Shown: piece by piece, positions 1-64,000 of the stretch
Numbering within the stretch: the stretch's first letter is position 1
How the letters are laid out: each line of letters starts with the position of its first letter
From: Thermasporomyces composti
GTDB taxonomy: Bacteria > Actinomycetota > Actinomycetes > Propionibacteriales > Actinopolymorphaceae
Length of the DNA stretch: 64,000 nucleotides
NCBI RefSeq assembly: GCF_003386795.1
Contig: NZ_QTUC01000001.1
Location: 1,736,001 to 1,800,000, forward strand
Direction of reading: 5' to 3'
Translations under genes and position numbers: made by a program
Notes under the pieces: model-generated
Database searches by the model: none
What the model saw: the letters and a program-made list of their open reading frames with translations, nothing else
What the model was told of the DNA's origin: nothing

Positions 1-448
1 CTTCCGCCCGGATCAGGATGAGGACGCTTGGCTCGAGGCCAACCGGGCCGCCTTCGAACACCATCCCGAGCAAGGCCGCTGGACGAGAGCCGACCTCGAC
101 GCGCGCATGGCGGAGCGGTGGTTCGATCCGGACGGCTTCTTCGTCGCGATCCGGGACGGCCGTCTCGTCGGCTTTCACTGGACGAAGGTGCACGACGAGC
201 CGGTCCGGGGTATCGGCCCTCCGCCCGTCGGTGAGATCTACGTGCTCGGCGTCGTACCAGAGGCGCAGGGCTTGGGACTGGCGAAGGCTCTCGCCGTCAC
301 GGGCCTTCGCCACCTACGCGACCGCGGGGTCCGAAACGTCGTGCTGTTCGTCGAGGCCAGCAATCCCGCGGCGATTGGTCTCTACACCAAGCTCGGTTTT
401 CGCCACGTCGGCACCGACGTGATGTACCGACACCCTGGGCACCGGTGA
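1..448 (+). CDS. mshD: Mycothiol synthase (C-terminal part, cut by left edge)
   Basis: This is the C-terminal GNAT acetyltransferase domain of mycothiol synthase, which transfers acetyl from acetyl-CoA to the cysteine amine of Cys-GlcN-Ins, the last step of mycothiol synthesis. The frame is already open at the left edge and reads FRPDQDEDAWLEANRAAFEH, then a HHPEQGRWT segment, GFHWTKVH, the acetyl-CoA loop VPEAQGLGLAKAL, and a C-terminal NPAAIGLYTKLGFRHV. These segments are characteristic of MshD rather than of generic GNAT proteins. About half of the protein (which normally has two tandem GNAT domains) lies outside the window. Mycothiol is made only by Actinomycetota, so the gene also supports the assignment of the host. 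Confidence 0.88.
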   Translation, partial: FRPDQDEDAWLEANRAAFEHHPEQGRWTRADLDARMAERWFDPDGFFVAIRDGRLVGFHWTKVHDEPVRGIGPPPVGEIYVLGVVPEAQGLGLAKALAVTGLRHLRDRGVRNVVLFVEASNPAAIGLYTKLGFRHVGTDVMYRHPGHR

Positions 449-806
449 ACGGACGACGGCGGCACAGTGTCGGTCCGGTGTCGGTGGTCTGCGACGCCAG
501 CCGTTCGGTGGTCCCCGCCGGGCTGGACGGCGTCGTCCACCCGGCGGGGACCACCCGAGCACGGTCGCCGAGCGTGAGGACACATAAGGAACGAGCGACC
601 CACCGCGTCGGACAACGGAGCAAGTGACGCGGACACAGATGAGCACATGGCGGCACCGACGTGGTGGGTGACCGATCACCGGGATGGTCGATGGCCCGCC
701 CGTGCCGTGTGTCCTCGAACGCCCCCGTCAGCGGGCTGCCGCACTCGTGGGGAACTCGCTTGTGAGGCTTTTCCTCGAGCGAGCTTGATCTCTCGTCCGG
801 AGACGA
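449..806. other. Convergent intergenic region, no gene seen
   Basis: This 358-nt spacer separates the 3' ends of mshD and the aldo/keto reductase gene, which converge on it. No reading frame here has a ribosome-binding site, recognisable product or the codon bias of its neighbours. Its one clear structure is the long hairpin at 507-555. Confidence 0.6.
507..555. terminator. Long perfect hairpin, probable bidirectional terminator
   Basis: GGTGGTCCCCGCCGGG (507-522) pairs perfectly with its complement at 540-555. The interior continues, after one unpaired C, as TGGACG/CGTCCA (524-529/534-539) around a GCGT loop, giving 22 base pairs in total. It starts 58 nt past the mshD stop between convergent genes. 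There is no U-tract, which is common for actinobacterial terminators. Confidence 0.6.
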
Positions 807-1883
807 TCAGGAAGGCCAAGGGCTGCGGGCGTCGATCGCCTTCTGGGCCCGAGTGACCCAGCCCTTGTAGGACTTACCCGGGTACCACGGCATGCTGGCG
901 ATCTGGTCGAACCCGGGGATCTTCGCCACGTAGCGGTACATGCGCTCACGGGTGTCCGGGTCCGGGAGGGGACCGCGCATGGCGGCCACGTTCTCGGCCA
1001 GGTGCTTCGGGTTCGAGGTGGCCGGGATGGCGCAGGTGACGTCCGGGTTGGAGATCACCCACTTGAGGAAGTACTGCGACCAGGTCTCGATGCCGAACTC
1101 CCGCGCGAAGTCGGGCACCGGCCGGTTCCCGACGACGGCGTGCAGACGCGCCTTCTCCAGCGGCATGTTCACCAGGACGGCGGTCCCGGTCTCCCGAGCC
1201 GCCGGGAGCACCTTCTCCTCGGCGACGCGGGTGTGAATCGAGTAATGCACTTGGACGAAGTCGACGTTGCCGCGCCGCACCCAGTCCGCCAGCAGGTCGA
1301 AGTAGGCCGGCTCGTGGTGGGTGACCCCGATGAGGCGCACGCGGCCTTCCTTCTTCCACGCGTGCAGCAGCGGCACGATCACGTCGACATTGGTGAGGCT
1401 GTGGCACTGCATGAGGTCGATCGGCCGCCTCCTGGACAGCCGCTGCATCGACCGGCGCAGGTTGGATTCGGCGTGGCTGTCGTCCCACAGGTACTCGCCG
1501 GTGGACCACACCTTGTTGGCCAGGAAGGCGCGGTCACTGATCCTCATCTCGGTGATGAAGTCACCGAGGTTGATCTCCGACCTCCCGTACAGCGGCGACA
1601 CGTCGAACACCCGCCCGCCGGCGCGCCAGAAGTCGCGCGCCACCTTCCTGATCCGCCCACGCCCTCGGTCAGAGAGCGTGTCGAAGGTCATGAACGAGCC
1701 GAGCCCGATCGCGGGGACCCGCTCTCCGGTGGCGGGGATGACCCGGGTGATCAGGTCTTTCGGCTCGGAGGGCGCGGAGGAGGCGGCGGCCTCGCCGGCG
1801 AGCATGGACGGCACGACGGCTGCGGCGGCACCGAGCCCTCCGGCCTTCATCAGCTGCCGCCTGGTCGGGTTCCACTCCTGCAT
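807..1883 (-). CDS. Tat-exported aldo/keto reductase
   Basis: This is an NADPH-type aldo/keto reductase of 358 residues preceded by a twin-arginine signal: TRRQLMKAGG near residue 8, then an Ala-rich hydrophobic stretch ending in AAASSAP. The AKR tetrad is visible: Asp and Tyr in FDVSPLYGRSE, Lys in FLANKVW and His in LMQCHSL. Secretion is unusual for a nucleotide-dependent reductase, but Tat exports folded, cofactor-loaded proteins. The start was placed at the second of two adjacent ATGs because AAAGGA lies six bases upstream of it. The gene is divergent from a LysR regulator, its likely controller. The substrate cannot be deduced. Confidence 0.8.
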   Translation of the reverse strand: MQEWNPTRRQLMKAGGLGAAAAVVPSMLAGEAAASSAPSEPKDLITRVIPATGERVPAIGLGSFMTFDTLSDRGRGRIRKVARDFWRAGGRVFDVSPLYGRSEINLGDFITEMRISDRAFLANKVWSTGEYLWDDSHAESNLRRSMQRLSRRRPIDLMQCHSLTNVDVIVPLLHAWKKEGRVRLIGVTHHEPAYFDLLADWVRRGNVDFVQVHYSIHTRVAEEKVLPAARETGTAVLVNMPLEKARLHAVVGNRPVPDFAREFGIETWSQYFLKWVISNPDVTCAIPATSNPKHLAENVAAMRGPLPDPDTRERMYRYVAKIPGFDQIASMPWYPGKSYKGWVTRAQKAIDARSPWPS

Positions 1884-1962
1884 CATCCGTCCTTTCCTCA
1901 GCTGCGCGACCATCTTGGCCGCGAGGGCTCGCGGAGATCCAAGTCCGAATAGGTGGGGCGGT

Positions 1963-1977
1963 ATACCTTGCGGGTAT
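1963..1977. promoter_or_regulatory. Candidate LysR box (T-N11-A dyad)
   Basis: ATACC-N5-GGTAT forms a dyad with T1964 and A1976 exactly 11 bases apart, the LysR-family T-N11-A pattern. It overlaps the ATG of the LysR gene and lies in the 92-nt spacer facing the aldo/keto reductase, so it could serve autorepression and control of the divergent gene. Identification is by pattern only. Confidence 0.4.
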
Positions 1978-2893
1978 GCCGGTGGACTTGCGGTTGATGC
2001 GCTACGTGATCGCTATCGCCGAGGCAGGAAGCTTCGAGGCGGCCGCCGAGCGGCTGCACATGACCCAGCCACCGCTCAGCCGCCAGATCCGTGACCTGGA
2101 GCGCGAGCTCGGCGTCCAGCTGTTCCATCGCCGCCCCACCCGGCTCACCGACGCGGGCAAGGTGTTCGTCGAGTCAGCCCGCCAGGTGTTGGAGGAGGCG
2201 GAACGCGCGGTCGAGCGGACCCGGGAGGCCGCGGGCCTGTCACGTGGCCTGGTGCGGGTCGGCTACACCGTGACGGCAGCCTTCGAGGAGATGCCCAAGC
2301 TCTTCGCCGCGATGCGCGAACGCCACCCCGGTATCCGCGTCGACGCACGCGAGGCATGGGACGCCGAGCTCGCCGCCGCGGCCAGCAACGGTGAGGTGGA
2401 CGTGTTGCTGGGCAGGCACCTGCCCATTCCCGCCGGCTTCACCACGGAGGTCTTGCGTCGCGAGGACTTCGTCGTGGTCGTCGGCTCCGGCCGCCCGTTG
2501 GCGACACGGACATCCGTGGCTCTCCGCGACCTGCGCGGCCAGACCTTGCGCTTCTTCCCCCGCCACTTCGCGCCCGTCTACTACGACCACGTGCTGGCCG
2601 CGCTCAGCAGCACCGGCGAGACGTTCGACGTGTGGGAGAACCCCCTCCCGGGTCTTCGCAACCTGACCCTCAACCTGGGCGAGGAAGGGTTCATGTTCCT
2701 GCCCCGCTCCGTGGGCCGGCAGCTTCCCGCAGGGATCACCTGCCTGACCGTCACCGACGAGCTGCCCCCGATCGAGCTAGCCATCTCCTGGGCGCGCCAG
2801 ACCACCCCGGCGGTGATCGCGCTCGTGCACACCGCCCGTCGGCTGGCCCGACGGGAGGGCTGGCTACGCGGCCGCCGCCCGGCGCGCGCGTGA
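1976..2893 (+). CDS. LysR-family transcriptional regulator
   Basis: This 305-residue protein has the LysR plan. A winged helix-turn-helix occupies roughly residues 1-60 (FEAAAERLHMTQPPLSRQI is the recognition region). A linker helix follows, then a periplasmic-binding-protein-like effector domain from about residue 90 to 295. It is divergent from the Tat-exported aldo/keto reductase, the usual arrangement of a LysR regulator and its target. The effector is unknown. The ATG overlaps a T-N11-A dyad, which suggests autoregulation. Confidence 0.88.
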   Translation: MPVDLRLMRYVIAIAEAGSFEAAAERLHMTQPPLSRQIRDLERELGVQLFHRRPTRLTDAGKVFVESARQVLEEAERAVERTREAAGLSRGLVRVGYTVTAAFEEMPKLFAAMRERHPGIRVDAREAWDAELAAAASNGEVDVLLGRHLPIPAGFTTEVLRREDFVVVVGSGRPLATRTSVALRDLRGQTLRFFPRHFAPVYYDHVLAALSSTGETFDVWENPLPGLRNLTLNLGEEGFMFLPRSVGRQLPAGITCLTVTDELPPIELAISWARQTTPAVIALVHTARRLARREGWLRGRRPARA

Positions 2894-3130
2894 CCGTCCT
2901 CGGAAAGCCGGCACGCGGCGACCATGGTGCGGCTCGGCCGCGACGGCCGCCCGCGCGGTTCTTCCGTGAGGCCCGGTGAGCGCCGTTCGTCTTCCTTGGT
3001 CCTTTGCGCCCACCGCTGGCGGAATCGGACACCACGTCCGCGGGCGTGGACGAGCCCGTCGCTTCGTCCGGCCTCGACGGGTACGGCAGAGTGGTTCAGC
3101 AACCGGACCTCGAGGTGCCACGATGGCTAC

Positions 3131-5248
3131 GTGACGACCCAGGAGCTGCGGCCAGGTGCCACGTCGTACGACGTCGAGCCGCCGTACGACGTCACCGCCA
3201 CGGGCCTGCCGAGCGACCGCTTCCACGATCGTGAGCAATCCTGGCTGCAGTTCAACGAGCGCGTCCTCGAGCTCGCCGAGGACCCCTCGGTTCCCCTCCT
3301 CGAACGGGTGCGGTACCTCGCGATCTTCGCCCGCAACCTCGACGACTTCTTCATGGTGCGGGTGGCGGGCCTCAAACGCCGGATGGCGGCGGGCGTCGCC
3401 GTGCGGGCGGCGTCCGGGCTGCTGCCGCGTGAGGTCCTCACCCGGATCTGGACCTACAGCCGCGAGCTCGCGCTCCGACACGCCCGCTGCTTCCACGAGC
3501 GCATCCTCCCCTCGCTCGCCGCGGAAGGCATCGAGATCGTTCGCTGGTCCGACGTCGACGACGAGGCGCGGGGTCGGATGGCCGAGCTGTTCGCGACCCG
3601 TGTCTACCCGGTGTTGACACCGCTCGCCGTCGACCCGGCGCACCCGTTCCCGTACATCTCCGGGCTGTCACTCAACCTCGCTGTGGTCGTGCGCGATCCG
3701 GAGACCGGTGGGGAGCACTTCGCCCGCGTCAAGGTCCCGCCGATCCTGCCGAGATTCGTCCCCCTCAGCGAGCAACGCTTCGTCCCCTTGGAGGACGTCA
3801 TCGCGGCCCACCTCGACCAGCTCTTCCCGGGCATGGAGATCCTGCAGCACCACACGTTTCGGGTCACGCGCAACGAGGATCTCGAGGTCGAGGAGGACGA
3901 CGCGGAGAACCTCCTCCAAGCCCTGGAACGCGAGCTGCTCCGTCGACGATTCGGCCCTCCGGTCCGGCTCGAGGTGGAGTCGTCGATCGACCCGCACGTG
4001 CTGGCGCTCCTCGTCAGCGAGCTCGGGATAGCCGAGGAGGAGGTCTACCACCTCCCCGGTCCGCTGGACCTCACCGGTCTGTTCACGATCGCCGAGCTCG
4101 ACCGTGCGGACCTGAAGTACCCCGCCTTCGTTCCCACCACCCACAGCGACCTCGCCGAGGTGGAGAGCTCCCAGCCGCCGGACATCTTCCACGCGGTCCG
4201 GCGGCGTGAGGTGCTGCTCCACCATCCGTACGACGCGTTCTCCACCAGCGTGCAACGCTTTATCGAGCAGGCGGCGGCGGACCCCCGAGTCCTCGCCATC
4301 AAGCAGACGCTCTATCGCACCAACGAGGAATCACCGATCGTCGATGCGCTCATCGACGCCGCCGAAGCCGGCAAGCAGGTGCTCGTCGTCGTCGAGATCA
4401 AAGCCCGCTTCGACGAGGAAGCCAACATTCGTTGGGCTCGCAAGCTGGAGCAGGCCGGCTGTCACGTCGTCTACGGCCTCATCGGCCTGAAGACCCACTG
4501 CAAGCTGTCGCTGGTCGTGCGAGACGAGCCGGGCGGTCTGCGCCGGTACGTTCACGTGGGCACGGGCAACTACAACCCCAAGACAGCGCGACTCTACGAA
4601 GATCTGGGCCTGCTCAGCTGCGACCCCGTGCTCACCGCTGACGTCGCCGCGTTGTTCAACCACCTCTCCGGATACGCCCGGACGACCACGTACGGCCGAC
4701 TACTGGTGGCTCCGCGGTCGGTGCGCACCGGCCTGATCGAGCGGATCCGCCGCGAGGTCGACCATCACCGGGCGGGCCGACCCGCCCGTATCCGCTTCAA
4801 GGTCAACGCGCTCGTCGACGAGGCCATCATCGACGAGCTCTACCTCGCCTCGCAGGCCGGCCTCCCGATCGATCTGTGGGTTCGGGGGATCTGCGCCCTC
4901 AAACCCGGCGTCCCCGGCTTGTCGAGCACCATCCGGGTCCGCAGCGTGCTCGGCCGCTTCCTCGAGCATTCACGGATCTTCTCCTTCGCCAACGGCGGCG
5001 ACACCGAGATCTGGATCGGCTCGGCCGATCTCATGCACCGCAACCTCGACCGCCGGGTCGAGGTGCTCGTACGCGTGCTCCACGACGACCACAGACGCCA
5101 GCTGAGCCGCCTGTTCGACCTGGCTTTCGACGAAGGGACGAGCACGTGGCACCTGCACGACACGACGTGGCGGCGGCACCACCGTGCCGCCGACGGTGAG
5201 CCGCTGCTGGACCTACAGGCACACCTGATCGAGCGACGGCGCCGGTGA
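3131..5248 (+). CDS. ppk: Polyphosphate kinase 1
   Basis: This enzyme reversibly polymerises the ATP gamma-phosphate into polyphosphate. The 705-residue product matches the four-domain PPK1 family from start to end: an N-terminal domain ([19 protein letters not shown]), the middle head domain, and two C-terminal phospholipase-D-like domains. The autophosphorylated His lies in LKTHCK (His456), and a second conserved His in [10 protein letters not shown] (His475). A GTG start is chosen because homology begins just after it; the frame is open 207 nt further upstream, but that stretch looks non-coding. No strong Shine-Dalgarno site is seen. The pairing with mutT1 22 nt on is as in mycobacteria, and pstSCAB follows, so this is a phosphate-storage and uptake cluster. 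Confidence 0.95.
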
Positions 5249-5293
5249 GGCGCCGAGGCCCTCCGGGGCTTGGAGGGAGGACCAGCGTCAACG

Positions 5294-6175
5294 ATGTCTG
5301 ACACCACGGCTCCACACGAGCGGGTGGTCGAGGCCGCCGGGGCCGTCGTCTGGCGCCCGGCCGTGCACGATCGGGCTGAGGTCCTCCTCATCCACCGGCC
5401 TCGGTACGACGACTGGACCTTCCCGAAAGGCAAGCTCCGACCACACGAGCACGCCCTCGCCGCGGCCGTGCGCGAGGTCGAGGAGGAGACCGGGGTCCGG
5501 ATCCGGCTCGGACCGCCACTACCGGCGGCACGCTACCGGCTGAGGGACGGCGGTCAGAAGCTCGTGCGGTACTGGTCGGCGATTCCACTCGGCGAGAGCG
5601 ACGAGGTGGGCGTCGAGCGGAGCCGTGAGGTCGACCGTCGCGGCTGGTTTTCCTTACGGCAGGCCGCCCGCCAGCTCACCCACGCTCAGGACCGCGCGCT
5701 GTTGTCCCGTCTTCGACCTGTTCCCACCCGACCGTTCGTGGTCGTGCGACACGCCCGCGCGGTCCCGCGCGAGAGCTGGGACGGTGCGGACGCCGAACGC
5801 CCCTTGGCCGACGAGGGCGTCGCCCAGGCCGAGCGACTGGCCCCTCTCCTCGCCGCCTACGATCCCAGCCACGTGGTCGCGTCGGAAACCCGTCGCGCTA
5901 TCGACACCCTGCTGCCCTACGCGCGGGGTCGCGGGCTGGAGATCGAGCCTGACCCCGCCTTCGGACCGAACGTCGACGCCGGGCACGTGCGCGAAGAGAT
6001 CACTCGCTTGTTGAACTCCGTCGAGTCGACGGTGGTCAGCACACACCGAGAGACCGTACCCGCGATCTTCGAGGCCCTCGGCCTGGGCGAGGTGTCCTTG
6101 GACTACGCCGAGCTCGCGGTCGTCCACCTGGAGGTTCGCTCGCCGGTCGCAGTCGAGCGCGCCCGGGTGCACTGA
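5294..6175 (+). CDS. mutT1: Nudix hydrolase fused to histidine phosphatase (MutT1 type)
   Basis: This two-domain protein of 293 residues resembles mycobacterial MutT1, which degrades 8-oxo-dGTP and related nucleotides and also acts on diadenosine polyphosphates. The N-terminal Nudix domain has a complete box starting GKLRPHE and ending REVEEETGV. The C-terminal domain from about residue 145 is a histidine-phosphatase fold starting FVVVRHARAVP (RHA in place of RHG). The ATG at 5294 is preferred; an in-frame TTG lies at 5270. A GGAGGG precedes the ATG at a rather long distance. It directly follows ppk, a conserved actinobacterial gene pair. Confidence 0.88.
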   Translation: MSDTTAPHERVVEAAGAVVWRPAVHDRAEVLLIHRPRYDDWTFPKGKLRPHEHALAAAVREVEEETGVRIRLGPPLPAARYRLRDGGQKLVRYWSAIPLGESDEVGVERSREVDRRGWFSLRQAARQLTHAQDRALLSRLRPVPTRPFVVVRHARAVPRESWDGADAERPLADEGVAQAERLAPLLAAYDPSHVVASETRRAIDTLLPYARGRGLEIEPDPAFGPNVDAGHVREEITRLLNSVESTVVSTHRETVPAIFEALGLGEVSLDYAELAVVHLEVRSPVAVERARVH

Positions 6176-6257
6176 CCACACAGCTTCCCGCACCGCCCGA
6201 CCCGCCGCGACGCCGGCTGTCGGCCTTCTGCCGTCCGTCACCTTTTCTCCACATCCG

Positions 6258-6280
6258 GGACAGGCGACTTCCGCCTGTCC
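6258..6280. terminator. Hairpin after mutT1
   Basis: GGACAGGCG and CGCCTGTCC form a 9-bp stem around the loop ACTTC, 82 nt after the mutT1 stop and just upstream of the pstS PHO box. It would separate the ppk-mutT1 transcript from the pst operon. Confidence 0.55.
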
Positions 6281-6290
6281 GTCGCGGGAC

Positions 6291-6345
6291 GTTCACCGTC
6301 CATTCACCCACATCCGAGGGCCGCGTCACCTCCCACACCTAACCT
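6291..6345 (+). promoter_or_regulatory. PHO box and -10 of the pst operon
   Basis: GTTCACC (6291), ATTCACC (6302) and CGTCACC (6324) lie on an 11-nt period (offsets 0, 11 and 33). This matches the direct-repeat PhoP operator known from Streptomyces (GTTCACC repeats of 11 nt). A TAACCT (-10 type) hexamer follows at 6340-6345, 66 nt before the pstS start. Phosphate starvation control through PhoR-PhoP is the expected regulation; phoRP itself is not in the window. Confidence 0.72.
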
Positions 6346-6410
6346 CGCAGGTGCGCTGGGGCCCCTGCGCGTATCGCTTCAGCTCAAGAACCCAACCAGG
6401 AGAGGACCCA

Positions 6411-7526
6411 GTGAAGCGCAACCGCTCCGGCCGCCTTTCGGCCGTCGTCGCCGCGGGGGTACTCGCACTCGCGGCGTGCGGCAACGACCCAGTGGCCTCG
6501 AACACGGGCAATGACCAGCCGACCAGCGGTGTCACCTCCGACCTCAGCGGCGAGCTCGCCGCCGGCGGCGCGAGCTCGCAGGAAGCGGCGATGCAGGCCT
6601 GGATCGCCGGCTTCCAGGAGGCCCACCCTGACGTCACGGTGAGCTACGACCCCATCGGGTCGGGCGGCGGCCGCACACAGTTCCTCGAGGGCGCCTATCC
6701 GTTCGCCGGCTCCGACGCCGTGCTCGACGAGGAGGAGAGACAGCAGTCGGTCGAGCGCTGCGGTGGCTCGCCGGCGATTCACCTGCCGGTCTACATCAGC
6801 CCGATCGCGATCGTCTACAACCTCGAGGGCGTCGACGACCTCCAGCTCTCCCCGTCCACCATCGCCAAGATCTTCAACCGCCAGATCACCACCTGGAACG
6901 ATCCGGCGATCGCCGCGGAGAACCCGGGTGTCGACCTACCGGACCTGCCGATCAGCCCGGTGAGCCGCTCAGACGAGTCGGGAACGACGGAGAACTTCAC
7001 CGAGTACCTGGCTGCCGCCGCACCGGAGGACTGGCCCCACGAGCCGAGCGGTGACTGGCCGGTCGAGGGCACGCAAGGCGCCCAGGGCACGTCTGGTGTC
7101 ATCCAGACGGTTCGTGGAGGCCAGGGCACGATCGGCTACGCCGACGCCAGCCAGGCCGGTGACCTCGGCACGGTCAAGGTGAAGGTCGGCGACGAGTACG
7201 TCGCCTACTCGGCCGAGGCGGCCGCCAAGGTCGTCGACGCCTCGCCGCGAGTGCCGGGAGCCTCCCAGCACGACCTGGCGATCGAGCTGGACCGGACGAC
7301 CACGGAGCCCGGGACCTACCCGATCGTGCTCGTCTCGTACGTGATCACCTGCCCCTCGTACGACGACGTGACCGAGGGACAGCTGGTCAAGGAGTTCCTC
7401 GGCTACATCGCGAGCGAGGAGGGCCAGCGACGGGCCGCCGACGCGGCGGGCTCGGCCCCGCTCTCGTCGGAGATGACCGAGCAGGTTCAGGCCGCCATCG
7501 AGGCGATCCAGGTCGGATCGTCCTGA
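6411..7526 (+). CDS. pstS: Phosphate-binding lipoprotein of Pst transporter
   Basis: This is the extracytoplasmic phosphate receptor that feeds PstCAB. The 371-residue product starts at GTG behind CCAGGAGAGG. It has a lipoprotein signal ending in the lipobox LAAC with the acylated Cys at residue 24. The PBP fold shows the PstS phosphate-binding signature ASSQEAAMQAW near the N-terminus, YDPIGSGGGR, FAGSDAVL and SRSDESGTTENF. A conserved PHO box lies 66-120 nt upstream. It is the first gene of pstSCAB and is normally the most strongly induced one under low phosphate. Confidence 0.95.
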   Translation: MKRNRSGRLSAVVAAGVLALAACGNDPVASNTGNDQPTSGVTSDLSGELAAGGASSQEAAMQAWIAGFQEAHPDVTVSYDPIGSGGGRTQFLEGAYPFAGSDAVLDEEERQQSVERCGGSPAIHLPVYISPIAIVYNLEGVDDLQLSPSTIAKIFNRQITTWNDPAIAAENPGVDLPDLPISPVSRSDESGTTENFTEYLAAAAPEDWPHEPSGDWPVEGTQGAQGTSGVIQTVRGGQGTIGYADASQAGDLGTVKVKVGDEYVAYSAEAAAKVVDASPRVPGASQHDLAIELDRTTTEPGTYPIVLVSYVITCPSYDDVTEGQLVKEFLGYIASEEGQRRAADAAGSAPLSSEMTEQVQAAIEAIQVGSS

Positions 7527-7599
7527 GAGTCGAGGTGGCGGCGCTCTTCCCCGATGTGTCGAGAGCCCGGATCGACGGGTGCAGCCACGGAGAGCACAG

Positions 7600-8601
7600 A
7601 TGACCACCACACAGGAGCAGCCGATACTGGCCGAGACGACACCGGTCTCCGTCCATCGTGGGAAACCATTGACGCCGCCCCGTCGACGTCGTGGCGACTT
7701 GATCTTCTTCCGCACCACCGCGGCCGCCGGGACACTCATCCTCGTGATCCTGGCGGCCGTCGCCGCGTTTCTCCTCCAGCAGGCGTGGCCCGCGGTCCAG
7801 GCCAGTCCCGCCGAGCTCGCGGAACGCATCCACTGGTTCGACGAGGACCAGACCCTGCTCGGCTACGTCGGTCCGCTCGCCTTCGGCACGCTGCTGGCCT
7901 CCGCCATCGCCTTGACGATCGCCACACCTGTCGCGGTCGGCGTCGCGCTGTTCACCTCGCACTACGCGCCACGCCCACTCGCCCAGGCGTTCGGCTACGT
8001 CGTCGACCTGCTCGCGGCGATTCCCAGCGTGGTCTACGGCTTGTGGGGCGCGCTGTGGTTGATGCCCAGGCTCCACCCGATCTACGTGTGGCTCAGCGAG
8101 AACCTCGGCTTCCTTCCGCTGTTCGAGGGTCCGGTGGCGAATCCGCCACGAACGATCCTCACCGCCGGCATCATCCTCGCGGTGATGATCCTGCCGATCA
8201 TCACCGCTGTCTCGCGCGAGGTCTTCCTCCAGACCCCGAAGCTCCTGGAGGAGGCGGCCCTCGCGCTCGGCGCCACGCGCTGGGAGATGATCCGCATGGT
8301 CGTCTTGCCGTTCGGTCGGTCCGGGGTGGTGGGGGCGGCCATGCTCGGCTTGGGCCGCGCGCTCGGCGAGACGATGGCGGTCGCGATGGTGCTCTCGCCC
8401 GGCTTCAGCTACTCGCTCTTCCTCCTCAAGCCGGGTCAGCAGCAGACCACGGCCGCCAACATCGCCTTGCAGTTCCCCGAAGCGACGCCGACAGGGGTGA
8501 GCGTGCTCGTCTTCACCGGTCTGGTGCTGTTCGTCATCACCCTCGTGGTCAACATGCTGGCTCGCTGGGCGGTCTCGCGGGCCGTGGGAGGTGCCTCCTG
8601 A
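7600..8601 (+). CDS. pstC: Phosphate ABC transporter permease PstC
   Basis: This inner-membrane permease subunit pairs with PstA to form the phosphate channel. The 333-residue protein has six or more hydrophobic segments, starting near residue 45, and the permease EAA loop EEAALALGATRWEMIRMVVL. The ATG at 7600 has GGAG seven bases upstream; a GTG 21 nt earlier in frame lacks a good site. Its TGA overlaps the pstA ATG by one base (TGATG), so the two are translationally coupled. Confidence 0.94.
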   Translation: MTTTQEQPILAETTPVSVHRGKPLTPPRRRRGDLIFFRTTAAAGTLILVILAAVAAFLLQQAWPAVQASPAELAERIHWFDEDQTLLGYVGPLAFGTLLASAIALTIATPVAVGVALFTSHYAPRPLAQAFGYVVDLLAAIPSVVYGLWGALWLMPRLHPIYVWLSENLGFLPLFEGPVANPPRTILTAGIILAVMILPIITAVSREVFLQTPKLLEEAALALGATRWEMIRMVVLPFGRSGVVGAAMLGLGRALGETMAVAMVLSPGFSYSLFLLKPGQQQTTAANIALQFPEATPTGVSVLVFTGLVLFVITLVVNMLARWAVSRAVGGAS

Positions 8602-9689
8602 TGGCCAAGGTGATGGTGACGGCCGGGACTCACGCGGGAACGCGACGCCTGGATCGGGTACGCCTCCATCGCCTCATCCCACCGGCGCTCCTCGTCGGCT
8701 GCCTCGCGCTCAGCGCCGTGACCTTGGGTGTCCTCGGTGACGCGCACATCGCCGCCGCAGTCGTCGTCGGCCTGGTCGCGTACGCCGTCGTGCTCGTGGC
8801 CCTCTCAGCGCTCGTCGAGGGTCGCCGACGGGCTGTGGACCGGCTCGTCACCACGCTGGTCTACGGCGCGTTCGGGCTCGCCCTCGTGCCGCTCGTCTCG
8901 CTCCTCGCGACGGTCGTCGTCAACGGGCTCGAACGGTTCGACCTGTACTTCCTCACCTACACGATGCGTGGTGTCTTCGGGGGCATGGACGCCGGCGGCG
9001 CGTACCACGCGATCGTCGGCACCCTCCTCATCACCGGCTTCGCCGCCGTCATCTCGGTGCCGATCGGCCTGCTCGCCGCCATTTATCTCGTGGAGTACGG
9101 CACCGGCCGCCTCTCCCGCGCGATCAGGTTCTTCGTCGACGTCATGACCGGTATCCCGTCGATCGTCGCCGGCCTGTTCGCCTACGCGGCGTTCGCGACC
9201 GTGTTCGGTCCCGGCATCCGGTTGGGCGTGATCGGCTCGGTCGCACTGTCCGTCCTCATGACTCCCGTCGTCATCCGTTCCTGCGAGGAGATGTTGACCT
9301 TGGTGCCGAACGACCTGCGGGAGGCGTCCTACGCGCTCGGTGTTCCGAAATGGTTGACGATCCTCAAGGTGGTGCTGCCGACCGCGACGGCCGGCATCGC
9401 CACCGGTGTCATGCTCGCCATCGCCCGCGTCATCGGCGAGGCTGCACCGCTCCTCCTCGTGACCGGCGTGGTGAGCTCCGCCAACTACAACCTGTTCGAC
9501 GGGCGCATGATGAGCCTCCCCGTCTTCGTCTTCCGCTCCTACAGCCAGGGGTTGGCGCCGAGCGGGATCACCACGGTCAACTACGAGCGCGCGTGGGCCG
9601 CGGCTCTCACGCTCATCCTCATCGTCATGGCGCTCAACCTCGTCGGGCGCCTCATCCCTCGACTCTTCGTTCCCGGCGGTCGGCGCTGA
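8601..9689 (+). CDS. pstA: Phosphate ABC transporter permease PstA
   Basis: This is the second permease subunit of the high-affinity phosphate transporter, 362 residues. Two or three extra hydrophobic segments near the N-terminus (residues 25-100) precede the canonical MetI-like permease domain. The EAA loop reads REASYALGVPKWLTILKVVL. Its ATG overlaps the pstC stop by one base. The reading frame is open far upstream, but that extension runs through pstC and is not real. Confidence 0.94.
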   Translation: MAKVMVTAGTHAGTRRLDRVRLHRLIPPALLVGCLALSAVTLGVLGDAHIAAAVVVGLVAYAVVLVALSALVEGRRRAVDRLVTTLVYGAFGLALVPLVSLLATVVVNGLERFDLYFLTYTMRGVFGGMDAGGAYHAIVGTLLITGFAAVISVPIGLLAAIYLVEYGTGRLSRAIRFFVDVMTGIPSIVAGLFAYAAFATVFGPGIRLGVIGSVALSVLMTPVVIRSCEEMLTLVPNDLREASYALGVPKWLTILKVVLPTATAGIATGVMLAIARVIGEAAPLLLVTGVVSSANYNLFDGRMMSLPVFVFRSYSQGLAPSGITTVNYERAWAAALTLILIVMALNLVGRLIPRLFVPGGRR

Positions 9690-9728
9690 CCGACAGGCGC
9701 GCACGCCAGTTCGCAGTGAAGGAGTCCC

Positions 9729-10508
9729 ATGGCCAAGCGCATCGACGTCCGTGGTGTGAACGCCTACTACGGCGACGTCGTCGCCGTCCGCGACATCACG
9801 ATGCGAATCGAGCCGTGCTCGGTCACCGCTTTGATCGGACCGTCCGGATGCGGCAAGTCGACGTTCCTCCGCACGCTGAACCGCATGCACGAGGTCGTCC
9901 CAGGCGCTTGGGTGGAAGGCACCGTCCTGTTGGACGACGTTGACCTCTACGCGCCCGAGGTCGACCCCGTGGAGGTGCGACGCCAGGTCGGCATGGTCTT
10001 CCAGCGACCGAACCCGTTCCCCACCATGTCGATCTACGACAACGTGCTGGCCGGCTTCCGGCTCAACAACCGACGGCTCCGCAAGAGCGAGGCCGACGAG
10101 ATCGTCGAACGATCCCTGCGGCAGGTGCATCTCTGGGACGAGGTGGAGCGGCGGCTCACCAAGTCGGGATCGTCGCTGTCGGGCGGCCAGCAGCAGCGCC
10201 TGTGCATCGCGCGGGCGATCGCCGTCGAGCCCGAGGTGCTGCTCATGGACGAGCCTTGCTCCGCGCTCGACCCGATCTCGACGCTGGCGATCGAAGACCT
10301 CATCAGTCAGCTCAAGGAGCGCTACACGATCGTCATCGTGACCCACAACATGCAGCAGGCGGAGCGGGTGTCCGACACCACCGCGTTCTTCAACGTCGCG
10401 GGACAAGGCGAGCCGGGTCACCTGGTCGAGATCGACGAGACGAAGAAGATCTTCAGCAATCCCGCGAACCCGTCCACGGAGGCCTACATCAACGGCAGGT
10501 TCGGCTGA
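9729..10508 (+). CDS. pstB: Phosphate ABC transporter ATPase PstB
   Basis: This is the cytoplasmic ATPase that powers PstCA. The 259-residue protein has the Walker A motif GPSGCGKST (residues 37-45), the ABC signature LSGGQQQRL, Walker B VLLMDEP and the switch His in VTHNMQQ. The PstB-specific stretch [18 protein letters not shown] is present. It sits 39 nt after pstA. No phoU follows directly; the only PhoU-like protein here belongs to the separate pit pair. Confidence 0.96.
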
Positions 10509-10611
10509 CCTTCGTCAGGCCCTCCGGCGGATCGATCCGTTCCACACCGGGCTGTTCTCGCATCGACCCGCGACAAGCGCGGCCGCGAGCTGGTGCGAGA
10601 TGCCTCGCCCG

Positions 10612-11988
10612 TCACAGACTCGAGGTGGCATGGGCGATCCTGTTCCCGGCGGCGTCGTAGGCCGTCACGCCCTTCAGCTCGGCTGGCTCGTCGAGCCACA
10701 CACCGCAGTAGCGCGACTCGTCCGGTAGGACCGCCTCACCAAGCGGCACGTCGATCTCGTGACCGTCCCGCGTCGTCGCCACGACCTTCGCGACATCGGC
10801 GTGGACGTGTGCGACCACGAGCTCGCCGTCCTCGAAGCCGCTCCGCCTGATCAGGATCTGGTCTCGTCTCACCTTCCCGACCGGTGCGGCGTCACCGCCG
10901 ATGTCACCGTCATCCACGTGATGGATGTGCACGGTCTCCCACCCGTCCCTGATCCCTACGGCCCAGCGCACCTTTCCGGCGCGGCCGGACGCGGCGAGCT
11001 TCTCGCCCGGCGCGAGGAGAGTCGCGGGCGGGCTGGTGAGAAGGGAGTCTTTGAGCTCCCACGCCTTGCCGACCGATACTTCCGCCAAGGACCTGATGAA
11101 CGCGTCGACGGTCGCACGACGAACGCCTCGGGCCTCGACGGCGACGAGGACATCGCCCTCCCGCCAGGTGAGAACGTGGAGATCTCGATCGGAGTGAACG
11201 GCGCCGGGGCCGCCGCGGATGTGCTGGAACTCCCCACCGACCTGCACTCGGGTCAGGAGTGACAGCGTGTCGCTGGCGTCCGTCACCCGCATGCCGATGC
11301 GTGCCGAAGGTCGGTGTCGCTTCCACTCGTAGATGTCCGCGCTCACCGTGTGGACGTCGGAGGAGCTTCTCCACACCCGTCCGCTCGCCAGCCGCGTCAT
11401 TCCCGCGGGCAGGACGTCGGCTGGGATCTCGAGTGGCTCGTGGGGAACCCCGATGGCACCCTCGGGCGGGTCGAGTGCGTCCGCTGCCCGGGCGACCAGC
11501 TCAGGCGCGACGTTGCGGCCCATGACCCCGACGCACTCTTCGGTGAAATCCTTCGTCGGGATCTCCCAGCTCACCCAGAGCTCGCCGGAGCACACCACCA
11601 CAGGACCACGCGTCGAGCGAGCATCCGTCGGGTCACGTGGCTTTGACCCGCAACCAAGATCTGCCCAATCCTCGCCCCAATCCCTGCCAACGACCAGAAG
11701 TGGGCCAGTCGCGGGGTCCTCAAGGTCCGGGTCGCCGTACAAGGTCAAGAGCCGGCCAGCGTCGTCGCTGAGCGAACCCTCGTCGGCTGACGCGAGCTGG
11801 ACCCTGGCGATGTGGAAGCCCGGAGGCGACTCGGACGGCAGCAGCGTGGTATCGCGGGCGGTTGGCGTGCGGCTCGCGGTTGGCGCCTCCTCCGGAGCGT
11901 CGCGCGAGGAGGGGGAACCGCAGCCGAGAGTGAGGGTCAGCAGTCCCACGGACACAAGGGCAATCGTCCGAGCCCGAGTGGCCTGCAT
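10612..11988 (-). CDS. Putative lipoprotein of unknown function
   Basis: I do not recognise the family. The 458-residue product starts with a lipoprotein signal, RTIALVSVGLLTLTLGCGSP, with the lipobox LGCG, then a Ser/Thr/Pro-rich linker (residues 25-50). The rest is a soluble extracytoplasmic domain with many charged and beta-prone segments and four later cysteines (GCGSKP, VVCSGE, EECVG, YCGVWL). The start is placed at ATG 11988 because the frame beyond it lacks any signal or coding character. It converges on pstB from the other strand, with no shared promoter. A link to phosphate metabolism would rest on position alone. Confidence 0.7.
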   Translation of the reverse strand: MQATRARTIALVSVGLLTLTLGCGSPSSRDAPEEAPTASRTPTARDTTLLPSESPPGFHIARVQLASADEGSLSDDAGRLLTLYGDPDLEDPATGPLLVVGRDWGEDWADLGCGSKPRDPTDARSTRGPVVVCSGELWVSWEIPTKDFTEECVGVMGRNVAPELVARAADALDPPEGAIGVPHEPLEIPADVLPAGMTRLASGRVWRSSSDVHTVSADIYEWKRHRPSARIGMRVTDASDTLSLLTRVQVGGEFQHIRGGPGAVHSDRDLHVLTWREGDVLVAVEARGVRRATVDAFIRSLAEVSVGKAWELKDSLLTSPPATLLAPGEKLAASGRAGKVRWAVGIRDGWETVHIHHVDDGDIGGDAAPVGKVRRDQILIRRSGFEDGELVVAHVHADVAKVVATTRDGHEIDVPLGEAVLPDESRYCGVWLDEPAELKGVTAYDAAGNRIAHATSSL

Positions 11989-12233
11989 GACTGCCCCCAA
12001 GCGACCGACACGTAGCGCTGTACCGGGCACTGTAGTCAAGGAGGCGCACGCCGGGCGCCTCCTTCGCCGCGGTTCCGCCACACCGGTTTCCCGCACGGCG
12101 GAGGAGGCGCGCAGCGTCGGCATCGATCGAGGTCATCCTCCGCGTCCTCGCTGCCGGGTCGTTGGGGTCCGCCGTCCTGCTCGGTGCGTTCGGCCGGTGA
12201 CGGCCGCAGAGGTGGAGCGCGCCCAGCGGTCGG

Positions 12234-13241
12234 TCACGGCAGGACCAGCGCGGACACCCAGTACATCCCGGCCGCCACAGCCGCGGCCATCGGGATGGTG
12301 AGCACCCAGGCGAGGACGATGTTGCCGGCGACGCCCCAGCGGACCGCGGACAGGCGCCGCGTGGCCCCGACTCCCATGATCGCGGCGCTGATCGTGTGGG
12401 TTGTGGAGACCGGCGCGTGCAACCCGATCGCCATCACGTACAGGACGGAGGACGCGGTGAGCTCGGCGGCGACGCCACGCGCCGGATCGAGCTTGATGAC
12501 CCGTCGGCCGAGCGTCCGCATGATCCGCCAGCCGCCGGAGTAGGTGCCGAGCGCGATGGCGATGGCCGCCGCCAGCTTGACCCACAGCGGAACGTCGCTT
12601 CCCTCGTGCAGCCCTGCGGTCACCAGGGCGAGCACGATGACGCCCATCGTCTTCTGCGCGTCCTGCAGGCCGTGCCCGAAGGCCATCGCCGCGGCCGACA
12701 CCGACTGACCCGCCCGAAAGCCGCGGTTGACCTTGTACGGCCTGGCCCGCCGGAAGATCCACAGCAGCGCCACCATGACCGCGTACGCCAGGCAGAAGCC
12801 GATCAACGGCGACAGGACCATGGGGATGGCGACCTTGCTGATGATGACCGACCAGTGGACGGTCACCGAGGCGGCGAGCCCGGCACCGATGAGCCCACCG
12901 ATGAGCGCGTGGGAGGAGGAGGACGGCAGGCCCAGACGCCAGGTGATGAGGTTCCAGGTGATGGCACCGATGAGCCCGGAGAAGACGACCGTCATGCCGT
13001 GCGCGTCCACGCTCGGCGTGATGATCCCGCTCCCGATCGTGCTGGCGACGCCCTCGGAGATGAGGGCTCCGAGCAAGTTCATGACGGCGGCGAGGAACAA
13101 CGCCGTCCGTGGGGTCAAGGCTCGGGTGGACACCGAGGTCGCGATGGCGTTGGCCGCGTCGTGGAACCCGTTTGTGTAGTCGAAGATGAGAGCGATCATG
13201 ACGACCGCGACGACAAGGGCGAGCTCCATCGGGTCGGTCAC
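12234..13241 (-). CDS. pit: Low-affinity inorganic phosphate transporter (PiT family)
   Basis: This is a proton- or metal-phosphate symporter of 335 residues with about ten membrane segments. The two PiT signature repeats are visible: FDYTNGFHDAANAIATSVST near the N-terminus and SGGWRIMRTLGRRVIKLDP with VSTTHTISAAIMGVGA in the C-terminal half. The GTG start overlaps the stop of the upstream PhoU-like gene in a 4-nt GTGA, so the two are co-translated. With pstSCAB close by, the cell has both high- and low-affinity phosphate uptake. Confidence 0.93.
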   Translation of the reverse strand: MTDPMELALVVAVVMIALIFDYTNGFHDAANAIATSVSTRALTPRTALFLAAVMNLLGALISEGVASTIGSGIITPSVDAHGMTVVFSGLIGAITWNLITWRLGLPSSSSHALIGGLIGAGLAASVTVHWSVIISKVAIPMVLSPLIGFCLAYAVMVALLWIFRRARPYKVNRGFRAGQSVSAAAMAFGHGLQDAQKTMGVIVLALVTAGLHEGSDVPLWVKLAAAIAIALGTYSGGWRIMRTLGRRVIKLDPARGVAAELTASSVLYVMAIGLHAPVSTTHTISAAIMGVGATRRLSAVRWGVAGNIVLAWVLTIPMAAAVAAGMYWVSALVLP

Positions 13242-13855
13242 GACTCCTTGACGGCGATCTGCTCGACCGTGTTGGCCACCCTCTCGAAGGAGTCGACGGC
13301 GTACTCCAGCTGCTCGACGACGTCCTTGAGCTTGAGGACGGTGAGGGCGTCGTACGCGCCACTGAAGAGCTTGGCGAGCATCCGCCGATGGATCTGGTCG
13401 CCGAGGTTCTCCAGCCGGTTGACCTCGATCCAGTACTCCTCGAGGTCGTGCATGGTCCGCAGCCGCGGCATCGCCTGGGCGGTGAGATCGGCCGCCCGCT
13501 GGAGCACCTCGACCTGCTCCTCGATCCCCTCCGGGAGGCTGAGGAGGTCGTAGAGGCTCACCGACTCCACGGCCGCTTCCATGTAGTCCATGACGTCGTC
13601 GAGGCCGGCGGCGAGCCGGTAGATGTCCTCGCGGTCGAACGGTGTGACGAACGTGCTGTTGACCCGTCGGATGATCTCGTGGGTCGCCTCGTCGCAGCGA
13701 TGCTCGGCATCCTTCATCAGCTGCGCTGTGGCGGCACGATCATTAGACTCGGCGAGCATCTCCGCGAGGAGCCGAGCTCCTTCGACGAGGTAGCCGGCCT
13801 GTTTGGCGAACAGATCGTAGAACGTCGTGTCGACCGGGGTGAGTCGGAAGCGCAC
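13238..13855 (-). CDS. PhoU-like protein (DUF47), partner of Pit
   Basis: This 205-residue all-helical protein is of the DUF47/PhoU-like family (FYDLFAKQAGYLVEGARLLAE at the N-terminus; AEHRCDEATHEIIRRV in the first helical bundle, with acidic metal-binding motifs). Such proteins are encoded next to pit genes and are thought to modulate the transporter. It starts with GTG seven bases after AGGAG and is coupled to pit through a 4-nt overlap. Confidence 0.9.
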   Translation of the reverse strand: MRFRLTPVDTTFYDLFAKQAGYLVEGARLLAEMLAESNDRAATAQLMKDAEHRCDEATHEIIRRVNSTFVTPFDREDIYRLAAGLDDVMDYMEAAVESVSLYDLLSLPEGIEEQVEVLQRAADLTAQAMPRLRTMHDLEEYWIEVNRLENLGDQIHRRMLAKLFSGAYDALTVLKLKDVVEQLEYAVDSFERVANTVEQIAVKES

Positions 13856-13998
13856 AGCGAGCTCCTGTCGATCACTGGTCTGCGGGACGCCGGAGCCATG
13901 CTAGGGGGCCCGGCCTGGCAGCCTTTCGGCCCGCCCTCTCCACTGAGCGGCGCCTCATAGCGGCCGAATCGCGGACATCTGGGCGGAAGACTCCTTCG

Positions 13999-14325
13999 TC
14001 AACGGTGCGTCAGCACCGCCAGCAGGTCGCAGACACCGACGACCACGACCAGCACGACGGCACAGACAGTGAACCTCCCGCGGGCGAGAAGTGCCACAGC
14101 GGGCCCACCTCTGAGCCTTCGGTATGTACGACTGGTGACAACCCAAGCCGGCACCGTGACGGCCACGAGGAGGACACCCGCCACGAGTGCCCACGTTCCG
14201 GTCAGCCCTGAGACGCGGACGAGCAACGCGCCGTTGATCGCGAGCGCGAGCAACGTCCGGCGCCACGCCAGCGCGGTTCGCTCAAGCTGGTCGGCACGCT
14301 CGTGGAGCATGCCGTCACCGTCCAC
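13999..14325 (-). CDS. DUF202 small membrane protein
   Basis: This 108-residue protein carries the DUF202 signature, a polar N-terminus with ERTALAWRRTLLALAINGAL followed by three hydrophobic segments. The function of the family is not established. It is the second of two DUF202 genes in a row, 56 nt after the first; adjacent pairs are common in actinobacteria. It starts at GTG. Confidence 0.8.
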   Translation of the reverse strand: MDGDGMLHERADQLERTALAWRRTLLALAINGALLVRVSGLTGTWALVAGVLLVAVTVPAWVVTSRTYRRLRGGPAVALLARGRFTVCAVVLVVVVGVCDLLAVLTHR

Positions 14326-14381
14326 CGACGTTCACCTCGCCCCCTTCTCCGTGGCCCACGCCCAGGCCCGCCAGCCGTGTC

Positions 14382-14723
14382 TCACGACAGCGCGATGAGG
14401 GCCACGGCGATCACCGAGACCACGAACGTCGTGGCGGCGAGCCCGAGCGGCATCGAGGTGGCCGGCAGCGGCTCTCCCCGGCGCATCGCCTGGACGTTGG
14501 CCCGCCACCGCAGGTAGGCGCCGACGGACAGCACGATCCCCGCGAGCGTGAGGATCGCCCCGACCGCGCGAACCGAGGCCTCCCCTACGGTCGTCAGGAA
14601 CTGCACCGCGGCGACGCCGGCGGCGTCGAACGCCAGGGCGGTGCGGATGTAGGCGAGGAAGGTCCGCTCGTTGGCCAGCGTGAAGCGGTAGTCGGGCTCG
14701 ACCTCTGGACCCTGCTCTGCCAC
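14382..14723 (-). CDS. DUF202 membrane protein, YidH-like
   Basis: This 113-residue protein with three membrane segments begins MAEQGPEVEPDYRFTLANER, then TFLAYIRTALAFDAAG, the YidH/DUF202 signature. The GTG start at 14723 has GGGAGG eight bases upstream and homology begins there; a longer in-frame option starts at 14750. It pairs with the DUF202 gene downstream. No biochemical role is known for the family. Confidence 0.82.
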   Translation of the reverse strand: MAEQGPEVEPDYRFTLANERTFLAYIRTALAFDAAGVAAVQFLTTVGEASVRAVGAILTLAGIVLSVGAYLRWRANVQAMRRGEPLPATSMPLGLAATTFVVSVIAVALIALS

Positions 14724-14845
14724 AGCCCCATCCTCCCGCCCCGGCCTCATGGTGACCAAAGGATGGCGCGACCAGGGCGAAACGCCCCACTCCGACGCTA
14801 GAGTCATCGGGCACGCCCACGTCGGAGGTCAGCAGGGAGTCGTCC

Positions 14846-16174
14846 ATGGGAGCGGAGCTCACGCCCAGCGAGCTAGAGCTATTCCGGAAAGGCTTCGCCG
14901 CCAACCCCACCTACCGCCTGGTCCAGAACGCCGTCACGCAGACGTCGATCGACGACCTGGCTCTCGACCGGGAGATCGTCTGCCGAACCGACAGGTCCGT
15001 CTCGCACCTGCTGGATGACTGGACCGTCACCAACCAGATGCGCAGCGGGAGATGCTGGCTCTTCGCCGGCCTGAACCTGCTCCGCGTCGGGGCGATGCGA
15101 CGGATGAACCTCAAATCGTTCGAGTTCTCCCAAAACTACCTGCTGTTCTGGGACAAACTGGAGCGGGCCAACTACTTCCTCGAGGCGATCATCGACACCG
15201 CCGACCGCGACCTCGACGACCGCACCGTGGCGTACCTGTTGAAGGAGGTCGCCAACGACGGCGGCCAGTGGAACATGTTCGCCGCGCTGGTGAAGAAGCA
15301 CGGTCTCGTGCCCAAGACCGTCATGCCCGAGACCCAGAGCTCGTCGGCCACCGCACGCATGAACGAGGTGCTGCGGAGGATCCTGCGCCAGGGCGCCCGC
15401 GACGTACGGGCGCTGCGCGAGGCCGGACCCGAGGCGATGCGCGCGCGAAAGCGGGAGATCCTCGAGGTCGTCCACCGGGTCCTCTGCATCCACCTCGGCA
15501 CCCCACCGGAGCGCTTCGACTGGCAGTGGGTCGACAAGGACCGCGCGTTCCACCGGGACGGTGAGCTGACCCCGCAGGAGTTCGCGGAGCGCTACGTCAC
15601 CATCCCCCTCGACGACTACGTCTGCCTCGTCCACGACCCGCGCGAGTCCAGCCCGGTGGGCCGCACCTTCACCGTCGACCGGCTCGGCAACGTGGTGGGC
15701 GCGCCGCCCGTCATCTACCTGAACGTCGAGATCGACCTCATGAAGCGCCTCGCCATGCGGACCATCATGGACGGGGAGCCGGTGTGGTTCGGCTGCGACG
15801 TCGGGAAGATGATGCGGCGCGACATCGGCATCTGGGACGCCAAGCTGTACGACCTGGAGCCGCTCTACGACACGACGTTCGACCTCACCAAGGCCGAACG
15901 GCTCCTCTACGGGGAGTCGGCGATGACCCACGCGATGCTCTTCACCGGTGTCGACGTGGTCGACGACACCCCGCGACGCTGGCGAGTGGAGAACAGCTGG
16001 GGCGACAAGGACGCCGACCAGGGCTTCTACACGATGAACGACTCGTGGTTCGACGAGTACGTCTTCGAGATCGCCGTCCGGCGCGACCTGCTGCCGGCGG
16101 AGCTGCGCGCCGCCCTGGACGAGGAGCCGATCGTGCTGCCCGCGTGGGACCCGATGGGCGCCCTCGCCCACTGA
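14846..16174 (+). CDS. pepC: Aminopeptidase C / bleomycin hydrolase (peptidase C1B)
   Basis: This cytosolic cysteine aminopeptidase of 442 residues matches the family length. The catalytic residues are visible: Gln64 and Cys70 in NQMRSGRCWLFAG, His362 in AMTHAMLFTG and Asn383 in WRVENSWGDKD. The family usually forms hexamers with the active sites inside. There is no signal peptide. Bleomycin hydrolases can give resistance to bleomycin-type glycopeptides, but the usual role is peptide turnover. It is divergent from the DUF202 pair and 36 nt upstream of the EamA transporter. Confidence 0.93.
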   Translation: MGAELTPSELELFRKGFAANPTYRLVQNAVTQTSIDDLALDREIVCRTDRSVSHLLDDWTVTNQMRSGRCWLFAGLNLLRVGAMRRMNLKSFEFSQNYLLFWDKLERANYFLEAIIDTADRDLDDRTVAYLLKEVANDGGQWNMFAALVKKHGLVPKTVMPETQSSSATARMNEVLRRILRQGARDVRALREAGPEAMRARKREILEVVHRVLCIHLGTPPERFDWQWVDKDRAFHRDGELTPQEFAERYVTIPLDDYVCLVHDPRESSPVGRTFTVDRLGNVVGAPPVIYLNVEIDLMKRLAMRTIMDGEPVWFGCDVGKMMRRDIGIWDAKLYDLEPLYDTTFDLTKAERLLYGESAMTHAMLFTGVDVVDDTPRRWRVENSWGDKDADQGFYTMNDSWFDEYVFEIAVRRDLLPAELRAALDEEPIVLPAWDPMGALAH

Positions 16175-16210
16175 GCTCGTCGGTTCGCTGGGAGTTTCCC
16201 TGGGAGTTCC

Positions 16211-17167
16211 ATGGACACGTCCTCCTCGACGCGAGCGGCGGGCGACCGCACGTGGCTCGTCGCGCTCGCGGCCTCCCTGTGGGGCACCTCGTCGCTGATG
16301 CGGGACCCGCTCAAGGCGGAGTACCCGGCGGCCACCATCGTGTTCTTCGAGCACCTGGTCCTGGTGCTGTGTCTCGCGCCGTGGCTGGTCGGCGCCGTCC
16401 GGGCCCTGCTCGCCGCGAGCCCTCGGGTCAAGGCGGCGGTCCTGGTGATCGGCGCCGGCTCCTCCGCCCTGGCGACCACGCTCTTCACCGCGGCGTTCGC
16501 CTACGGTGACCCGGTCACCCCGCAGGTGCTGCAGAAGCTGCAGCCGCTGTTCGCCATGCTGCTGGCCGCGGTCCTGCTGGGTGAGCGTCTCGCTCGGCGT
16601 TTCGCGTGGTTCGCCGTCCCGGCGTTGGCGGGAGCGTGGTTGCTCGCGTTCGCCGACCCGTTCGCGGTCAGCATCTCCAGTGCGGTCGCGGCCGTGCTGG
16701 CGCTCGGCGCCGCGTTGCTGTGGGGCGCGGGAACGGTCCTGGGCCGGCTGGCCGGGTCGGAGCTGTCACCGGTCCACCTCACCACGCTGCGGTTCGCGGT
16801 CGGCCTTCCGGCAACCGCCCTGATCGCCGCGGCCCAGGGAGTCCCCCTGGCACTCTCACCCGTGACCGGCCGGAATGTCGTCCTGCTGCTCGTCCTGGCG
16901 CTGGTGCCCGGCCTGCTCGCCCTCACGCTGTACTACCGCGGGCTGTCCCGGACGCCCGCGTCGCGGGCGACGTTGGCCGAGCTCGCCTTCCCGGTCACCG
17001 CCGCCGCGGTGGGGGTCGGGGTCCTCGACGCTCACCTCACCTGGAGCCAGTGGCTGGGATTCGTGCTGGTCCTGGCCGCGATCACGGCGCTGAGCCTGCA
17101 CGAGCGGTCGGCCGAGCGTCCGGCCGTGCGGGTGCCCGAGCCGGTCGGTACGAGCGCGTCGGTGTGA
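16211..17167 (+). CDS. EamA/DMT-family transporter
   Basis: This 318-residue protein has ten predicted membrane helices in two EamA repeats, starting LVALAASLWGTSSLMRDPLK. The second repeat starts near residue 160 at LGAALLWGAGTVLGRLAG. Members export metabolites such as amino acids or purines; the substrate cannot be called. It follows pepC by 36 nt on the same strand and may be co-transcribed, which would fit export of amino acids released from peptides, but that is a guess. Confidence 0.85.
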   Translation: MDTSSSTRAAGDRTWLVALAASLWGTSSLMRDPLKAEYPAATIVFFEHLVLVLCLAPWLVGAVRALLAASPRVKAAVLVIGAGSSALATTLFTAAFAYGDPVTPQVLQKLQPLFAMLLAAVLLGERLARRFAWFAVPALAGAWLLAFADPFAVSISSAVAAVLALGAALLWGAGTVLGRLAGSELSPVHLTTLRFAVGLPATALIAAAQGVPLALSPVTGRNVVLLLVLALVPGLLALTLYYRGLSRTPASRATLAELAFPVTAAAVGVGVLDAHLTWSQWLGFVLVLAAITALSLHERSAERPAVRVPEPVGTSASV

Positions 17168-17194
17168 TCGCCGGGGAGGTCGCCCGGCCCGAGG

Positions 17195-18208
17195 TCAGTC
17201 GACTGGGTCGCTCCGCACGGCCGCCCCGAACAGGTCGTCGACACCGGCGAGCTCGCCGCGCACCCCCTGGGCACCGATCAGGCTGACCCGCGAGACCTCG
17301 TCAGGGGTGAGGTACGTCGCCCGGGACTTGCCGTGGACCCGGGCCAGCAGGAGCGCGCCGGTGTGCCGGGCCGCGCTCCTCGCGTCGGTCGCCAGCCCGC
17401 CGGCGGCGGCGTAGGCGTCGACGAACGCCCGCGCACACGCGTGCACGCGTGGCGGCGCGGCGCCGTCCCGCGCTCCGAGATGGACCGCCTTCATCACCAG
17501 GTGGTGGAGCAGGAACGCGACGTCGAAGACGGGATTGCCGGCGTGGGCGACCTCGTGGTCGAGCACCCACACCCGGCTGTCGGCCCCGACGAGGACGTTC
17601 TTGGGTGAGAAGTCGCCGTGCACCAGGCACCGACGCTCGGCGAGCAGCTCGTCCAGGCAGGCGAGCACCGGTCCGGCGAGCTCCGGGCATCGGGCCGCGA
17701 CCGTGCGGTGGTAGGGGTCTCCCCGCAGCTCGACGAACATCCCGAGGTCACCGAACCGCTCCAAGACCTCCGGGTCGTCGCGGGTCGCCGCGTGCCAGGA
17801 ACCAAGGACCCGTCCCAGGGTCTCCCCGACCGCGGGATCGACCGCGCCGCGGAGGAGGGCAGCGCGCCATTCGACCCACGACGGTGGTGCGGCGGCCATC
17901 GTGACGACGAACCGCTTCGGGTCGTAGTCGACCAGGCGGGGCACGTGGTCGGGAGTGAGCGCGCCGAAGAGGCCGAGCACGTTCGCCTCGACACCCGCCC
18001 GTTCCAGCCGGGCCGGCCAGACGTCCGCGACCGAGAGGTATGGCAAGGGCTGCTTGACGACGTACCGCTCGCCTTCGGTCTCGACGAGGAACGTCGCGCT
18101 GCTGACGCCGCCGTCGAGGACCGTCGCCGAGGCCGCCACGTCGGCGCCGAGCACACCGCGGTCGCGGAGGTGCTCCACCGCGGTGTCCGTGGTCAGCGGT
18201 GTCGTCAC
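17195..18208 (-). CDS. Aminoglycoside-phosphotransferase-fold kinase
   Basis: This small-molecule kinase of the APH/choline-kinase fold has 337 residues. It shows a glycine-rich N-lobe (LDGGVSSATFLVET), the ATP Lys in RYVVKQPL, the Brenner motif HGDFSPKNVL with catalytic Asp, and the metal-binding Asp in VWVLDHEVA. The GTG overlaps the upstream dehydrogenase stop as GTGA, so the two products are made together. A phosphorylating enzyme coupled to a polyol-type dehydrogenase suggests catabolism of a sugar or polyol, rather than antibiotic resistance. The substrate is unknown. Confidence 0.8.
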   Translation of the reverse strand: MTTPLTTDTAVEHLRDRGVLGADVAASATVLDGGVSSATFLVETEGERYVVKQPLPYLSVADVWPARLERAGVEANVLGLFGALTPDHVPRLVDYDPKRFVVTMAAAPPSWVEWRAALLRGAVDPAVGETLGRVLGSWHAATRDDPEVLERFGDLGMFVELRGDPYHRTVAARCPELAGPVLACLDELLAERRCLVHGDFSPKNVLVGADSRVWVLDHEVAHAGNPVFDVAFLLHHLVMKAVHLGARDGAAPPRVHACARAFVDAYAAAGGLATDARSAARHTGALLLARVHGKSRATYLTPDEVSRVSLIGAQGVRGELAGVDDLFGAAVRSDPVD

Positions 18209-19293
18209 CCAGTCGCCTCCAGGTCCGCCGCGCGGGCTGGCTCGACCGGCCCGTTCGGCAGGACGACCACCTTGAGGTGGGCGTCGGGCTCGGCGAGCAG
18301 CGCCTCGAAGCCATGCGTCACCACCTGGTCCAGGCTGATCCGGTCGCTGATCAGCGGCTCCACCTGGACCTGACCCGTCTCCAGCAGGCGCACGGCTTCG
18401 GGGAAGTCGACGTCGTAGGTATGCGAGAGCGACGCCACCAGCTCCTTCTCGCTCAGCAGGAACGAGAGCAGGTCGAGCTCCAGGGTGCCGTTCGTGACAC
18501 CGAGGAGGACGGTGCGTCCGCCCTTGCGAGTCCACTCGAGCGCCCGTCGAACCGTCTCAGGCCGGCCGCCAGCCTCGAAGGCGACGTCGGCGCCCACACC
18601 CTCGGTGAGGTCGGCGAGCGCCTGGCCGGCGTCCTCAGGCGCCACCGCGAGGTCGGCCCCGAGGCACGTCGCGAGCTCCCGACGACGCTTCACCGGCTCG
18701 ACGACCACGACCTGACCGGCGCCGCGGAGTCGGGCCACCTGGCTGAGGAGCAGCCCGATGCTGCCGCCGCCCACCACCACGACGGTCGAGCCGGGCTCGA
18801 GTCGGGCGCGGCGGACCGCTCGACACGCGACCGACGTCGGCTCGGCGAGCGCCGCGTGCTCCGGCGCCAGCGTGTCGGCGTAGGGGAGGCAGATGCGCGC
18901 TGGCACCAGCATCTCCTCGGCGAGCCCACCGTCGGCGCCCTGCCCCGTCGAACGAAGGGTCGCGCACAGCGCGTAGTCCCCGCGCCGGCACCAGAAGCAC
19001 GTGTCGCAGAAGAGGTGCCCCTCCACCGCGACCCGCTGGCCGACCTGGAGGTCCACGTCGGGGCCGGTCTCGACGACGACGCCGGCTGGTTCGTGGCCCA
19101 TCGTGAGCGGCCCATCGGCCGCCGACAGCGGAGGCTCGTCCGACCTCGGGGCGTTGAGGTAGACCTCCAGGTCCGTCCCGCAGATGCCGCACGCCTCCAC
19201 GCGGAGCCGGACCCAGCCGGGAGGCGGACTGCCGAGCTCGGGAAGGTCGACCACTCGCAGGTCCCGCCGGCCATACATGCGCGCCGCTCGCAT
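18205..19293 (-). CDS. Zinc-dependent medium-chain alcohol/polyol dehydrogenase
   Basis: This 362-residue MDR-family protein contains the catalytic-zinc motif GHEPAGVVVE, the catalytic Cys in ACGICGTDLE and a structural-zinc cluster in CDTCFWCRRGDYALC. It also has the Rossmann motif VVGGGSIGLL followed by an acidic residue (VVVVEP), which points to NAD rather than NADP. It resembles threonine, sorbitol and butanediol dehydrogenases, but the substrate is not clear. The ATG has AGGAGG five bases upstream. The stop overlaps the start of the APH-fold kinase. Confidence 0.85.
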   Translation of the reverse strand: MRAARMYGRRDLRVVDLPELGSPPPGWVRLRVEACGICGTDLEVYLNAPRSDEPPLSAADGPLTMGHEPAGVVVETGPDVDLQVGQRVAVEGHLFCDTCFWCRRGDYALCATLRSTGQGADGGLAEEMLVPARICLPYADTLAPEHAALAEPTSVACRAVRRARLEPGSTVVVVGGGSIGLLLSQVARLRGAGQVVVVEPVKRRRELATCLGADLAVAPEDAGQALADLTEGVGADVAFEAGGRPETVRRALEWTRKGGRTVLLGVTNGTLELDLLSFLLSEKELVASLSHTYDVDFPEAVRLLETGQVQVEPLISDRISLDQVVTHGFEALLAEPDAHLKVVVLPNGPVEPARAADLEATG

Positions 19294-19347
19294 GAGACCT
19301 CCTCGCAACCGCTCCGGCACCTGCGGCGCATGGTAGCCGCGGAGACC

Positions 19348-20217
19348 TCAGCGAACGCCGCGCGGAACCGGACAATGCGCGGCCAGAAACGACACGAGCG
19401 CGTGGTTGAACTCCGTGGGGTTGTCCTGGTTGGCGCGGTGGCCGGCGTACGGGACGACGACGAGCTCACAGCGGGGGTCGCGTTCGGACCAGCGCCGCGC
19501 GGCCCGGAGGCCGGCGGCGTCGTGGTCGCCGACGAGGAGGAGGACCGGCTGCGCCGCCACGTACGCCAGGGACGAGTAGTGCGTGCCCGGGTAGGAGGGC
19601 TCGAGGTAGGTCGGGCGCGGATGTGCGGCGAGCCACGTGGCGCGAAGGATCTCGACGAGGTGCCGTCGGCTCAACGGGTCCGTCGCGGCAAAGGCGTACG
19701 TCTGGGCGCTGCGTCGCAGCGCGGCGGCCCGCGCCACGCGATGCCGCAGCCACCCGTCATCGCGACACCGGAGCCGCGCTCGTGACCACCACCAGCCAAC
19801 GCGTCGCCGAACTGGCACCCGCTCCGCGACCTGGGCGGTCGCGACGAGGACGAGAGCCGCCGCGCGCTCCGGCCGCCAGCGCGCCACCACCTGGGCCACC
19901 TGTCCCCCCAACCCTTGCCCGACCAGGCAGAACGGCCGACCGAGGGTGATGGCGTCCAGCACGGCGAGAAGGTCGTCCGCGAGGTCGCGGACTGTCAAGG
20001 GGGTCTTGCCCAACGGCTGGGAACGACCATGTCCCCGCATGTCCCAGCGCAGCGTGCGGTAACCCGCCTCCCACAGCGTGGCGAGCTGCGCGTCGAACAT
20101 GCGGTGGTCGGCCAAGCCGTCGTGGGTGAAGACGACGAGGGGGGACCGTTCCGGACCGGCGGTCCAGTAGTGGATCGATGACCCGGACCGTTCGATGACG
20201 GCCGCGGCCTCCTCCAC
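19348..20217 (-). CDS. Alpha/beta hydrolase-fold protein lacking the nucleophilic Ser
   Basis: This 289-residue protein is a typical alpha/beta hydrolase: oxyanion region VVFTHDGLADHRMF, the strand DMRGHGRSQPLG, the acid in LLVGDHDAAG and the His in YAGHRANQDNP. At the nucleophile elbow, where G-x-S-x-G is expected, the sequence reads VGQGLGG: Gly replaces Ser, encoded GGG, so a single-base error from a Ser codon such as AGC is unlikely. The protein may be catalytically dead or use other chemistry, as in cofactor-free dioxygenase or binding members. The start is GTG after a G-rich stretch. It is a lone minus-strand gene. Confidence 0.75.
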   Translation of the reverse strand: MEEAAAVIERSGSSIHYWTAGPERSPLVVFTHDGLADHRMFDAQLATLWEAGYRTLRWDMRGHGRSQPLGKTPLTVRDLADDLLAVLDAITLGRPFCLVGQGLGGQVAQVVARWRPERAAALVLVATAQVAERVPVRRRVGWWWSRARLRCRDDGWLRHRVARAAALRRSAQTYAFAATDPLSRRHLVEILRATWLAAHPRPTYLEPSYPGTHYSSLAYVAAQPVLLLVGDHDAAGLRAARRWSERDPRCELVVVPYAGHRANQDNPTEFNHALVSFLAAHCPVPRGVR

Positions 20218-20380
20218 GGTCCCCCCTCACGGCGTCGCACGCGACGCGCTGTCGTCCCCCGTCACCACGAGGCTAGGCAGGGCCTTGAGGGCGACAGGGG
20301 ACTTCCGCGAAGGCGGGACAGCGTCCTCCGGCGGACGAGAAGGCGGTCGTGGGCGGAAGGTCGGTCAGGAGGCGGGGAAC

Positions 20381-21298
<918 letters not shown>

Positions 21299-21431
21299 CG
21301 GCGTCCCTCCTCGCGCTTGGTCGCCCACGATGGTGCCACCCTCGGGCACCGGCCCCGCCGCCGCCCTCGCCTCCGTTCAGCGCCGTAGACTGTGCAGGCT
21401 CCAGCCCTCGCATCCTTCGAAGGGACCGGTC

Positions 21432-21836
21432 GTGCCAGGCACTCGCGCCCCGCGCGGACGGATTCGCGGCGCCGCGACCGCCGTCGTCGGCGTCCTCCTC
21501 GGCGTCCTCGTGGGCCTCGCGCAGCCCGGAGCGGCCGTCCTGACAGCGGGCGGTTCGGCGAGCCCGCGCCTGGCGACCGAGCGGCATTCCGGCGACCTGA
21601 GGTCGGCCTTCGATCTCGCCCCACGACCGGGCACCGTGACCTCCGCCAACGTCACCGACGCCGAGGCCCGCGCGCCGAGCGGTCGCGTCGGTCTCGCCGC
21701 TGATCTCGCCGTCGCTTCCGTGGCGGCAGGGCTGCGGCGGGACGCCGCCGATGGGTCGGCTGACGCCTCCGCGGACGAGGGCAGCGGGTCACCTCTCGCC
21801 GACGTTCGCGCGCCTCCGAGCCCGGGCTCGGCCTGA
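21432..21836 (+). CDS. Putative small exported protein
   Basis: I do not recognise this gene. A GTG start preceded by GAAGGGA gives a 134-residue protein with an Arg-rich N-terminus, a hydrophobic stretch (AATAVVGVLLGVLVGLAQPG) that could be a signal peptide or anchor, and an Ala/Ser/Asp-rich, low-complexity remainder. It lies divergent from menB and 64 nt upstream of secDF on the same strand. Its frame has strong third-position GC, but low complexity makes that weak evidence. Confidence 0.4.
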   Translation: MPGTRAPRGRIRGAATAVVGVLLGVLVGLAQPGAAVLTAGGSASPRLATERHSGDLRSAFDLAPRPGTVTSANVTDAEARAPSGRVGLAADLAVASVAAGLRRDAADGSADASADEGSGSPLADVRAPPSPGSA

Positions 21837-21900
21837 CCGCGACCGGCGCGGCCAGGCGCTCGGGATCCCGTCCGTCACCTAGTCCCCTCGGAGGCAACGC

Positions 21901-24201
21901 GTGTCTCGCGCTTCCCTCGTCCGCGCCATCGTGTCGCTCATCATCGTCGCCGGCGCGCTCTACTTCGCCATCAGCACACCCGCCCGTCTCGGCCTCGACC
22001 TGCGCGGCGGTACCCAGATCGTCTTGGAGACCAAGGACAGCCCGACGACGAAGGCGGACGCCGCGGCGACCGACCGAGCGTTGGAGGTGCTGCGCCGCCG
22101 GGTCGACGCGCTCGGTGTCGCCGAGCCCAACCTCACCCGGAGCGGGGAGAACCGGATCATCGTCGAGCTGCCCGGGCTCCAGGACCCACGAGAGGCCGAG
22201 CGAGTCGTGGGGCGGACCGCGCAGCTGACCTTCCACCCCGTCCTGGCAGCCGCCCAGAAGGGCGACAAGCCGGAGAAGAAGGGCGAGCGCGTCATCCAGG
22301 ACGAGGCGGGTCAGTGGATCCGTCTGGGCCCGGCCGCGCTGACCGGTGAGGGTGTCTCCGACGCCGCCGGCCGCACCGACCCGAGCCGCGGCACCGGGTG
22401 GTTCGTCACCATCGACTTCAACGGCAAGGGCGACGACGCCTGGACGAAGCTGACCGCCAAGGCCGCGTGCGCGCCGGTCGGTGACCCCACCCGCCGGGTC
22501 GCCATCGTGCTCGACAACAAGGTGATCTCCTCCCCCCAGGTCAGCCCGGACGTGCCGTGCAACGTCGGCATCGTGGGCGGCTCCACCGAGATCACCGGCG
22601 CGTTCGACCAGCAGTCGGCACAGGAGCTCGCCGCGCTGATCAAAGGTGGCGCGCTCCCCGTGCCCGTCGAGATCGTCGAGCAGCGGGTCATCGGTCCGAC
22701 GCTGGGCAAGGAGGCCATCGAGGCGAGCGCCCAGGCCGCGATCATCGGCCTCGCCCTCACCGGGCTGTTCATCGTCGCGGTCTACCGGTTGATGGGCTTC
22801 CTCGCCACCCTGGCGCTCGCCTGCTACACGCTCATCTCCTACGCCATCCTGGTGGCCCTCGGCGCCACGCTCACCCTGCCCGGCCTGGCGGGCTTCGTGC
22901 TGGCGATCGGTATGGCGATCGACGCGAACGTGCTCATCTTCGAGCGCGCGCGGGAGGAGTACGCCGCGACGCCCAAGCGAGGGCTGCTGTCCGCCCTGAC
23001 CCGGGGCTTCTCCGGCGCGTGGTCGGCCATCATCGACTCCAACGTCACGACGGTGCTCGCGGCCGGGCTGTTGTTCTTCCTGGCCTCCGGTCCGGTGCGC
23101 GGCTTCGGCGTCACCCTCTCCATCGGTGTCTTGGCGTCGATGATCTCGGCCTTGGTCGTCGCTCGGATGCTGACCGAGTGGGCGGTTCGGCGAAGCTTCG
23201 TCCGCAACCACCCGGGCGTCACCGGGCTGTCGAGCATCGGCCGGGTGCGGTCGTGGATCACCGACCGCAGCCCGAACCTGATGCGGCACGGCCGTACCTT
23301 CCTCCTCGTCTCGGCGCTGCTGACGGTCCTGGCGGTGGGCGGAATCGCCGCCAAGGGGCTCAACCTCGGCGTCGAGTTCGCCGGCGGCCGCCAGCTGGTC
23401 TACTCCTCCAACCAGCCCATCGACGTCGACGAGGCCCGCGAGGCGGTGGCCGACGCCGGGTTCCCGCGAGCTGTCGTCCAGCGTTCCGGCGACGACGACA
23501 TCTCGGTGCGGACCGAGCAGATCACCACCGACGAGGCGCTCAGGATCGAGCGTGCCTTGGAGAGGCTCGCTGGGGACGTCGAGAAGGAGCGCGACGAGCT
23601 CATCGGCCCGAGCCTGGGCGCCGAGTTGCGCACCAAGGCCCTCATCGCCTTGGGCGTCGCTCTGCTCGCGCAGATGGTCTACCTCGCGATCCGGTTCCGG
23701 TGGACGTTCGGCGTGTCCGCCGTCCTCGCGATGTTCCACGACCTGCTGATCGTCGTGGGTCTGTTCGCCTGGCTCGGCAAGCCCTTCGACGGCGTCTTCC
23801 TCGCCGCCGCGTTGACGATCATCGGTCTGTCGGTCAACGACACGGTGGTGGTGTTCGACCGGGTGCGCGAGCTGTGGGCGAGCAACCCGAGGCGGCCGTT
23901 CGCGGAGAACGCCAACCAGGCGGTCCTCCAGACGGTGCCGCGGACCGTCAACACCGGCATGGGCGCGATGTTCATCCTGGCCGCGCTCGCCGTCCTCGGC
24001 GGTGACTCGCTCACCGACTTCGCGATCGCCCTGCTGGTCGGCCTGCTCGTCGGGACCTACTCCTCGTCGTTCGTGGCGACGCCGCTGGCGATCGAGCTCC
24101 AGGCGCGGCGTAACGACCCGCCGCCGCGCGTTCGGACGCGGGCCCCGGAGTCGGTCGCCCGGCGGCGCGCTCGACAGTCCGGCTCCGGCGCCGTGGTGTG
24201 A
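21901..24201 (+). CDS. secDF: Fused protein-translocase subunit SecDF
   Basis: This is a proton-driven RND-type accessory of the Sec translocon that helps pull exported proteins across. SecD and SecF are one polypeptide of 766 residues with twelve predicted membrane helices. The SecD half (1-430) has GLDLRGGTQIVLE, the periplasmic P1 region and the D5 motif LAIGMAIDANVLIFERAREE. The SecF half (from about 460) has LNLGVEFAGGRQLV and LSVNDTVVVFDRVRE. Most actinobacteria carry separate secD and secF beside yajC, so this is possibly a second copy. GTG start seven bases after GGAGG. SecF-half Asp and Arg residues are intact, so it should be functional. Confidence 0.92.
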   Translation: MSRASLVRAIVSLIIVAGALYFAISTPARLGLDLRGGTQIVLETKDSPTTKADAAATDRALEVLRRRVDALGVAEPNLTRSGENRIIVELPGLQDPREAERVVGRTAQLTFHPVLAAAQKGDKPEKKGERVIQDEAGQWIRLGPAALTGEGVSDAAGRTDPSRGTGWFVTIDFNGKGDDAWTKLTAKAACAPVGDPTRRVAIVLDNKVISSPQVSPDVPCNVGIVGGSTEITGAFDQQSAQELAALIKGGALPVPVEIVEQRVIGPTLGKEAIEASAQAAIIGLALTGLFIVAVYRLMGFLATLALACYTLISYAILVALGATLTLPGLAGFVLAIGMAIDANVLIFERAREEYAATPKRGLLSALTRGFSGAWSAIIDSNVTTVLAAGLLFFLASGPVRGFGVTLSIGVLASMISALVVARMLTEWAVRRSFVRNHPGVTGLSSIGRVRSWITDRSPNLMRHGRTFLLVSALLTVLAVGGIAAKGLNLGVEFAGGRQLVYSSNQPIDVDEAREAVADAGFPRAVVQRSGDDDISVRTEQITTDEALRIERALERLAGDVEKERDELIGPSLGAELRTKALIALGVALLAQMVYLAIRFRWTFGVSAVLAMFHDLLIVVGLFAWLGKPFDGVFLAAALTIIGLSVNDTVVVFDRVRELWASNPRRPFAENANQAVLQTVPRTVNTGMGAMFILAALAVLGGDSLTDFAIALLVGLLVGTYSSSFVATPLAIELQARRNDPPPRVRTRAPESVARRRARQSGSGAVV

Positions 24202-24421
24202 CGCGAGGAGCGAGCGACGCGGGCGCCGCGTTCGTGCCGCTGTCGGCATGAGCGCGGCGTCGTCGTGCCAGCGGCGCCGCTGCCTCCGCAGCGCGGCGCA
24301 GTGTCGAGGTCGGCGTCCGCCAGGGACGGTGCCACCGGCGGGTCGTGTCCAGTGGTGGACAAAGGGGTATGTCGACGGGCGGGTCTAGGCTCGACCGCCC
24401 GCACGCACGAGAGGACCCCGT

Positions 24422-25558
24422 ATGAGATTCACCGCAGCGGCCGACCTCCTCGGGAAGGCGGCAGCGTTCGCCGCACGGCACACCGCCGGACACGGCGCGC
24501 CGCTCCCGGCGCTCAGCGGCCTTCGGGTGTCCGCCGACGCGGACCAGGTCCGGTTCACCGGATACGACTACGAAGCCAGCTCCACCGCGACCCTGCCGGT
24601 TCGGGTCGACGAACCCGGTGAGGTGCTGCTGCCTGGTCGGGTCTTCGCCGAGGTCGTGCACGCCCTGCCGGCCCGGGACGTCGACGTCCGCTCCCACGGT
24701 TCGACGGTCGAGATCTCCACCGGGGCGATCGAGTTCACCCTTCCCACGCTGCCACTCGACGACTACCCCGAGCTGCCTCCCGCGCCTGGGCCCGTCGGCG
24801 CGGTGGACGCCGGGGCGTTCGCCCGAGCGGTGGCGCACATGTCCAAGATCGCGCTGCGGAACGGCACCATCCCTGTCCTGTCCGGGTGCCTCGTCGAGTT
24901 CGGGTCGGAGTCCCTCACCCTCACCGCCTCCGACCGGTTCCGCATCGCGATCCGGGACGTGCCCTGGAAGCCCACGGTGCCGGACCTCCCCGCACAGGTG
25001 GTGGTGCCAGCCCGACTGCTCGCTGACGCCGCGAAGAGCCTCGGGCACTCCGACTCCCTCACCGTCGGTGTCGGCGAGCTCGGCGAGTCCTTGCTGAGCC
25101 TCGGCACCGACCACCGGCTCACCACGATGCGGCTCATCGACGAGACCTACCCGGCGCTGCGGACCAAGGTCCCCACCGACTTCGTGGGGGCCGTCACCGT
25201 CGCGCTCGAGGACCTCCGCGCGGCGCTCCGCCGGATCTGCATCGTCGCCGACCGCTACTCCGCCGTCGTGCTCACCATCGCGGACGACGAGATCGCCGTG
25301 GGCGCGGCCGGCGACGTGGACACCCGGGGACGCGAACGTCTCCCAGCCCGACTGGAGGGTTCCGGCACCACCACGGCCTTCAACGCCGGCTACCTGCTCG
25401 ACGGCTTGGACGGGCTCGACACCCCCTACGTCCGGCTCGCGTTCAACGAGGGGATCCGGCCGGCCTGTCTCACCGGGCGTGAGTCCCTCGATGGGCCCGA
25501 CCTGCCTGGCGTGCTGTACGTCGCCATGCCGCGCCGGCTACCCCCGAGCGTCGGCTGA
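24422..25558 (+). CDS. DNA polymerase III beta-subunit (sliding clamp) paralog
   Basis: This 378-residue protein has the three-domain clamp fold. The N-terminal MRFTAAADLLGKAAAFAARH is beta-clamp like. The second domain contains SKIALRNGTIPVLSGCLVEF and LTASDRFRIAIRDV. The third domain ends YVAMPRRLPPSVG, the equivalent of the usual YLLMPVRL terminus. It lies far from any dnaA, recF or gyrB, so it is probably a second copy rather than the replicative dnaN. The client-binding groove residues at the C-terminus are altered (AMP for LMP). A TAGGCT -10-type hexamer lies 30 nt upstream of the ATG. Confidence 0.85.
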   Translation: MRFTAAADLLGKAAAFAARHTAGHGAPLPALSGLRVSADADQVRFTGYDYEASSTATLPVRVDEPGEVLLPGRVFAEVVHALPARDVDVRSHGSTVEISTGAIEFTLPTLPLDDYPELPPAPGPVGAVDAGAFARAVAHMSKIALRNGTIPVLSGCLVEFGSESLTLTASDRFRIAIRDVPWKPTVPDLPAQVVVPARLLADAAKSLGHSDSLTVGVGELGESLLSLGTDHRLTTMRLIDETYPALRTKVPTDFVGAVTVALEDLRAALRRICIVADRYSAVVLTIADDEIAVGAAGDVDTRGRERLPARLEGSGTTTAFNAGYLLDGLDGLDTPYVRLAFNEGIRPACLTGRESLDGPDLPGVLYVAMPRRLPPSVG

Positions 25559-25578
25559 CGAGGCGCGGCGGACGCGGA

Positions 25579-26136
25579 TCAGACGAGGCCCGCCGCCTCG
25601 CCGAGGCGGGCGAACTCCACGGCCAGGTCCCCGGGCGTGTAGTGCGCGTTGAGACCGCTCGGGTTCGGCAGCACCCACAGCCGGGCCCCACCCAGCTGGT
25701 CCCGCTGGCGCCCGATTCTCGCCGTCCGCACGCCGAACGCCAGGCGGTACGCCGTGACCCCCAGGACCGCGACCCACCGGGGCTCGTACTCCTCCACCAG
25801 CCAGCGCAGCCGCTCGGCGCCGGCGCGAAGCTCCTCGACGGTCACCTCGCTCGCTCGCCCCGTCGGTCGTCGGACGAGGTTGGTGACGCCCAGCCGATAC
25901 GTCACCAGGTCACGCTGCTCGGCGGGTCGCAGCAGCCTCGGTGTCAGCCCGGCCTCGTAGAGCGCGCGCCAGAACCTGTTGGTCGGGTGGGCGAAGTGCC
26001 AGCCCGTCGCGCCCGAGGTGAGGCTGGGGTTGATGCCGCAGAACAACACCGCGAGACCAGGCGCCACGATGTCAGGGACGCTCACGACGTCAGGGACGCT
26101 GGCCTCGGCGCGTGAGGTGTCCGGAGGCGTCGACAT
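25579..26136 (-). CDS. mug: G/U mismatch-specific DNA glycosylase (Mug type)
   Basis: This enzyme removes uracil or ethenocytosine from mismatches during base excision repair. The 185-residue protein has the family-2 uracil-DNA glycosylase signatures: the catalytic loop GINPSLTSGATGWHFAHPTNRFW (Asn in GINPSL), VTNLVRRPTGRASE and the insertion loop LPNPSGLNAHYT. The ATG overlaps the stop of the upstream PP2C-like gene by one base, so they form an operon. The gene ends 20 nt from the convergent clamp paralog. Confidence 0.9.
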   Translation of the reverse strand: MSTPPDTSRAEASVPDVVSVPDIVAPGLAVLFCGINPSLTSGATGWHFAHPTNRFWRALYEAGLTPRLLRPAEQRDLVTYRLGVTNLVRRPTGRASEVTVEELRAGAERLRWLVEEYEPRWVAVLGVTAYRLAFGVRTARIGRQRDQLGGARLWVLPNPSGLNAHYTPGDLAVEFARLGEAAGLV

Positions 26137-26960
26137 CACGTCCACCTGGTGAGGAACACCAGCGTGGTGTCGTCGTGGGTCTTGCCTCGGTTCACCCGGC
26201 TCGCGCTCGGACGTGCCGCGTCCTCCTTCTCCACCGCCCGCGTTCGCGCGACGTAGGCGTCGACGCCCTCGTGCTCGATGAGGTCCAGCGCGTCCGTCCA
26301 GTCGAACAGCCCGAAGACGTCGATGAGCCGCGTGGCGCCGTCGCTCGCGATGACGGCCCGACGCACCTCGGCCACGGGCACACTGCCGCCGAGCGCCTGG
26401 TAGGCCGCCTCCGGGCGCTCGGCGGCGACCCAGTACCCGCCTGCCCGGTTGCGGTGGGTGCGCACGGCGTGCCCCGTCGGCGGGATCCCCGCCGCGCGCA
26501 GTCGGCGGCCGACCTCCGAGGCCCGGTGGTCGGTGATCCACCGGATGTCGGGCTTCGTGCCGTCGGACTCGAGGTCGAGGACGACGGACGCGTCCGACAA
26601 CACCAGGTACTCCAGCCGGCCATCGCGGACCCGGACGGCGGAGACGGTCGCCGCTGGGCTGTCGAAGTGGTCGAGGTCGCAGGTGCCCGCGTGGTCGTCC
26701 CGCACCCGGCGGATCGCCGTCGCCAGGCAGTCGGCGAGGGAGTCACGCCGGTCTCCCGCGAGCTGGAGCAGGTAGGTGCCGAGAGTCCGCGCGTACCACG
26801 CGACACCGTGCTGGCAGCCGGTGTCGTCCCGGTCGAGCGGGGTCACGCCGTCGAGCACCACCGCCACGTCCGCGCTCGTCGCGACGAAGTCCTCGTTCTC
26901 GACTCGTGGGTCGCCCGGCTCGCTCCAGGCCAGCATGCGAAAGGCCATCGAGCCCATCAT
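26136..26960 (-). CDS. PP2C-family phosphatase-like protein
   Basis: This 274-residue protein has a PP2C-like layout: an N-terminal ENEDFV, the metal-binding Asp in VAVVLDGVTPL, SDGATRLIDVFG in the core and a C-terminal HDDTTLVFLT. The classical first motif is shortened, so activity is uncertain; similar actinobacterial proteins are annotated as integrity or PP2C proteins. The start at 26960 uses the first of two adjacent ATGs after GAGGCGGGG. It is coupled to mug by a one-base overlap, an unusual partner that may simply reflect shared transcription. Confidence 0.7.
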   Translation of the reverse strand: MMGSMAFRMLAWSEPGDPRVENEDFVATSADVAVVLDGVTPLDRDDTGCQHGVAWYARTLGTYLLQLAGDRRDSLADCLATAIRRVRDDHAGTCDLDHFDSPAATVSAVRVRDGRLEYLVLSDASVVLDLESDGTKPDIRWITDHRASEVGRRLRAAGIPPTGHAVRTHRNRAGGYWVAAERPEAAYQALGGSVPVAEVRRAVIASDGATRLIDVFGLFDWTDALDLIEHEGVDAYVARTRAVEKEDAARPSASRVNRGKTHDDTTLVFLTRWT

Positions 26961-27030
26961 GCCCCGCCTCGGGAACCGAGCGCGCTCGGCCACCGGCGTG
27001 CCGATGGTCGGGAGTCCCACTGGCTGGGAC

Positions 27031-27633
27031 TCAGCAGCGGCCACCCCTGCGGCGTCGCGCGTCCACGCCGCCGAAGATGCTCAGACCCTTGAGCACGACG
27101 ACGGGCCCGCCGGAGGCAGGTGGGTCGTCGGTGTCGACGCTGACGCCGCCGAACACGCTGCTGCTCTCGTCGCGCACCTCGACACCGTCAGGAACGCGGA
27201 TGCTGATGCCCCCGAAGAGGGTGAACAGCGTGATCTCGACGACCGGCGCGTCGAACGTCGCGTCGTTCAGGTCGAGGTCGATACCACCGAAGACTGCCAC
27301 GGCCCTGGCGCGCCGCCGCACCCGCCAGCGACCTCGACGCTGCACGCCGCCGAAGATCGCGACCATCCGGTCCTGGTGCTCGGCGGCTCCGCTGGGATCG
27401 ACGAGGGACGACGCGGCGGCCGAGGGTGTGCTCGTGGGCACGAGGTCGCGGGTCAGTGGTTCGAGTTCGCCTACGGTCTTGGCGGCGTAGACGGCGTCGA
27501 GGCGCTCGGCGTGCTCCTGCACCGTGAGCCGGCCGTCCGCCAAGGCGTGCCCGAGGATTTCGACGACGCGTTCTCGATCCGCGTCGGATGCTCGCACATA
27601 CGGCTCAGGGGGCTGAGCCACGTTACCCGTCAT
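27031..27633 (-). CDS. DUF1707 protein with LiaF-like C-terminal domain
   Basis: This 200-residue cytoplasmic protein begins with the DUF1707 helical domain (VRASDADRERVVEILGHALA, then LTVQEHAERLDAVYAAKT). The C-terminal half contains several short repeats of the type (V/A)xFGG(I/V): VAIFGGV, VAVFGGI, LTLFGGIS, SSVFGGVS, LSIFGGV. Such repeats typify the cell-wall-active antibiotic response (LiaF-like) beta domain. Members are common in actinobacteria; the role is not settled, though sensing of envelope stress is often suggested. Confidence 0.82.
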   Translation of the reverse strand: MTGNVAQPPEPYVRASDADRERVVEILGHALADGRLTVQEHAERLDAVYAAKTVGELEPLTRDLVPTSTPSAAASSLVDPSGAAEHQDRMVAIFGGVQRRGRWRVRRRARAVAVFGGIDLDLNDATFDAPVVEITLFTLFGGISIRVPDGVEVRDESSSVFGGVSVDTDDPPASGGPVVVLKGLSIFGGVDARRRRGGRC

Positions 27634-27712
27634 GACGTCACGATAGTGCGGGGCCCAGCGCTGGGTCAGGTGGCTGACCGAGCGCCGGGTCCCGTGGGAG
27701 GTGCGCCGCCCG

Positions 27713-27731
27713 GCCGGCGTCTCGCGCCGGC
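27713..27731. terminator. Hairpin after the 27742-28338 gene
   Basis: GCCGGCG and CGCCGGC form a 7-bp stem around TCTCG, 11 nt beyond the stop of the minus-strand membrane-protein gene. Position supports a terminator; there is no U-tract. Confidence 0.4.
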
Positions 27732-27741
27732 GACGCGGCTC

Positions 27742-28338
27742 TCAGTCCGGTCGGCGAAGGTACCTGTGCCGCGCCCGCACCTCGTCGAGAACCTCCTCGG
27801 CGTTGAGCGCGAGGGTGTCCAGCCTCGGGTCGACCTCGTGGACTCGAGAGGTGTCGACGAAGGCCGCTTCCGGCGGGATCGCGTCACGCACGGATGCGAC
27901 CGCCTGGTTGAGCGTCTCGGACTCGAAACCCAGGCGCTCGACGAACTTGGTCTGGTCGTTCTTCCGCGCGTGGCGGAGCGCGCCCGCCTCGCGAAGCACC
28001 AGCTCGACCTTGGCCAACGTCTCCCGCGCGTCGGCGAGGACGCTGTACATGCCCTCGAGCCTGGACTGGATCTCCTGACGCTCGAGGATGGCGTGGTTCA
28101 TCTCGTTCTTGGCGTCCTGCACCCGTCCGTAGGTGAGCAGCACGCCGAGGACGGCACCGAGTGTTCCGGTGAGCACCGCTGCCACACCGGAATAGAGGCT
28201 GAGGTACTGCTCCCAGGCGTTCGCGCGCATCGACAGATACGAGACGAACGCGCCGAAGGAAAGCAGCAGGATCAGCCCGAGAAAGGCTCGAGGATCTTTC
28301 CAACTGAAGCTTCCGCGATCGCGGCCAGCGTTGCTCAT
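27742..28338 (-). CDS. Two-helix membrane protein with coiled coil, unknown function
   Basis: No family is recognised. The 198-residue protein has two membrane helices (about residues 18-36 and 50-70) followed by a long charged, probably coiled-coil region (NEMNHAILERQEIQSRLEGM onwards) facing the cytoplasm. The start at 28338 follows a G-rich Shine-Dalgarno-like run; an in-frame GTG 39 nt upstream has no site. The layout (hairpin anchor plus soluble helix) resembles small sensor or scaffold proteins, but nothing more can be said. Confidence 0.65.
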   Translation of the reverse strand: MSNAGRDRGSFSWKDPRAFLGLILLLSFGAFVSYLSMRANAWEQYLSLYSGVAAVLTGTLGAVLGVLLTYGRVQDAKNEMNHAILERQEIQSRLEGMYSVLADARETLAKVELVLREAGALRHARKNDQTKFVERLGFESETLNQAVASVRDAIPPEAAFVDTSRVHEVDPRLDTLALNAEEVLDEVRARHRYLRRPD

Positions 28339-28383
28339 GTCGCCCCCCCGCCGGGAATCGGATTCTTCTACCGACACCCCTGA

Positions 28384-28575
28384 CTACTGACTGTCATCGT
28401 AGGCGGGTATGGCGATGTGCGCGTCACAATAGCGGGGAGACCACTCCCGGCAATCGGGATTACGGCGGACACTCACAGCGATGCCCGCGGGCGAGGCGGC
28501 GCGAAGGAGCCCCGGTTCGACATCGGTGACGAAGCGGGCGCTTTGAGCAATGCCGACTTGCCGCGTCGTCATCAA
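28384..28575 (-). CDS. Possible small protein, unsupported by homology
   Basis: This 63-codon frame begins with two possible start codons (ATG ATG ... MMTTRQVG in translation) and includes a Cys pair in NPDCREWSPRYCDAH. Codon use is less GC3-biased than in its neighbours. There is no Shine-Dalgarno sequence; only the upstream palindrome at 28592-28610 hints at a promoter. It could be non-coding. Confidence 0.2.
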   Translation of the reverse strand: MMTTRQVGIAQSARFVTDVEPGLLRAASPAGIAVSVRRNPDCREWSPRYCDAHIAIPAYDDSQ

Positions 28576-28591
28576 CGCCGCTGCGGCATCA

Positions 28592-28610
28592 TGTCAAGAG
28601 AGTCTTGACA
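28592..28610. promoter_or_regulatory. Perfect 8-bp inverted repeat, operator-like
   Basis: TGTCAAGA and TCTTGACA flank the centre GAG. The repeat carries TTGACA on both strands, so it could be a regulator site overlapping a -35 element. No convincing -10 lies 16-18 nt from either copy. Confidence 0.35.
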
Positions 28611-28649
28611 GGTGAGACAGCCTGGGTGAGCGCGTCTCGACAAAGGCGC

Positions 28650-29681
28650 CTAGCGCACCACGACGGCGTACTCACCTCGGGGAACCAGCTCCCCGATCAC
28701 CGGCGCGCCAGGGATCTCACCGGCGACCAGCAGGCCGCCGGACGTCTGGGCGTCCGCGAGCAGCAGCGCCTCGTCCGTGCTCACAGCGGACAGGTCGGTC
28801 CACGGCGCCACCCAGTCCAGGTTGCGCCGCGTCCCGCCGCTCACGTAGCCGTCCCGCAGCGCCTCCCGCGCCCCCTCGAGATACGGGACAGCGGCGGAGT
28901 CGACGATCGCCGTGACACCGCTGGCTCGCGCCAGCTTGTACAGGTGTCCGAGCAGGCCGAACCCGGTGACGTCGGTGGCGCACCGGATACCCGCCTGCAC
29001 CGCCGCCCGCGCGGCGTCCCGGTTCAGCGTCGCCATCGTCTCGACGGCCTGCGGGAACACCTCGCCCGTCGCCTTGTGCCGGGAGTTGAGGACGCCGATC
29101 CCCAGCGGCTTGGTCAAGGACAGCGGCAGACCGGGACGTCCGGCGTCGTTGCGCATCACCTGGTCCGGGCGCACGACGCCGGTGACCGCCATGCCGTACT
29201 TCGGCTCCGGGTCGTCGACGCTGTGCCCACCCGCGACGTGACACCCGGCCTGGTTCGCCACCGCGAGCCCGCCGCGCAGCACCTCCGTCGCCAGCTCGAA
29301 CGGCAGGACGTCCCGCGGCCAAGCCAGCAGGTTGAGCGCCACGACGGGGCGTCCGCCCATCGCGTAGACGTCGGACAACGCGTTGGCCGCCGCGATGCGG
29401 CCCCAGTCGTACGGGTCGTCGACGACGGGAGTGAAGAAGTCCGTGGTGGCCACCACCGCGAGCCCGTCGCTCAGCCCGACGACGGCGGCGTCGTCACCGG
29501 CGTCGAGCCCGACGAGCAGGTCGCCGACGGGTTGGTCACCGCCGACGGCGGACGTCTCGGCGCTCGCCGTCGACCTCGCGAGGCCGGCGACGATGGTCTC
29601 CAGCTCGCCCGGTGGGATCTTGCACGCGCAGCCGCCGCCGTGGGCGTACTGGGTGAGGCGCACGGCACTCGTCGTCGTCAT
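28650..29681 (-). CDS. selD: Selenide, water dikinase
   Basis: SelD makes selenophosphate from selenide and ATP, the selenium donor for tRNA-Sec synthesis. The 343-residue protein has the N-terminal catalytic segment GGGCACKIPP with Cys18 (where some species have Sec), Cys20 and Lys21. It also has the ATP-binding acidic motifs VGLDAGDDAAVVGL and TDFFTPVVDDPYDWG, and VAGGHSVDDPEPKYG. The ATG at 29681 is chosen because SelD homology begins at its MTTTSAVRLTQYAHGGG; the frame is open 78 nt further upstream. It is divergent from selC-selA-selB, completing the pathway in one locus. Confidence 0.96.
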   Translation of the reverse strand: MTTTSAVRLTQYAHGGGCACKIPPGELETIVAGLARSTASAETSAVGGDQPVGDLLVGLDAGDDAAVVGLSDGLAVVATTDFFTPVVDDPYDWGRIAAANALSDVYAMGGRPVVALNLLAWPRDVLPFELATEVLRGGLAVANQAGCHVAGGHSVDDPEPKYGMAVTGVVRPDQVMRNDAGRPGLPLSLTKPLGIGVLNSRHKATGEVFPQAVETMATLNRDAARAAVQAGIRCATDVTGFGLLGHLYKLARASGVTAIVDSAAVPYLEGAREALRDGYVSGGTRRNLDWVAPWTDLSAVSTDEALLLADAQTSGGLLVAGEIPGAPVIGELVPRGEYAVVVR

Positions 29682-29776
29682 GTCGCCATGGTGACCACCC
29701 ACCACGCGCCGCGACAGCCTGACACGCGAGAGTGACGAGAAGCGGTCAAACTGCCACAATGACGACCATGCCCCGG

Positions 29777-29868
29777 GGAGGCGTCTCCGGCCTGGTGGCC
29801 GGCACGGTCTTCAACACCGATGAGCGGCAGGTCCTGTCGCTGGCGGGTTCGATTCCCGTCCGCCTCCG
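29777..29868 (+). tRNA. selC: tRNA-Sec (anticodon UCA)
   Basis: This 92-nt gene folds as a bacterial selenocysteine tRNA. The acceptor stem is GGAGGCG/CGCCTCC (29777-29783/29861-29867) with discriminator G29868. The D stem is long, CCGGCC/GGCCGG (6 bp) with a 4-nt TGGT loop. The anticodon loop is CTTCAAC with TCA at 29811-29813. The extra arm is an 8-bp stem, AGCGGCAG/CTGTCGCT, and the T loop is TTCGATT. Acceptor plus T helix totals 13 pairs, as in SelB-dependent tRNA-Sec (12 in ordinary tRNAs); read strictly as 8+5, one acceptor pair is a T-C mismatch. CCA is not encoded. Confidence 0.93.
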
Positions 29869-29910
29869 CTACCGCGCGCACCCCTGCCCGCGCACCAGCC
29901 GGGAGCGGTG

Positions 29911-31233
29911 ATGAGCGACACCCGACGACACGTCCCGCGCACCGACGCGGTCCTCGCCCACCCGCAGATCGCTCACGCGATGTGCGTGCTCGGCCGAGCG
30001 ACGGTCAAGGCCACCGTGGCGGCCGTCCAGGAGCAGGCGCGGGCGGGACGGGTCGCGCCGGATGAGGTGGTCAGCGTGGTCCTCGCCTCCCTGCCGGAGC
30101 GCGCCACCACGCTGAGCCCGGTCGTCAACGCCACCGGCGTCCTGGTCCACACCAACCTCGGCCGCGCGCCACTCTCGCGGGCGGCTCGCGACGCCATCGA
30201 CGTCGCGACGGGGTCGACCGACGTCGAGTTCGACCTCGCCACCGGAGCCCGGGCGCGCCGCGGCCGGGGCGCCCTCGCCGCGCTCGCCGAGGCCGTGCCG
30301 GACGCGGAGGCCGTCCACGTCGTCAACAACAACGCGGCCGCGCTCCTGCTCACCGCGATGGCGCTGGCGGGTGACGCCGACATCCTGCTCAGCCGTGGGG
30401 AGTTCGTGGAGATCGGCGACGGCTTCCGCATCCCCGAGCTGCTCGGGGCGAGCGGAGCTCGTATCCGCGAGGTCGGCACCACCAACCGAACGACCCTCGA
30501 GGACTACCGACGGGCGCTCGGCGAGCGGACCGCGTTCATCCTCAAGGTGCATCCGTCGAACTTCGTCGTTCGCGGGTTCACCGCGAGCGTGAGCGTCGCC
30601 GAGCTCGCCACGCTGGGCGTCCCCGTCGTGGTCGACATCGGGTCCGGCTTGCTCCGCCCGCACCCCTTGTTGCCGAACGAGCCGGACGCCGCGAGCACCC
30701 TGCGCGCCGGCGCGACCCTGGTCACCGCGAGCGGGGACAAGCTGCTCGGCGGACCGCAGTGCGGCCTCCTTCTCGGTTCCGCGGACGTGGTGGAGCGGCT
30801 GCGCCGCCACCCGGTGGCCCGTGCGCTGCGGGTCGACAAGCTCACCCTCGCCGCGCTCGAGGCCACCCTGCGCGGGCCGGCGCCACCGGTGACAGTCGCC
30901 CTCGAGACGAAGGAGGACGAGCTGCGCGTCCGGGCCGAACGCCTCGCGAAGACCCTGGCCGACGAGGGTATCGACGCGGAGGTCGTCCGCTGCCACTCGG
31001 CGATCGGCGGGGGTGGCGCCCCCGACGTCGAGCTGCCCAGCTGGGGTATCGGCGTCCCGGCCGCCTGGGCGCGCGAGCTGCGGACCGGTTCCCCACCCGT
31101 GGTCGGGCGGGTGCGACGCGGTCGCTGTGTCCTCGACCTGCGCACGGTCGCACCCGACGACGACGCCCGCCTGCTGGCGGCGGTTCGCGCCGTTCACCAC
31201 CGGCGGAAGGGCGAGCGGACGTGGACGTCGTAG
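29911..31233 (+). CDS. selA: L-seryl-tRNA(Sec) selenium transferase
   Basis: SelA is a PLP enzyme that converts Ser-tRNA(Sec) to Sec-tRNA(Sec) with selenophosphate. The 440-residue protein matches family length. It contains VNATGVLVHTNLGRAPLS, the VHVVNNNAAALLL region, RIREVGTTNRT and the PLP-lysine motif SGDKLLGGPQCGLLLG. The ATG has GGAG five bases upstream; a GTG immediately before it is less well placed. It begins 42 nt after selC, probably on one transcript, and overlaps selB by 13 nt. Confidence 0.96.
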   Translation: MSDTRRHVPRTDAVLAHPQIAHAMCVLGRATVKATVAAVQEQARAGRVAPDEVVSVVLASLPERATTLSPVVNATGVLVHTNLGRAPLSRAARDAIDVATGSTDVEFDLATGARARRGRGALAALAEAVPDAEAVHVVNNNAAALLLTAMALAGDADILLSRGEFVEIGDGFRIPELLGASGARIREVGTTNRTTLEDYRRALGERTAFILKVHPSNFVVRGFTASVSVAELATLGVPVVVDIGSGLLRPHPLLPNEPDAASTLRAGATLVTASGDKLLGGPQCGLLLGSADVVERLRRHPVARALRVDKLTLAALEATLRGPAPPVTVALETKEDELRVRAERLAKTLADEGIDAEVVRCHSAIGGGGAPDVELPSWGIGVPAAWARELRTGSPPVVGRVRRGRCVLDLRTVAPDDDARLLAAVRAVHHRRKGERTWTS

Positions 31234-33044
31234 CGACCGCCGGTCACGTCGACCACGGCAAGTCCACCCTGGTCCGCGCGCTCACCGGCATGGAGCCTGA
31301 CCGGTGGGAGGAAGAACGCCGGCGTGGTCTCACCCTCGACTTGGGCTTCGCATGGACGACGTTGCCCGGCGGGCACGAGGTGGCGTTCGTCGACGTCCCG
31401 GGGCACGAACGCTTCGTGCCCACCATGCTGGCGGGCGTGGGCCCCGTCCCGGCGACGATGTTCGTGGTCGCGGCCGACGAGGGCTGGCGACCTCAGTCGG
31501 CGGAGCACCTGGCCGCTCTCGACGCGATCGGGGTGCGCCACGGTGTCCTCGTCATCACCCGCTCCGACCTCGCCGACCCCGCGCCGGCCACCGCCGAGGC
31601 GCTGGACCACCTGTCCGGCACCACGTTGGCCGGGCTGCCGGCGGTCGCGGTGAGCGCCCTGACCGGTGCCGGCTTGGACGAGCTCCGCGCCGAGCTGGCC
31701 CGGCTCGCCAACCGGATACCCGCCGCGGACACCGAGGCCGACGTCCGCCTGTGGATCGACCGGGTGTTCACCATCCACGGCGCGGGCACCGTGGTCACCG
31801 GCACGCTCGGCGCCGGCACCCTGCACACCGACGACGAGCTGGAGGTGTCCACGACGGGTCAGCGGGTGCGGATCCGAGGGCTGCAGACGCTCAAGCGGGA
31901 GCGCACCCGCGTCCCGGCCCCGGCACGGGTCGCGGTGAACCTGCGCGGCGTCGAGCGTGGCGCGCTGGCGCGCGGCGTCGCGCTCCTCACACCGACTGTC
32001 TGGCCCCGCACCACGGTGGTCGACGTCGCTTTGCGGTACGCCGGGGAGGTGAGGCTGCCCACCCACGTGGTGCTGCACGTGGGGTCGGCGGCGGTGCCCG
32101 CCCGACTGCGTCCCTTGGGGGCGAGCTCCGAGGTGGCGCGGCTGACCCTCGCCCACCCGCTTCCGCTCCGCGCCGGCGACCGCGGCGTGCTCCGCGATCC
32201 GGGCCGGCAGCGTGGCGAGGAGCGGGTCGTCGCCGGAGCCGTGGTGCTCGACGTCCATCCACCCGAGCTGCGCCGACGCGGCGCGGCTCGGGCACGTGCG
32301 GCCGACCTGGCCGAGATCGGCCGGACCGCCGCGCGGTTCGCGGGACTCGACCGGGAGCGTCTCGCGACGCTGCAGCTCCGTCACCGAGGCTTCCTCCGCT
32401 CGGCCGAGTTCCGCGCGATGGGGCTGCCGCCCGCGGGCACCAACGTGGCCGGCGACTGGTGGGTCGACCCGGCGCGCTGGGCGGACCTCACCGCCCGGAT
32501 CCCCACGGTGGTGACCGAGTGGCTCGACCGAGACCCGGTCGCCGCGGGCGTGCCGGCCGAGGTGGTACGCCGACGGTTCGGGCTGCCCGCCGACCTCGTC
32601 GACCTCGCGGTCCGGGCGGCAGGTCTCCGCCTCCGCGACGGCCGCGTGCGCCGCTCCGACGCCACCGCGCTTCCACCCCACGTCGACCAGGCCGTCACCA
32701 CGCTCGAGAAGGAGCTGGCGGACGCGCCTTTCGCCGCCCCGGACGCGCACCGGCTCGCCGCGCTCGGGCTCGGCACCCGCGAGCTGGCCGCCGCGGTACG
32801 GGCCGGCCGCCTGCGCAGGATCGCGGACGGCGTCGTCCTCCTCCCCGACGCGGTCGAGCAGGCCCGGCACGTCCTCGCCGACCTCCCTCAGCCGTTCACG
32901 CTCAGCCAGGCCAAGACCGCCTTGCGGACCACCCGTCGCGTCGCCGTCCCGCTCATGGAGCTCCTCGACCGTGAGGGCATCACCGAACGCCTGCCCGACG
33001 GCACCCATCGCCTGAACCGACCACCCGGCCGTCGAGTGAGCTGA
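31221..33044 (+). CDS. selB: Selenocysteine-specific elongation factor SelB
   Basis: SelB carries Sec-tRNA(Sec) to the ribosome and recognises the mRNA SECIS hairpin. The 607-residue protein begins VDVVATAGHVDHGKSTLVRA (G1), has the switch motif LTLDLGFAW, G3 DVPGHERF and G4 TRSD (in place of the usual NKxD). EF-Tu-like domains II-III follow, then a C-terminal series of winged-helix domains from about residue 370. GTG 31221 is the start because the GTPase begins there; the frame is open far upstream but that stretch overlaps selA. It overlaps the selA stop by 13 nt, so the two are coupled. Confidence 0.95.
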   Translation: MDVVATAGHVDHGKSTLVRALTGMEPDRWEEERRRGLTLDLGFAWTTLPGGHEVAFVDVPGHERFVPTMLAGVGPVPATMFVVAADEGWRPQSAEHLAALDAIGVRHGVLVITRSDLADPAPATAEALDHLSGTTLAGLPAVAVSALTGAGLDELRAELARLANRIPAADTEADVRLWIDRVFTIHGAGTVVTGTLGAGTLHTDDELEVSTTGQRVRIRGLQTLKRERTRVPAPARVAVNLRGVERGALARGVALLTPTVWPRTTVVDVALRYAGEVRLPTHVVLHVGSAAVPARLRPLGASSEVARLTLAHPLPLRAGDRGVLRDPGRQRGEERVVAGAVVLDVHPPELRRRGAARARAADLAEIGRTAARFAGLDRERLATLQLRHRGFLRSAEFRAMGLPPAGTNVAGDWWVDPARWADLTARIPTVVTEWLDRDPVAAGVPAEVVRRRFGLPADLVDLAVRAAGLRLRDGRVRRSDATALPPHVDQAVTTLEKELADAPFAAPDAHRLAALGLGTRELAAAVRAGRLRRIADGVVLLPDAVEQARHVLADLPQPFTLSQAKTALRTTRRVAVPLMELLDREGITERLPDGTHRLNRPPGRRVS

Positions 33045-33122
33045 CCCGGACGTGACCGCCCGGCTCGGTGGCCTCGACTAGCTCCTCGGTCAGCAGGCGT
33101 GGCCCTTCGCTGGAGTCGCCAT

Positions 33123-33173
33123 TGATCTGACGTGGATGGTGACCTGACGTGCAGGGTGATCTGACGTGGATGG
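33123..33173. repeat. Three tandem 17-bp repeats
   Basis: TGATCTGACGTGGATGG occurs at 33123-33139 and again at 33157-33173. Between them TGACCTGACGTGCAGGG (33140-33156) differs at four positions. The three units abut exactly. They lie between selB and the SGNH hydrolase gene, about 120 nt before its start, and look like iterated protein-binding sites. Confidence 0.7.
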
Positions 33174-33291
33174 CCAATCCCAGCACAACTCTCGCGGCCG
33201 ATCCTCCACCGCCGTACTCTTCAGCAGACCTCAGCTCAGACCGTGCCACCACGAGGCCGTGATCCCTGGTCCGCCACGAGGAGACATGCTC

Positions 33292-34104
33292 ATGCCGAGA
33301 CCCGTCGCGAATCGCCGAGCGTTCACCGTGATGACCCTCGCCACGCTCGCCGGCTCCCTCGGCGCGACAGCGGCACACGCTCACACGACGGACGCGATCA
33401 CGACGACGGCGTCCGCGCCGGCGCCGAGCAAGGGCTTGCCGGATCACGCCGCGGACGCGCGGCGACTCTTCGAGGAGCTGACCAAGCAGTGGCCGGCGAA
33501 CCGCACGATCAACGTCGTCTTCCACGGCCACAGCGTCCCGGCCGGCTACCACCAGACCCCGGAGGTGAAGCCCTTCGAGTCCTACCCGTTCATGGTGTAC
33601 CAGGGCTTGAACGCGCGCTTCCCGACCGCGGTGGTCAACACCATCGTCACCGCGATCGGCGGCGAGCACTCAGCTCAGGGAGCGGCGCGTTTCCGCCGCG
33701 ATGTGCTGAGCCATCGGCCGGACCTGCTGTTCATCGACTACGCCATCAACGACACGAACCTCTCGCCCGACGAGATGGAGCGGGCGTGGCGCGACATGAT
33801 CACGACGGCGCGGAAGAACCACGTCGTCGTCGTCCTCGTCACGCCCACGGGAACCGTGCCGCACGACCTCGGCGACCCGGCCGACCCGCTCAGCGTTCGG
33901 GCCGAGGTGATCCGGGGCCTGGGCCGGAGGTTCGGCCTCCCCGTCGCGGACGTGAGCGCCCGCTGGCAGGAGGCGATCGACGCCGGGACACCGAAGGAGT
34001 CACTGCTGAGCCACTACTACCACCCCAACAAGGCGGGCCACGAGATCGCCGCGGCGGAGATCCTGGCCACCCTCGACCGACTGCGCGCCGAGACGTCGTC
34101 CTGA
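33292..34104 (+). CDS. Secreted SGNH/GDSL-type hydrolase
   Basis: This extracellular esterase-like protein of 270 residues has an N-terminal export signal (NRRAFTVMTLATLAGSLG, possibly Tat because of the RR-x-F pattern, ending AAHAHT). The SGNH blocks follow: the Ser in FHGHSVPAG, Gly in IGGEHSAQG, Asn in DYAINDTN, and His in YYHPNKAGHEIA. ATG 33292 has AGGAG nine bases upstream; an ATG six bases earlier is also possible. The substrate (carbohydrate ester, lipid) cannot be called. Tandem 17-bp repeats upstream may control it. Confidence 0.82.
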   Translation: MPRPVANRRAFTVMTLATLAGSLGATAAHAHTTDAITTTASAPAPSKGLPDHAADARRLFEELTKQWPANRTINVVFHGHSVPAGYHQTPEVKPFESYPFMVYQGLNARFPTAVVNTIVTAIGGEHSAQGAARFRRDVLSHRPDLLFIDYAINDTNLSPDEMERAWRDMITTARKNHVVVVLVTPTGTVPHDLGDPADPLSVRAEVIRGLGRRFGLPVADVSARWQEAIDAGTPKESLLSHYYHPNKAGHEIAAAEILATLDRLRAETSS

Positions 34105-34283
34105 GACGACATGGGATTGGTGAGGCAACCCGGTCCGCTTCCGGCCCGGTCCGGAGCTTCCTCGCCGTTGACCTCCCCGGCGTCGCCACGATCGCTACGC
34201 TGGGGAGTCAGAGCCTGTGCGCGCCGATCCCGTTTGCCTGGAGGACCCGCGGGAAGGTGTCGCCAGAAGTCACGGAGGCGACC

Positions 34284-37200
34284 ATGGGCGTGAGACAGTG
34301 GATCGAAAGCTGGCCGGTCTACCGTCAGCTCACTGGCCCAGACCCGCTGGGACGTGGCACGGCGGTGATGTCGGCGAAGACCCGCGCGCTGACCAGCCGA
34401 ACCGCCCAGGCGGACCGGGTGGTGCAGTCGGTGTGCCCCTACTGCGCCGTCGGCTGTGGCCAGCGGATCTACGTCAAGGACGGTCGCATCACCCAGATCG
34501 AAGGCGATCCCGACTCGCCCATCTCCCGTGGCCGGCTGTGCCCGAAGGGCGCGGCCAGCAAACAGCTGGTGACGAGCCCGAACCGGGTCACGACCGTGCT
34601 CTACCGGCGTCCGTACGGCACCGAGTGGGAGCAGATCCCGCTCGAACAGGCGATGGACATGGTCGCCGACCGGGTGATTCGAACCAGGCGTGAGACATGG
34701 CAGGACGAGCTTGACGGTCGGCGAGTGCGGCGCACGATGGGCATCGCGAGCCTGGGCGGCGCGACGCTGGACATCGAAGAGAACTACTTGATGAAGAAGC
34801 TCTACACCGCCCTGGGGGCTATCCAGATCGAGAACCAGGCTCGTATTTGACACTCCTCCACGGTTCCCGGTCTGGGAACCTCCTTCGGTCGGGGCGGCGC
34901 CACGACGTTCCAGCAGGACCTCCAGAACGCCGACTGCATCGTCATCCAAGGCTCGAACATGGCCGAGTGCCACCCGGTCGGCTTCCAGTGGGTGATGGAG
35001 GCGAAGAACCGGGGAGCGACGATCATCCACGTCGACCCGAGGTTCACGCGAACGAGCGCGGTCGCCGACATTCATGTGCCGCTGCGGGCCGGGTCCGACA
35101 TCGCGTTCCTCGGTGCTCTCGTCAACCACGTCCTGCAGAACGAGCTGGACTTCCGCGAGTACGTCGTCGCCTACACGAACGCCTCGGCGATCCTGCGGGA
35201 GGACTTCCGCGACACCGAGGACCTCGACGGCGTCTTCTCCGGCTACGACCCGGAGAGCAGGCACTACGACACGCACAGCTGGATGTACGACGGGGAGCCC
35301 ATCGACATCCCCGCGGACGGGGAGCGCGGTCCACGGGCCGGCGCGACCGGGGGTCGGGTCCACGGCGAGACGGCCCGCTCGGAGACCTACGGCAGCGGTG
35401 GCGCGGCCCTCCGCGCCCGTCCCCGGCACGACCCGACCCTGCGCCATCCCCGCTGCGTCTACCAGGTCCTCAAGCGCCACTTCGCCCGGTACACGCCCGA
35501 GCTGGTGGAGGAGGTGTGCGGGGTCCCCCGCGAGCTGTTCCTGCGGGTGGCGCGGGCCATCACCGAGAACTCCGGCCGGGACCGCACGACGGCGTTCTGC
35601 TACTCGGTCGGCTGGACCCAGCACACCGTGGGAGTCCAGTACATCCGGACCGCCGCGATCCTGCAGACCTTGCTCGGCAACATCGGCCGACCAGGCGGGG
35701 GGATCTTGGCGCTGCGCGGTCACGCCAGCATCCAGGGCTCGACCGACGTCCCGACGCTGTTCAACCTCCTGCCCGGCTACCTGCCGATGCCGCACGCCAC
35801 GGTGCACACCGACCTCGACAGCTACACCGCGGTGGACTCGGCGCAGGTGGGGTTCTGGGGCAACATGCGCTCCTACGCCGTGAGCCTGCTCAAGGCCTGG
35901 TGGGGTGACACCGCGACCGCGGAGAACGACTTCTGCTTCGACTACCTGCCCCGCATCACCGGCAACCACGGCACGTACCAGACGGTGATGAACCAGCTGT
36001 CCGGCGAGTGCCGGGGCTACTTCCTCGCCGGCGAGAACCCGGCCGTCGGGTCGGCGAACGCCAAGCTGCAACGACTCGGCATGGCCAACCTCGACTGGCT
36101 GGTCGTCCGCGACTTGCGGCTGATCGAGAGCGCGACGTTCTGGAAGGACGGGCCAGAGATCGAGACCGGCGAGCTGAAACCGGAGGAGATCCCGACCGAG
36201 GTGTTCTTCTTCCCCGCCGCGTCCCACGCCGAGAAGGAGGGCACGTTCACCAACACGCAGCGGCTGCTGCAGTGGCGTCACAAGGCGGTCGACCCGCCCG
36301 GCGACGCCCGCAGCGACCTGTGGTTCTACTTCCACCTGGGTCGGCTCATCAAGGAGAAGCTGGCGGGCTCGACCGACGAGCGCGACCGCCCGCTCCTCGA
36401 CCTCGTCTGGGACTACCCGACCCACGGCCCCACCGCCGAGCCCAGCGCGGAGGCCGTGCTGCGGGAGATCAACGGAGTCGGGCCGGACGGCGCCGCCCTC
36501 TCCTCCTACACCGAGCTCAGGGACGACGGCTCCACCAGGTGCGGCACGTGGATCTACTGCGGGGTCTACGCCGGCGAGCGCAACCACGCGGCCAACCGTC
36601 GTCCGGCTCGGGAGCAGAGCTGGGTCGCCCCCGAGTGGGGGTGGGCCTGGCCGGCCAACCGCCGCATCCTCTACAACCGCGCCTCCGCCGACCCCCAGGG
36701 CCGGCCGTGGAGCGACCGGAAAAAGTACGTGTGGTGGGACGCCGAGCGCGGCACGTGGACCGGAGTCGACGTCCCCGACTTCGAGCCGACCAAGCCGCCC
36801 GACTACCAGCCGCCGGAGGGCGCCCGGGCCGAGCGTGGCCTGGCCGGCACGGATCCGTTCATCATGCAGCCGGATGGCAAGGCGTGGCTGTTTGCGCCGT
36901 CCGGCCTGGTCGACGGTCCCCTGCCGACTCACTACGAGCCAGCCGAGTCGCCCTTCGACAACCCGCTGTACGGCCAGCGGTCCAACCCGGTCCGCGGCAC
37001 CTACCCCGACCCCCACAACCGCTACCAGCCCAGCGGGAGCGAGCCGGGCAGCGAGGTGTTCCCGTACGTCCTCACCACCTACCGTCTCACCGAGCACCAC
37101 ACGGCGGGCGGGATGAGCCGGTTCCTGCCGTACCTGTCGGAGCTCCAACCGGAGTTCTTCTGCGAGGTCTCGCCCGAGCTCGCCGCCGAGCGTGGGCTCA

Positions 37201-37655
37201 CCCACCTGGGCTGGGCGACGATCGTGACCGCGCGGACGGCGGTGGAGGCGCTGGTCCTCGTCACCGAGCGCATCCCCAGCCTACGGATCCGTGGGCGCAC
37301 CGTGCACCAGGTAGGCCTGCCGTACCACTGGGGACCGAACGGGCTCGTCGTCGGGGACGCGGCCAACGAGCTGCTCGCCGTGGTCCTCGACCCCAACGTC
37401 CACATCCAGGAGTCGAAGGCCGCGACGTGTGACATCCGGCCAGGACGCCGCCCCCGGGGCCGGGACCTGCTGGACCTCGTGGCCGACTACCGCGCCCGGG
37501 CCGGCGTCACCGAGCTGACCGGGCTGAACGGCGGCTCGGCGGACGGCAGGACCCCGAGGGACGCCAGGACCGCGCACGGCACCGTCGCCCCCGGCGACGC
37601 TCCCCCAGACACGGACGGTACGGACGGGCCGACCCGGAAGGAGCCACCCCGATGA
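34284..37655 (+). CDS. fdhA: Formate dehydrogenase catalytic subunit, selenoprotein
   Basis: This molybdopterin (or tungsten) enzyme oxidises formate to CO2. It is read through an in-frame TGA (34848-34850) as selenocysteine 189, giving 1123 residues. An N-terminal [4Fe-4S] site is formed by Cys51, Cys54, Cys58 (CPYCAVGCG) and Cys86 (RLCPKG). Sec189 sits in QARIUHSSTVPGLG, the active-site position of Sec-type formate dehydrogenases, with His190 next to it. The molybdopterin domains and the C-terminal dinucleotide-binding domain (LTEHHTAGGMSRFLP) follow. No Tat signal is present, unlike exported FdnG. ATG with CGGAGG upstream. The ATGA overlap with fdhB shows an operon. A SECIS follows the TGA directly. 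Confidence 0.95.
34848..34880 (+). promoter_or_regulatory. Selenocysteine UGA codon and bacterial SECIS element
   Basis: The UGA is followed after 11 nt by a perfect stem, GGTTCCC (34862-34868) and GGGAACC (34874-34880), around the loop GGTCT (34869-34873). The E. coli fdhF SECIS has the same GGUCU loop at the same distance, which SelB contacts. The codons after it encode HSSTVPGLGTSFG, so the hairpin is coding as well. Confidence 0.93.
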
Positions 37656-38572
37656 GCAACCGGTTGGCCGGGCCGCTGGCTGACCCGGCCAAGGACGCTG
37701 GCCATCCCGACGACCACCCGCCACGGGTCGGGTTCTTCACCGACACCTCGCTGTGCATCGGGTGCAAGGCGTGCGAGGTCGCGTGCAAGGAGTGGAACAT
37801 GCTGCCCGACGACGGCATGCAGCTCCTCGGCCACTCCTACGACAACACCGGGGCCCTCGGGGCGAGCACGTGGCGGCACGTGGCGTTCGTCGAGCAGCGA
37901 GTTCCTCGCCACGGCCCTCCGGTCGACCTCGGGATGCCCACCGTCGGCCCTCCGGCGTCGGCGTCCGACTCGACCGCGACCGACACCGCCGAGAACGGTG
38001 ACGGGACGTCGCTCCGCTGGCTGATGGCGAGCGACGTCTGCAAGCACTGCACGCACGCCGCCTGCCTCGACGTCTGTCCGACCGGCGCGCTGTTCCGCAC
38101 CGAGTTCGGCACCGTCGTCGTCCAGAACGACGTGTGCAACGGCTGCGGCTACTGCGTGTCGGCATGTCCCTACGGCGTCATCGACATTCGGCCCGGCGAC
38201 GGCGGCGCGTACAAGTGCACCCTGTGCTACGACCGCCTGCGGGACGGCCTCGAGCCGGCGTGCGCCAAGGCCTGCCCCACCGACTCGATCCAGTTCGGGG
38301 AGCTGGACGAGCTGCGGCGCCGAGCCCGGCGGCGGATCCGCGAGCTCCAAGCCGCGGGCGTGGAGACAGCACAGCTCTACGGCGACGACCCCGACGACGG
38401 AGTGGGTGGCGACGGCGCCTTCTTCCTCCTCCTCGACGAGCCGGAGGTCTACGGGCTGCCGCCGGACCCGGTCGTCACCACCAAGGATCTGCCTTCGATG
38501 TGGCGGCACGCGGCCGTCGCGGCGCTGGCCGTGGCGGCGGGCGTGGTCGCCTCGTTCCTGGGACGGCGGTGA
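37652..38572 (+). CDS. fdhB: Formate dehydrogenase iron-sulfur subunit
   Basis: This 306-residue electron-transfer subunit has four [4Fe-4S] clusters. The Cys motifs are CIGCKACEVAC (Cys35, 38, 41, 45), CKHCTHAACLDVCP, CNGCGYCVSACP and CTLCYDRLRDGLEPACAKACP. The C-terminus ends in a hydrophobic anchor (WRHAAVAALAVAAGVVASFL), which would tie the complex to the membrane. An ATGA overlap joins it to fdhA, and the next gene starts three bases after its stop. It passes electrons from FdhA to the membrane subunit. Confidence 0.93.
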   Translation: MSNRLAGPLADPAKDAGHPDDHPPRVGFFTDTSLCIGCKACEVACKEWNMLPDDGMQLLGHSYDNTGALGASTWRHVAFVEQRVPRHGPPVDLGMPTVGPPASASDSTATDTAENGDGTSLRWLMASDVCKHCTHAACLDVCPTGALFRTEFGTVVVQNDVCNGCGYCVSACPYGVIDIRPGDGGAYKCTLCYDRLRDGLEPACAKACPTDSIQFGELDELRRRARRRIRELQAAGVETAQLYGDDPDDGVGGDGAFFLLLDEPEVYGLPPDPVVTTKDLPSMWRHAAVAALAVAAGVVASFLGRR

Positions 38573-38575
38573 GCC

Positions 38576-39487
38576 ATGCGCGCGGAGCGACCGACGGTGC
38601 CCCCTGCGACGTTCCGGTCCTACTACGGACGCCCGATCCTCAAGGAGCCGCCGTGGAAGGTTCCCGACGTCCCGCTCTACCTCTTCCTCGGCGGGTTGGC
38701 CGGAGCCTCCGCGTCCGCGGCGGCGTTGGCTGACCTGACCCGTCGGCCTGAGCTGGCCCGGGTCAGCCGGTACGCCGCGGCGGTGGCCTCCTCCTCCAGC
38801 GTCCTCGCCCTCATCCACGACCTGGGCCGGCCGCGGCGGTTCCTCAACATGCTGCGAGTCCTGAAGCCCACCTCGCCACTGTCGGTGGGATCGTGGATCC
38901 TGGCTCCCTTCTCCGCCGTCGCGGCCACAGCCGCGGCGTCCGAGCTGACGGGCGTCCTGCCTCGCTGGGGCCGCGCCGCCGGGATGGTCGCCGGCGTCCT
39001 GGGTCCGGCGATGTCCACCTACACCTCGGTGCTGCTCGCCAACACCGCGGTCCCGGCGTGGCACGAGTACTACCCGGAGCTGCCGTTCGCCTTCGGCGGG
39101 AGCGCGCTCGCCACCGCCGGCGGCGCCGCGCTGCTGGCCACGCCGCTCGCCGAGTCGGGCCCGGCGCGCCGGATGGCGGTCGTGGGCGCGGGCATGGAGC
39201 TGGCCGCACTCCGTCGCATCGAGCGTCGCGGCGGCATCGTCGGCGAGCCCTACCGGACCGGGTTGCCGCGTCGCCTGTTCACCGCGGGGCGGGCGCTCAC
39301 CAGCGTCGGCGCGGGTCTGGCGCTGACGGGGCGGCGCACCCGAGCCGCGACGGTCGCGGCCGGCGTGGCGCTGCTCGCCGGAGGGCTGTGCATGCGCTTC
39401 GGCGTCTTCTACGCCGGGCGGGCCTCGGCTCGCGACCCCAAGTACGTCGTCCTCCCGCAGCGGGAGCGGCGCCGCCGGCACGCCTGA
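38576..39487 (+). CDS. NrfD-family membrane subunit of formate dehydrogenase
   Basis: This 303-residue integral membrane protein of the NrfD/PsrC family has eight predicted hydrophobic segments, starting VPLYLFLGGLAGASASAAAL. NrfD subunits pass electrons to or from quinone, so this enzyme probably reduces menaquinone with electrons from formate. It contains no heme-binding pattern typical of the cytochrome b FdnI. It begins three bases after the fdhB stop. NrfD-type and FdnI-type subunits are alternatives in different formate dehydrogenases. Confidence 0.85.
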   Translation: MRAERPTVPPATFRSYYGRPILKEPPWKVPDVPLYLFLGGLAGASASAAALADLTRRPELARVSRYAAAVASSSSVLALIHDLGRPRRFLNMLRVLKPTSPLSVGSWILAPFSAVAATAAASELTGVLPRWGRAAGMVAGVLGPAMSTYTSVLLANTAVPAWHEYYPELPFAFGGSALATAGGAALLATPLAESGPARRMAVVGAGMELAALRRIERRGGIVGEPYRTGLPRRLFTAGRALTSVGAGLALTGRRTRAATVAAGVALLAGGLCMRFGVFYAGRASARDPKYVVLPQRERRRRHA

Positions 39488-39559
39488 GCGGCGGACTCAC
39501 CGACCCACTCGCCGGGTGAGGGCTGTCTTTCACCCTCCACGCGCGGTACGGTCACAGGC

Positions 39560-40165
39560 GTGATCGTGGTGACAGCTGCACTGAAGGGTGGGGTCGGCAA
39601 GACCACCACATCGGTCTACCTCGCCGCGCTCGCCGCCTCGGGCCGCCGCACGGCAACGCTCATCGACGCCGACCCGCAGGCCAGTGCCGCCGAGTGGGTC
39701 GAGAACGCGACCGACGAGCGGTTGCAGCGGATCCAGGTCATCGAGGCGCCGACCGAGCGGCTGTTGACGAAGGCGCTCGACAAGGCGGCGGCCGACGGTG
39801 TGGTCGTCGTCGACACTCCACCGGCGCACGAGCGTCTGCTGACCAAGGCGCTGAGCCGGGCGACGGTCGTGATCGTCCCGACGCGGGTCGGTGGGATCGA
39901 GACCTCGCGCGTGGAGGCGGTCCTCGACATCGTGCCGGAGACCACGCCGGCGGGCCTGGTCATCTGCTCAGCCCGGACCTATACGCGCAGCTACCAGGAG
40001 GCGCTCAACAACTGGATCCAGGCCGGGGTGCCGGTGTGGGGGACGGCACCGGAGCGCGTGGCGATCACCGCCGGTCCCCGCGGCCCACTCTGCCCCGACG
40101 GGCTGGAGGCCTACCGCAAGGTCTGGCGGCGGGCCCAGTACGCCGCGCGATCGGTCGCGGCCTAG
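39560..40165 (+). CDS. ParA-family ATPase, orphan
   Basis: This 201-residue P-loop ATPase has a deviant Walker A ALKGGVGKTT, the ParA motif VVVVDTPPAHE and IDADPQASAAEW. No parB or parS accompanies it, so it could position a protein or complex rather than a plasmid. A TACGGT -10 hexamer ends seven bases before the GTG, suggesting a leaderless transcript. It lies 72 nt after the formate dehydrogenase operon. Confidence 0.8.
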   Translation: MIVVTAALKGGVGKTTTSVYLAALAASGRRTATLIDADPQASAAEWVENATDERLQRIQVIEAPTERLLTKALDKAAADGVVVVDTPPAHERLLTKALSRATVVIVPTRVGGIETSRVEAVLDIVPETTPAGLVICSARTYTRSYQEALNNWIQAGVPVWGTAPERVAITAGPRGPLCPDGLEAYRKVWRRAQYAARSVAA

Positions 40166-40195
40166 ACGTCCCATCGTCCCGCCACCCCACCAGCG

Positions 40196-41596
40196 TTACA
40201 TCGCCTCCAGCTCCTTGCCCTTGGTCTCAGGCACCCGTCGCAGGACGAACAGGAACGACAGCGCCGCGAAGAACGTGTACAGGCCGTAGGCGAACGCCAG
40301 CCCCAGGTCCTGGAGGACGGGGAAGGTCGTGGAGACCACGAAGTTGGCGATCCACTGCGCGGCTACCGCGACGGCGAGCGCCTGGGCGCGGATCCGGTTG
40401 GCGAACATCTCCCCGAGCAGCACCCAGACGACCGGTCCCCAGCTGAGCCCGAAGAACACGACGAAGAGGTTGGCGGCGACCAGCGCCACCGGCCCCATGA
40501 CCTCGCTCAGCATGGGCTCGCCGGCCACGATCGGGGCGGTCCCGAACGAGTACGCCAGCGCCCCCAGCGACACCGTCATCCCGGCCGACCCGATCAACAA
40601 CAGAGGCTTCCGGCCGAGGCGGTCGATGGTGGCGATGGCGATGAGCGTGGTGACGATGTTCGTCACCGAGGTGATCACGGTGATCGCGAACGAGTCGCGC
40701 TCGCTGAAGCCAACCGCCTGCCAGAGCACCGTCGAGTAGTAGAAGATCACGTTGATGCCGACGAACTGCTGGAAGACCGACAGCAGGATGCCGACCCACA
40801 CGATGGGAAGCAGGCCGAGCGTCGGCCCGCGCAGGTCCGCCATGCTGAGCCTGCGCTCGAGGGCGAGCGTCCGTCGGATCTCCTCGACCTTCGCGTCGAC
40901 GTCACCCCCGATGTAGCGCATGGTCACGGCCTTCGCCTCGGCGGTGCGACCCTTGCCCACCAGGAAACGCGGTGACTCCGGGAGCTGCATGGCGAGCGTG
41001 CCGTAGGCGAGCGCCGGGACCATCAACGACAGCAGCATCCATCGCCACGCGGGCAAGCCGAACCACATGGGCTCGGCGGCGCCACCGGCGTAGGTGGCGA
41101 GCGCGAAGTCGATCAGCAAGGCGACGAAGATGCCGAAGACGATGGCGAGCTGCTGGAGCGACCCCAGTCGGCCTCGGATCCTCGCCGGGGAGATCTCCGC
41201 GATGTACGCCGGCGCGATGACCGACGCGGCTCCGACGCCCATGCCTCCGACGAACCGCCAGAACGCCAGGTCGTAGATCGAGAACGCCAGACCCGATCCC
41301 AGCCCGCTGACGAAGAACACCGCGGCCGCGATCACCATCACCCGGACCCGGCCCAAGCGGTTGGCCAGCGGCCCCGCGAACCACGCGCCGGTCGCCGAGC
41401 CGAGGAGCGCCGCGGCGACCGACAGCCCGAGCAGCAGGGACGAGGGGTCGAACGTCTCCCGGACTGCGCCGACCGCGCCGTTGATGACCGCCGTGTCGAA
41501 CCCGAACAGGAAACCGCCGATCGCCGCCGTCCCGGCGACGAGAACGGTGCGTCCGGTGTCGGCTCGGTGCTCGGCGGGCAGGTCACCCAACGCCAT
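40196..41596 (-). CDS. Sugar-porter MFS transporter
   Basis: This 466-residue MFS protein of the sugar porter family has 12 predicted helices. Sugar-porter signatures are present: FGFDTAVINGAVGAV, the intracellular motif LANRLGRVR, PESPRFLVGKGR after helix 6, DRLGRKPLLLIGS, and the C-terminal PETKGKELEAM. ATG 41596 has GGAG five bases upstream. It ends in TAA, converging on parA. Hexose or polyol proton symport is the likely role. Confidence 0.88.
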   Translation of the reverse strand: MALGDLPAEHRADTGRTVLVAGTAAIGGFLFGFDTAVINGAVGAVRETFDPSSLLLGLSVAAALLGSATGAWFAGPLANRLGRVRVMVIAAAVFFVSGLGSGLAFSIYDLAFWRFVGGMGVGAASVIAPAYIAEISPARIRGRLGSLQQLAIVFGIFVALLIDFALATYAGGAAEPMWFGLPAWRWMLLSLMVPALAYGTLAMQLPESPRFLVGKGRTAEAKAVTMRYIGGDVDAKVEEIRRTLALERRLSMADLRGPTLGLLPIVWVGILLSVFQQFVGINVIFYYSTVLWQAVGFSERDSFAITVITSVTNIVTTLIAIATIDRLGRKPLLLIGSAGMTVSLGALAYSFGTAPIVAGEPMLSEVMGPVALVAANLFVVFFGLSWGPVVWVLLGEMFANRIRAQALAVAVAAQWIANFVVSTTFPVLQDLGLAFAYGLYTFFAALSFLFVLRRVPETKGKELEAM

Positions 41597-42000
41597 ACGG
41601 GCTCCATGCCCGCAGGCGGGAGCCTTCAGTCCGACGGCGGGAGCCCTGGTTCGACCCGTCGGCGGGAGGTTCGACACAGCCTGACACGTGCGGAGCCGTG
41701 GCGACTTCGCGGACAAGCGCACCGGGCCGGGACGGGTCGCCGGGAACGGGGTATGGGCACGGCTAGCACCGGCCGCCGACGTCGGCCACGTCCGGCGCGG
41801 CCACTCACCCCCCCGGCGGCTGTCCGGCGCGGCGACTGACGTTCTGGCGGACGGTGTCATCGCAGGCCACGAGCCACCGCAGGGCGGAAGACAGGGACAC
41901 GCGCGTGCGCGCGTGCGGGGGGTGAGCGGGATTCGTACCAGGTCGAACGCCGAGGACACCGCTGCCACCGAGCCGACCACGTTCGGCCCGGGGGTGTGCG
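41597..42000. other. Intergenic region with a purine-pyrimidine run
   Basis: This 404-nt spacer lies between the divergent sugar porter and LCP genes, so it should hold both promoters. No gene is supported. A 21-nt alternating purine-pyrimidine run (41897-41917) contains the palindrome CACGCGCGTGCGCGCGTG. No clear -35/-10 pairs or operators stand out. Confidence 0.45.
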
Positions 42001-43530
42001 ATGTCTAGGCCACCGGAGGAGTACGGAACCTGGTGGGGGACTCCACCACCGTCGGCTCGCCAGGAACCGCGGTCGTTCGCGAGAGCCCTGGGCTTGACCG
42101 TCCTTGGCGCCCTGGTGCCGGGCGCGGGGCTGTGGGCGGCGGGTCGACGCAAGCTCGGCCTGACGATTCTGGCGATCTTCGTGCTGCTGTGCGCGGGCGC
42201 GGTCTACCTCGCCACCCACGGGCGGCTGCTCGTCCTGCACTGGATCGTGCGACCAGAGGCGCTGAGCGTGATCGCGGCGGCCCTCCCGTTGCTCGGTGTG
42301 GCCTGGGCGCTAGTCGTCCTCACCACCTACCGCTCCCTGCGTCCGTCCACGACGTCCACGCTGGAACGAGTCACCGGCTACACCGTCGCGATCACGCTCG
42401 CCCTCGCGATCCTCGCGCCGTTGGCGGTCGGCGGTCGGTACGCGCTCGTGCAGAAGGACCTGATCGAGCACGTCTTCGCCGACACCGAGCCGGTGAGCGT
42501 GGCCGCGGCGACCACATCGACGCCGACTCCAGCCTCCGATGCGAGCCCGGGCTCCACAGCGAGCGCGTCCGCTTCCCCGTCTCCCTCGCCGCGTCCGGAC
42601 CCGTGGAAGGGGCGGGATCGCGTCAACATCCTCCTGCTCGGAGGTGACGGCGGGCCCGACCGGGTGGGCATCCGCACCGACACCGTCATCCTGGCCAGCA
42701 TCGACGTCCACACCGGCAACACGCTGCTGATCGGGCTGCCGCGCAACCTGAGCAAGATCCCCTTCCCACCCGACTCACCGCTGCGGAAGGCGTACCCGAC
42801 CGGCAAGTACGAGGGCGAGGGCGACTACCTGGAGTGGATCCTGACGTCCATCTACGAGAACCTGCCCGCCGCGCACCCCGGCCTGCTGAAGGTGGCCAAC
42901 CCTGGCGCGGAGGCGACCAAGCACGCGGTAGCGGGCGCTCTCAACCTCCCGGTGCACTACTACGTGCTCGTCAACCTCAAGGGGTTCGAGAAGCTGATCG
43001 ACGCCATCGGCGGCATCACGGTCAACGTCAACCACCGGGTCGCCATCGGCGGGGTCGAGTCGGAGGGTCTGCGCCCCGGCGGGTGGATCGAGAAGGGCCC
43101 GAACCAGCACCTCGATGGACACAAAGCGCTGTGGTTCGCGCGCGGACGCTACGGAGCCGACGACTACCAGCGGATGGAACGCCAGCGTTGCGTGGTGAAG
43201 GCGATCATCGACCAGGTGGACCCGGTCACGTTCCTCACCAGGTTCGAGGCGATCGCCACCACCACCAAGGACTTGATCCTCACCGACATCCCGGCCGACC
43301 TGCTGCCCGCCCTCGTCGACTTGTCTCTCAAGGTGAAGCAGGCCGAAGTCAGCGCCCTCACGTTCACGAACAAGATCATCAAGACCTCGAACCCGGACTA
43401 CGCGCTCATGCGCTCGATGGTGCGCAACGCCTTGGAAGGTGTCGGCTCTGGCGCGGTCGGAAAGTCGCAGCCGAGGTGGCAGGCCGACTCGCTGGACGAG
43501 GTGTGCGCGTACGCGCCGGAGGAGAGCTGA
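42001..43530 (+). CDS. LytR-CpsA-Psr (LCP) family protein
   Basis: LCP proteins are membrane enzymes that attach secondary wall polymers to peptidoglycan. The 509-residue protein has several N-terminal membrane helices, a low-complexity Ser/Pro/Ala linker (about residues 160-200) and an extracellular LCP domain from about residue 205 with VNILLLGGDGG, GIRTDTVILASID, LLIGLPRNLSKIP and RYGADDYQRMERQRCVVKA. Four N-terminal helices are more than the usual single one. An ATG start lies at the beginning of homology. Confidence 0.88.
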   Translation: MSRPPEEYGTWWGTPPPSARQEPRSFARALGLTVLGALVPGAGLWAAGRRKLGLTILAIFVLLCAGAVYLATHGRLLVLHWIVRPEALSVIAAALPLLGVAWALVVLTTYRSLRPSTTSTLERVTGYTVAITLALAILAPLAVGGRYALVQKDLIEHVFADTEPVSVAAATTSTPTPASDASPGSTASASASPSPSPRPDPWKGRDRVNILLLGGDGGPDRVGIRTDTVILASIDVHTGNTLLIGLPRNLSKIPFPPDSPLRKAYPTGKYEGEGDYLEWILTSIYENLPAAHPGLLKVANPGAEATKHAVAGALNLPVHYYVLVNLKGFEKLIDAIGGITVNVNHRVAIGGVESEGLRPGGWIEKGPNQHLDGHKALWFARGRYGADDYQRMERQRCVVKAIIDQVDPVTFLTRFEAIATTTKDLILTDIPADLLPALVDLSLKVKQAEVSALTFTNKIIKTSNPDYALMRSMVRNALEGVGSGAVGKSQPRWQADSLDEVCAYAPEES

Positions 43531-43573
43531 CCCGGGCGGCGAGCGCCGCATAGTCGATCGACGCGCCGGGTAG

Positions 43574-45070
<1,497 letters not shown>

Positions 45071-45102
45071 GGCCGTCGCCCGCCGCCACACGAGGGGGAC
45101 CG

Positions 45103-45582
45103 ATGCGGATCACCCAGGGCACCTTCTCCTACCTGCCCGACCTCAGCGACGAGGAGATCGCCCAGCAGGTCCAGTACGCGCTGGACAACGGCTGGGCGAT
45201 CTCGATCGAGTTCACCGACGACCCCCACCCGCGTAACCACTACTGGGACATGTGGGGTCTGCCGATGTTCGACCTCACCGACGCGTCCGCGGTGGTGTAC
45301 GAGGTGAACCAGTGCCGAGCGGCCTACCCCCAGCGCTACATCCGGGTCAACGCCTACGACGCGCGCCACGACCGACAGACGACGGCGCTGTCCTTCATCG
45401 TCCATCGGCCTGACCACGAGCCGGGCTTCCGGCTGGAGCGGGGGGAGCACATCGACCGCCGGCTGCGCTACACGATCCACCCCTACGCCACGGACCGGCC
45501 GCCCGGGGAGCGCTACGGCTTCACCTCCGGTGACGGGCACCCGCGTCCGCCGCGCCAGCGCGGCCGGCGGCCGGCGTCCTAG
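45103..45582 (+). CDS. cbbS: RuBisCO small subunit
   Basis: This 159-residue subunit caps the L8S8 holoenzyme. It has the red-type start [37 protein letters not shown] and [19 protein letters not shown], and the C-terminal extension (PGFRLERGE to RYTIHPYA) seen in red-type but not plant small subunits. ATG after GAGGGGGACC, 32 nt past cbbL. An extra Arg/Pro-rich tail ([13 protein letters not shown]) follows. Confidence 0.95.
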
Positions 45583-45590
45583 GCCCTGTC

Positions 45591-45644
45591 TCAGAACCGA
45601 TGCCGTCCTCGGAACCGATGTCCTCCTCGAAACCGATGCCGTCG
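45591..45644. repeat. Three tandem 18-bp repeats between cbbS and cbbX
   Basis: TCAGAACCGATGCCGTCC (45591-45608), TCGGAACCGATGTCCTCC (45609-45626) and TCGAAACCGATGCCGTCG (45627-45644) are near-identical and abut exactly. The unit length is a multiple of three; in the cbbX frame the core would read [18 protein letters not shown], but no start codon lies directly upstream. Confidence 0.65.
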
Positions 45645-45670
45645 CCGACCATGACCTCTCCTCGACCGCG

Positions 45671-46684
45671 ATGACCAGCGGCTCGCGAACCCCTCCGCGG
45701 GGTTTCCGCATGCCCACGCCGGGCCGGCCACACCCCGAGCCGCCGGCACCCGAGCCGGGAACGGCGGAGGCCGCAGCGTCTCCGGACTCGGCAGATCCCC
45801 CGCTGCCGCCCGACGCCACCGTCGACCTCGCCGCCGAACGGCAGGCTTCCGGAATCGACGAGATCCTCGACACCCTCGACCGGGAACTGGTCGGGCTCCA
45901 GCAGGTCAAGACCCGCATCCGTGAGATCGCCGCTCTCCTGCTCGTCGACCGGGTTCGTCGGCGCTTCCGGCTGACCTCGTCCCGACCGAGCCTCCACATG
46001 TCGTTCACCGGCAGCCCAGGAACCGGCAAGACCACGGTGGCGCTGCGGATGGCGGAGCTGCTCCACCGGCTGGGGTGTATCGAGCGTGGCCACCTGGTGG
46101 CGGTGACCAGGGACGACCTGGTGGGCCAGTACGTCGGGCACACCGCCCCCAAGACCAAGGAGGTCCTCAAGCGGGCGATGGGCGGGGTGCTGTTCATCGA
46201 CGAGGCGTACTACCTCTACCGGGCCGAGAACGAGCGGGACTACGGGCAGGAGGCGATCGAGATCCTGCTCCAGGTCATGGAGAACGAGCGCGACAACCTG
46301 GTGGTGATCCTCGCCGGCTACAAGGACCGCATGGAGTCGTTCTTCGCCTCCAACCCGGGAATCAGCTCGCGCATCGCCCACCACCTGCACTTCGCCGACT
46401 ACAGCCTGGACGAGCTGATGGCGATCGCGCGGCTCATGCTGGATCGGGACAACTACCGCCTCTCGGGGGCGGCGGAGCAGACGTTCCGCGAGTACTTGGC
46501 CCGTCGGATGCGGCAGCCCAGGTTCGCCAACGCGCGCAGCGTGCGGAACGCGCTGGAACGCGCGCGGCTCCGGCACGCGAACCGACTGCTCGCCGCCTCG
46601 GGTCGGACGTGGAGCCGCGACGACCTCATGCGGTTCGAGCCGGAGGACTTCCTCGCCAGTCGCGTCTTCACCGGCGGGGTGTGA
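45671..46684 (+). CDS. cbbX: RuBisCO activase CbbX (AAA+)
   Basis: This hexameric AAA+ ATPase reactivates inhibited red-type RuBisCO by pulling on the CbbL C-terminal tail. The 337-residue protein has Walker [10 protein letters not shown], Walker [13 protein letters not shown], sensor region [16 protein letters not shown] and the Arg-finger region [14 protein letters not shown]. The N-terminus is Pro-rich and longer than usual (about 60 extra residues). ATG 45671 is the first in-frame ATG after cbbS; an internal ATG at 45710 or a GTG at 45530 inside cbbS are alternatives, and none has a strong ribosome-binding site. Confidence 0.93.
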
Positions 46685-46832
46685 CCCGGCCCCGTCCCCA
46701 GCACGCGCCGAACGCCCGAGACTCAAAGCGACCAGGCTCAGAGCGCCCCGAAGTCAGACCAACGCAGACCTCGAACGACGCGGACCCGGAGTGGCCGAGC
46801 ACCTCGACCCGACACGGGTCCAGAAAGGTTGG

Positions 46833-46856
46833 TGGGCACCGGGGAACCGGCGCCCA
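46833..46856. terminator. Hairpin between convergent cbbX and prk
   Basis: TGGGCACCGG and CCGGCGCCCA pair around GGAA with one A-C mismatch (10-bp arms, 9 pairs). It lies 148 nt past cbbX and 53 nt past the prk stop, so it could end both transcripts. Confidence 0.45.
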
Positions 46857-46908
46857 GCCCGAGTGTGACAGCTCGACACGTCCAGGTCAACAGTGCGCGA
46901 ACAGCCGA

Positions 46909-47853
46909 CTACGTCGCGCGCAGGAGATGGTCGAGGACGACGAGCTGGGTGATGGCCAGCGACTCACTCCGGCGGCCATTGCCCACGTCGCCCAACGTCG
47001 CCACCGGGTCGCCGTCGCCCAGCCCGAGCCGAGACCAGATCGCCTTCTGGACCATACGACTCTCCTCGCGCGGGGCGTAGCCGTGGACGTGGAGCGCGTC
47101 GACAGGGATGCCGTCCTCGTCGCGGATCAACCGGAGCTGGACGGTCCGCTGCCCGATCTCGGCGAGCAGCCCGCGCAGGCCCGTGTGACGCACGGTGGGC
47201 CGAAGCATGAGCTCCACCGAGAGCGGCGAGTTCGACGTGTCGTCGTGGCCCTCCGCCGGCGCGAACCGGACCACGATGTCGGCGTGCGCGCGTTGCGGCC
47301 GGATGAACTGCGCCGACTCCGGCTCCCGGCGTTCCAGCTCGGCGAGCACCTGGTCGACGGTGTAGCCCCGTTTGCGGACGTCCCGGCTCACCTTCCACTC
47401 CCGACGGATGCGCTCGGGAGGGTCGAGGTAGACGGCGATGTCGAAGCAGGCTCGGGTCAGCTTCGAGTACAGCGGCAACAGTCCTTCGACGATGACGAAC
47501 TCCCGTGGCTCGACCAGCTCCGGTCGGGTGAGCTGACCGGTGTCGTGGTCGTACACCGGCTTGAGGATCGGCTGTCCCGTCGCGAGGAGCTGCAGGTGCT
47601 GCTCCATGATCTCGACGTAGTTGCACCGCGGGTGCAACGCCGTGAACGGCAGCCCCTTGCGCTCTTGCCGGTCGTACCGGTGGTAGTCGTCGACACAGAT
47701 CGTCGTCACACGTGACGCGCCCAGGGCCGCGGCGATCCCCTTCGTCAAGGTGGTCTTGCCCGCCGCGCTGTCGCCGGCGATCGCGACCATGACGGGACGC
47801 CGGGCCGACGAGTGATCGCGGGTCCGTTCCATCCGGATCACCTTGTGCGGCAT
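46909..47853 (-). CDS. prk: Phosphoribulokinase
   Basis: This kinase makes ribulose 1,5-bisphosphate from ribulose 5-phosphate and ATP, the substrate of RuBisCO. The 314-residue protein has Walker A AGDSAAGKTTL, the catalytic region CVDDYHRYDRQERKG, HPRCNYVEIM and the Walker B-like FVIVEGLLPLYS, consistent with the PRK/uridine kinase fold and PRK length. ATG 47853 follows GAGGGGGGC. It converges on cbbX rather than being in its operon. Its presence shows that RuBisCO here serves the Calvin cycle and not a salvage pathway. Confidence 0.92.
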   Translation of the reverse strand: MPHKVIRMERTRDHSSARRPVMVAIAGDSAAGKTTLTKGIAAALGASRVTTICVDDYHRYDRQERKGLPFTALHPRCNYVEIMEQHLQLLATGQPILKPVYDHDTGQLTRPELVEPREFVIVEGLLPLYSKLTRACFDIAVYLDPPERIRREWKVSRDVRKRGYTVDQVLAELERREPESAQFIRPQRAHADIVVRFAPAEGHDDTSNSPLSVELMLRPTVRHTGLRGLLAEIGQRTVQLRLIRDEDGIPVDALHVHGYAPREESRMVQKAIWSRLGLGDGDPVATLGDVGNGRRSESLAITQLVVLDHLLRAT

Positions 47854-48072
47854 GGTCGCCCCCCTCGGTGGACACGTCACTGCCCTCGACACTGCCCTCG
47901 ACGATCCCCTCGTCCCGACCGTAGGCGCTCGTCGGCGATCTCGGATCCCCCGGGCGGGGGTCACCGCGGGGGAGGACGAATCCGCCACGAACCCATGCAA
48001 ACGACCGCCACGGCGCGGCTCGCTGTCCGACAACCGCCCACTCCGTCCGGCCGACGCTCCTACCCTCGACCC

Positions 48073-48735
48073 ATGGGGACGCAGCCGCTGCGCCTGGTCA
48101 TGGTCGACGACCACGAAATGGTGCTGGAAGGGCTGAAAGCTCTCCTTGCGCGCTTTCCGGGCCGGGTTCGCGTGGTCGGGCAGGCGGTGAGCGCCGACGA
48201 GGCGGAGCCGCTCGTCGCCGCCCTCGACCCTGACGTCGTGGTGTCCGACGTTCGTCTACGCGGATCCGCCAGCGGGCTCGACCTGTGCCGGCGACTCGTC
48301 GAAGCCAACCCGGACCGACGCGTCGTCCTGCTCAGCGCCTACGACGACGAGCAGTACCTCTTCCAAGCGCTACGCGCCGGTGCCGCCGGCTACCTGCTGA
48401 AGTCCATCGACCGGGAGGAGCTGGTGCGCCAGCTGGAACGCGCGGCCAAGGGCGAGACCGTGGTCGACCCGACCATGGCCGGACGGGCGGCGGCCTCCGC
48501 GGCCCGGCTCCAGGCCGGCGAGTTCTGGCCCGGCGCCCACTTGAGCCTCACCCAGCGGGAGAGCGAGGTGCTCGGCTTCCTCGTCGCCGGCCTGTCGAAC
48601 CGCGCCATCGCGAGCAAGCTCGTCCTCGCCGAGGAGACGGTGAAGAGCCATGTCCGGGCGATCTTCCGCAAGCTCGAGGTCAACGACCGCGCCGGCGCGG
48701 TCGCGGTGGCGCTGCGGGAAGGGCTCTACCAGTGA
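48073..48735 (+). CDS. NarL/LuxR-family response regulator
   Basis: This 220-residue regulator has a receiver domain (Asp12, Asp13, phosphoacceptor Asp59 in VVVSDVRLRG, conserved Lys in YLLKS) and a C-terminal LuxR helix-turn-helix (LTQRESEVLGFLVAGLSNRA). It is coupled to the downstream histidine kinase through a 4-nt GTGA overlap. A TACCCT -10 hexamer at 48061 ends six bases before the ATG, so it may be leaderless. It is divergent from prk across 219 nt; control of the cbb genes is possible but unproven. Confidence 0.9.
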   Translation: MGTQPLRLVMVDDHEMVLEGLKALLARFPGRVRVVGQAVSADEAEPLVAALDPDVVVSDVRLRGSASGLDLCRRLVEANPDRRVVLLSAYDDEQYLFQALRAGAAGYLLKSIDREELVRQLERAAKGETVVDPTMAGRAAASAARLQAGEFWPGAHLSLTQRESEVLGFLVAGLSNRAIASKLVLAEETVKSHVRAIFRKLEVNDRAGAVAVALREGLYQ

Positions 48736-49910
48736 CCGCCCGTGCCCTCGGGCTGGCCGACGCGGCCGCCGAGAACGCCCTTCTCGTCGGCATCATCGAG
48801 GCGATCTCGGCCGGCCCCGAGCTCGAGGTCCTCGCGGCGAAAGTGGCGCCTCTCATCGTGGCGGCCACCGACACCGACGCCTGCTGCGTCCACGTGCTCG
48901 ACGACACCGAGCGGTCTCTCACGCTCGTGGGCGCTACCCCGCCCCTGGACCGTCAGGTCGGCGAGGTCCATCTCCACCTCGGCGAAGGCGTGACCGGCAA
49001 GGCGGCCAGTCGCCAGGAGCCGGTCGTCGCGACCGCCGAGGCCGGCCACGGTCACTCCACCATGCCGCTCGGCGAGGAGCACAGCTGCCTGGCGGTTCCC
49101 ATGACCACAGCGCCCGGCGGCCTGGTCGGCGTCCTGACCGTCTACACCCGCACGCGTCGGGTGTTCACCGACGACGACATCCGGCTCTTGACGACCATCG
49201 GCCGCCTGCTCGCGGGCGCGGTCCACCAGGCCCGCCTCCACCGTCGACTCCTGGCGCGTGAGCGCGCCTACGAACGGTTCACCGAGCAAGCCATCGCCGC
49301 CCAGGAGGTGGAACGCCGCCGGCTCGCCGCCGACATTCACGACGGCATCACGCAGCGACTGTGCAGCCTGCGCTTCCACCTGGACGCGGCCAGCGACGCC
49401 CTCACCGAGGACCCACCGTTCGCCTCGCGGCAGCTGGCGCTGGCCCGGGAGCTCGCCGACCTGACCCTCGACGAGGCGCGGGCCGCGATCACGAACCTAC
49501 GGCCACCGGTTCTGGACGACCTCGGGCTCGCCGACAGCCTCGCCAGCCTGGCCCGGTCGATCCCGGGCGTCACGGTCCTCGTCGACGTCGAGGAATGCCT
49601 GCTTCCCGAGCACGTCGAGATCGCGCTCTACCGCATCGCCCAGGAGGCGTTGCAGAACGTCGTCAAGCACGCCGACGCCACACGGGTGCGCGTTCACCTG
49701 CGCCGCGACCCGTCCGAGGTGCTGCTGGAAGTCAGCGACGACGGGCGCGGCATCGACGACGGGGTACCAGCCACCGTCGAGGACCGGTCCCCCGGCGGCT
49801 ACGGCATGACGAGCATGACCGAACGAGCCGAGCTCATCGGAGGTCGACTCGACGTCCGCTCCCGGCCCGGGATCGGTACCACCGTGACCGCCCGCATCCC
49901 GGTGTCCTGA
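48732..49910 (+). CDS. GAF-domain sensor histidine kinase (HisKA_3)
   Basis: This cytoplasmic kinase of 392 residues has an N-terminal GAF domain (about residues 15-165) and HisKA_3 dimerisation with phospho-His203 in AADIHDGITQRL. A HATPase_c domain with QEALQNVVKHADA, DDGRGIDDG and GGYGMTSMTERAELIGG completes it. No membrane helices, so it senses an intracellular signal; the GAF domain may bind a small ligand or a heme. It overlaps the response regulator gene by 4 nt. Confidence 0.92.
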   Translation: MTARALGLADAAAENALLVGIIEAISAGPELEVLAAKVAPLIVAATDTDACCVHVLDDTERSLTLVGATPPLDRQVGEVHLHLGEGVTGKAASRQEPVVATAEAGHGHSTMPLGEEHSCLAVPMTTAPGGLVGVLTVYTRTRRVFTDDDIRLLTTIGRLLAGAVHQARLHRRLLARERAYERFTEQAIAAQEVERRRLAADIHDGITQRLCSLRFHLDAASDALTEDPPFASRQLALARELADLTLDEARAAITNLRPPVLDDLGLADSLASLARSIPGVTVLVDVEECLLPEHVEIALYRIAQEALQNVVKHADATRVRVHLRRDPSEVLLEVSDDGRGIDDGVPATVEDRSPGGYGMTSMTERAELIGGRLDVRSRPGIGTTVTARIPVS

Positions 49911-49966
49911 GCGGCACCGAGGCACTGGCACCGGCGTTGCCCGAGGCCCGCTGACGCCTCGAGGTC

Positions 49967-50347
49967 TCAGTCGGCCTCGGTGAGGTAGAGGAAGTGGGAC
50001 GCGTCGATGAGCCGCAAGACCTGCCGGACCACGAGCGGCATGGGCCGTCGGCTCTCGTCGTGGACGACCCGGGGATCGCGCAGGCGGACCGTCCGACCCC
50101 GGGTGGTGAGCTCACACTCTCCCGCCGCCAGGACGTTCTTCACCCAGTCGGCGTCGGGTCCGTAGGTCAAGGCCACCACGTAGCCGTCCGGCGTCCGGAA
50201 CACGTTGAGCGGCGTCCGGTAGCGATGTCCGGAACGCCGGCCGACGTGGGTGAGGACGCCGAAGCCCGGGAGCCAGGGCGCGACGTGGCCGAGGACACGG
50301 TTGGTCGCCCGCCGATTGAAGCGCGCCACACGCCTGCTGAGCACCAT
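49967..50347 (-). CDS. Deazaflavin-dependent nitroreductase-family protein
   Basis: This 126-residue F420-binding split-barrel protein of the DDN family shows FNRRATNRVLGHVAPWLPGFG, THVGRRSGHRYRTPLNVF and DADWVKNVLAAGECEL. ATG 50347 is preferred because GAGGTGG lies eight bases upstream; a GTG 24 nt earlier in frame has no site. F420 use is typical of Actinomycetota. The substrate is unknown. Confidence 0.85.
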   Translation of the reverse strand: MVLSRRVARFNRRATNRVLGHVAPWLPGFGVLTHVGRRSGHRYRTPLNVFRTPDGYVVALTYGPDADWVKNVLAAGECELTTRGRTVRLRDPRVVHDESRRPMPLVVRQVLRLIDASHFLYLTEAD

Positions 50348-50404
50348 GAGAGCAGCCACCTCGGTCGTCACGCTGGAACCGGCCGTGGGCGAGCTGACCG
50401 CGTG

Positions 50405-50767
50405 TCAGCCCTGCTCCCGCAGCAGCTCCACGAGCACGGCCGCCTGGCTGCGCTCGAGATCCCTGCTCGCGGTCAGCAAGGTCAGGGTGTCCTGTTCGGC
50501 GAGCTCGCGCAAGCGTGCGAGCCCCGCCCGACCGGTCGCCGTGCCGAGCTCGGCGGTGTACCGGCGCTTGAACTCGTCGAACCTCTCCGGCTTGTGGCCG
50601 TACCACATGCGCAGTTCATGCGAGGGCGCGACGTCCTTCTCCCAGGAGTGCAGATTGGCGTCCTCCTTGGTGAGGCCCCGCGGCCAGATGCGGTCGACCA
50701 GCACGCGGAAGCCATCGTCGTCGGAGACGGGATCGTAGACCCGGCGACACCGCACCTCGCGCACCAT
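50405..50767 (-). CDS. DUF488 family protein
   Basis: This 120-residue protein matches DUF488 throughout: VYDPVSDDDGFRVLVDRIWPRGLTKEDA, WEKDVAPSHELRMWYGH and LLTASRDLERSQAAVL. The function of the family is not established. It is 57 nt upstream of the DDN-family gene on the same strand and might be co-transcribed. Confidence 0.88.
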   Translation of the reverse strand: MVREVRCRRVYDPVSDDDGFRVLVDRIWPRGLTKEDANLHSWEKDVAPSHELRMWYGHKPERFDEFKRRYTAELGTATGRAGLARLRELAEQDTLTLLTASRDLERSQAAVLVELLREQG

Positions 50768-50881
50768 GGACCGCCCCCTCGCGTCGACGTGTCATCGTCG
50801 TCCAGATTCCCCGGTCGGGCACTCCGGACACCCCGCGAGGTGTGTGGACGGCTGGAGCGAGAGAGATGGCGTGAAGATCGA

Positions 50882-51070
50882 CTACTCGTCGTCGGTCTCG
50901 TCCCAGCGCTCGACGATGTAGCGGATGGCTCCGCAGCTGCGGCAATGGGTCTCGTCGGCCTCGGGATCGGCCCAGGAGTGCGCGGTCTGACAGGCGACCG
51001 GAACGTAGCGAGGCGCCTGAACGACCTCACGCCGAACAGCGGACGTGACAGGTTGCCGATCTTCAGGCAT
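50882..51070 (-). CDS. Small zinc-ribbon-like protein
   Basis: This 62-residue protein has one CxxC (CRSCGAIRYIVE) and an additional Cys and His (VACQTAHSW), a possible small metal site. No family is recognised. A TATGCT -10 hexamer ends six bases before the ATG, suggesting a leaderless message. It is divergent from the MFS gene at 51158, which has a similar arrangement. Confidence 0.5.
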   Translation of the reverse strand: MPEDRQPVTSAVRREVVQAPRYVPVACQTAHSWADPEADETHCRSCGAIRYIVERWDETDDE

Positions 51071-51157
51071 GCCCGGAGCATAGCGCCGACACGTGAGGGC
51101 GGAAAGGGTTTCGTCACCCCCTGCGGAGATCGCCAGCGCGGCGCCTAAGCTCGCGGG

Positions 51158-52342
51158 GTGCGTCGACTGCTTGTCGTGGTCAGCGTCGTGGTCTTCGTCG
51201 ACGCGATGCTCTACGGCGTCCTCGCGCCGCTCGTACACGGCTACGCCCACGACTTCGCGTTGTCCAAGACCGGCGCCGGCCTGCTCGTCGCGGCGTTCGG
51301 CACTGGCGCGTTCGCCGGTGGCATCCCCGGTGGGCTCGCGGCCCAGCGGTGGGGGCCGAAACGCACCGTGCTGCTCGGGCTCGGTTTGATGGCGTTCGCC
51401 AGTTTGGCGTTCGCGATCGCCGGCGACCCGTGGACGCTTGGCGTCTCGCGGTTCGCACAAGGCATGTCGAGCAGCACCACGTGGGCCGGCGCCCTCGCCT
51501 GGCTCACCGTGCTGACCTCACGCGATCGCCGCGGGCAGGTGCTGGGCACGGTGTTCGGGACGGCCGTCTTCGGGGCGATCCTGGGCCCCATGGTCGGGGC
51601 GGCGGCCGACCTGATCGGTATTCGCCCGTCCTTCCTCGTGATGACCGGGCTCGCGCTCGTCCTGCTCGTGAGCGCCGCCGCGATGCCGGCTGCGCCGGTC
51701 GAGCGCCAACGGCCGGGCGCGCTCGCCCAGGCCGCGCGTGACTACGCGTTCCTCGCCGGCCTGTGGTTCAACACGCTGCCCGCGCTGTTGTTCGGGACCG
51801 CCACCTTGCTGGTGCCGCTCGCGCTCGGTGACGCGGGCTTCACGCCGTTCGGGATCGGCGCGGTCTTCCTGTGTGCGGGGATGCTGGAGTCGGCGCTCAA
51901 CCCGATCGTGGGCCGGCTCAGCGACCGGTATGGACGCTTCCGCCCCGCGCGGGTGGCGCTCGCCGCCTCGGCGGTCGTGGCCACCGCCTTGGCGTTCACG
52001 TCCGAGCCGTTCGTGCTCGCCGCTCTCATGTGCGCGGCGTCGCTCACGTTCGGCGGCTTCTACACCCCCGGGATGGCGCTGGTCTCGGACCGGGCCGAGC
52101 ACGTCGGGCTGGCTCAAGGACTGGCCTTCGGGGTCATGAACTCGGCGTGGGCACTCGGTAACCTCGCCGGCCCCGCGCTCGGCGGCACCGCCGCCGAACG
52201 GTGGGGCGACGCCACGCCCTACCTGGCGGGCGCCGTCCTCTGCCTCCTCACGTTGGTGGCCGCGCAGCGACTGCGAGGGACGCGACCCACGCCGCGGACC
52301 CCGGTCAGCGTGGCGACCCCGCCGGGCCGCCAGGCTCCTTGA
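51158..52342 (+). CDS. MFS transporter
   Basis: This 394-residue drug-efflux-like MFS protein has twelve predicted helices. Signatures include GGIPGGLAAQRWGPKRTVLLG (motif A region) and LGPMVGAAAD (motif C-like), which point to export. It starts at GTG with TAAGCT (-10) ending six bases before it, so probably leaderless. Its 3' end overlaps the convergent SRPBCC gene by 38 nt. The substrate is unknown. Confidence 0.85.
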   Translation: MRRLLVVVSVVVFVDAMLYGVLAPLVHGYAHDFALSKTGAGLLVAAFGTGAFAGGIPGGLAAQRWGPKRTVLLGLGLMAFASLAFAIAGDPWTLGVSRFAQGMSSSTTWAGALAWLTVLTSRDRRGQVLGTVFGTAVFGAILGPMVGAAADLIGIRPSFLVMTGLALVLLVSAAAMPAAPVERQRPGALAQAARDYAFLAGLWFNTLPALLFGTATLLVPLALGDAGFTPFGIGAVFLCAGMLESALNPIVGRLSDRYGRFRPARVALAASAVVATALAFTSEPFVLAALMCAASLTFGGFYTPGMALVSDRAEHVGLAQGLAFGVMNSAWALGNLAGPALGGTAAERWGDATPYLAGAVLCLLTLVAAQRLRGTRPTPRTPVSVATPPGRQAP

Positions 52343-53663
52343 GGATCGGGAAGAGGTACCGGTCGGTGATGTGGTTCAGCACTCGCCGCGCCTGACGGAA
52401 GCGGTCAGCGACGTCCGCCACGACATCGAGGTGCACGGTGCGGAACGGCGCCAACTCGTACGCGCGCCGATACCAGCGAGCGCCGAGGTGCTCGAAGAGC
52501 TCCACGGCGGGCATGGTGACCATCCGCTCCCGTTCCTCCCCGGGACCCACACCGGACAACCGCAGCAACCGGCTCGCGTCGATCGGACCGAGGGCGTGCT
52601 GCTGGACGTACTCGGGGAAGACCCCGGAGAGGAAGAGGGCGACGTCACCCAGTCGGCGGTAGATTCCGGGGCGCTCGGCGTCGCTCACCGCCTCCAGCAG
52701 ACCCGCCAGCCGTACCGGATCCAGCTCGCTGAACCGTCGCCACCGCCAGCCTCGTCCGGTGCGGACCCGGTAGCGGCCGCTGGCCACCCGGGTGAACGAC
52801 GCGAGCAGCTCCGCCAGCAGGAACCTGCGCGCCGGCGAGCTGAGGAAGTCGACCAGCTGCGGGGCGTCGAACACCGGCACCGTCTGGCGCGGCGCGGTGC
52901 GCTCCAGGACGTAGTTCATCGACGAGAGCTCGTCGGCCGACCGGTGCACGACGAGCGCGAAGACGAGGAACGGCGACACGTCGAGGAGCTGCCCCGACGC
53001 GGTGACCCGCGTGCCGAAGACCGCCTCGAAGACGGCCGGGTCGGAGAGAAGTCGCGGAATCGCGGTCGGATCACGGCGCAGGTCGTCGACTGCCACCCGG
53101 CCACCCGACGTTCTGGCGAGCAGCTCGAGGTCCGTGGTGGTCAGGTGGTCCGCGTAGGAGACGCCAAGACCGTCCACAAAAACCACAGTACGACGGCACC
53201 GGCGCAGCGGAACCCGGTTCTCAGCTCCCGGCCCCTCCTGTGCCGAACCGCTCAACCGCCGCAGCGCCAGGGTGAAGAACGGCGTGGCGGCCCGGGCGGC
53301 CACGCGTCCCACCACCGCCGGAAGCCGTCCGAGGGCGGTGAGCTCCTCCTGCCAGGTGAGCCGGCAGCGGTCGGGCCCCAGCGGCTCGATCGTGAACGTC
53401 CCGGTCCCTCGCAACACCGCCCCGTCGTGCCGGATCACGCAGCGGGTGGGCGGCTCCCAGACGACCACCTCCATGGGGTCGACCACCCGAAACGGTCCGA
53501 GGCCGGTGACCGCCTCCAGACGCGTTCCTCGCCCGTGCCGAGGACCGGGCAGGACCCGCACCGTCGTCCCGGGCATCCACTGCCCCTGGGCCTCCCAGTC
53601 GACGAGACGCGCCCAGACCTCGCTCGCCTTCGCCCGGATCGTCCGGCTCGTTCGGATTCGCAC
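52305..53663 (-). CDS. SRPBCC domain fused to a domain of unknown function
   Basis: The N-terminal 140 residues are a polyketide-cyclase/START-like SRPBCC domain (VRIRTSRTIRAKASEVWARL, DWEAQGQWMPGTTVRVL, VWEPPTRCVIRHDG, CRLTWQEEL). The remaining 300 residues (from VVFVDGLGVSYADHLTTTDLE) match nothing I recognise; they are mostly helical and charged. The frame is uninterrupted, so it is one gene. GTG 53663 starts at the usual SRPBCC beginning; GTG 53687 is the longer option. The C-terminal end overlaps the MFS gene tail by 38 nt. Confidence 0.7.
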   Translation of the reverse strand: MRIRTSRTIRAKASEVWARLVDWEAQGQWMPGTTVRVLPGPRHGRGTRLEAVTGLGPFRVVDPMEVVVWEPPTRCVIRHDGAVLRGTGTFTIEPLGPDRCRLTWQEELTALGRLPAVVGRVAARAATPFFTLALRRLSGSAQEGPGAENRVPLRRCRRTVVFVDGLGVSYADHLTTTDLELLARTSGGRVAVDDLRRDPTAIPRLLSDPAVFEAVFGTRVTASGQLLDVSPFLVFALVVHRSADELSSMNYVLERTAPRQTVPVFDAPQLVDFLSSPARRFLLAELLASFTRVASGRYRVRTGRGWRWRRFSELDPVRLAGLLEAVSDAERPGIYRRLGDVALFLSGVFPEYVQQHALGPIDASRLLRLSGVGPGEERERMVTMPAVELFEHLGARWYRRAYELAPFRTVHLDVVADVADRFRQARRVLNHITDRYLFPILKEPGGPAGSPR

Positions 53664-53770
53664 GCCGGTACCGTACCTGTCGGACACAAAAGAAGGGCGT
53701 CTCCCATGGTGAGACGACCGGGTCGCCGCGTAGGGTGGGGCCGCTCAGGATCACGGGGGAGGTGCTCGCC

Positions 53771-55828
53771 ATGCGGCTCACGAGACCGACGACGCTAGCC
53801 TTGGCCGGCCTCGCTCTGACGGTGGGAGCGGTCGCCGCCCCGACGGCCTTGGCGGCGCCGTCTGCCGCCCCGACGGCCATGGGCGCGGCCGCCTCCGCCA
53901 CGGGAGCGGACGCACGCACCGCCGCGCCCCTGGACTCCTGCGACGCTCTCCTCGTGGACTCGGCGGGCGTCCTCTCCGCCGAGGAAGCTCGACGGGTCAC
54001 CGAGGCCGCGCGTTCGTTCCGCAGCGAGACGGCCTTCGAGGTCCGGATCCGCATCCTCACCCAGCAGGAGGCGCCGTCTCTCGAGTCGTGGATGGACGCA
54101 CAGGAGGCGGCCTGCCCGACCTGGCTGGCCGCCGACGGTGGGTTCCGCAGCAACCTCGTGGTCTTGGCGTTCACCACCGACTCTCCCACCGACACCGGTG
54201 AGACCGGGCTCTACTACGGCGCCCAGATGCCCTCGGACATGGACCAGGCCTGGCCGCGCATCCTGGCCGACGAGATCAATCCCGCGATCAGGGACGGCGA
54301 CTGGGACCGCGGCATCACGTCCGGCCTCACCGCGGTGGAGCGGGCCATCAACCCACCCTCGAGGTCGGGGCAGTTCGCCGTCGTGGTCGCCGCGCTGGTT
54401 GTGGTCCTCGTCGGCCTGGTCGGCGGGGGCGTCGCGGTCGGGCGGCGGCGCCGTCGACGCCAGCTCGCCGAGCGCTTCGCGGCCGCGACGGCGAAGCTGG
54501 ACGAGCTGACGCTGCCCCTGGACGACCAACTCCAGCTGCTGCGCCGCGACACGGAGCTGCTGCGCGAGGCCGTCGCCGACGAGGAGGAGACCCGGGGGGT
54601 CGCACCGGCGGAGCGCCTGCTCCGCGAGGGTGACCGGATCCTGCACCAACGCTCGGAGCTGTCCATCGGTCGCGACCGTGTGCTCGAGGACCGCGACCTC
54701 GCGGCGGTCGAGCGAGCGGTCTCCGCGTGGGAGGAGCTGGCCTCGTCGGCGGCGACGCTCATGGAGAAGCTGACCGCCGAGCAGCGTCGCCTCGCCGACC
54801 TCGTCGGCCGGCTGCAGACGGTGCGGGAACGCGCGCGGGACGTCCCGCGGCTCGCCGAGAAGGTCGCGGCGGCGGCGGACGCCGGGGAACGCGACGGCTT
54901 CGTCGTCACGACGGAGCGGTCGGTTCTCGACACCGTGGGCGAGCGGCTCGCCGAGATCGACCGCCTCGCCGCCGAGCGACGTCTGCTCAGCGCCGACGAG
55001 CGGCTCACGGCGCTGGTCGACGACCTCACGTCGGCGCACAAGCAGTTGACCCGGCTCCGGCGGCGTCGAGCGGCACTCACCACGCTGGTCGGGAAGCTCC
55101 AGGAGGCCACCGCGAAGGTGTCGGACCTGGCCGAGGAGGCCGCCGCCGCCTTGGCGGAGCTTCAGACAGGTTACGCGCCGAGCCTGTGGACCGACGCCGC
55201 GACATTCGTCAGCGCCGGCCGCGAGCGGTTGGCAAGTGCGCGGGAGCGGGCGAGCGCCGCGGAGTCCGCGCTCGCGGCCGGTGACCTCGGTACCGGGGAG
55301 CGCCACGCCGAGGCCTGGCGGATGGACGTCCGCCACGCACGCCGCGTGTTCACCCGCGTGATCAAGCGACTGGGCCGCGTGCGTCAGCTCCGCGACGCCG
55401 TGCCCCGCAAGCACGCCGACGTGGCCGCCCGCCTCGACCGCCTCCAGACGATCGTCTCCACCCCCGACGTCAACGGCAGCCTGCGCGCCAAGGCCGCGAC
55501 TCTGACCTCGGAGCTGAAGGCGCTCGACATCCATGCCGAGCAACCTGACTGGATCACGCTGAACCGGCAGCTCACGGCTCTCCGCTCACGGGTTGACGCG
55601 GCCGTGCGGGAGGCGACCCGAGCGCGCGCCGAGGCCGAGCGCCGCCACCGCGAGGCGTACCTGCGCACCCGGCCCAGGCGAACAACGGGCTTCTCCTTCT
55701 CAGGCGGCACCAGCCGTTTCTCAGGCGGCACCAGCCGTGGCGCCCGTCTCCGCTCGAGCACAGGCCGACACGGCGGCTCGGTCTCCCGGAGCTCGCGCGG
55801 CCGCCGTGGTGGCTCGGCCCGCCGGTGA
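53771..55828 (+). CDS. TPM-domain membrane protein with long coiled coil
   Basis: This 685-residue protein has an N-terminal signal peptide (TLALAGLALTVGAVAAPTALA), an extracytoplasmic TPM-type domain (about residues 45-195), and one membrane helix near residue 205. A long charged coiled-coil region (230-640) with repeated Leu/Glu/Arg heptads lies inside the cell. The C-terminal tail is Gly/Ser/Arg-rich with two copies of FSGGTSR encoded by a tandem 21-bp repeat. TPM proteins are linked to photosystem or membrane-protein turnover elsewhere; the role here is not known. GGAGG nine bases before ATG. Confidence 0.75.
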   Translation: MRLTRPTTLALAGLALTVGAVAAPTALAAPSAAPTAMGAAASATGADARTAAPLDSCDALLVDSAGVLSAEEARRVTEAARSFRSETAFEVRIRILTQQEAPSLESWMDAQEAACPTWLAADGGFRSNLVVLAFTTDSPTDTGETGLYYGAQMPSDMDQAWPRILADEINPAIRDGDWDRGITSGLTAVERAINPPSRSGQFAVVVAALVVVLVGLVGGGVAVGRRRRRRQLAERFAAATAKLDELTLPLDDQLQLLRRDTELLREAVADEEETRGVAPAERLLREGDRILHQRSELSIGRDRVLEDRDLAAVERAVSAWEELASSAATLMEKLTAEQRRLADLVGRLQTVRERARDVPRLAEKVAAAADAGERDGFVVTTERSVLDTVGERLAEIDRLAAERRLLSADERLTALVDDLTSAHKQLTRLRRRRAALTTLVGKLQEATAKVSDLAEEAAAALAELQTGYAPSLWTDAATFVSAGRERLASARERASAAESALAAGDLGTGERHAEAWRMDVRHARRVFTRVIKRLGRVRQLRDAVPRKHADVAARLDRLQTIVSTPDVNGSLRAKAATLTSELKALDIHAEQPDWITLNRQLTALRSRVDAAVREATRARAEAERRHREAYLRTRPRRTTGFSFSGGTSRFSGGTSRGARLRSSTGRHGGSVSRSSRGRRGGSARR

Positions 55829-55868
55829 CGTGGACGCGTGCGGCCGAACGTACACACGGGCGGCCTGA

Positions 55869-56279
55869 TCAGCCGCGACGGCGGCGGGCCGCGGTCCGGC
55901 GGCCGCTCTCGCGTTGCAGCGCCTCCACCAGCTGTCGCTTGGTCATCCGCGACCGGCCGGGTATGTGCAGCTGCTGGGCTCGCTGGTAGAGGTGCGCCTT
56001 GCTGGCGTTGGCGTCGACGCCTCCCGCCGTGGCGCGCGACCGGCGGGAGCTCGGCGTCCTGCGCTGCGCCTGCGGGTCGGATGGACCCGCCGACGCCTTG
56101 GGCTCCCAGTGGTCGCCGACCTTCTCGAACTCGTGCTTGAGCGCCGCGTAGGCGGTCCGATGGGCTCGTTGACCCTCGCCGTACGTCTTGACGGCCGAGT
56201 CGTGCGCTTTCGTCCAGATGTCCTGCGCTCGCTTCGAGGATCGCAGGAGGGTCGACGGCAGCTCCTGTCGAGCCGGCAT
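55869..56279 (-). CDS. ChaB-domain protein with Rho-N-like C-terminus
   Basis: This 136-residue basic protein has an N-terminal ChaB domain (RQELPSTLLRSSKRAQDIW, AYAALKHEFEKVGDHWEPK), a Ser/Arg/Pro linker, and a C-terminal SAP/Rho-N-like helix-loop-helix (SKAHLYQRAQQLHIPG RSRMTKRQLVEALQRES). Members are common in actinobacteria; functions are not established, though nucleic-acid binding is likely. ATG has AGGAGGCGG upstream. Confidence 0.85.
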   Translation of the reverse strand: MPARQELPSTLLRSSKRAQDIWTKAHDSAVKTYGEGQRAHRTAYAALKHEFEKVGDHWEPKASAGPSDPQAQRRTPSSRRSRATAGGVDANASKAHLYQRAQQLHIPGRSRMTKRQLVEALQRESGRRTAARRRRG

Positions 56280-56505
56280 GTGACACCGCCTCCTTGGTCG
56301 TCGTTGCGCGGTGTACTCCCGCCCCGTACCCGGGTCATTCCGCTTGACACGTCCGGCCCGGCACATCGCCGGTGTCCGACCTGGGCCCAGGCTCACCGTT
56401 TGGGCGAGACGCGGCGGACCACCGTTCGACGTCCAGCGCGTGGCCCATGACCTGACGGGTACGGGTCTCGCCAAGACGGAGCAGCGGCTCGCGAAGGGGG
56501 AGGTC

Positions 56506-56802
56506 ATGTCCCAGGAGGAGTACCCGGGCCAGACCCTCGTGACGAAGGACCACGACGTCATCAGGCAGTGGGGAGAAGAGCGGAACGCCGTGCCCGCGAC
56601 CGTGCCGGGCAGCCGGCACGGCGACCACGTGGGCGTCCTTCGCTTCGACTTCCCCGGTTACGGCGGTGAACGCCTGGAGCACATCTCGTGGGACGAGTGG
56701 TTCCGCACGTTCGACGAGCGGAACCTGGAGTTCGTCTACCAGGAGCACCGCAGCGGCGGTGAGCCGAGCAACTTCTTCCTCGTGCGCAGCGCCGAGCAGT
56801 GA
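56506..56802 (+). CDS. Small conserved actinobacterial protein
   Basis: This 98-residue acidic protein begins MSQEEYPGQTLVTKDHDVIR and contains GVLRFDFPGYGGERLEHISWDEWFRTFDE. Similar small proteins occur in actinobacteria, sometimes wrongly named 1,4-alpha-glucan branching enzyme; no catalytic domain is present. The ATG follows GGGGGAGG at a good distance. The function is unknown. Confidence 0.7.
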   Translation: MSQEEYPGQTLVTKDHDVIRQWGEERNAVPATVPGSRHGDHVGVLRFDFPGYGGERLEHISWDEWFRTFDERNLEFVYQEHRSGGEPSNFFLVRSAEQ

Positions 56803-56921
56803 CGACGCCCTGCCGGCTGTCCGCGTCGGCCACGGGCGGCGGCTCGAGGGCCGCGGCTCGCCGGCGCGGTGTTCACCGGCCGGCGGAAGCCCAGTAGCCT
56901 GCGCCGGGTGGGGTGCACGCC

Positions 56922-57824
56922 ATGAGGATCGTGTCGCTGTTGCCGTCCGCCACCGAGATCCTCTTCGCGCTCGGCGCTGGCGACGACGTGGTCGGGGTGA
57001 CCTTCGAGTGTGACTATCCCCCGGAGGCGCGCAGCCGGAGGATCGTGTCCACCAGCGCCCTGCCGGAGGGCCTCACCCCGGCGGAGATCGACGCCGCGGT
57101 GTCGGAGAGGCTGGCGGCCGGCGAGGACCTCTACCACCTCGACCGTGGCGCCCTCGAGGGCCTCGACCCGGACCTGATCGTCACGCAGGACCTGTGCGCG
57201 GTGTGCGCGGTCGACGTCTCGGTGGTGGACGACGCCCTCGCCTTCCTCGGATGCCAGGCGAAGGTCCTCACCCTCGACCCGCAGAACCTCGACCAGGTGC
57301 TCGCCTCGATCATCCAGCTCGGCGAGGCGGTAGGGCGACAGGACACCGCCGAGTCGCTCGTCGCGCAGCTTCGGGCACGTCTGGACACGGTCGCCGCAGC
57401 GGTGCGCGGACGCCGGCCGGTCCGCACCATGGTGCTCGAGTGGACCGAACCGCCGTTCGCGCCTGGCCATTGGATCCCGGACATGGTCGCGATGGCGGGC
57501 GGGACACCTGTCCTGGGCGTATCCGGTGAACGCTCCGAACGCGTCTCCTGGGACGCGGTGGCGGCCGCCGACCCCGAGCTCATCGTCTGCGCGCCCTGCG
57601 GATACGACCTCGCCGCGTCGGTGCGCCTGGCCGAAGCCGTCGTGGCCGCCGGTGTCCTGCCACCGACGGTGCCGGTGTGGGCGGTGGACGCCAACGCGTC
57701 CTTCGCCCGGCCCGGGCCGCGCCTCGTGGACGGCGTGGAGGCGCTGGCGGCCGTGCTGCACCCGGACGCCGGGCTCCCGGTGAACCAGCGACTGGCCCGG
57801 CAGGTACGTCCCGGGGTGACGTGA
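56922..57824 (+). CDS. BtuF-like cobalamin-binding-protein family member
   Basis: This 300-residue protein has the helical-backbone periplasmic-binding fold of the BtuF/FepB class: RIVSLLPSATEILFALGAGD, VVGVTFECDYPPEA, PDLIVTQDLCAVCAV, GHWIPDMVAMAGG. Unlike transported-ligand receptors it has no signal peptide or lipobox at either candidate start, so it is probably cytosolic. CAVCAV and several Cys may bind metal. Its stop is next to the TTR-like gene (spacing two bases from ATG 57827), suggesting an operon. The ligand is unknown. Confidence 0.8.
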   Translation: MRIVSLLPSATEILFALGAGDDVVGVTFECDYPPEARSRRIVSTSALPEGLTPAEIDAAVSERLAAGEDLYHLDRGALEGLDPDLIVTQDLCAVCAVDVSVVDDALAFLGCQAKVLTLDPQNLDQVLASIIQLGEAVGRQDTAESLVAQLRARLDTVAAAVRGRRPVRTMVLEWTEPPFAPGHWIPDMVAMAGGTPVLGVSGERSERVSWDAVAAADPELIVCAPCGYDLAASVRLAEAVVAAGVLPPTVPVWAVDANASFARPGPRLVDGVEALAAVLHPDAGLPVNQRLARQVRPGVT

Positions 57825-57826
57825 CG

Positions 57827-58189
57827 ATGAGCGTCTCGTCGCGAGTGGTCGACGCGACAAGCGGCGCACCGGCGGTCGGCGTGGCGGTCAGCTTGTGGGA
57901 GTCAGCCGCGATCGAGGGCGAGGCGCCGGCCGAGGGGGCGTGGACTCTGCTGTCGCAGGGTCACAGCCAAGCCGATGGAACCGTCGAGAGCTGGGCGGTG
58001 CGCCAGGGCATCTATCGGCTGGTGTTCGCGATCGGCGCCTGGTGGGCCCAATGCGGCATGCCGACGGTCTACCCCGAGGCCGTCGTCACGTTCAGCGTGA
58101 CGGACCCTGGTACGCACTGCCACGTGACGCTCCTGGTGAGCCCGTACGCCTACACCGCCACCGTCACCACCGAACGTCCGGTCGAGTGA
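57827..58189 (+). CDS. Transthyretin-like protein without HIUase catalytic residues
   Basis: This 120-residue transthyretin/HIUase-fold protein (SSRVVDATSGAPAVGVAVSL, GIYRLVFAIGAWWAQCGMPT, GTHCHVTLLVSPYAYTA). 5-Hydroxyisourate hydrolases need a His near the N-terminus (T-H-V-L-D), an Arg after N-x-x-G, and a YRGS end. Here they are Arg (SSRVVD), Thr (ADGTV) and VTTERPVE. The fold and the H-x-H strand remain, so the protein should not be called HIUase. GTG 57821 is an alternative start overlapping the previous stop. Paired with the BtuF-like gene. Confidence 0.75.
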   Translation: MSVSSRVVDATSGAPAVGVAVSLWESAAIEGEAPAEGAWTLLSQGHSQADGTVESWAVRQGIYRLVFAIGAWWAQCGMPTVYPEAVVTFSVTDPGTHCHVTLLVSPYAYTATVTTERPVE

Positions 58190-58191
58190 CC

Positions 58192-58773
58192 TCAGCCGCC
58201 GCCCCACACCTTGCGGACCATGTCGCGGGCACGGTCCACCACCGCGGCCACCGGGCCGAACAGCAGGTTCCTCCCGCCGGTCTCCACGCCCGGGTGCGGA
58301 CGGGTCGGCGCGGTCGCCTCCGCCGCCTTGAGCGCCTTGGCCATCGTCGCCCGTTGCTTGGCGTTCGTCGACCGCTGCAGGTGGATGAACTCGTAGCGTT
58401 CCTCCGCCCGGGCGTGGGCCATGACAGCGGTCCGCAACGCCAGCAGCTCGGGGAGAAAGCGGGGATCGGACGGATCCATGCGATCCAACCTGCTCAACCG
58501 TTCCTTGGCGTCCCGTTCCTCCCGGAGGCGATCCTCGACGACGCCTTCCCCACCGTCGAAGGCGCGACGAGCGTAGGGATGGACGACTTCTTCCTCCGCT
58601 GTCTCGTGGATCGACAGCAGACGCACGAGCCGCCGAAAGGCGTCCACCCGCGCCTCGCCGGTGCTGGCCTCGACCTCGTCGAACAGGTTGCGAATCTCGC
58701 CGTGTTGCCGTACCAGGAGCGCCACCACGTCCTCGGTGGAGCCGGGAACGTCCGCTGCGGGCCGGTCACTCAT
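58192..58773 (-). CDS. Hemerythrin-domain protein
   Basis: This 193-residue protein has an HHE hemerythrin domain in its first 150 residues, with di-iron ligands RQHGEI, IHETAEEEVVHPY and AHARAEERYEF. Such proteins bind oxygen, NO or peroxide, or store iron. ATG 58773 has GGAGG five bases upstream. The stop lies two bases beyond the TTR-like stop on the other strand. The start is 73 nt past the stop of the ferritin-like gene on the same strand, so these two di-iron-type genes may be co-transcribed. Confidence 0.85.
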   Translation of the reverse strand: MSDRPAADVPGSTEDVVALLVRQHGEIRNLFDEVEASTGEARVDAFRRLVRLLSIHETAEEEVVHPYARRAFDGGEGVVEDRLREERDAKERLSRLDRMDPSDPRFLPELLALRTAVMAHARAEERYEFIHLQRSTNAKQRATMAKALKAAEATAPTRPHPGVETGGRNLLFGPVAAVVDRARDMVRKVWGGG

Positions 58774-58845
58774 CTCGTCCTCCGCGTCCAAGGTGCCCGA
58801 AGACCTCGCGACTTCGGACCGTCATGTCGTCGACCATCGAGGACC

Positions 58846-60048
58846 TCAGTGCGGCGCACGCAACGACGCGACCGGGTGCTCGCCCTCGCTCTGGACGCGG
58901 TAGTCGCGCCCGAACATCTCGCGGTGGTCCTCGATGACCTGCTCACTCGGCACGAGCCCGTCGCCGTTGACCCGCTGCTGCATCGCCTGGAAGCGCTCGT
59001 GGGCCTCACGCACGTAGCCGGCGCCCAGCGTGGTGATGTCGATCTGCGTGTCGAGCAGGTTGCGGATGAAGGCCTTGTTCGACTCGAACGTCACCGGTCT
59101 CGGCAGCTCCGGGGCGACGACCTCGGCCGCCTCGCGCCCGTCGTGCCGGCGCATCAGGTCGGCGGCGATCCGCAAGTGCTCCAGCTCCATGTTCAGGTGA
59201 AGCTCCCAGATCGACTTCACCTTCGGATCGGTCTCCTGCTCCATGAAGCTGTAGTACATGTAGCACTCGTTGTACTCGTGGTTGACGAGCTGCTCCCACC
59301 AGGTCTCGCCCGGGTCCACCAGCGACTCGTAGTGGGTGACGTGCTCCTCCTCGATCATGCCGATCTCTTGGTAGAGCTGACGCGCGATGGGCTCCATGTA
59401 CATGGGGCCGACGTTCATGTAGAAGTTCATCGTCTGCTGCTCGGTCGCCATGATGGTGAGCGCGTGCAGCTTCGACAGGGGGTTGGTCGACGCGCGGTCG
59501 TAAGGGTCGCGAACGTTGTCGACCGGGTCCCGGTGCTGGAACTTGGTCGGGCGGCCCGGCATGACCTCGGTGAGGTTGTCGACGATCGACTCCGCCTTGC
59601 GGTGCTCGATCATCTCGTACAGGTTCGCGTAGCGGTACAGGTGATCGAAGTCCTCGAGTACGCCGAACTCGTACGCCTGCCTGAGGTAGGGGTCCGGCTC
59701 CATGCGAGCCACCCAGGCGGTCAGGTCGGAGGCCACTTGCTCGTAGGCGATCGCGGTCTCCAGGACGGACGAAAGACCCGGGAGAAGCCAGTTGACCACC
59801 CGCTGCTGCTGCGCCTCGATGTAGCGGGTGCGCGCCAATTCCCGGCGGACGTCACTGTCCATGCAATGCCGAGCCAGATTGTGGCTGAAGAAAACGGCCT
59901 CGGTCTCGATGCCGTTCATGGTGATGATCCGGCACCGCGTGTAGGGGTCACAGTGGTCGGGATCGATCGGTGTCACGTTGAGCTCGCGCCAATTCCGCAC
60001 CTGCTGTTCGAGCGGAATTCCACGCTCCTCCAGGGGATTGAACGACAT
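58846..60048 (-). CDS. Ferritin-like superfamily protein, unknown function
   Basis: This 400-residue, mostly helical protein contains repeated E-x-x-H type segments: MIEEEHVTHYESLVDPGETW, NHEYNECYMYYSFMEQE and LHLNMELEHLRIAADLMRRH, which look like di-iron four-helix bundles. A preceding MIEHRKAESIVD adds another possible ligand set. I do not recognise a named family. The ATG has GGGAGG six bases upstream. It precedes the hemerythrin gene on the same strand. An oxygen- or peroxide-linked role is a guess from the folds. Confidence 0.65.
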   Translation of the reverse strand: MSFNPLEERGIPLEQQVRNWRELNVTPIDPDHCDPYTRCRIITMNGIETEAVFFSHNLARHCMDSDVRRELARTRYIEAQQQRVVNWLLPGLSSVLETAIAYEQVASDLTAWVARMEPDPYLRQAYEFGVLEDFDHLYRYANLYEMIEHRKAESIVDNLTEVMPGRPTKFQHRDPVDNVRDPYDRASTNPLSKLHALTIMATEQQTMNFYMNVGPMYMEPIARQLYQEIGMIEEEHVTHYESLVDPGETWWEQLVNHEYNECYMYYSFMEQETDPKVKSIWELHLNMELEHLRIAADLMRRHDGREAAEVVAPELPRPVTFESNKAFIRNLLDTQIDITTLGAGYVREAHERFQAMQQRVNGDGLVPSEQVIEDHREMFGRDYRVQSEGEHPVASLRAPH

Positions 60049-60207
60049 GAAAGACCTCCCGTCCCTCCCCAGCTGGATACCCGACGCTTCGTCAGCAGGA
60101 AACAGGAGCTCTGAGGAGGGGGAAACACCGGGAGGCCGCGATTCGACGGCGGTCCCGCGATTCAGGATCCGCCCGACCGTCGGTCGGTCCGTGAAAACGC
60201 GACGCTC

Positions 60208-61728
60208 TCACGTCCGCCTGACGATGGGCGGCCGTGGCCCACCCAGACCGCGCAGCGGGGCAAGCTGAGCCTCGGCACCGCTTTGCTGGGTGGCGGCGCT
60301 GAGACCGACGATCGGCCCGGCCCAGCACAGGCCGTACTGGTCGAACCGGTTCCGGGCGTGGAGGTACGACTCGGTGGCCTGGTGACGCAGGTACCGCTGG
60401 TAGGGCCGACCGACGAGGGCGGCGTTCAGCTCGCCGAGGTTGCGCACGTAGACGCCCTTGAACGTGGGTCCGTCCGCGCCACACGAGGGCTCGCACGGCT
60501 CGGTGAGCACACCCTGGGGGTTGAGGAACTCGCTCGTCGTCGAGGCGTCCGCGAGCTCGCGGGCGCGCGCCAGGTAGCTGTCGTCGCCGGTGGCCCACGC
60601 CAACTCGGTCAGCGCCCCGAGGATGATGCCCTGGTTGTACGTCCACGTCGTCTGGCCGTTGTTCTGGCACGTTTCGCTGCTCAGACCGTCGTTGACGAGG
60701 TTCTCCGCGTTGATCATCCCGCTGGCCTCGAACCACCGCCAGATCTCGAGGGCGCGCTGCAGGTACTCCGTGTCGCCGGGGATGCGGTTGTGCAGGCTCG
60801 CGGCGACCTTGATGAACAGCTCGTTGGTGACCGCGTTCTTGTAGCGCTGGTGGATGTTCCACACGAGGCCGCCGCCGCAGACGTCGTCGCGGCTGGCCCA
60901 CATGTAGTCGGCGTCGTACTTCGCCGTCTCCAGGTAGCGCGGATCACCGGTGAGGTCGTACGCCCTGATCCACGCCAGCGCCCACCACCCGGTGTCGTCG
61001 ATGTAGTCGTTGGTGAAGTTTCCGCCCTGGGCGTCGAGGTTCTTCTCGTAGGTGTTGGCGATGATCCATTCGTGCCGCCGGTCGCCGGTGACGAGCATGT
61101 AGTCGATGACCGCGGTGAGTGCGTTGGCGGAGTTCCACCAGCCGGTCGTCTTCCACAGACCGGTGTCGGCGTCGTACAGCTTCACCAGCGCGTCGATCGC
61201 CCGCGTGGCAGGTCTGCCGGTGCCCGACGGCGTCTCCACGCCGATCCACGCGGTACATACCACGTCGTCGCGGTTGCCGGCCTTGCCGCACGCGCGCAGG
61301 ACGGCGTCGCGACCGGTCGCCTGATCCTCCAGGGAGGACAGCAGGGTGCTCGTGCCGCGTTGCCCGGCGGGGATCGTGGTGTAGCCGAGCCGCTCCTCCG
61401 CGATGGTCTCCCCACCGTCGAACGAGCGGTCCAGCCACACCTCGTCGGTGGGGTCACCGTTGCCGATCGTCGCCCACCCCGCCGCGTCACGGTCGGAGAT
61501 GTGCAGCTCGATGGAGCGGCCGAAGATCGTCGCACCGTCGGCGAGTCGGTTCTCCGTCGCCAGCTCCACTGGCGCGCCATCGCAGACCGTGCCGCAGATG
61601 GCGTTCCCCGGTGCCCGCTCGTTCACTGTCGTCACCTCCGCGGACGCGGACGCCGGCAGAACGCTCATCGCCAGCAGACTCGCGGCCACCGTCACCGCGG
61701 CGCGCATTCCTCGCGGCACCTCGCCCAT
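60208..61728 (-). CDS. Secreted glycoside hydrolase family 76 enzyme
   Basis: GH76 enzymes are mainly endo-alpha-1,6-mannanases. This 506-residue protein has a signal peptide (RAAVTVAASLLAMSVLPASASA), an N-terminal beta-rich domain (about residues 30-180, with NGDPTDEVWLDRSFDGG, like a mannan-binding or sortilin-type module), then a GH76 (alpha/alpha)6 domain with the catalytic Asp pair in NDYIDDTGWWALAW and KTTGWWNSANALTAV. ATG 61728 follows GGGGGAG. A 14-bp AT-rich palindrome lies 20 nt before the start. Fungal or mycobacterial mannan is a likely target. Confidence 0.88.
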   Translation of the reverse strand: MGEVPRGMRAAVTVAASLLAMSVLPASASAEVTTVNERAPGNAICGTVCDGAPVELATENRLADGATIFGRSIELHISDRDAAGWATIGNGDPTDEVWLDRSFDGGETIAEERLGYTTIPAGQRGTSTLLSSLEDQATGRDAVLRACGKAGNRDDVVCTAWIGVETPSGTGRPATRAIDALVKLYDADTGLWKTTGWWNSANALTAVIDYMLVTGDRRHEWIIANTYEKNLDAQGGNFTNDYIDDTGWWALAWIRAYDLTGDPRYLETAKYDADYMWASRDDVCGGGLVWNIHQRYKNAVTNELFIKVAASLHNRIPGDTEYLQRALEIWRWFEASGMINAENLVNDGLSSETCQNNGQTTWTYNQGIILGALTELAWATGDDSYLARARELADASTTSEFLNPQGVLTEPCEPSCGADGPTFKGVYVRNLGELNAALVGRPYQRYLRHQATESYLHARNRFDQYGLCWAGPIVGLSAATQQSGAEAQLAPLRGLGGPRPPIVRRT

Positions 61729-61747
61729 GGACGTCTCCCCCGACGGA

Positions 61748-61780
61748 AGCAAAACTTTGCTGTGGAAACATCCCATGGGA
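61748..61780. promoter_or_regulatory. Two palindromes upstream of the GH76 gene
   Basis: AGCAAA-AC-TTTGCT (61748-61761) is a perfect 6-bp inverted repeat, unusually AT-rich here. TCCCATGGGA (61771-61780) is a perfect 10-bp palindrome. TTGTCG and GATGTT hexamers (minus strand, 17-nt spacing) would put the promoter over the second palindrome and the first just downstream, as in operator-controlled genes. Confidence 0.45.
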
Positions 61781-61831
61781 CAGAACCGCCGACAAGGCGA
61801 ACGCCGAAACTGGCCTGACGCGATCTAGCCC

Positions 61832-61851
61832 GAAATTGGCCGTCCAATTTC
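61832..61851. promoter_or_regulatory. 8-bp inverted repeat upstream of phoD
   Basis: GAAATTGG and CCAATTTC flank CCGT. The AT-rich arms stand out from the 70% GC background. It could be an operator or a hairpin shared by the divergent GH76 and phoD genes. Confidence 0.4.
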
Positions 61852-61862
61852 ATTCCTCAGAT

Positions 61863-61892
61863 GTTCATGTTCCCTTCGTTCTTTCCTAGCCT
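61863..61892 (+). promoter_or_regulatory. Degenerate PHO-box-like repeat with -10 of phoD
   Basis: GTTCATG (61863) and CTTCGTT (61874) are 11 nt apart, the PHO-box period, but match the GTTCACC unit only in part. TAGCCT (61887-61892) is a possible -10. PhoP control would fit an alkaline phosphatase; this is a weak match. Confidence 0.3.
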
Positions 61893-61963
61893 TACGCGCG
61901 CCACGATCACGGTGGAGAAGCCCACTTCGGGCGGTTGAGCCACAACGTGGGAGGAGCAGGCGG

Positions 61964-63691
61964 ATGCGCGACGAGCTGGTGGGTCGACGGATTCGACAGC
62001 AGCTGCTCGCGGGAGACCTGGATCGCCGGAAGTTCATGGCGGTCACCGCGGCGAGCACGGTCGCTCTTGTCCTCGGAAAAGGGCCGTACACCACGCGGAC
62101 GATGAACTCCGGACGTTTCTCGGACTACCCGTTCACGCTGGGCGTGGCGTCGGGCGACCCGCTGCCGGACGGCGTGGTGCTGTGGACCCGTCTGGCGCCT
62201 GACCCGCTCGCTGAGGGCGGCCACGGCGGCATGCCCGACGCTCGCGTTCCCGTGCAGTGGGAGGTGGCCGAGGACGAGAACTTCCGCAGGGTCGTACGCC
62301 GGGGAACCGCGTCGGCGTACCCGGAGCTGGCCCACTCCGTCCACGTCGAGGTGTCCGGGCTGAAGCCGAACCGCTGGTACTACTACCGCTTCCGGGCACG
62401 GGGTGAGATCAGCCCGGTCGGGCGCACCAAGACCACACCCGCCTACGGCGCGGCGGTCGACCAGCTTCGCTTCGCGTTCGCCTCGTGCCAGCGGTACACC
62501 GACGGCTACTACACCGCCTACCAGCACATGGCGCAGGAGGACCTGGACTTCGTCCTCCACCTCGGTGATTACATCTACGAGTACGGCGTCGAGATGAACG
62601 GCGGCGCACGCAACCTGCCCGACCTGCTGCCGGACTACCTCATCCCCGAGGCCGTCACGCTCGACCGCTACCGCCTCCAGTACGCCCTCTACAAGCTCGA
62701 CCCCAACCTCCAGGCCACGCACCAGGCGTTCCCGTTCATCGTCACCTGGGACGACCACGAGGTCGAGAACAACTACGCCGGCCTGGTGCCGGAGGAGGGC
62801 AGCCAGACGCCGACGCTGGAGGAGTTCCTGGTGAGGCGCGCGAACGCCTACCGCGCCTACTACGAGCACATGCCGCTGCGTCGGAGCTCGATGCCCAGCG
62901 GCCCGGACATGCAGCTCTACCGCCGCCTGTCGTTCGGCTCGCTCATCGACTTCCACGTGCTCGACACCCGGCAGTACCGCGATGACCAGGCGGCCGGCGA
63001 CGGCACCAAGCCGCCGAACGACGAGAGCCTGGACCCGACGCGGACGGCCACCGGCGAGGAGCAGGAACGATGGCTTCTCGACAGTTTGTCGGCCTCGCAG
63101 GCGACTTGGAAGGTGCTGGCGCAGCAGATCTTCTTCTCCCAGCGCGACTTCGCCGCCGGGGACGAGCTGTCGTTCAGCATGGACGGGTGGGACGGCTACG
63201 CCGGCCAGCGCGACCGACTGCTCCGAGAGTTCGCCGACCTAGGGGTCAACCCGGTCGTGCTCACCGGCGACGTCCACGCCAACTACGCGTCGGACGTGAA
63301 GCTGAACTTCTCCGACCCGAACTCGCCGACCATCGGCGTGGAGTTCGTCGGGACGTCGATCGCGTCCGGACAGAACGGGTCCGACAGCACGTCGACCGGT
63401 GACCGCATCCTGGCGGAGAACCCCCACATCAAGTTCTTCAACGGACAGCGGGGTTACGTCCGCTGCACGGTGACACCTGACCTCTGGCAGTCCGACTACC
63501 GGGTCGTGCCGTACATCACCGAACCCGGTGCGGACATCTTCACCCGAGCGTCCTTCGTCACCGAGGCTGCCAACCCAGGCTTGCAGGTCGCCTCTCTGCG
63601 CTCGGTGCCATCGCGTCCGGAGTCGGAGTTCGAGACCGATGCCGAGCGCTTCGAGCGAGAGCGACGCGACGGGCGCGGCCCGACGGCCTAG
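61964..63691 (+). CDS. phoD: Tat-exported PhoD-like alkaline phosphatase
   Basis: This secreted metallophosphoesterase releases phosphate from organic phosphate esters. The 575-residue protein has a Tat signal with DRRKFMAVTAASTVALVLG, an N-terminal PhoD domain (FTLGVASGDPLPDGVVLWTR) and metal-binding motifs FASCQRYTDGYYTAY, LHLGDYIYEYG, TWDDHEVENNY and TGDVHANYA. ATG after AGGAG. Together with pst, pit and ppk it forms the phosphate theme of the window, although 48 kb away from them. Confidence 0.93.
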   Translation: MRDELVGRRIRQQLLAGDLDRRKFMAVTAASTVALVLGKGPYTTRTMNSGRFSDYPFTLGVASGDPLPDGVVLWTRLAPDPLAEGGHGGMPDARVPVQWEVAEDENFRRVVRRGTASAYPELAHSVHVEVSGLKPNRWYYYRFRARGEISPVGRTKTTPAYGAAVDQLRFAFASCQRYTDGYYTAYQHMAQEDLDFVLHLGDYIYEYGVEMNGGARNLPDLLPDYLIPEAVTLDRYRLQYALYKLDPNLQATHQAFPFIVTWDDHEVENNYAGLVPEEGSQTPTLEEFLVRRANAYRAYYEHMPLRRSSMPSGPDMQLYRRLSFGSLIDFHVLDTRQYRDDQAAGDGTKPPNDESLDPTRTATGEEQERWLLDSLSASQATWKVLAQQIFFSQRDFAAGDELSFSMDGWDGYAGQRDRLLREFADLGVNPVVLTGDVHANYASDVKLNFSDPNSPTIGVEFVGTSIASGQNGSDSTSTGDRILAENPHIKFFNGQRGYVRCTVTPDLWQSDYRVVPYITEPGADIFTRASFVTEAANPGLQVASLRSVPSRPESEFETDAERFERERRDGRGPTA

Positions 63692-63745
63692 TCACACGTG
63701 TCCCTCGCGCACCCGCACCCACGACCGTGCAAAGGAGCGACGACC

Positions 63746-64000
63746 ATGCGCACTCTTCCCGGCCCCGTCCCCTCCGGGAGCGGGCGGCCCGAGGACGGTG
63801 TGGCCTCCGGACGTTTCCGGCGCTTGAGCAGGAAGGTCTTGCTCGCGGTGCCAGCCGCCTTCTCCTTGGTGCTGGCGGCGCACACGACCGCTCCGGTTCC
63901 GGCCGCCGTCGCGGCCGGGCATCCGGCCTCGGCTCCCGCCGCCAAGCCCACGATCGTGCTCTCCACCGAACCGGAGGTGCTGGAGACTCGGCAGTGTCTG
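63746..64000 (+). CDS. Start of a secreted protein, cut by right edge
   Basis: ATG 63746 with AAGGAG eight bases upstream opens a frame that is still open at the right edge (85 codons). The product has a basic N-terminus (RFRRLSRK), a hydrophobic signal core (VLLAVPAAFSLVLAAHT) and an Ala/Pro-rich stretch, then KPTIVLSTEPEVLETRQCL. Only the signal and the first mature residues are seen, so function is unknown. It is 54 nt after phoD on the same strand. Confidence 0.7.
   Translation, partial: MRTLPGPVPSGSGRPEDGVASGRFRRLSRKVLLAVPAAFSLVLAAHTTAPVPAAVAAGHPASAPAAKPTIVLSTEPEVLETRQCL

Follow-up and report, generated by a model that had tools for sequence, protein, structure and literature searches.

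The gene fdhA, on the forward strand of the window (the whole 64-kb stretch of DNA that was analysed), almost certainly encodes the alpha subunit of a selenoprotein formate dehydrogenase, with a genuine bacterial SECIS element and an in-frame UGA that is decoded as selenocysteine (Sec). This reading, put forward in an earlier note on the same DNA, is supported at the level of sequence by the open frame, the alignment of the UGA codon with the active-site Sec of known enzymes, the sel genes close by, the codon found at the same position in actinobacterial relatives and the covariation of a hairpin just beyond the UGA. The elements of the gene itself are as follows.

34284..37655, + strand: fdhA, formate dehydrogenase alpha subunit, 1123 amino acids with Sec189 (NF041513, TIGR01553 and formate dehydrogenases in the PDB)
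34848..34850, + strand: UGA codon predicted to be read as selenocysteine, residue 189 (Sec alignment; homologous loci)
34862..34880, + strand: apical hairpin of the SECIS element, 7-bp stem and GGUCU loop (fold, covariation, covariance model R1)

The gene and its active site

When 34284-37655 is translated with the TGA read through, the 1123 residues are interrupted by one internal stop, TGA 34848-34850 at residue 189, and the ATG is preceded by GGAGG at 34274-34278. The translation bears out the claim that the frame is open on both sides of the TGA, and it contains all three of the motifs picked out by the earlier note (CPYCAVGCG, RLCPKG and HSSTVPGLG). A plain ORF caller had been expected to split the gene, and the 898-residue downstream ORF starting at 34959 does exist as described. 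This matters chiefly for annotation, since the catalytic subunit would be cut short, with the active site missing, by a caller unaware of Sec. Antisense to fdhA there is also a 1062-codon open frame (window 34017-37205, minus strand), which probably arises from the codon usage of high-GC DNA.

The product passes the curated cut-offs of both relevant family models over its full length and so belongs with the selenoprotein formate dehydrogenase alpha subunits, scoring 2007.6 bits against NF041513, formate_DH_Act (cut-off 1400, near full length), and 954.9 bits against TIGR01553 (cut-off 814.2), while its matches in the PDB are FDH-N and the formate dehydrogenases of D. gigas and D. vulgaris. The Sec of E. 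coli FdnG (1kqf) and that of the D. gigas enzyme (1h0h), each written X, stand opposite residue 189 in a shared QAR-x-Sec-His context, and the catalytic His follows directly, with U189-H190 aligned to the Sec-His of both structures. The alignment had been named beforehand as a point on which the reading could fail, and codon 189 proved to occupy the active-site position. The motif of Sec formate dehydrogenases has been given as UHxP (PMC13188914), whereas fdhA has UHSSTVP, with the P elsewhere, as do most of its actinobacterial relatives. One detail of the earlier note was misplaced, namely the peptide proposed for mass spectrometry from the TSLGGATL region: SLGGATL lies near residues 156-162, and the tryptic Sec peptide is IUHSSTVPGLGTSFGR, residues 188-203.

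The selenocysteine machinery

A complete Sec kit (tRNA-Sec, selA, selB and selD) is found within the window, about 1-6 kb upstream of fdhA.

28650..29759, - strand: selD, selenide water dikinase, Cys form (TIGR00476, 384 bits)
29777..29869, + strand: selC, tRNA-Sec with anticodon UCA (ARAGORN; Rfam RF01852, 73.7 bits)
29908..31233, + strand: selA, L-seryl-tRNA(Sec) selenium transferase (TIGR00474, 429.5 bits)
about 31200..33044, + strand: selB, Sec-specific elongation factor (TIGR00475, 282.4 bits, cut-off 242.25; PF09107)

The selB product ends in the SelB winged helix (PF09107 SelB-wing_3), and the start of the gene is near or overlaps the end of selA, its exact start codon not being fixed. 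The whole genome encodes a single tRNA-Sec and a single SelB; another tRNA-Sec-like match (53.6 bits) was rejected as a tRNA-Ser. With selC and selB in the genome, together with selA and selD, the organism has the gene set of a Sec decoder, and the fdhA product is the selenoprotein to be expected of a Sec-decoding actinobacterium. In the mechanism envisaged, SelB-GTP-Sec-tRNA(Sec) would dock on the GGUCU hairpin and Sec would be delivered once the ribosome had reached UGA 34848-34850.

The UGA might alternatively be read as some other residue, such as Cys or Trp, through near-cognate decoding that gives a Cys-like enzyme; Cys forms of the same enzyme do occur in relatives, and partial misreading is conceivable under selenium starvation. 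Set against the dedicated UCA tRNA-Sec, SelA, SelB and SelD adjoining fdhA, and against a SECIS whose covariation (below) speaks for selective maintenance, this alternative is very improbable, and decoding as Sec is preferred.

The hairpin and its conservation

The earlier note had described, 11 nt past the UGA, a GGTCT loop on a perfect stem of 7 bp, and precisely this is present, as GGTTCCC-GGTCT-GGGAACC at 34862-34880 behind a spacer of 11 nt (34851-34861). Neither strand of the window has another perfect hairpin of 7 bp and a 5-nt loop in which the loop reads GGTCT; with any loop allowed, there are 38. Covariance model R1 of the SECIS element scores the hairpin at 69.9 bits. A genome-wide search with the SECIS covariance model gave no second element of the same type, the next place reaching 17.2 bits (E 1.3); SECIS elements of another shape may still occur. 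Folded alone, the hairpin adopts exactly the expected structure (-11.2 kcal/mol, z -2.83), but a wider piece of 56 nt in this GC-rich DNA has a folding energy no better than that of shuffles (z +0.89), so that the case for the hairpin rests on conservation and covariation, with energy set aside. The published bSECIS consensus allows a loop of 3-9 nt, a stem of 4-16 bp and 16-37 nt from UGA to loop, with a G within the first two loop bases and an MFE of at most -7.5 kcal/mol (PMC13188914); the fdhA hairpin falls within it, with its 5-nt loop GGUCU, 7 bp, a loop placed 18 nt past the UGA and the folding energy given above.

Conservation was followed across 110 aligned actinobacterial loci, of which L001 is the locus in the window itself and the rest come from other actinobacterial genomes. 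The codon at the Sec position is TGA in 91 and TAG in 14, a stop in 105 of the 110, and it is a Cys codon (TGC or TGT) in the other 5. Were the UGA a true nonsense mutation or a sequencing error, and fdhA a pseudogene, an in-frame stop would likewise be seen; this stop, however, falls exactly at the catalytic residue, recurs throughout the phylum, in 105 of the 110 relatives, and is followed by a covarying hairpin, in a genome where tRNA-Sec and SelB are present. Because the UGA is conserved at the Sec position, the pseudogene reading was rejected and is scarcely credible, which leaves a functional Sec codon as the favoured explanation.

In every one of the 105 stop forms at least 6 of the 7 pairs of the hairpin are kept, with GGTCT, AGTCT or AGTTT as the loop, whereas in the five Cys forms the hairpin is degraded to 3-5 of 7 pairs. 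The outermost pair is formed in only about half of the relatives, so the conserved stem is of about 6 bp; the 7-bp stem of the earlier note thus stands for the window, where all seven pairs are perfect, and has to be shortened to about six of seven as a conserved feature. Among the stop forms covariation is seen at pair 4 (T-A, C-G, G-C, T-G, G-T) and pair 7 (C-G, G-C), both of which have their two bases at third codon positions, and compensatory changes lie mainly between such positions. Pairing in the stop forms amounts to 93.9%, compared with a mean of 87.9% and a maximum of 90.0% in shuffles. In a set of 42 diverse sequences, made up of 27 of the aligned loci and 15 more distant ones, covariation reaches a score of 0.323. 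The shuffles give 0.144, with none of 500 attaining the observed value, which also exceeds the scores of all slid versions of the hairpin (0.035-0.139). Shuffles ignore relatedness, which makes the slid control the fairer one, and the two controls agree; one sequence in the DNA alignment is 3 nt longer than the others, with the hairpin columns unaffected. On this comparative evidence the SECIS hairpin is maintained by selection.

In four of the five genomes with Cys forms (G038, G361, G396 and G398) the SelB match does not rise above the EF-Tu-like background, in contrast to the Sec-form genomes tested, where it does. The fifth, G397, has a Cys codon in its formate dehydrogenase (locus L107) and yet encodes SelB; it may possess another selenoprotein or may recently have lost Sec from the formate dehydrogenase gene. 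The TAG loci (L041, L042, L048, L058, L065, L070, L072, L074, L077, L086, L089, L095, L096 and L102) have the same hairpin, and 13 of them come from Blastococcus, Modestobacter and Geodermatophilus, the last from a Frankiales MAG.

Comparison with known systems

In E. coli fdhF the TGA is followed after 11 nt by GGTTGCAGGTCTGCACC, the same geometry as in fdhA here. It had been claimed that the hairpin follows the GGUCU rule with stem bases unlike those of E. coli, and this is accurate, the spacing and loop being those of fdhF and the stem sequence different. The likeness to FdnG and FdhF thus takes in the position of Sec in the alignment, the UGA, the 11-nt spacer and the hairpin with its GGUCU loop. 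The stem of the E. coli fdhF SECIS has a bulged U, which is missing in the stem here and in those of the relatives. Tentatively, and with the balance tilted against it, actinobacterial SelB might read a bulge-free SECIS hairpin, a slightly different rule of SelB-SECIS recognition from that of E. coli.

Closer precedents exist among the actinobacteria. Streptomyces incarnatus has a Sec FDH-O with a UGA directly followed by a SECIS and an adjoining selABCD cluster (PMC4498112), and in Actinomycetospora chiangmaiensis the removal of formic acid is selenium-dependent, proteomics having detected a membrane-bound Sec formate dehydrogenase (FDH1) along with SelA, SelB and SelD (PMC7176365). By their published descriptions, both resemble the present locus in having an in-frame UGA with a SECIS and sel genes beside the fdh operon, although gene order may vary between genomes among actinobacterial systems of the NF041513 family. 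The UAG-Sec formate dehydrogenases of Geodermatophilaceae are also already published (PMC5330540); they share the formate dehydrogenase family and the hairpin with fdhA, which differs in using UGA with a UCA tRNA-Sec. A family model for exactly this type of protein is available as NCBIfam NF041513, and the fdhA product matches it as the same alpha subunit along almost the entire length, with no difference of substance seen. The novelty implied when the gene was called "hidden" is therefore not supported in view of this dedicated model and the published precedents: the finding is correct but ordinary, the gene family and the UGA/SECIS trick both being well known.

The enzyme and its gene neighbourhood

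Two genes downstream of fdhA would supply its partner subunits.

37652..38572, + strand: fdhB, 4Fe-4S beta subunit (PF13247; TIGR01582, 183.6 bits, under the cut-off of 334.7)
38576..39487, + strand: NrfD-like membrane subunit (PF03916 NrfD, 9.3e-12)

The start of fdhB overlaps the fdhA stop, and its product has a C-terminal hydrophobic helix. With them the fdhA product, as catalytic subunit, would make up a membrane-linked Mo/W formate dehydrogenase (FdhA-FdhB-NrfD). Formate would be oxidised at an active site formed by Sec and the adjacent His, and the electrons would travel via the FeS subunit to the NrfD-like membrane protein and from there probably to menaquinone. The NrfD-like subunit, the probable quinone partner, stands where E. 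coli FDH-N has a cytochrome b subunit. A twin-arginine export signal is absent from the N terminus of the alpha subunit (window 34284-34420) and from those of the relatives examined; because this signal is missing, unlike in E. coli FdnG, the formate dehydrogenase probably faces the cytoplasm.

A RuBisCO large subunit gene and a phosphoribulokinase-family gene (window 43625-45070 and 46909-48114) lie farther downstream, some 6-10 kb from the formate dehydrogenase genes. Their position suggests that formate could supply both CO2 and electrons to carbon fixation, and it hints that the organism might grow on formate by way of the Calvin cycle.
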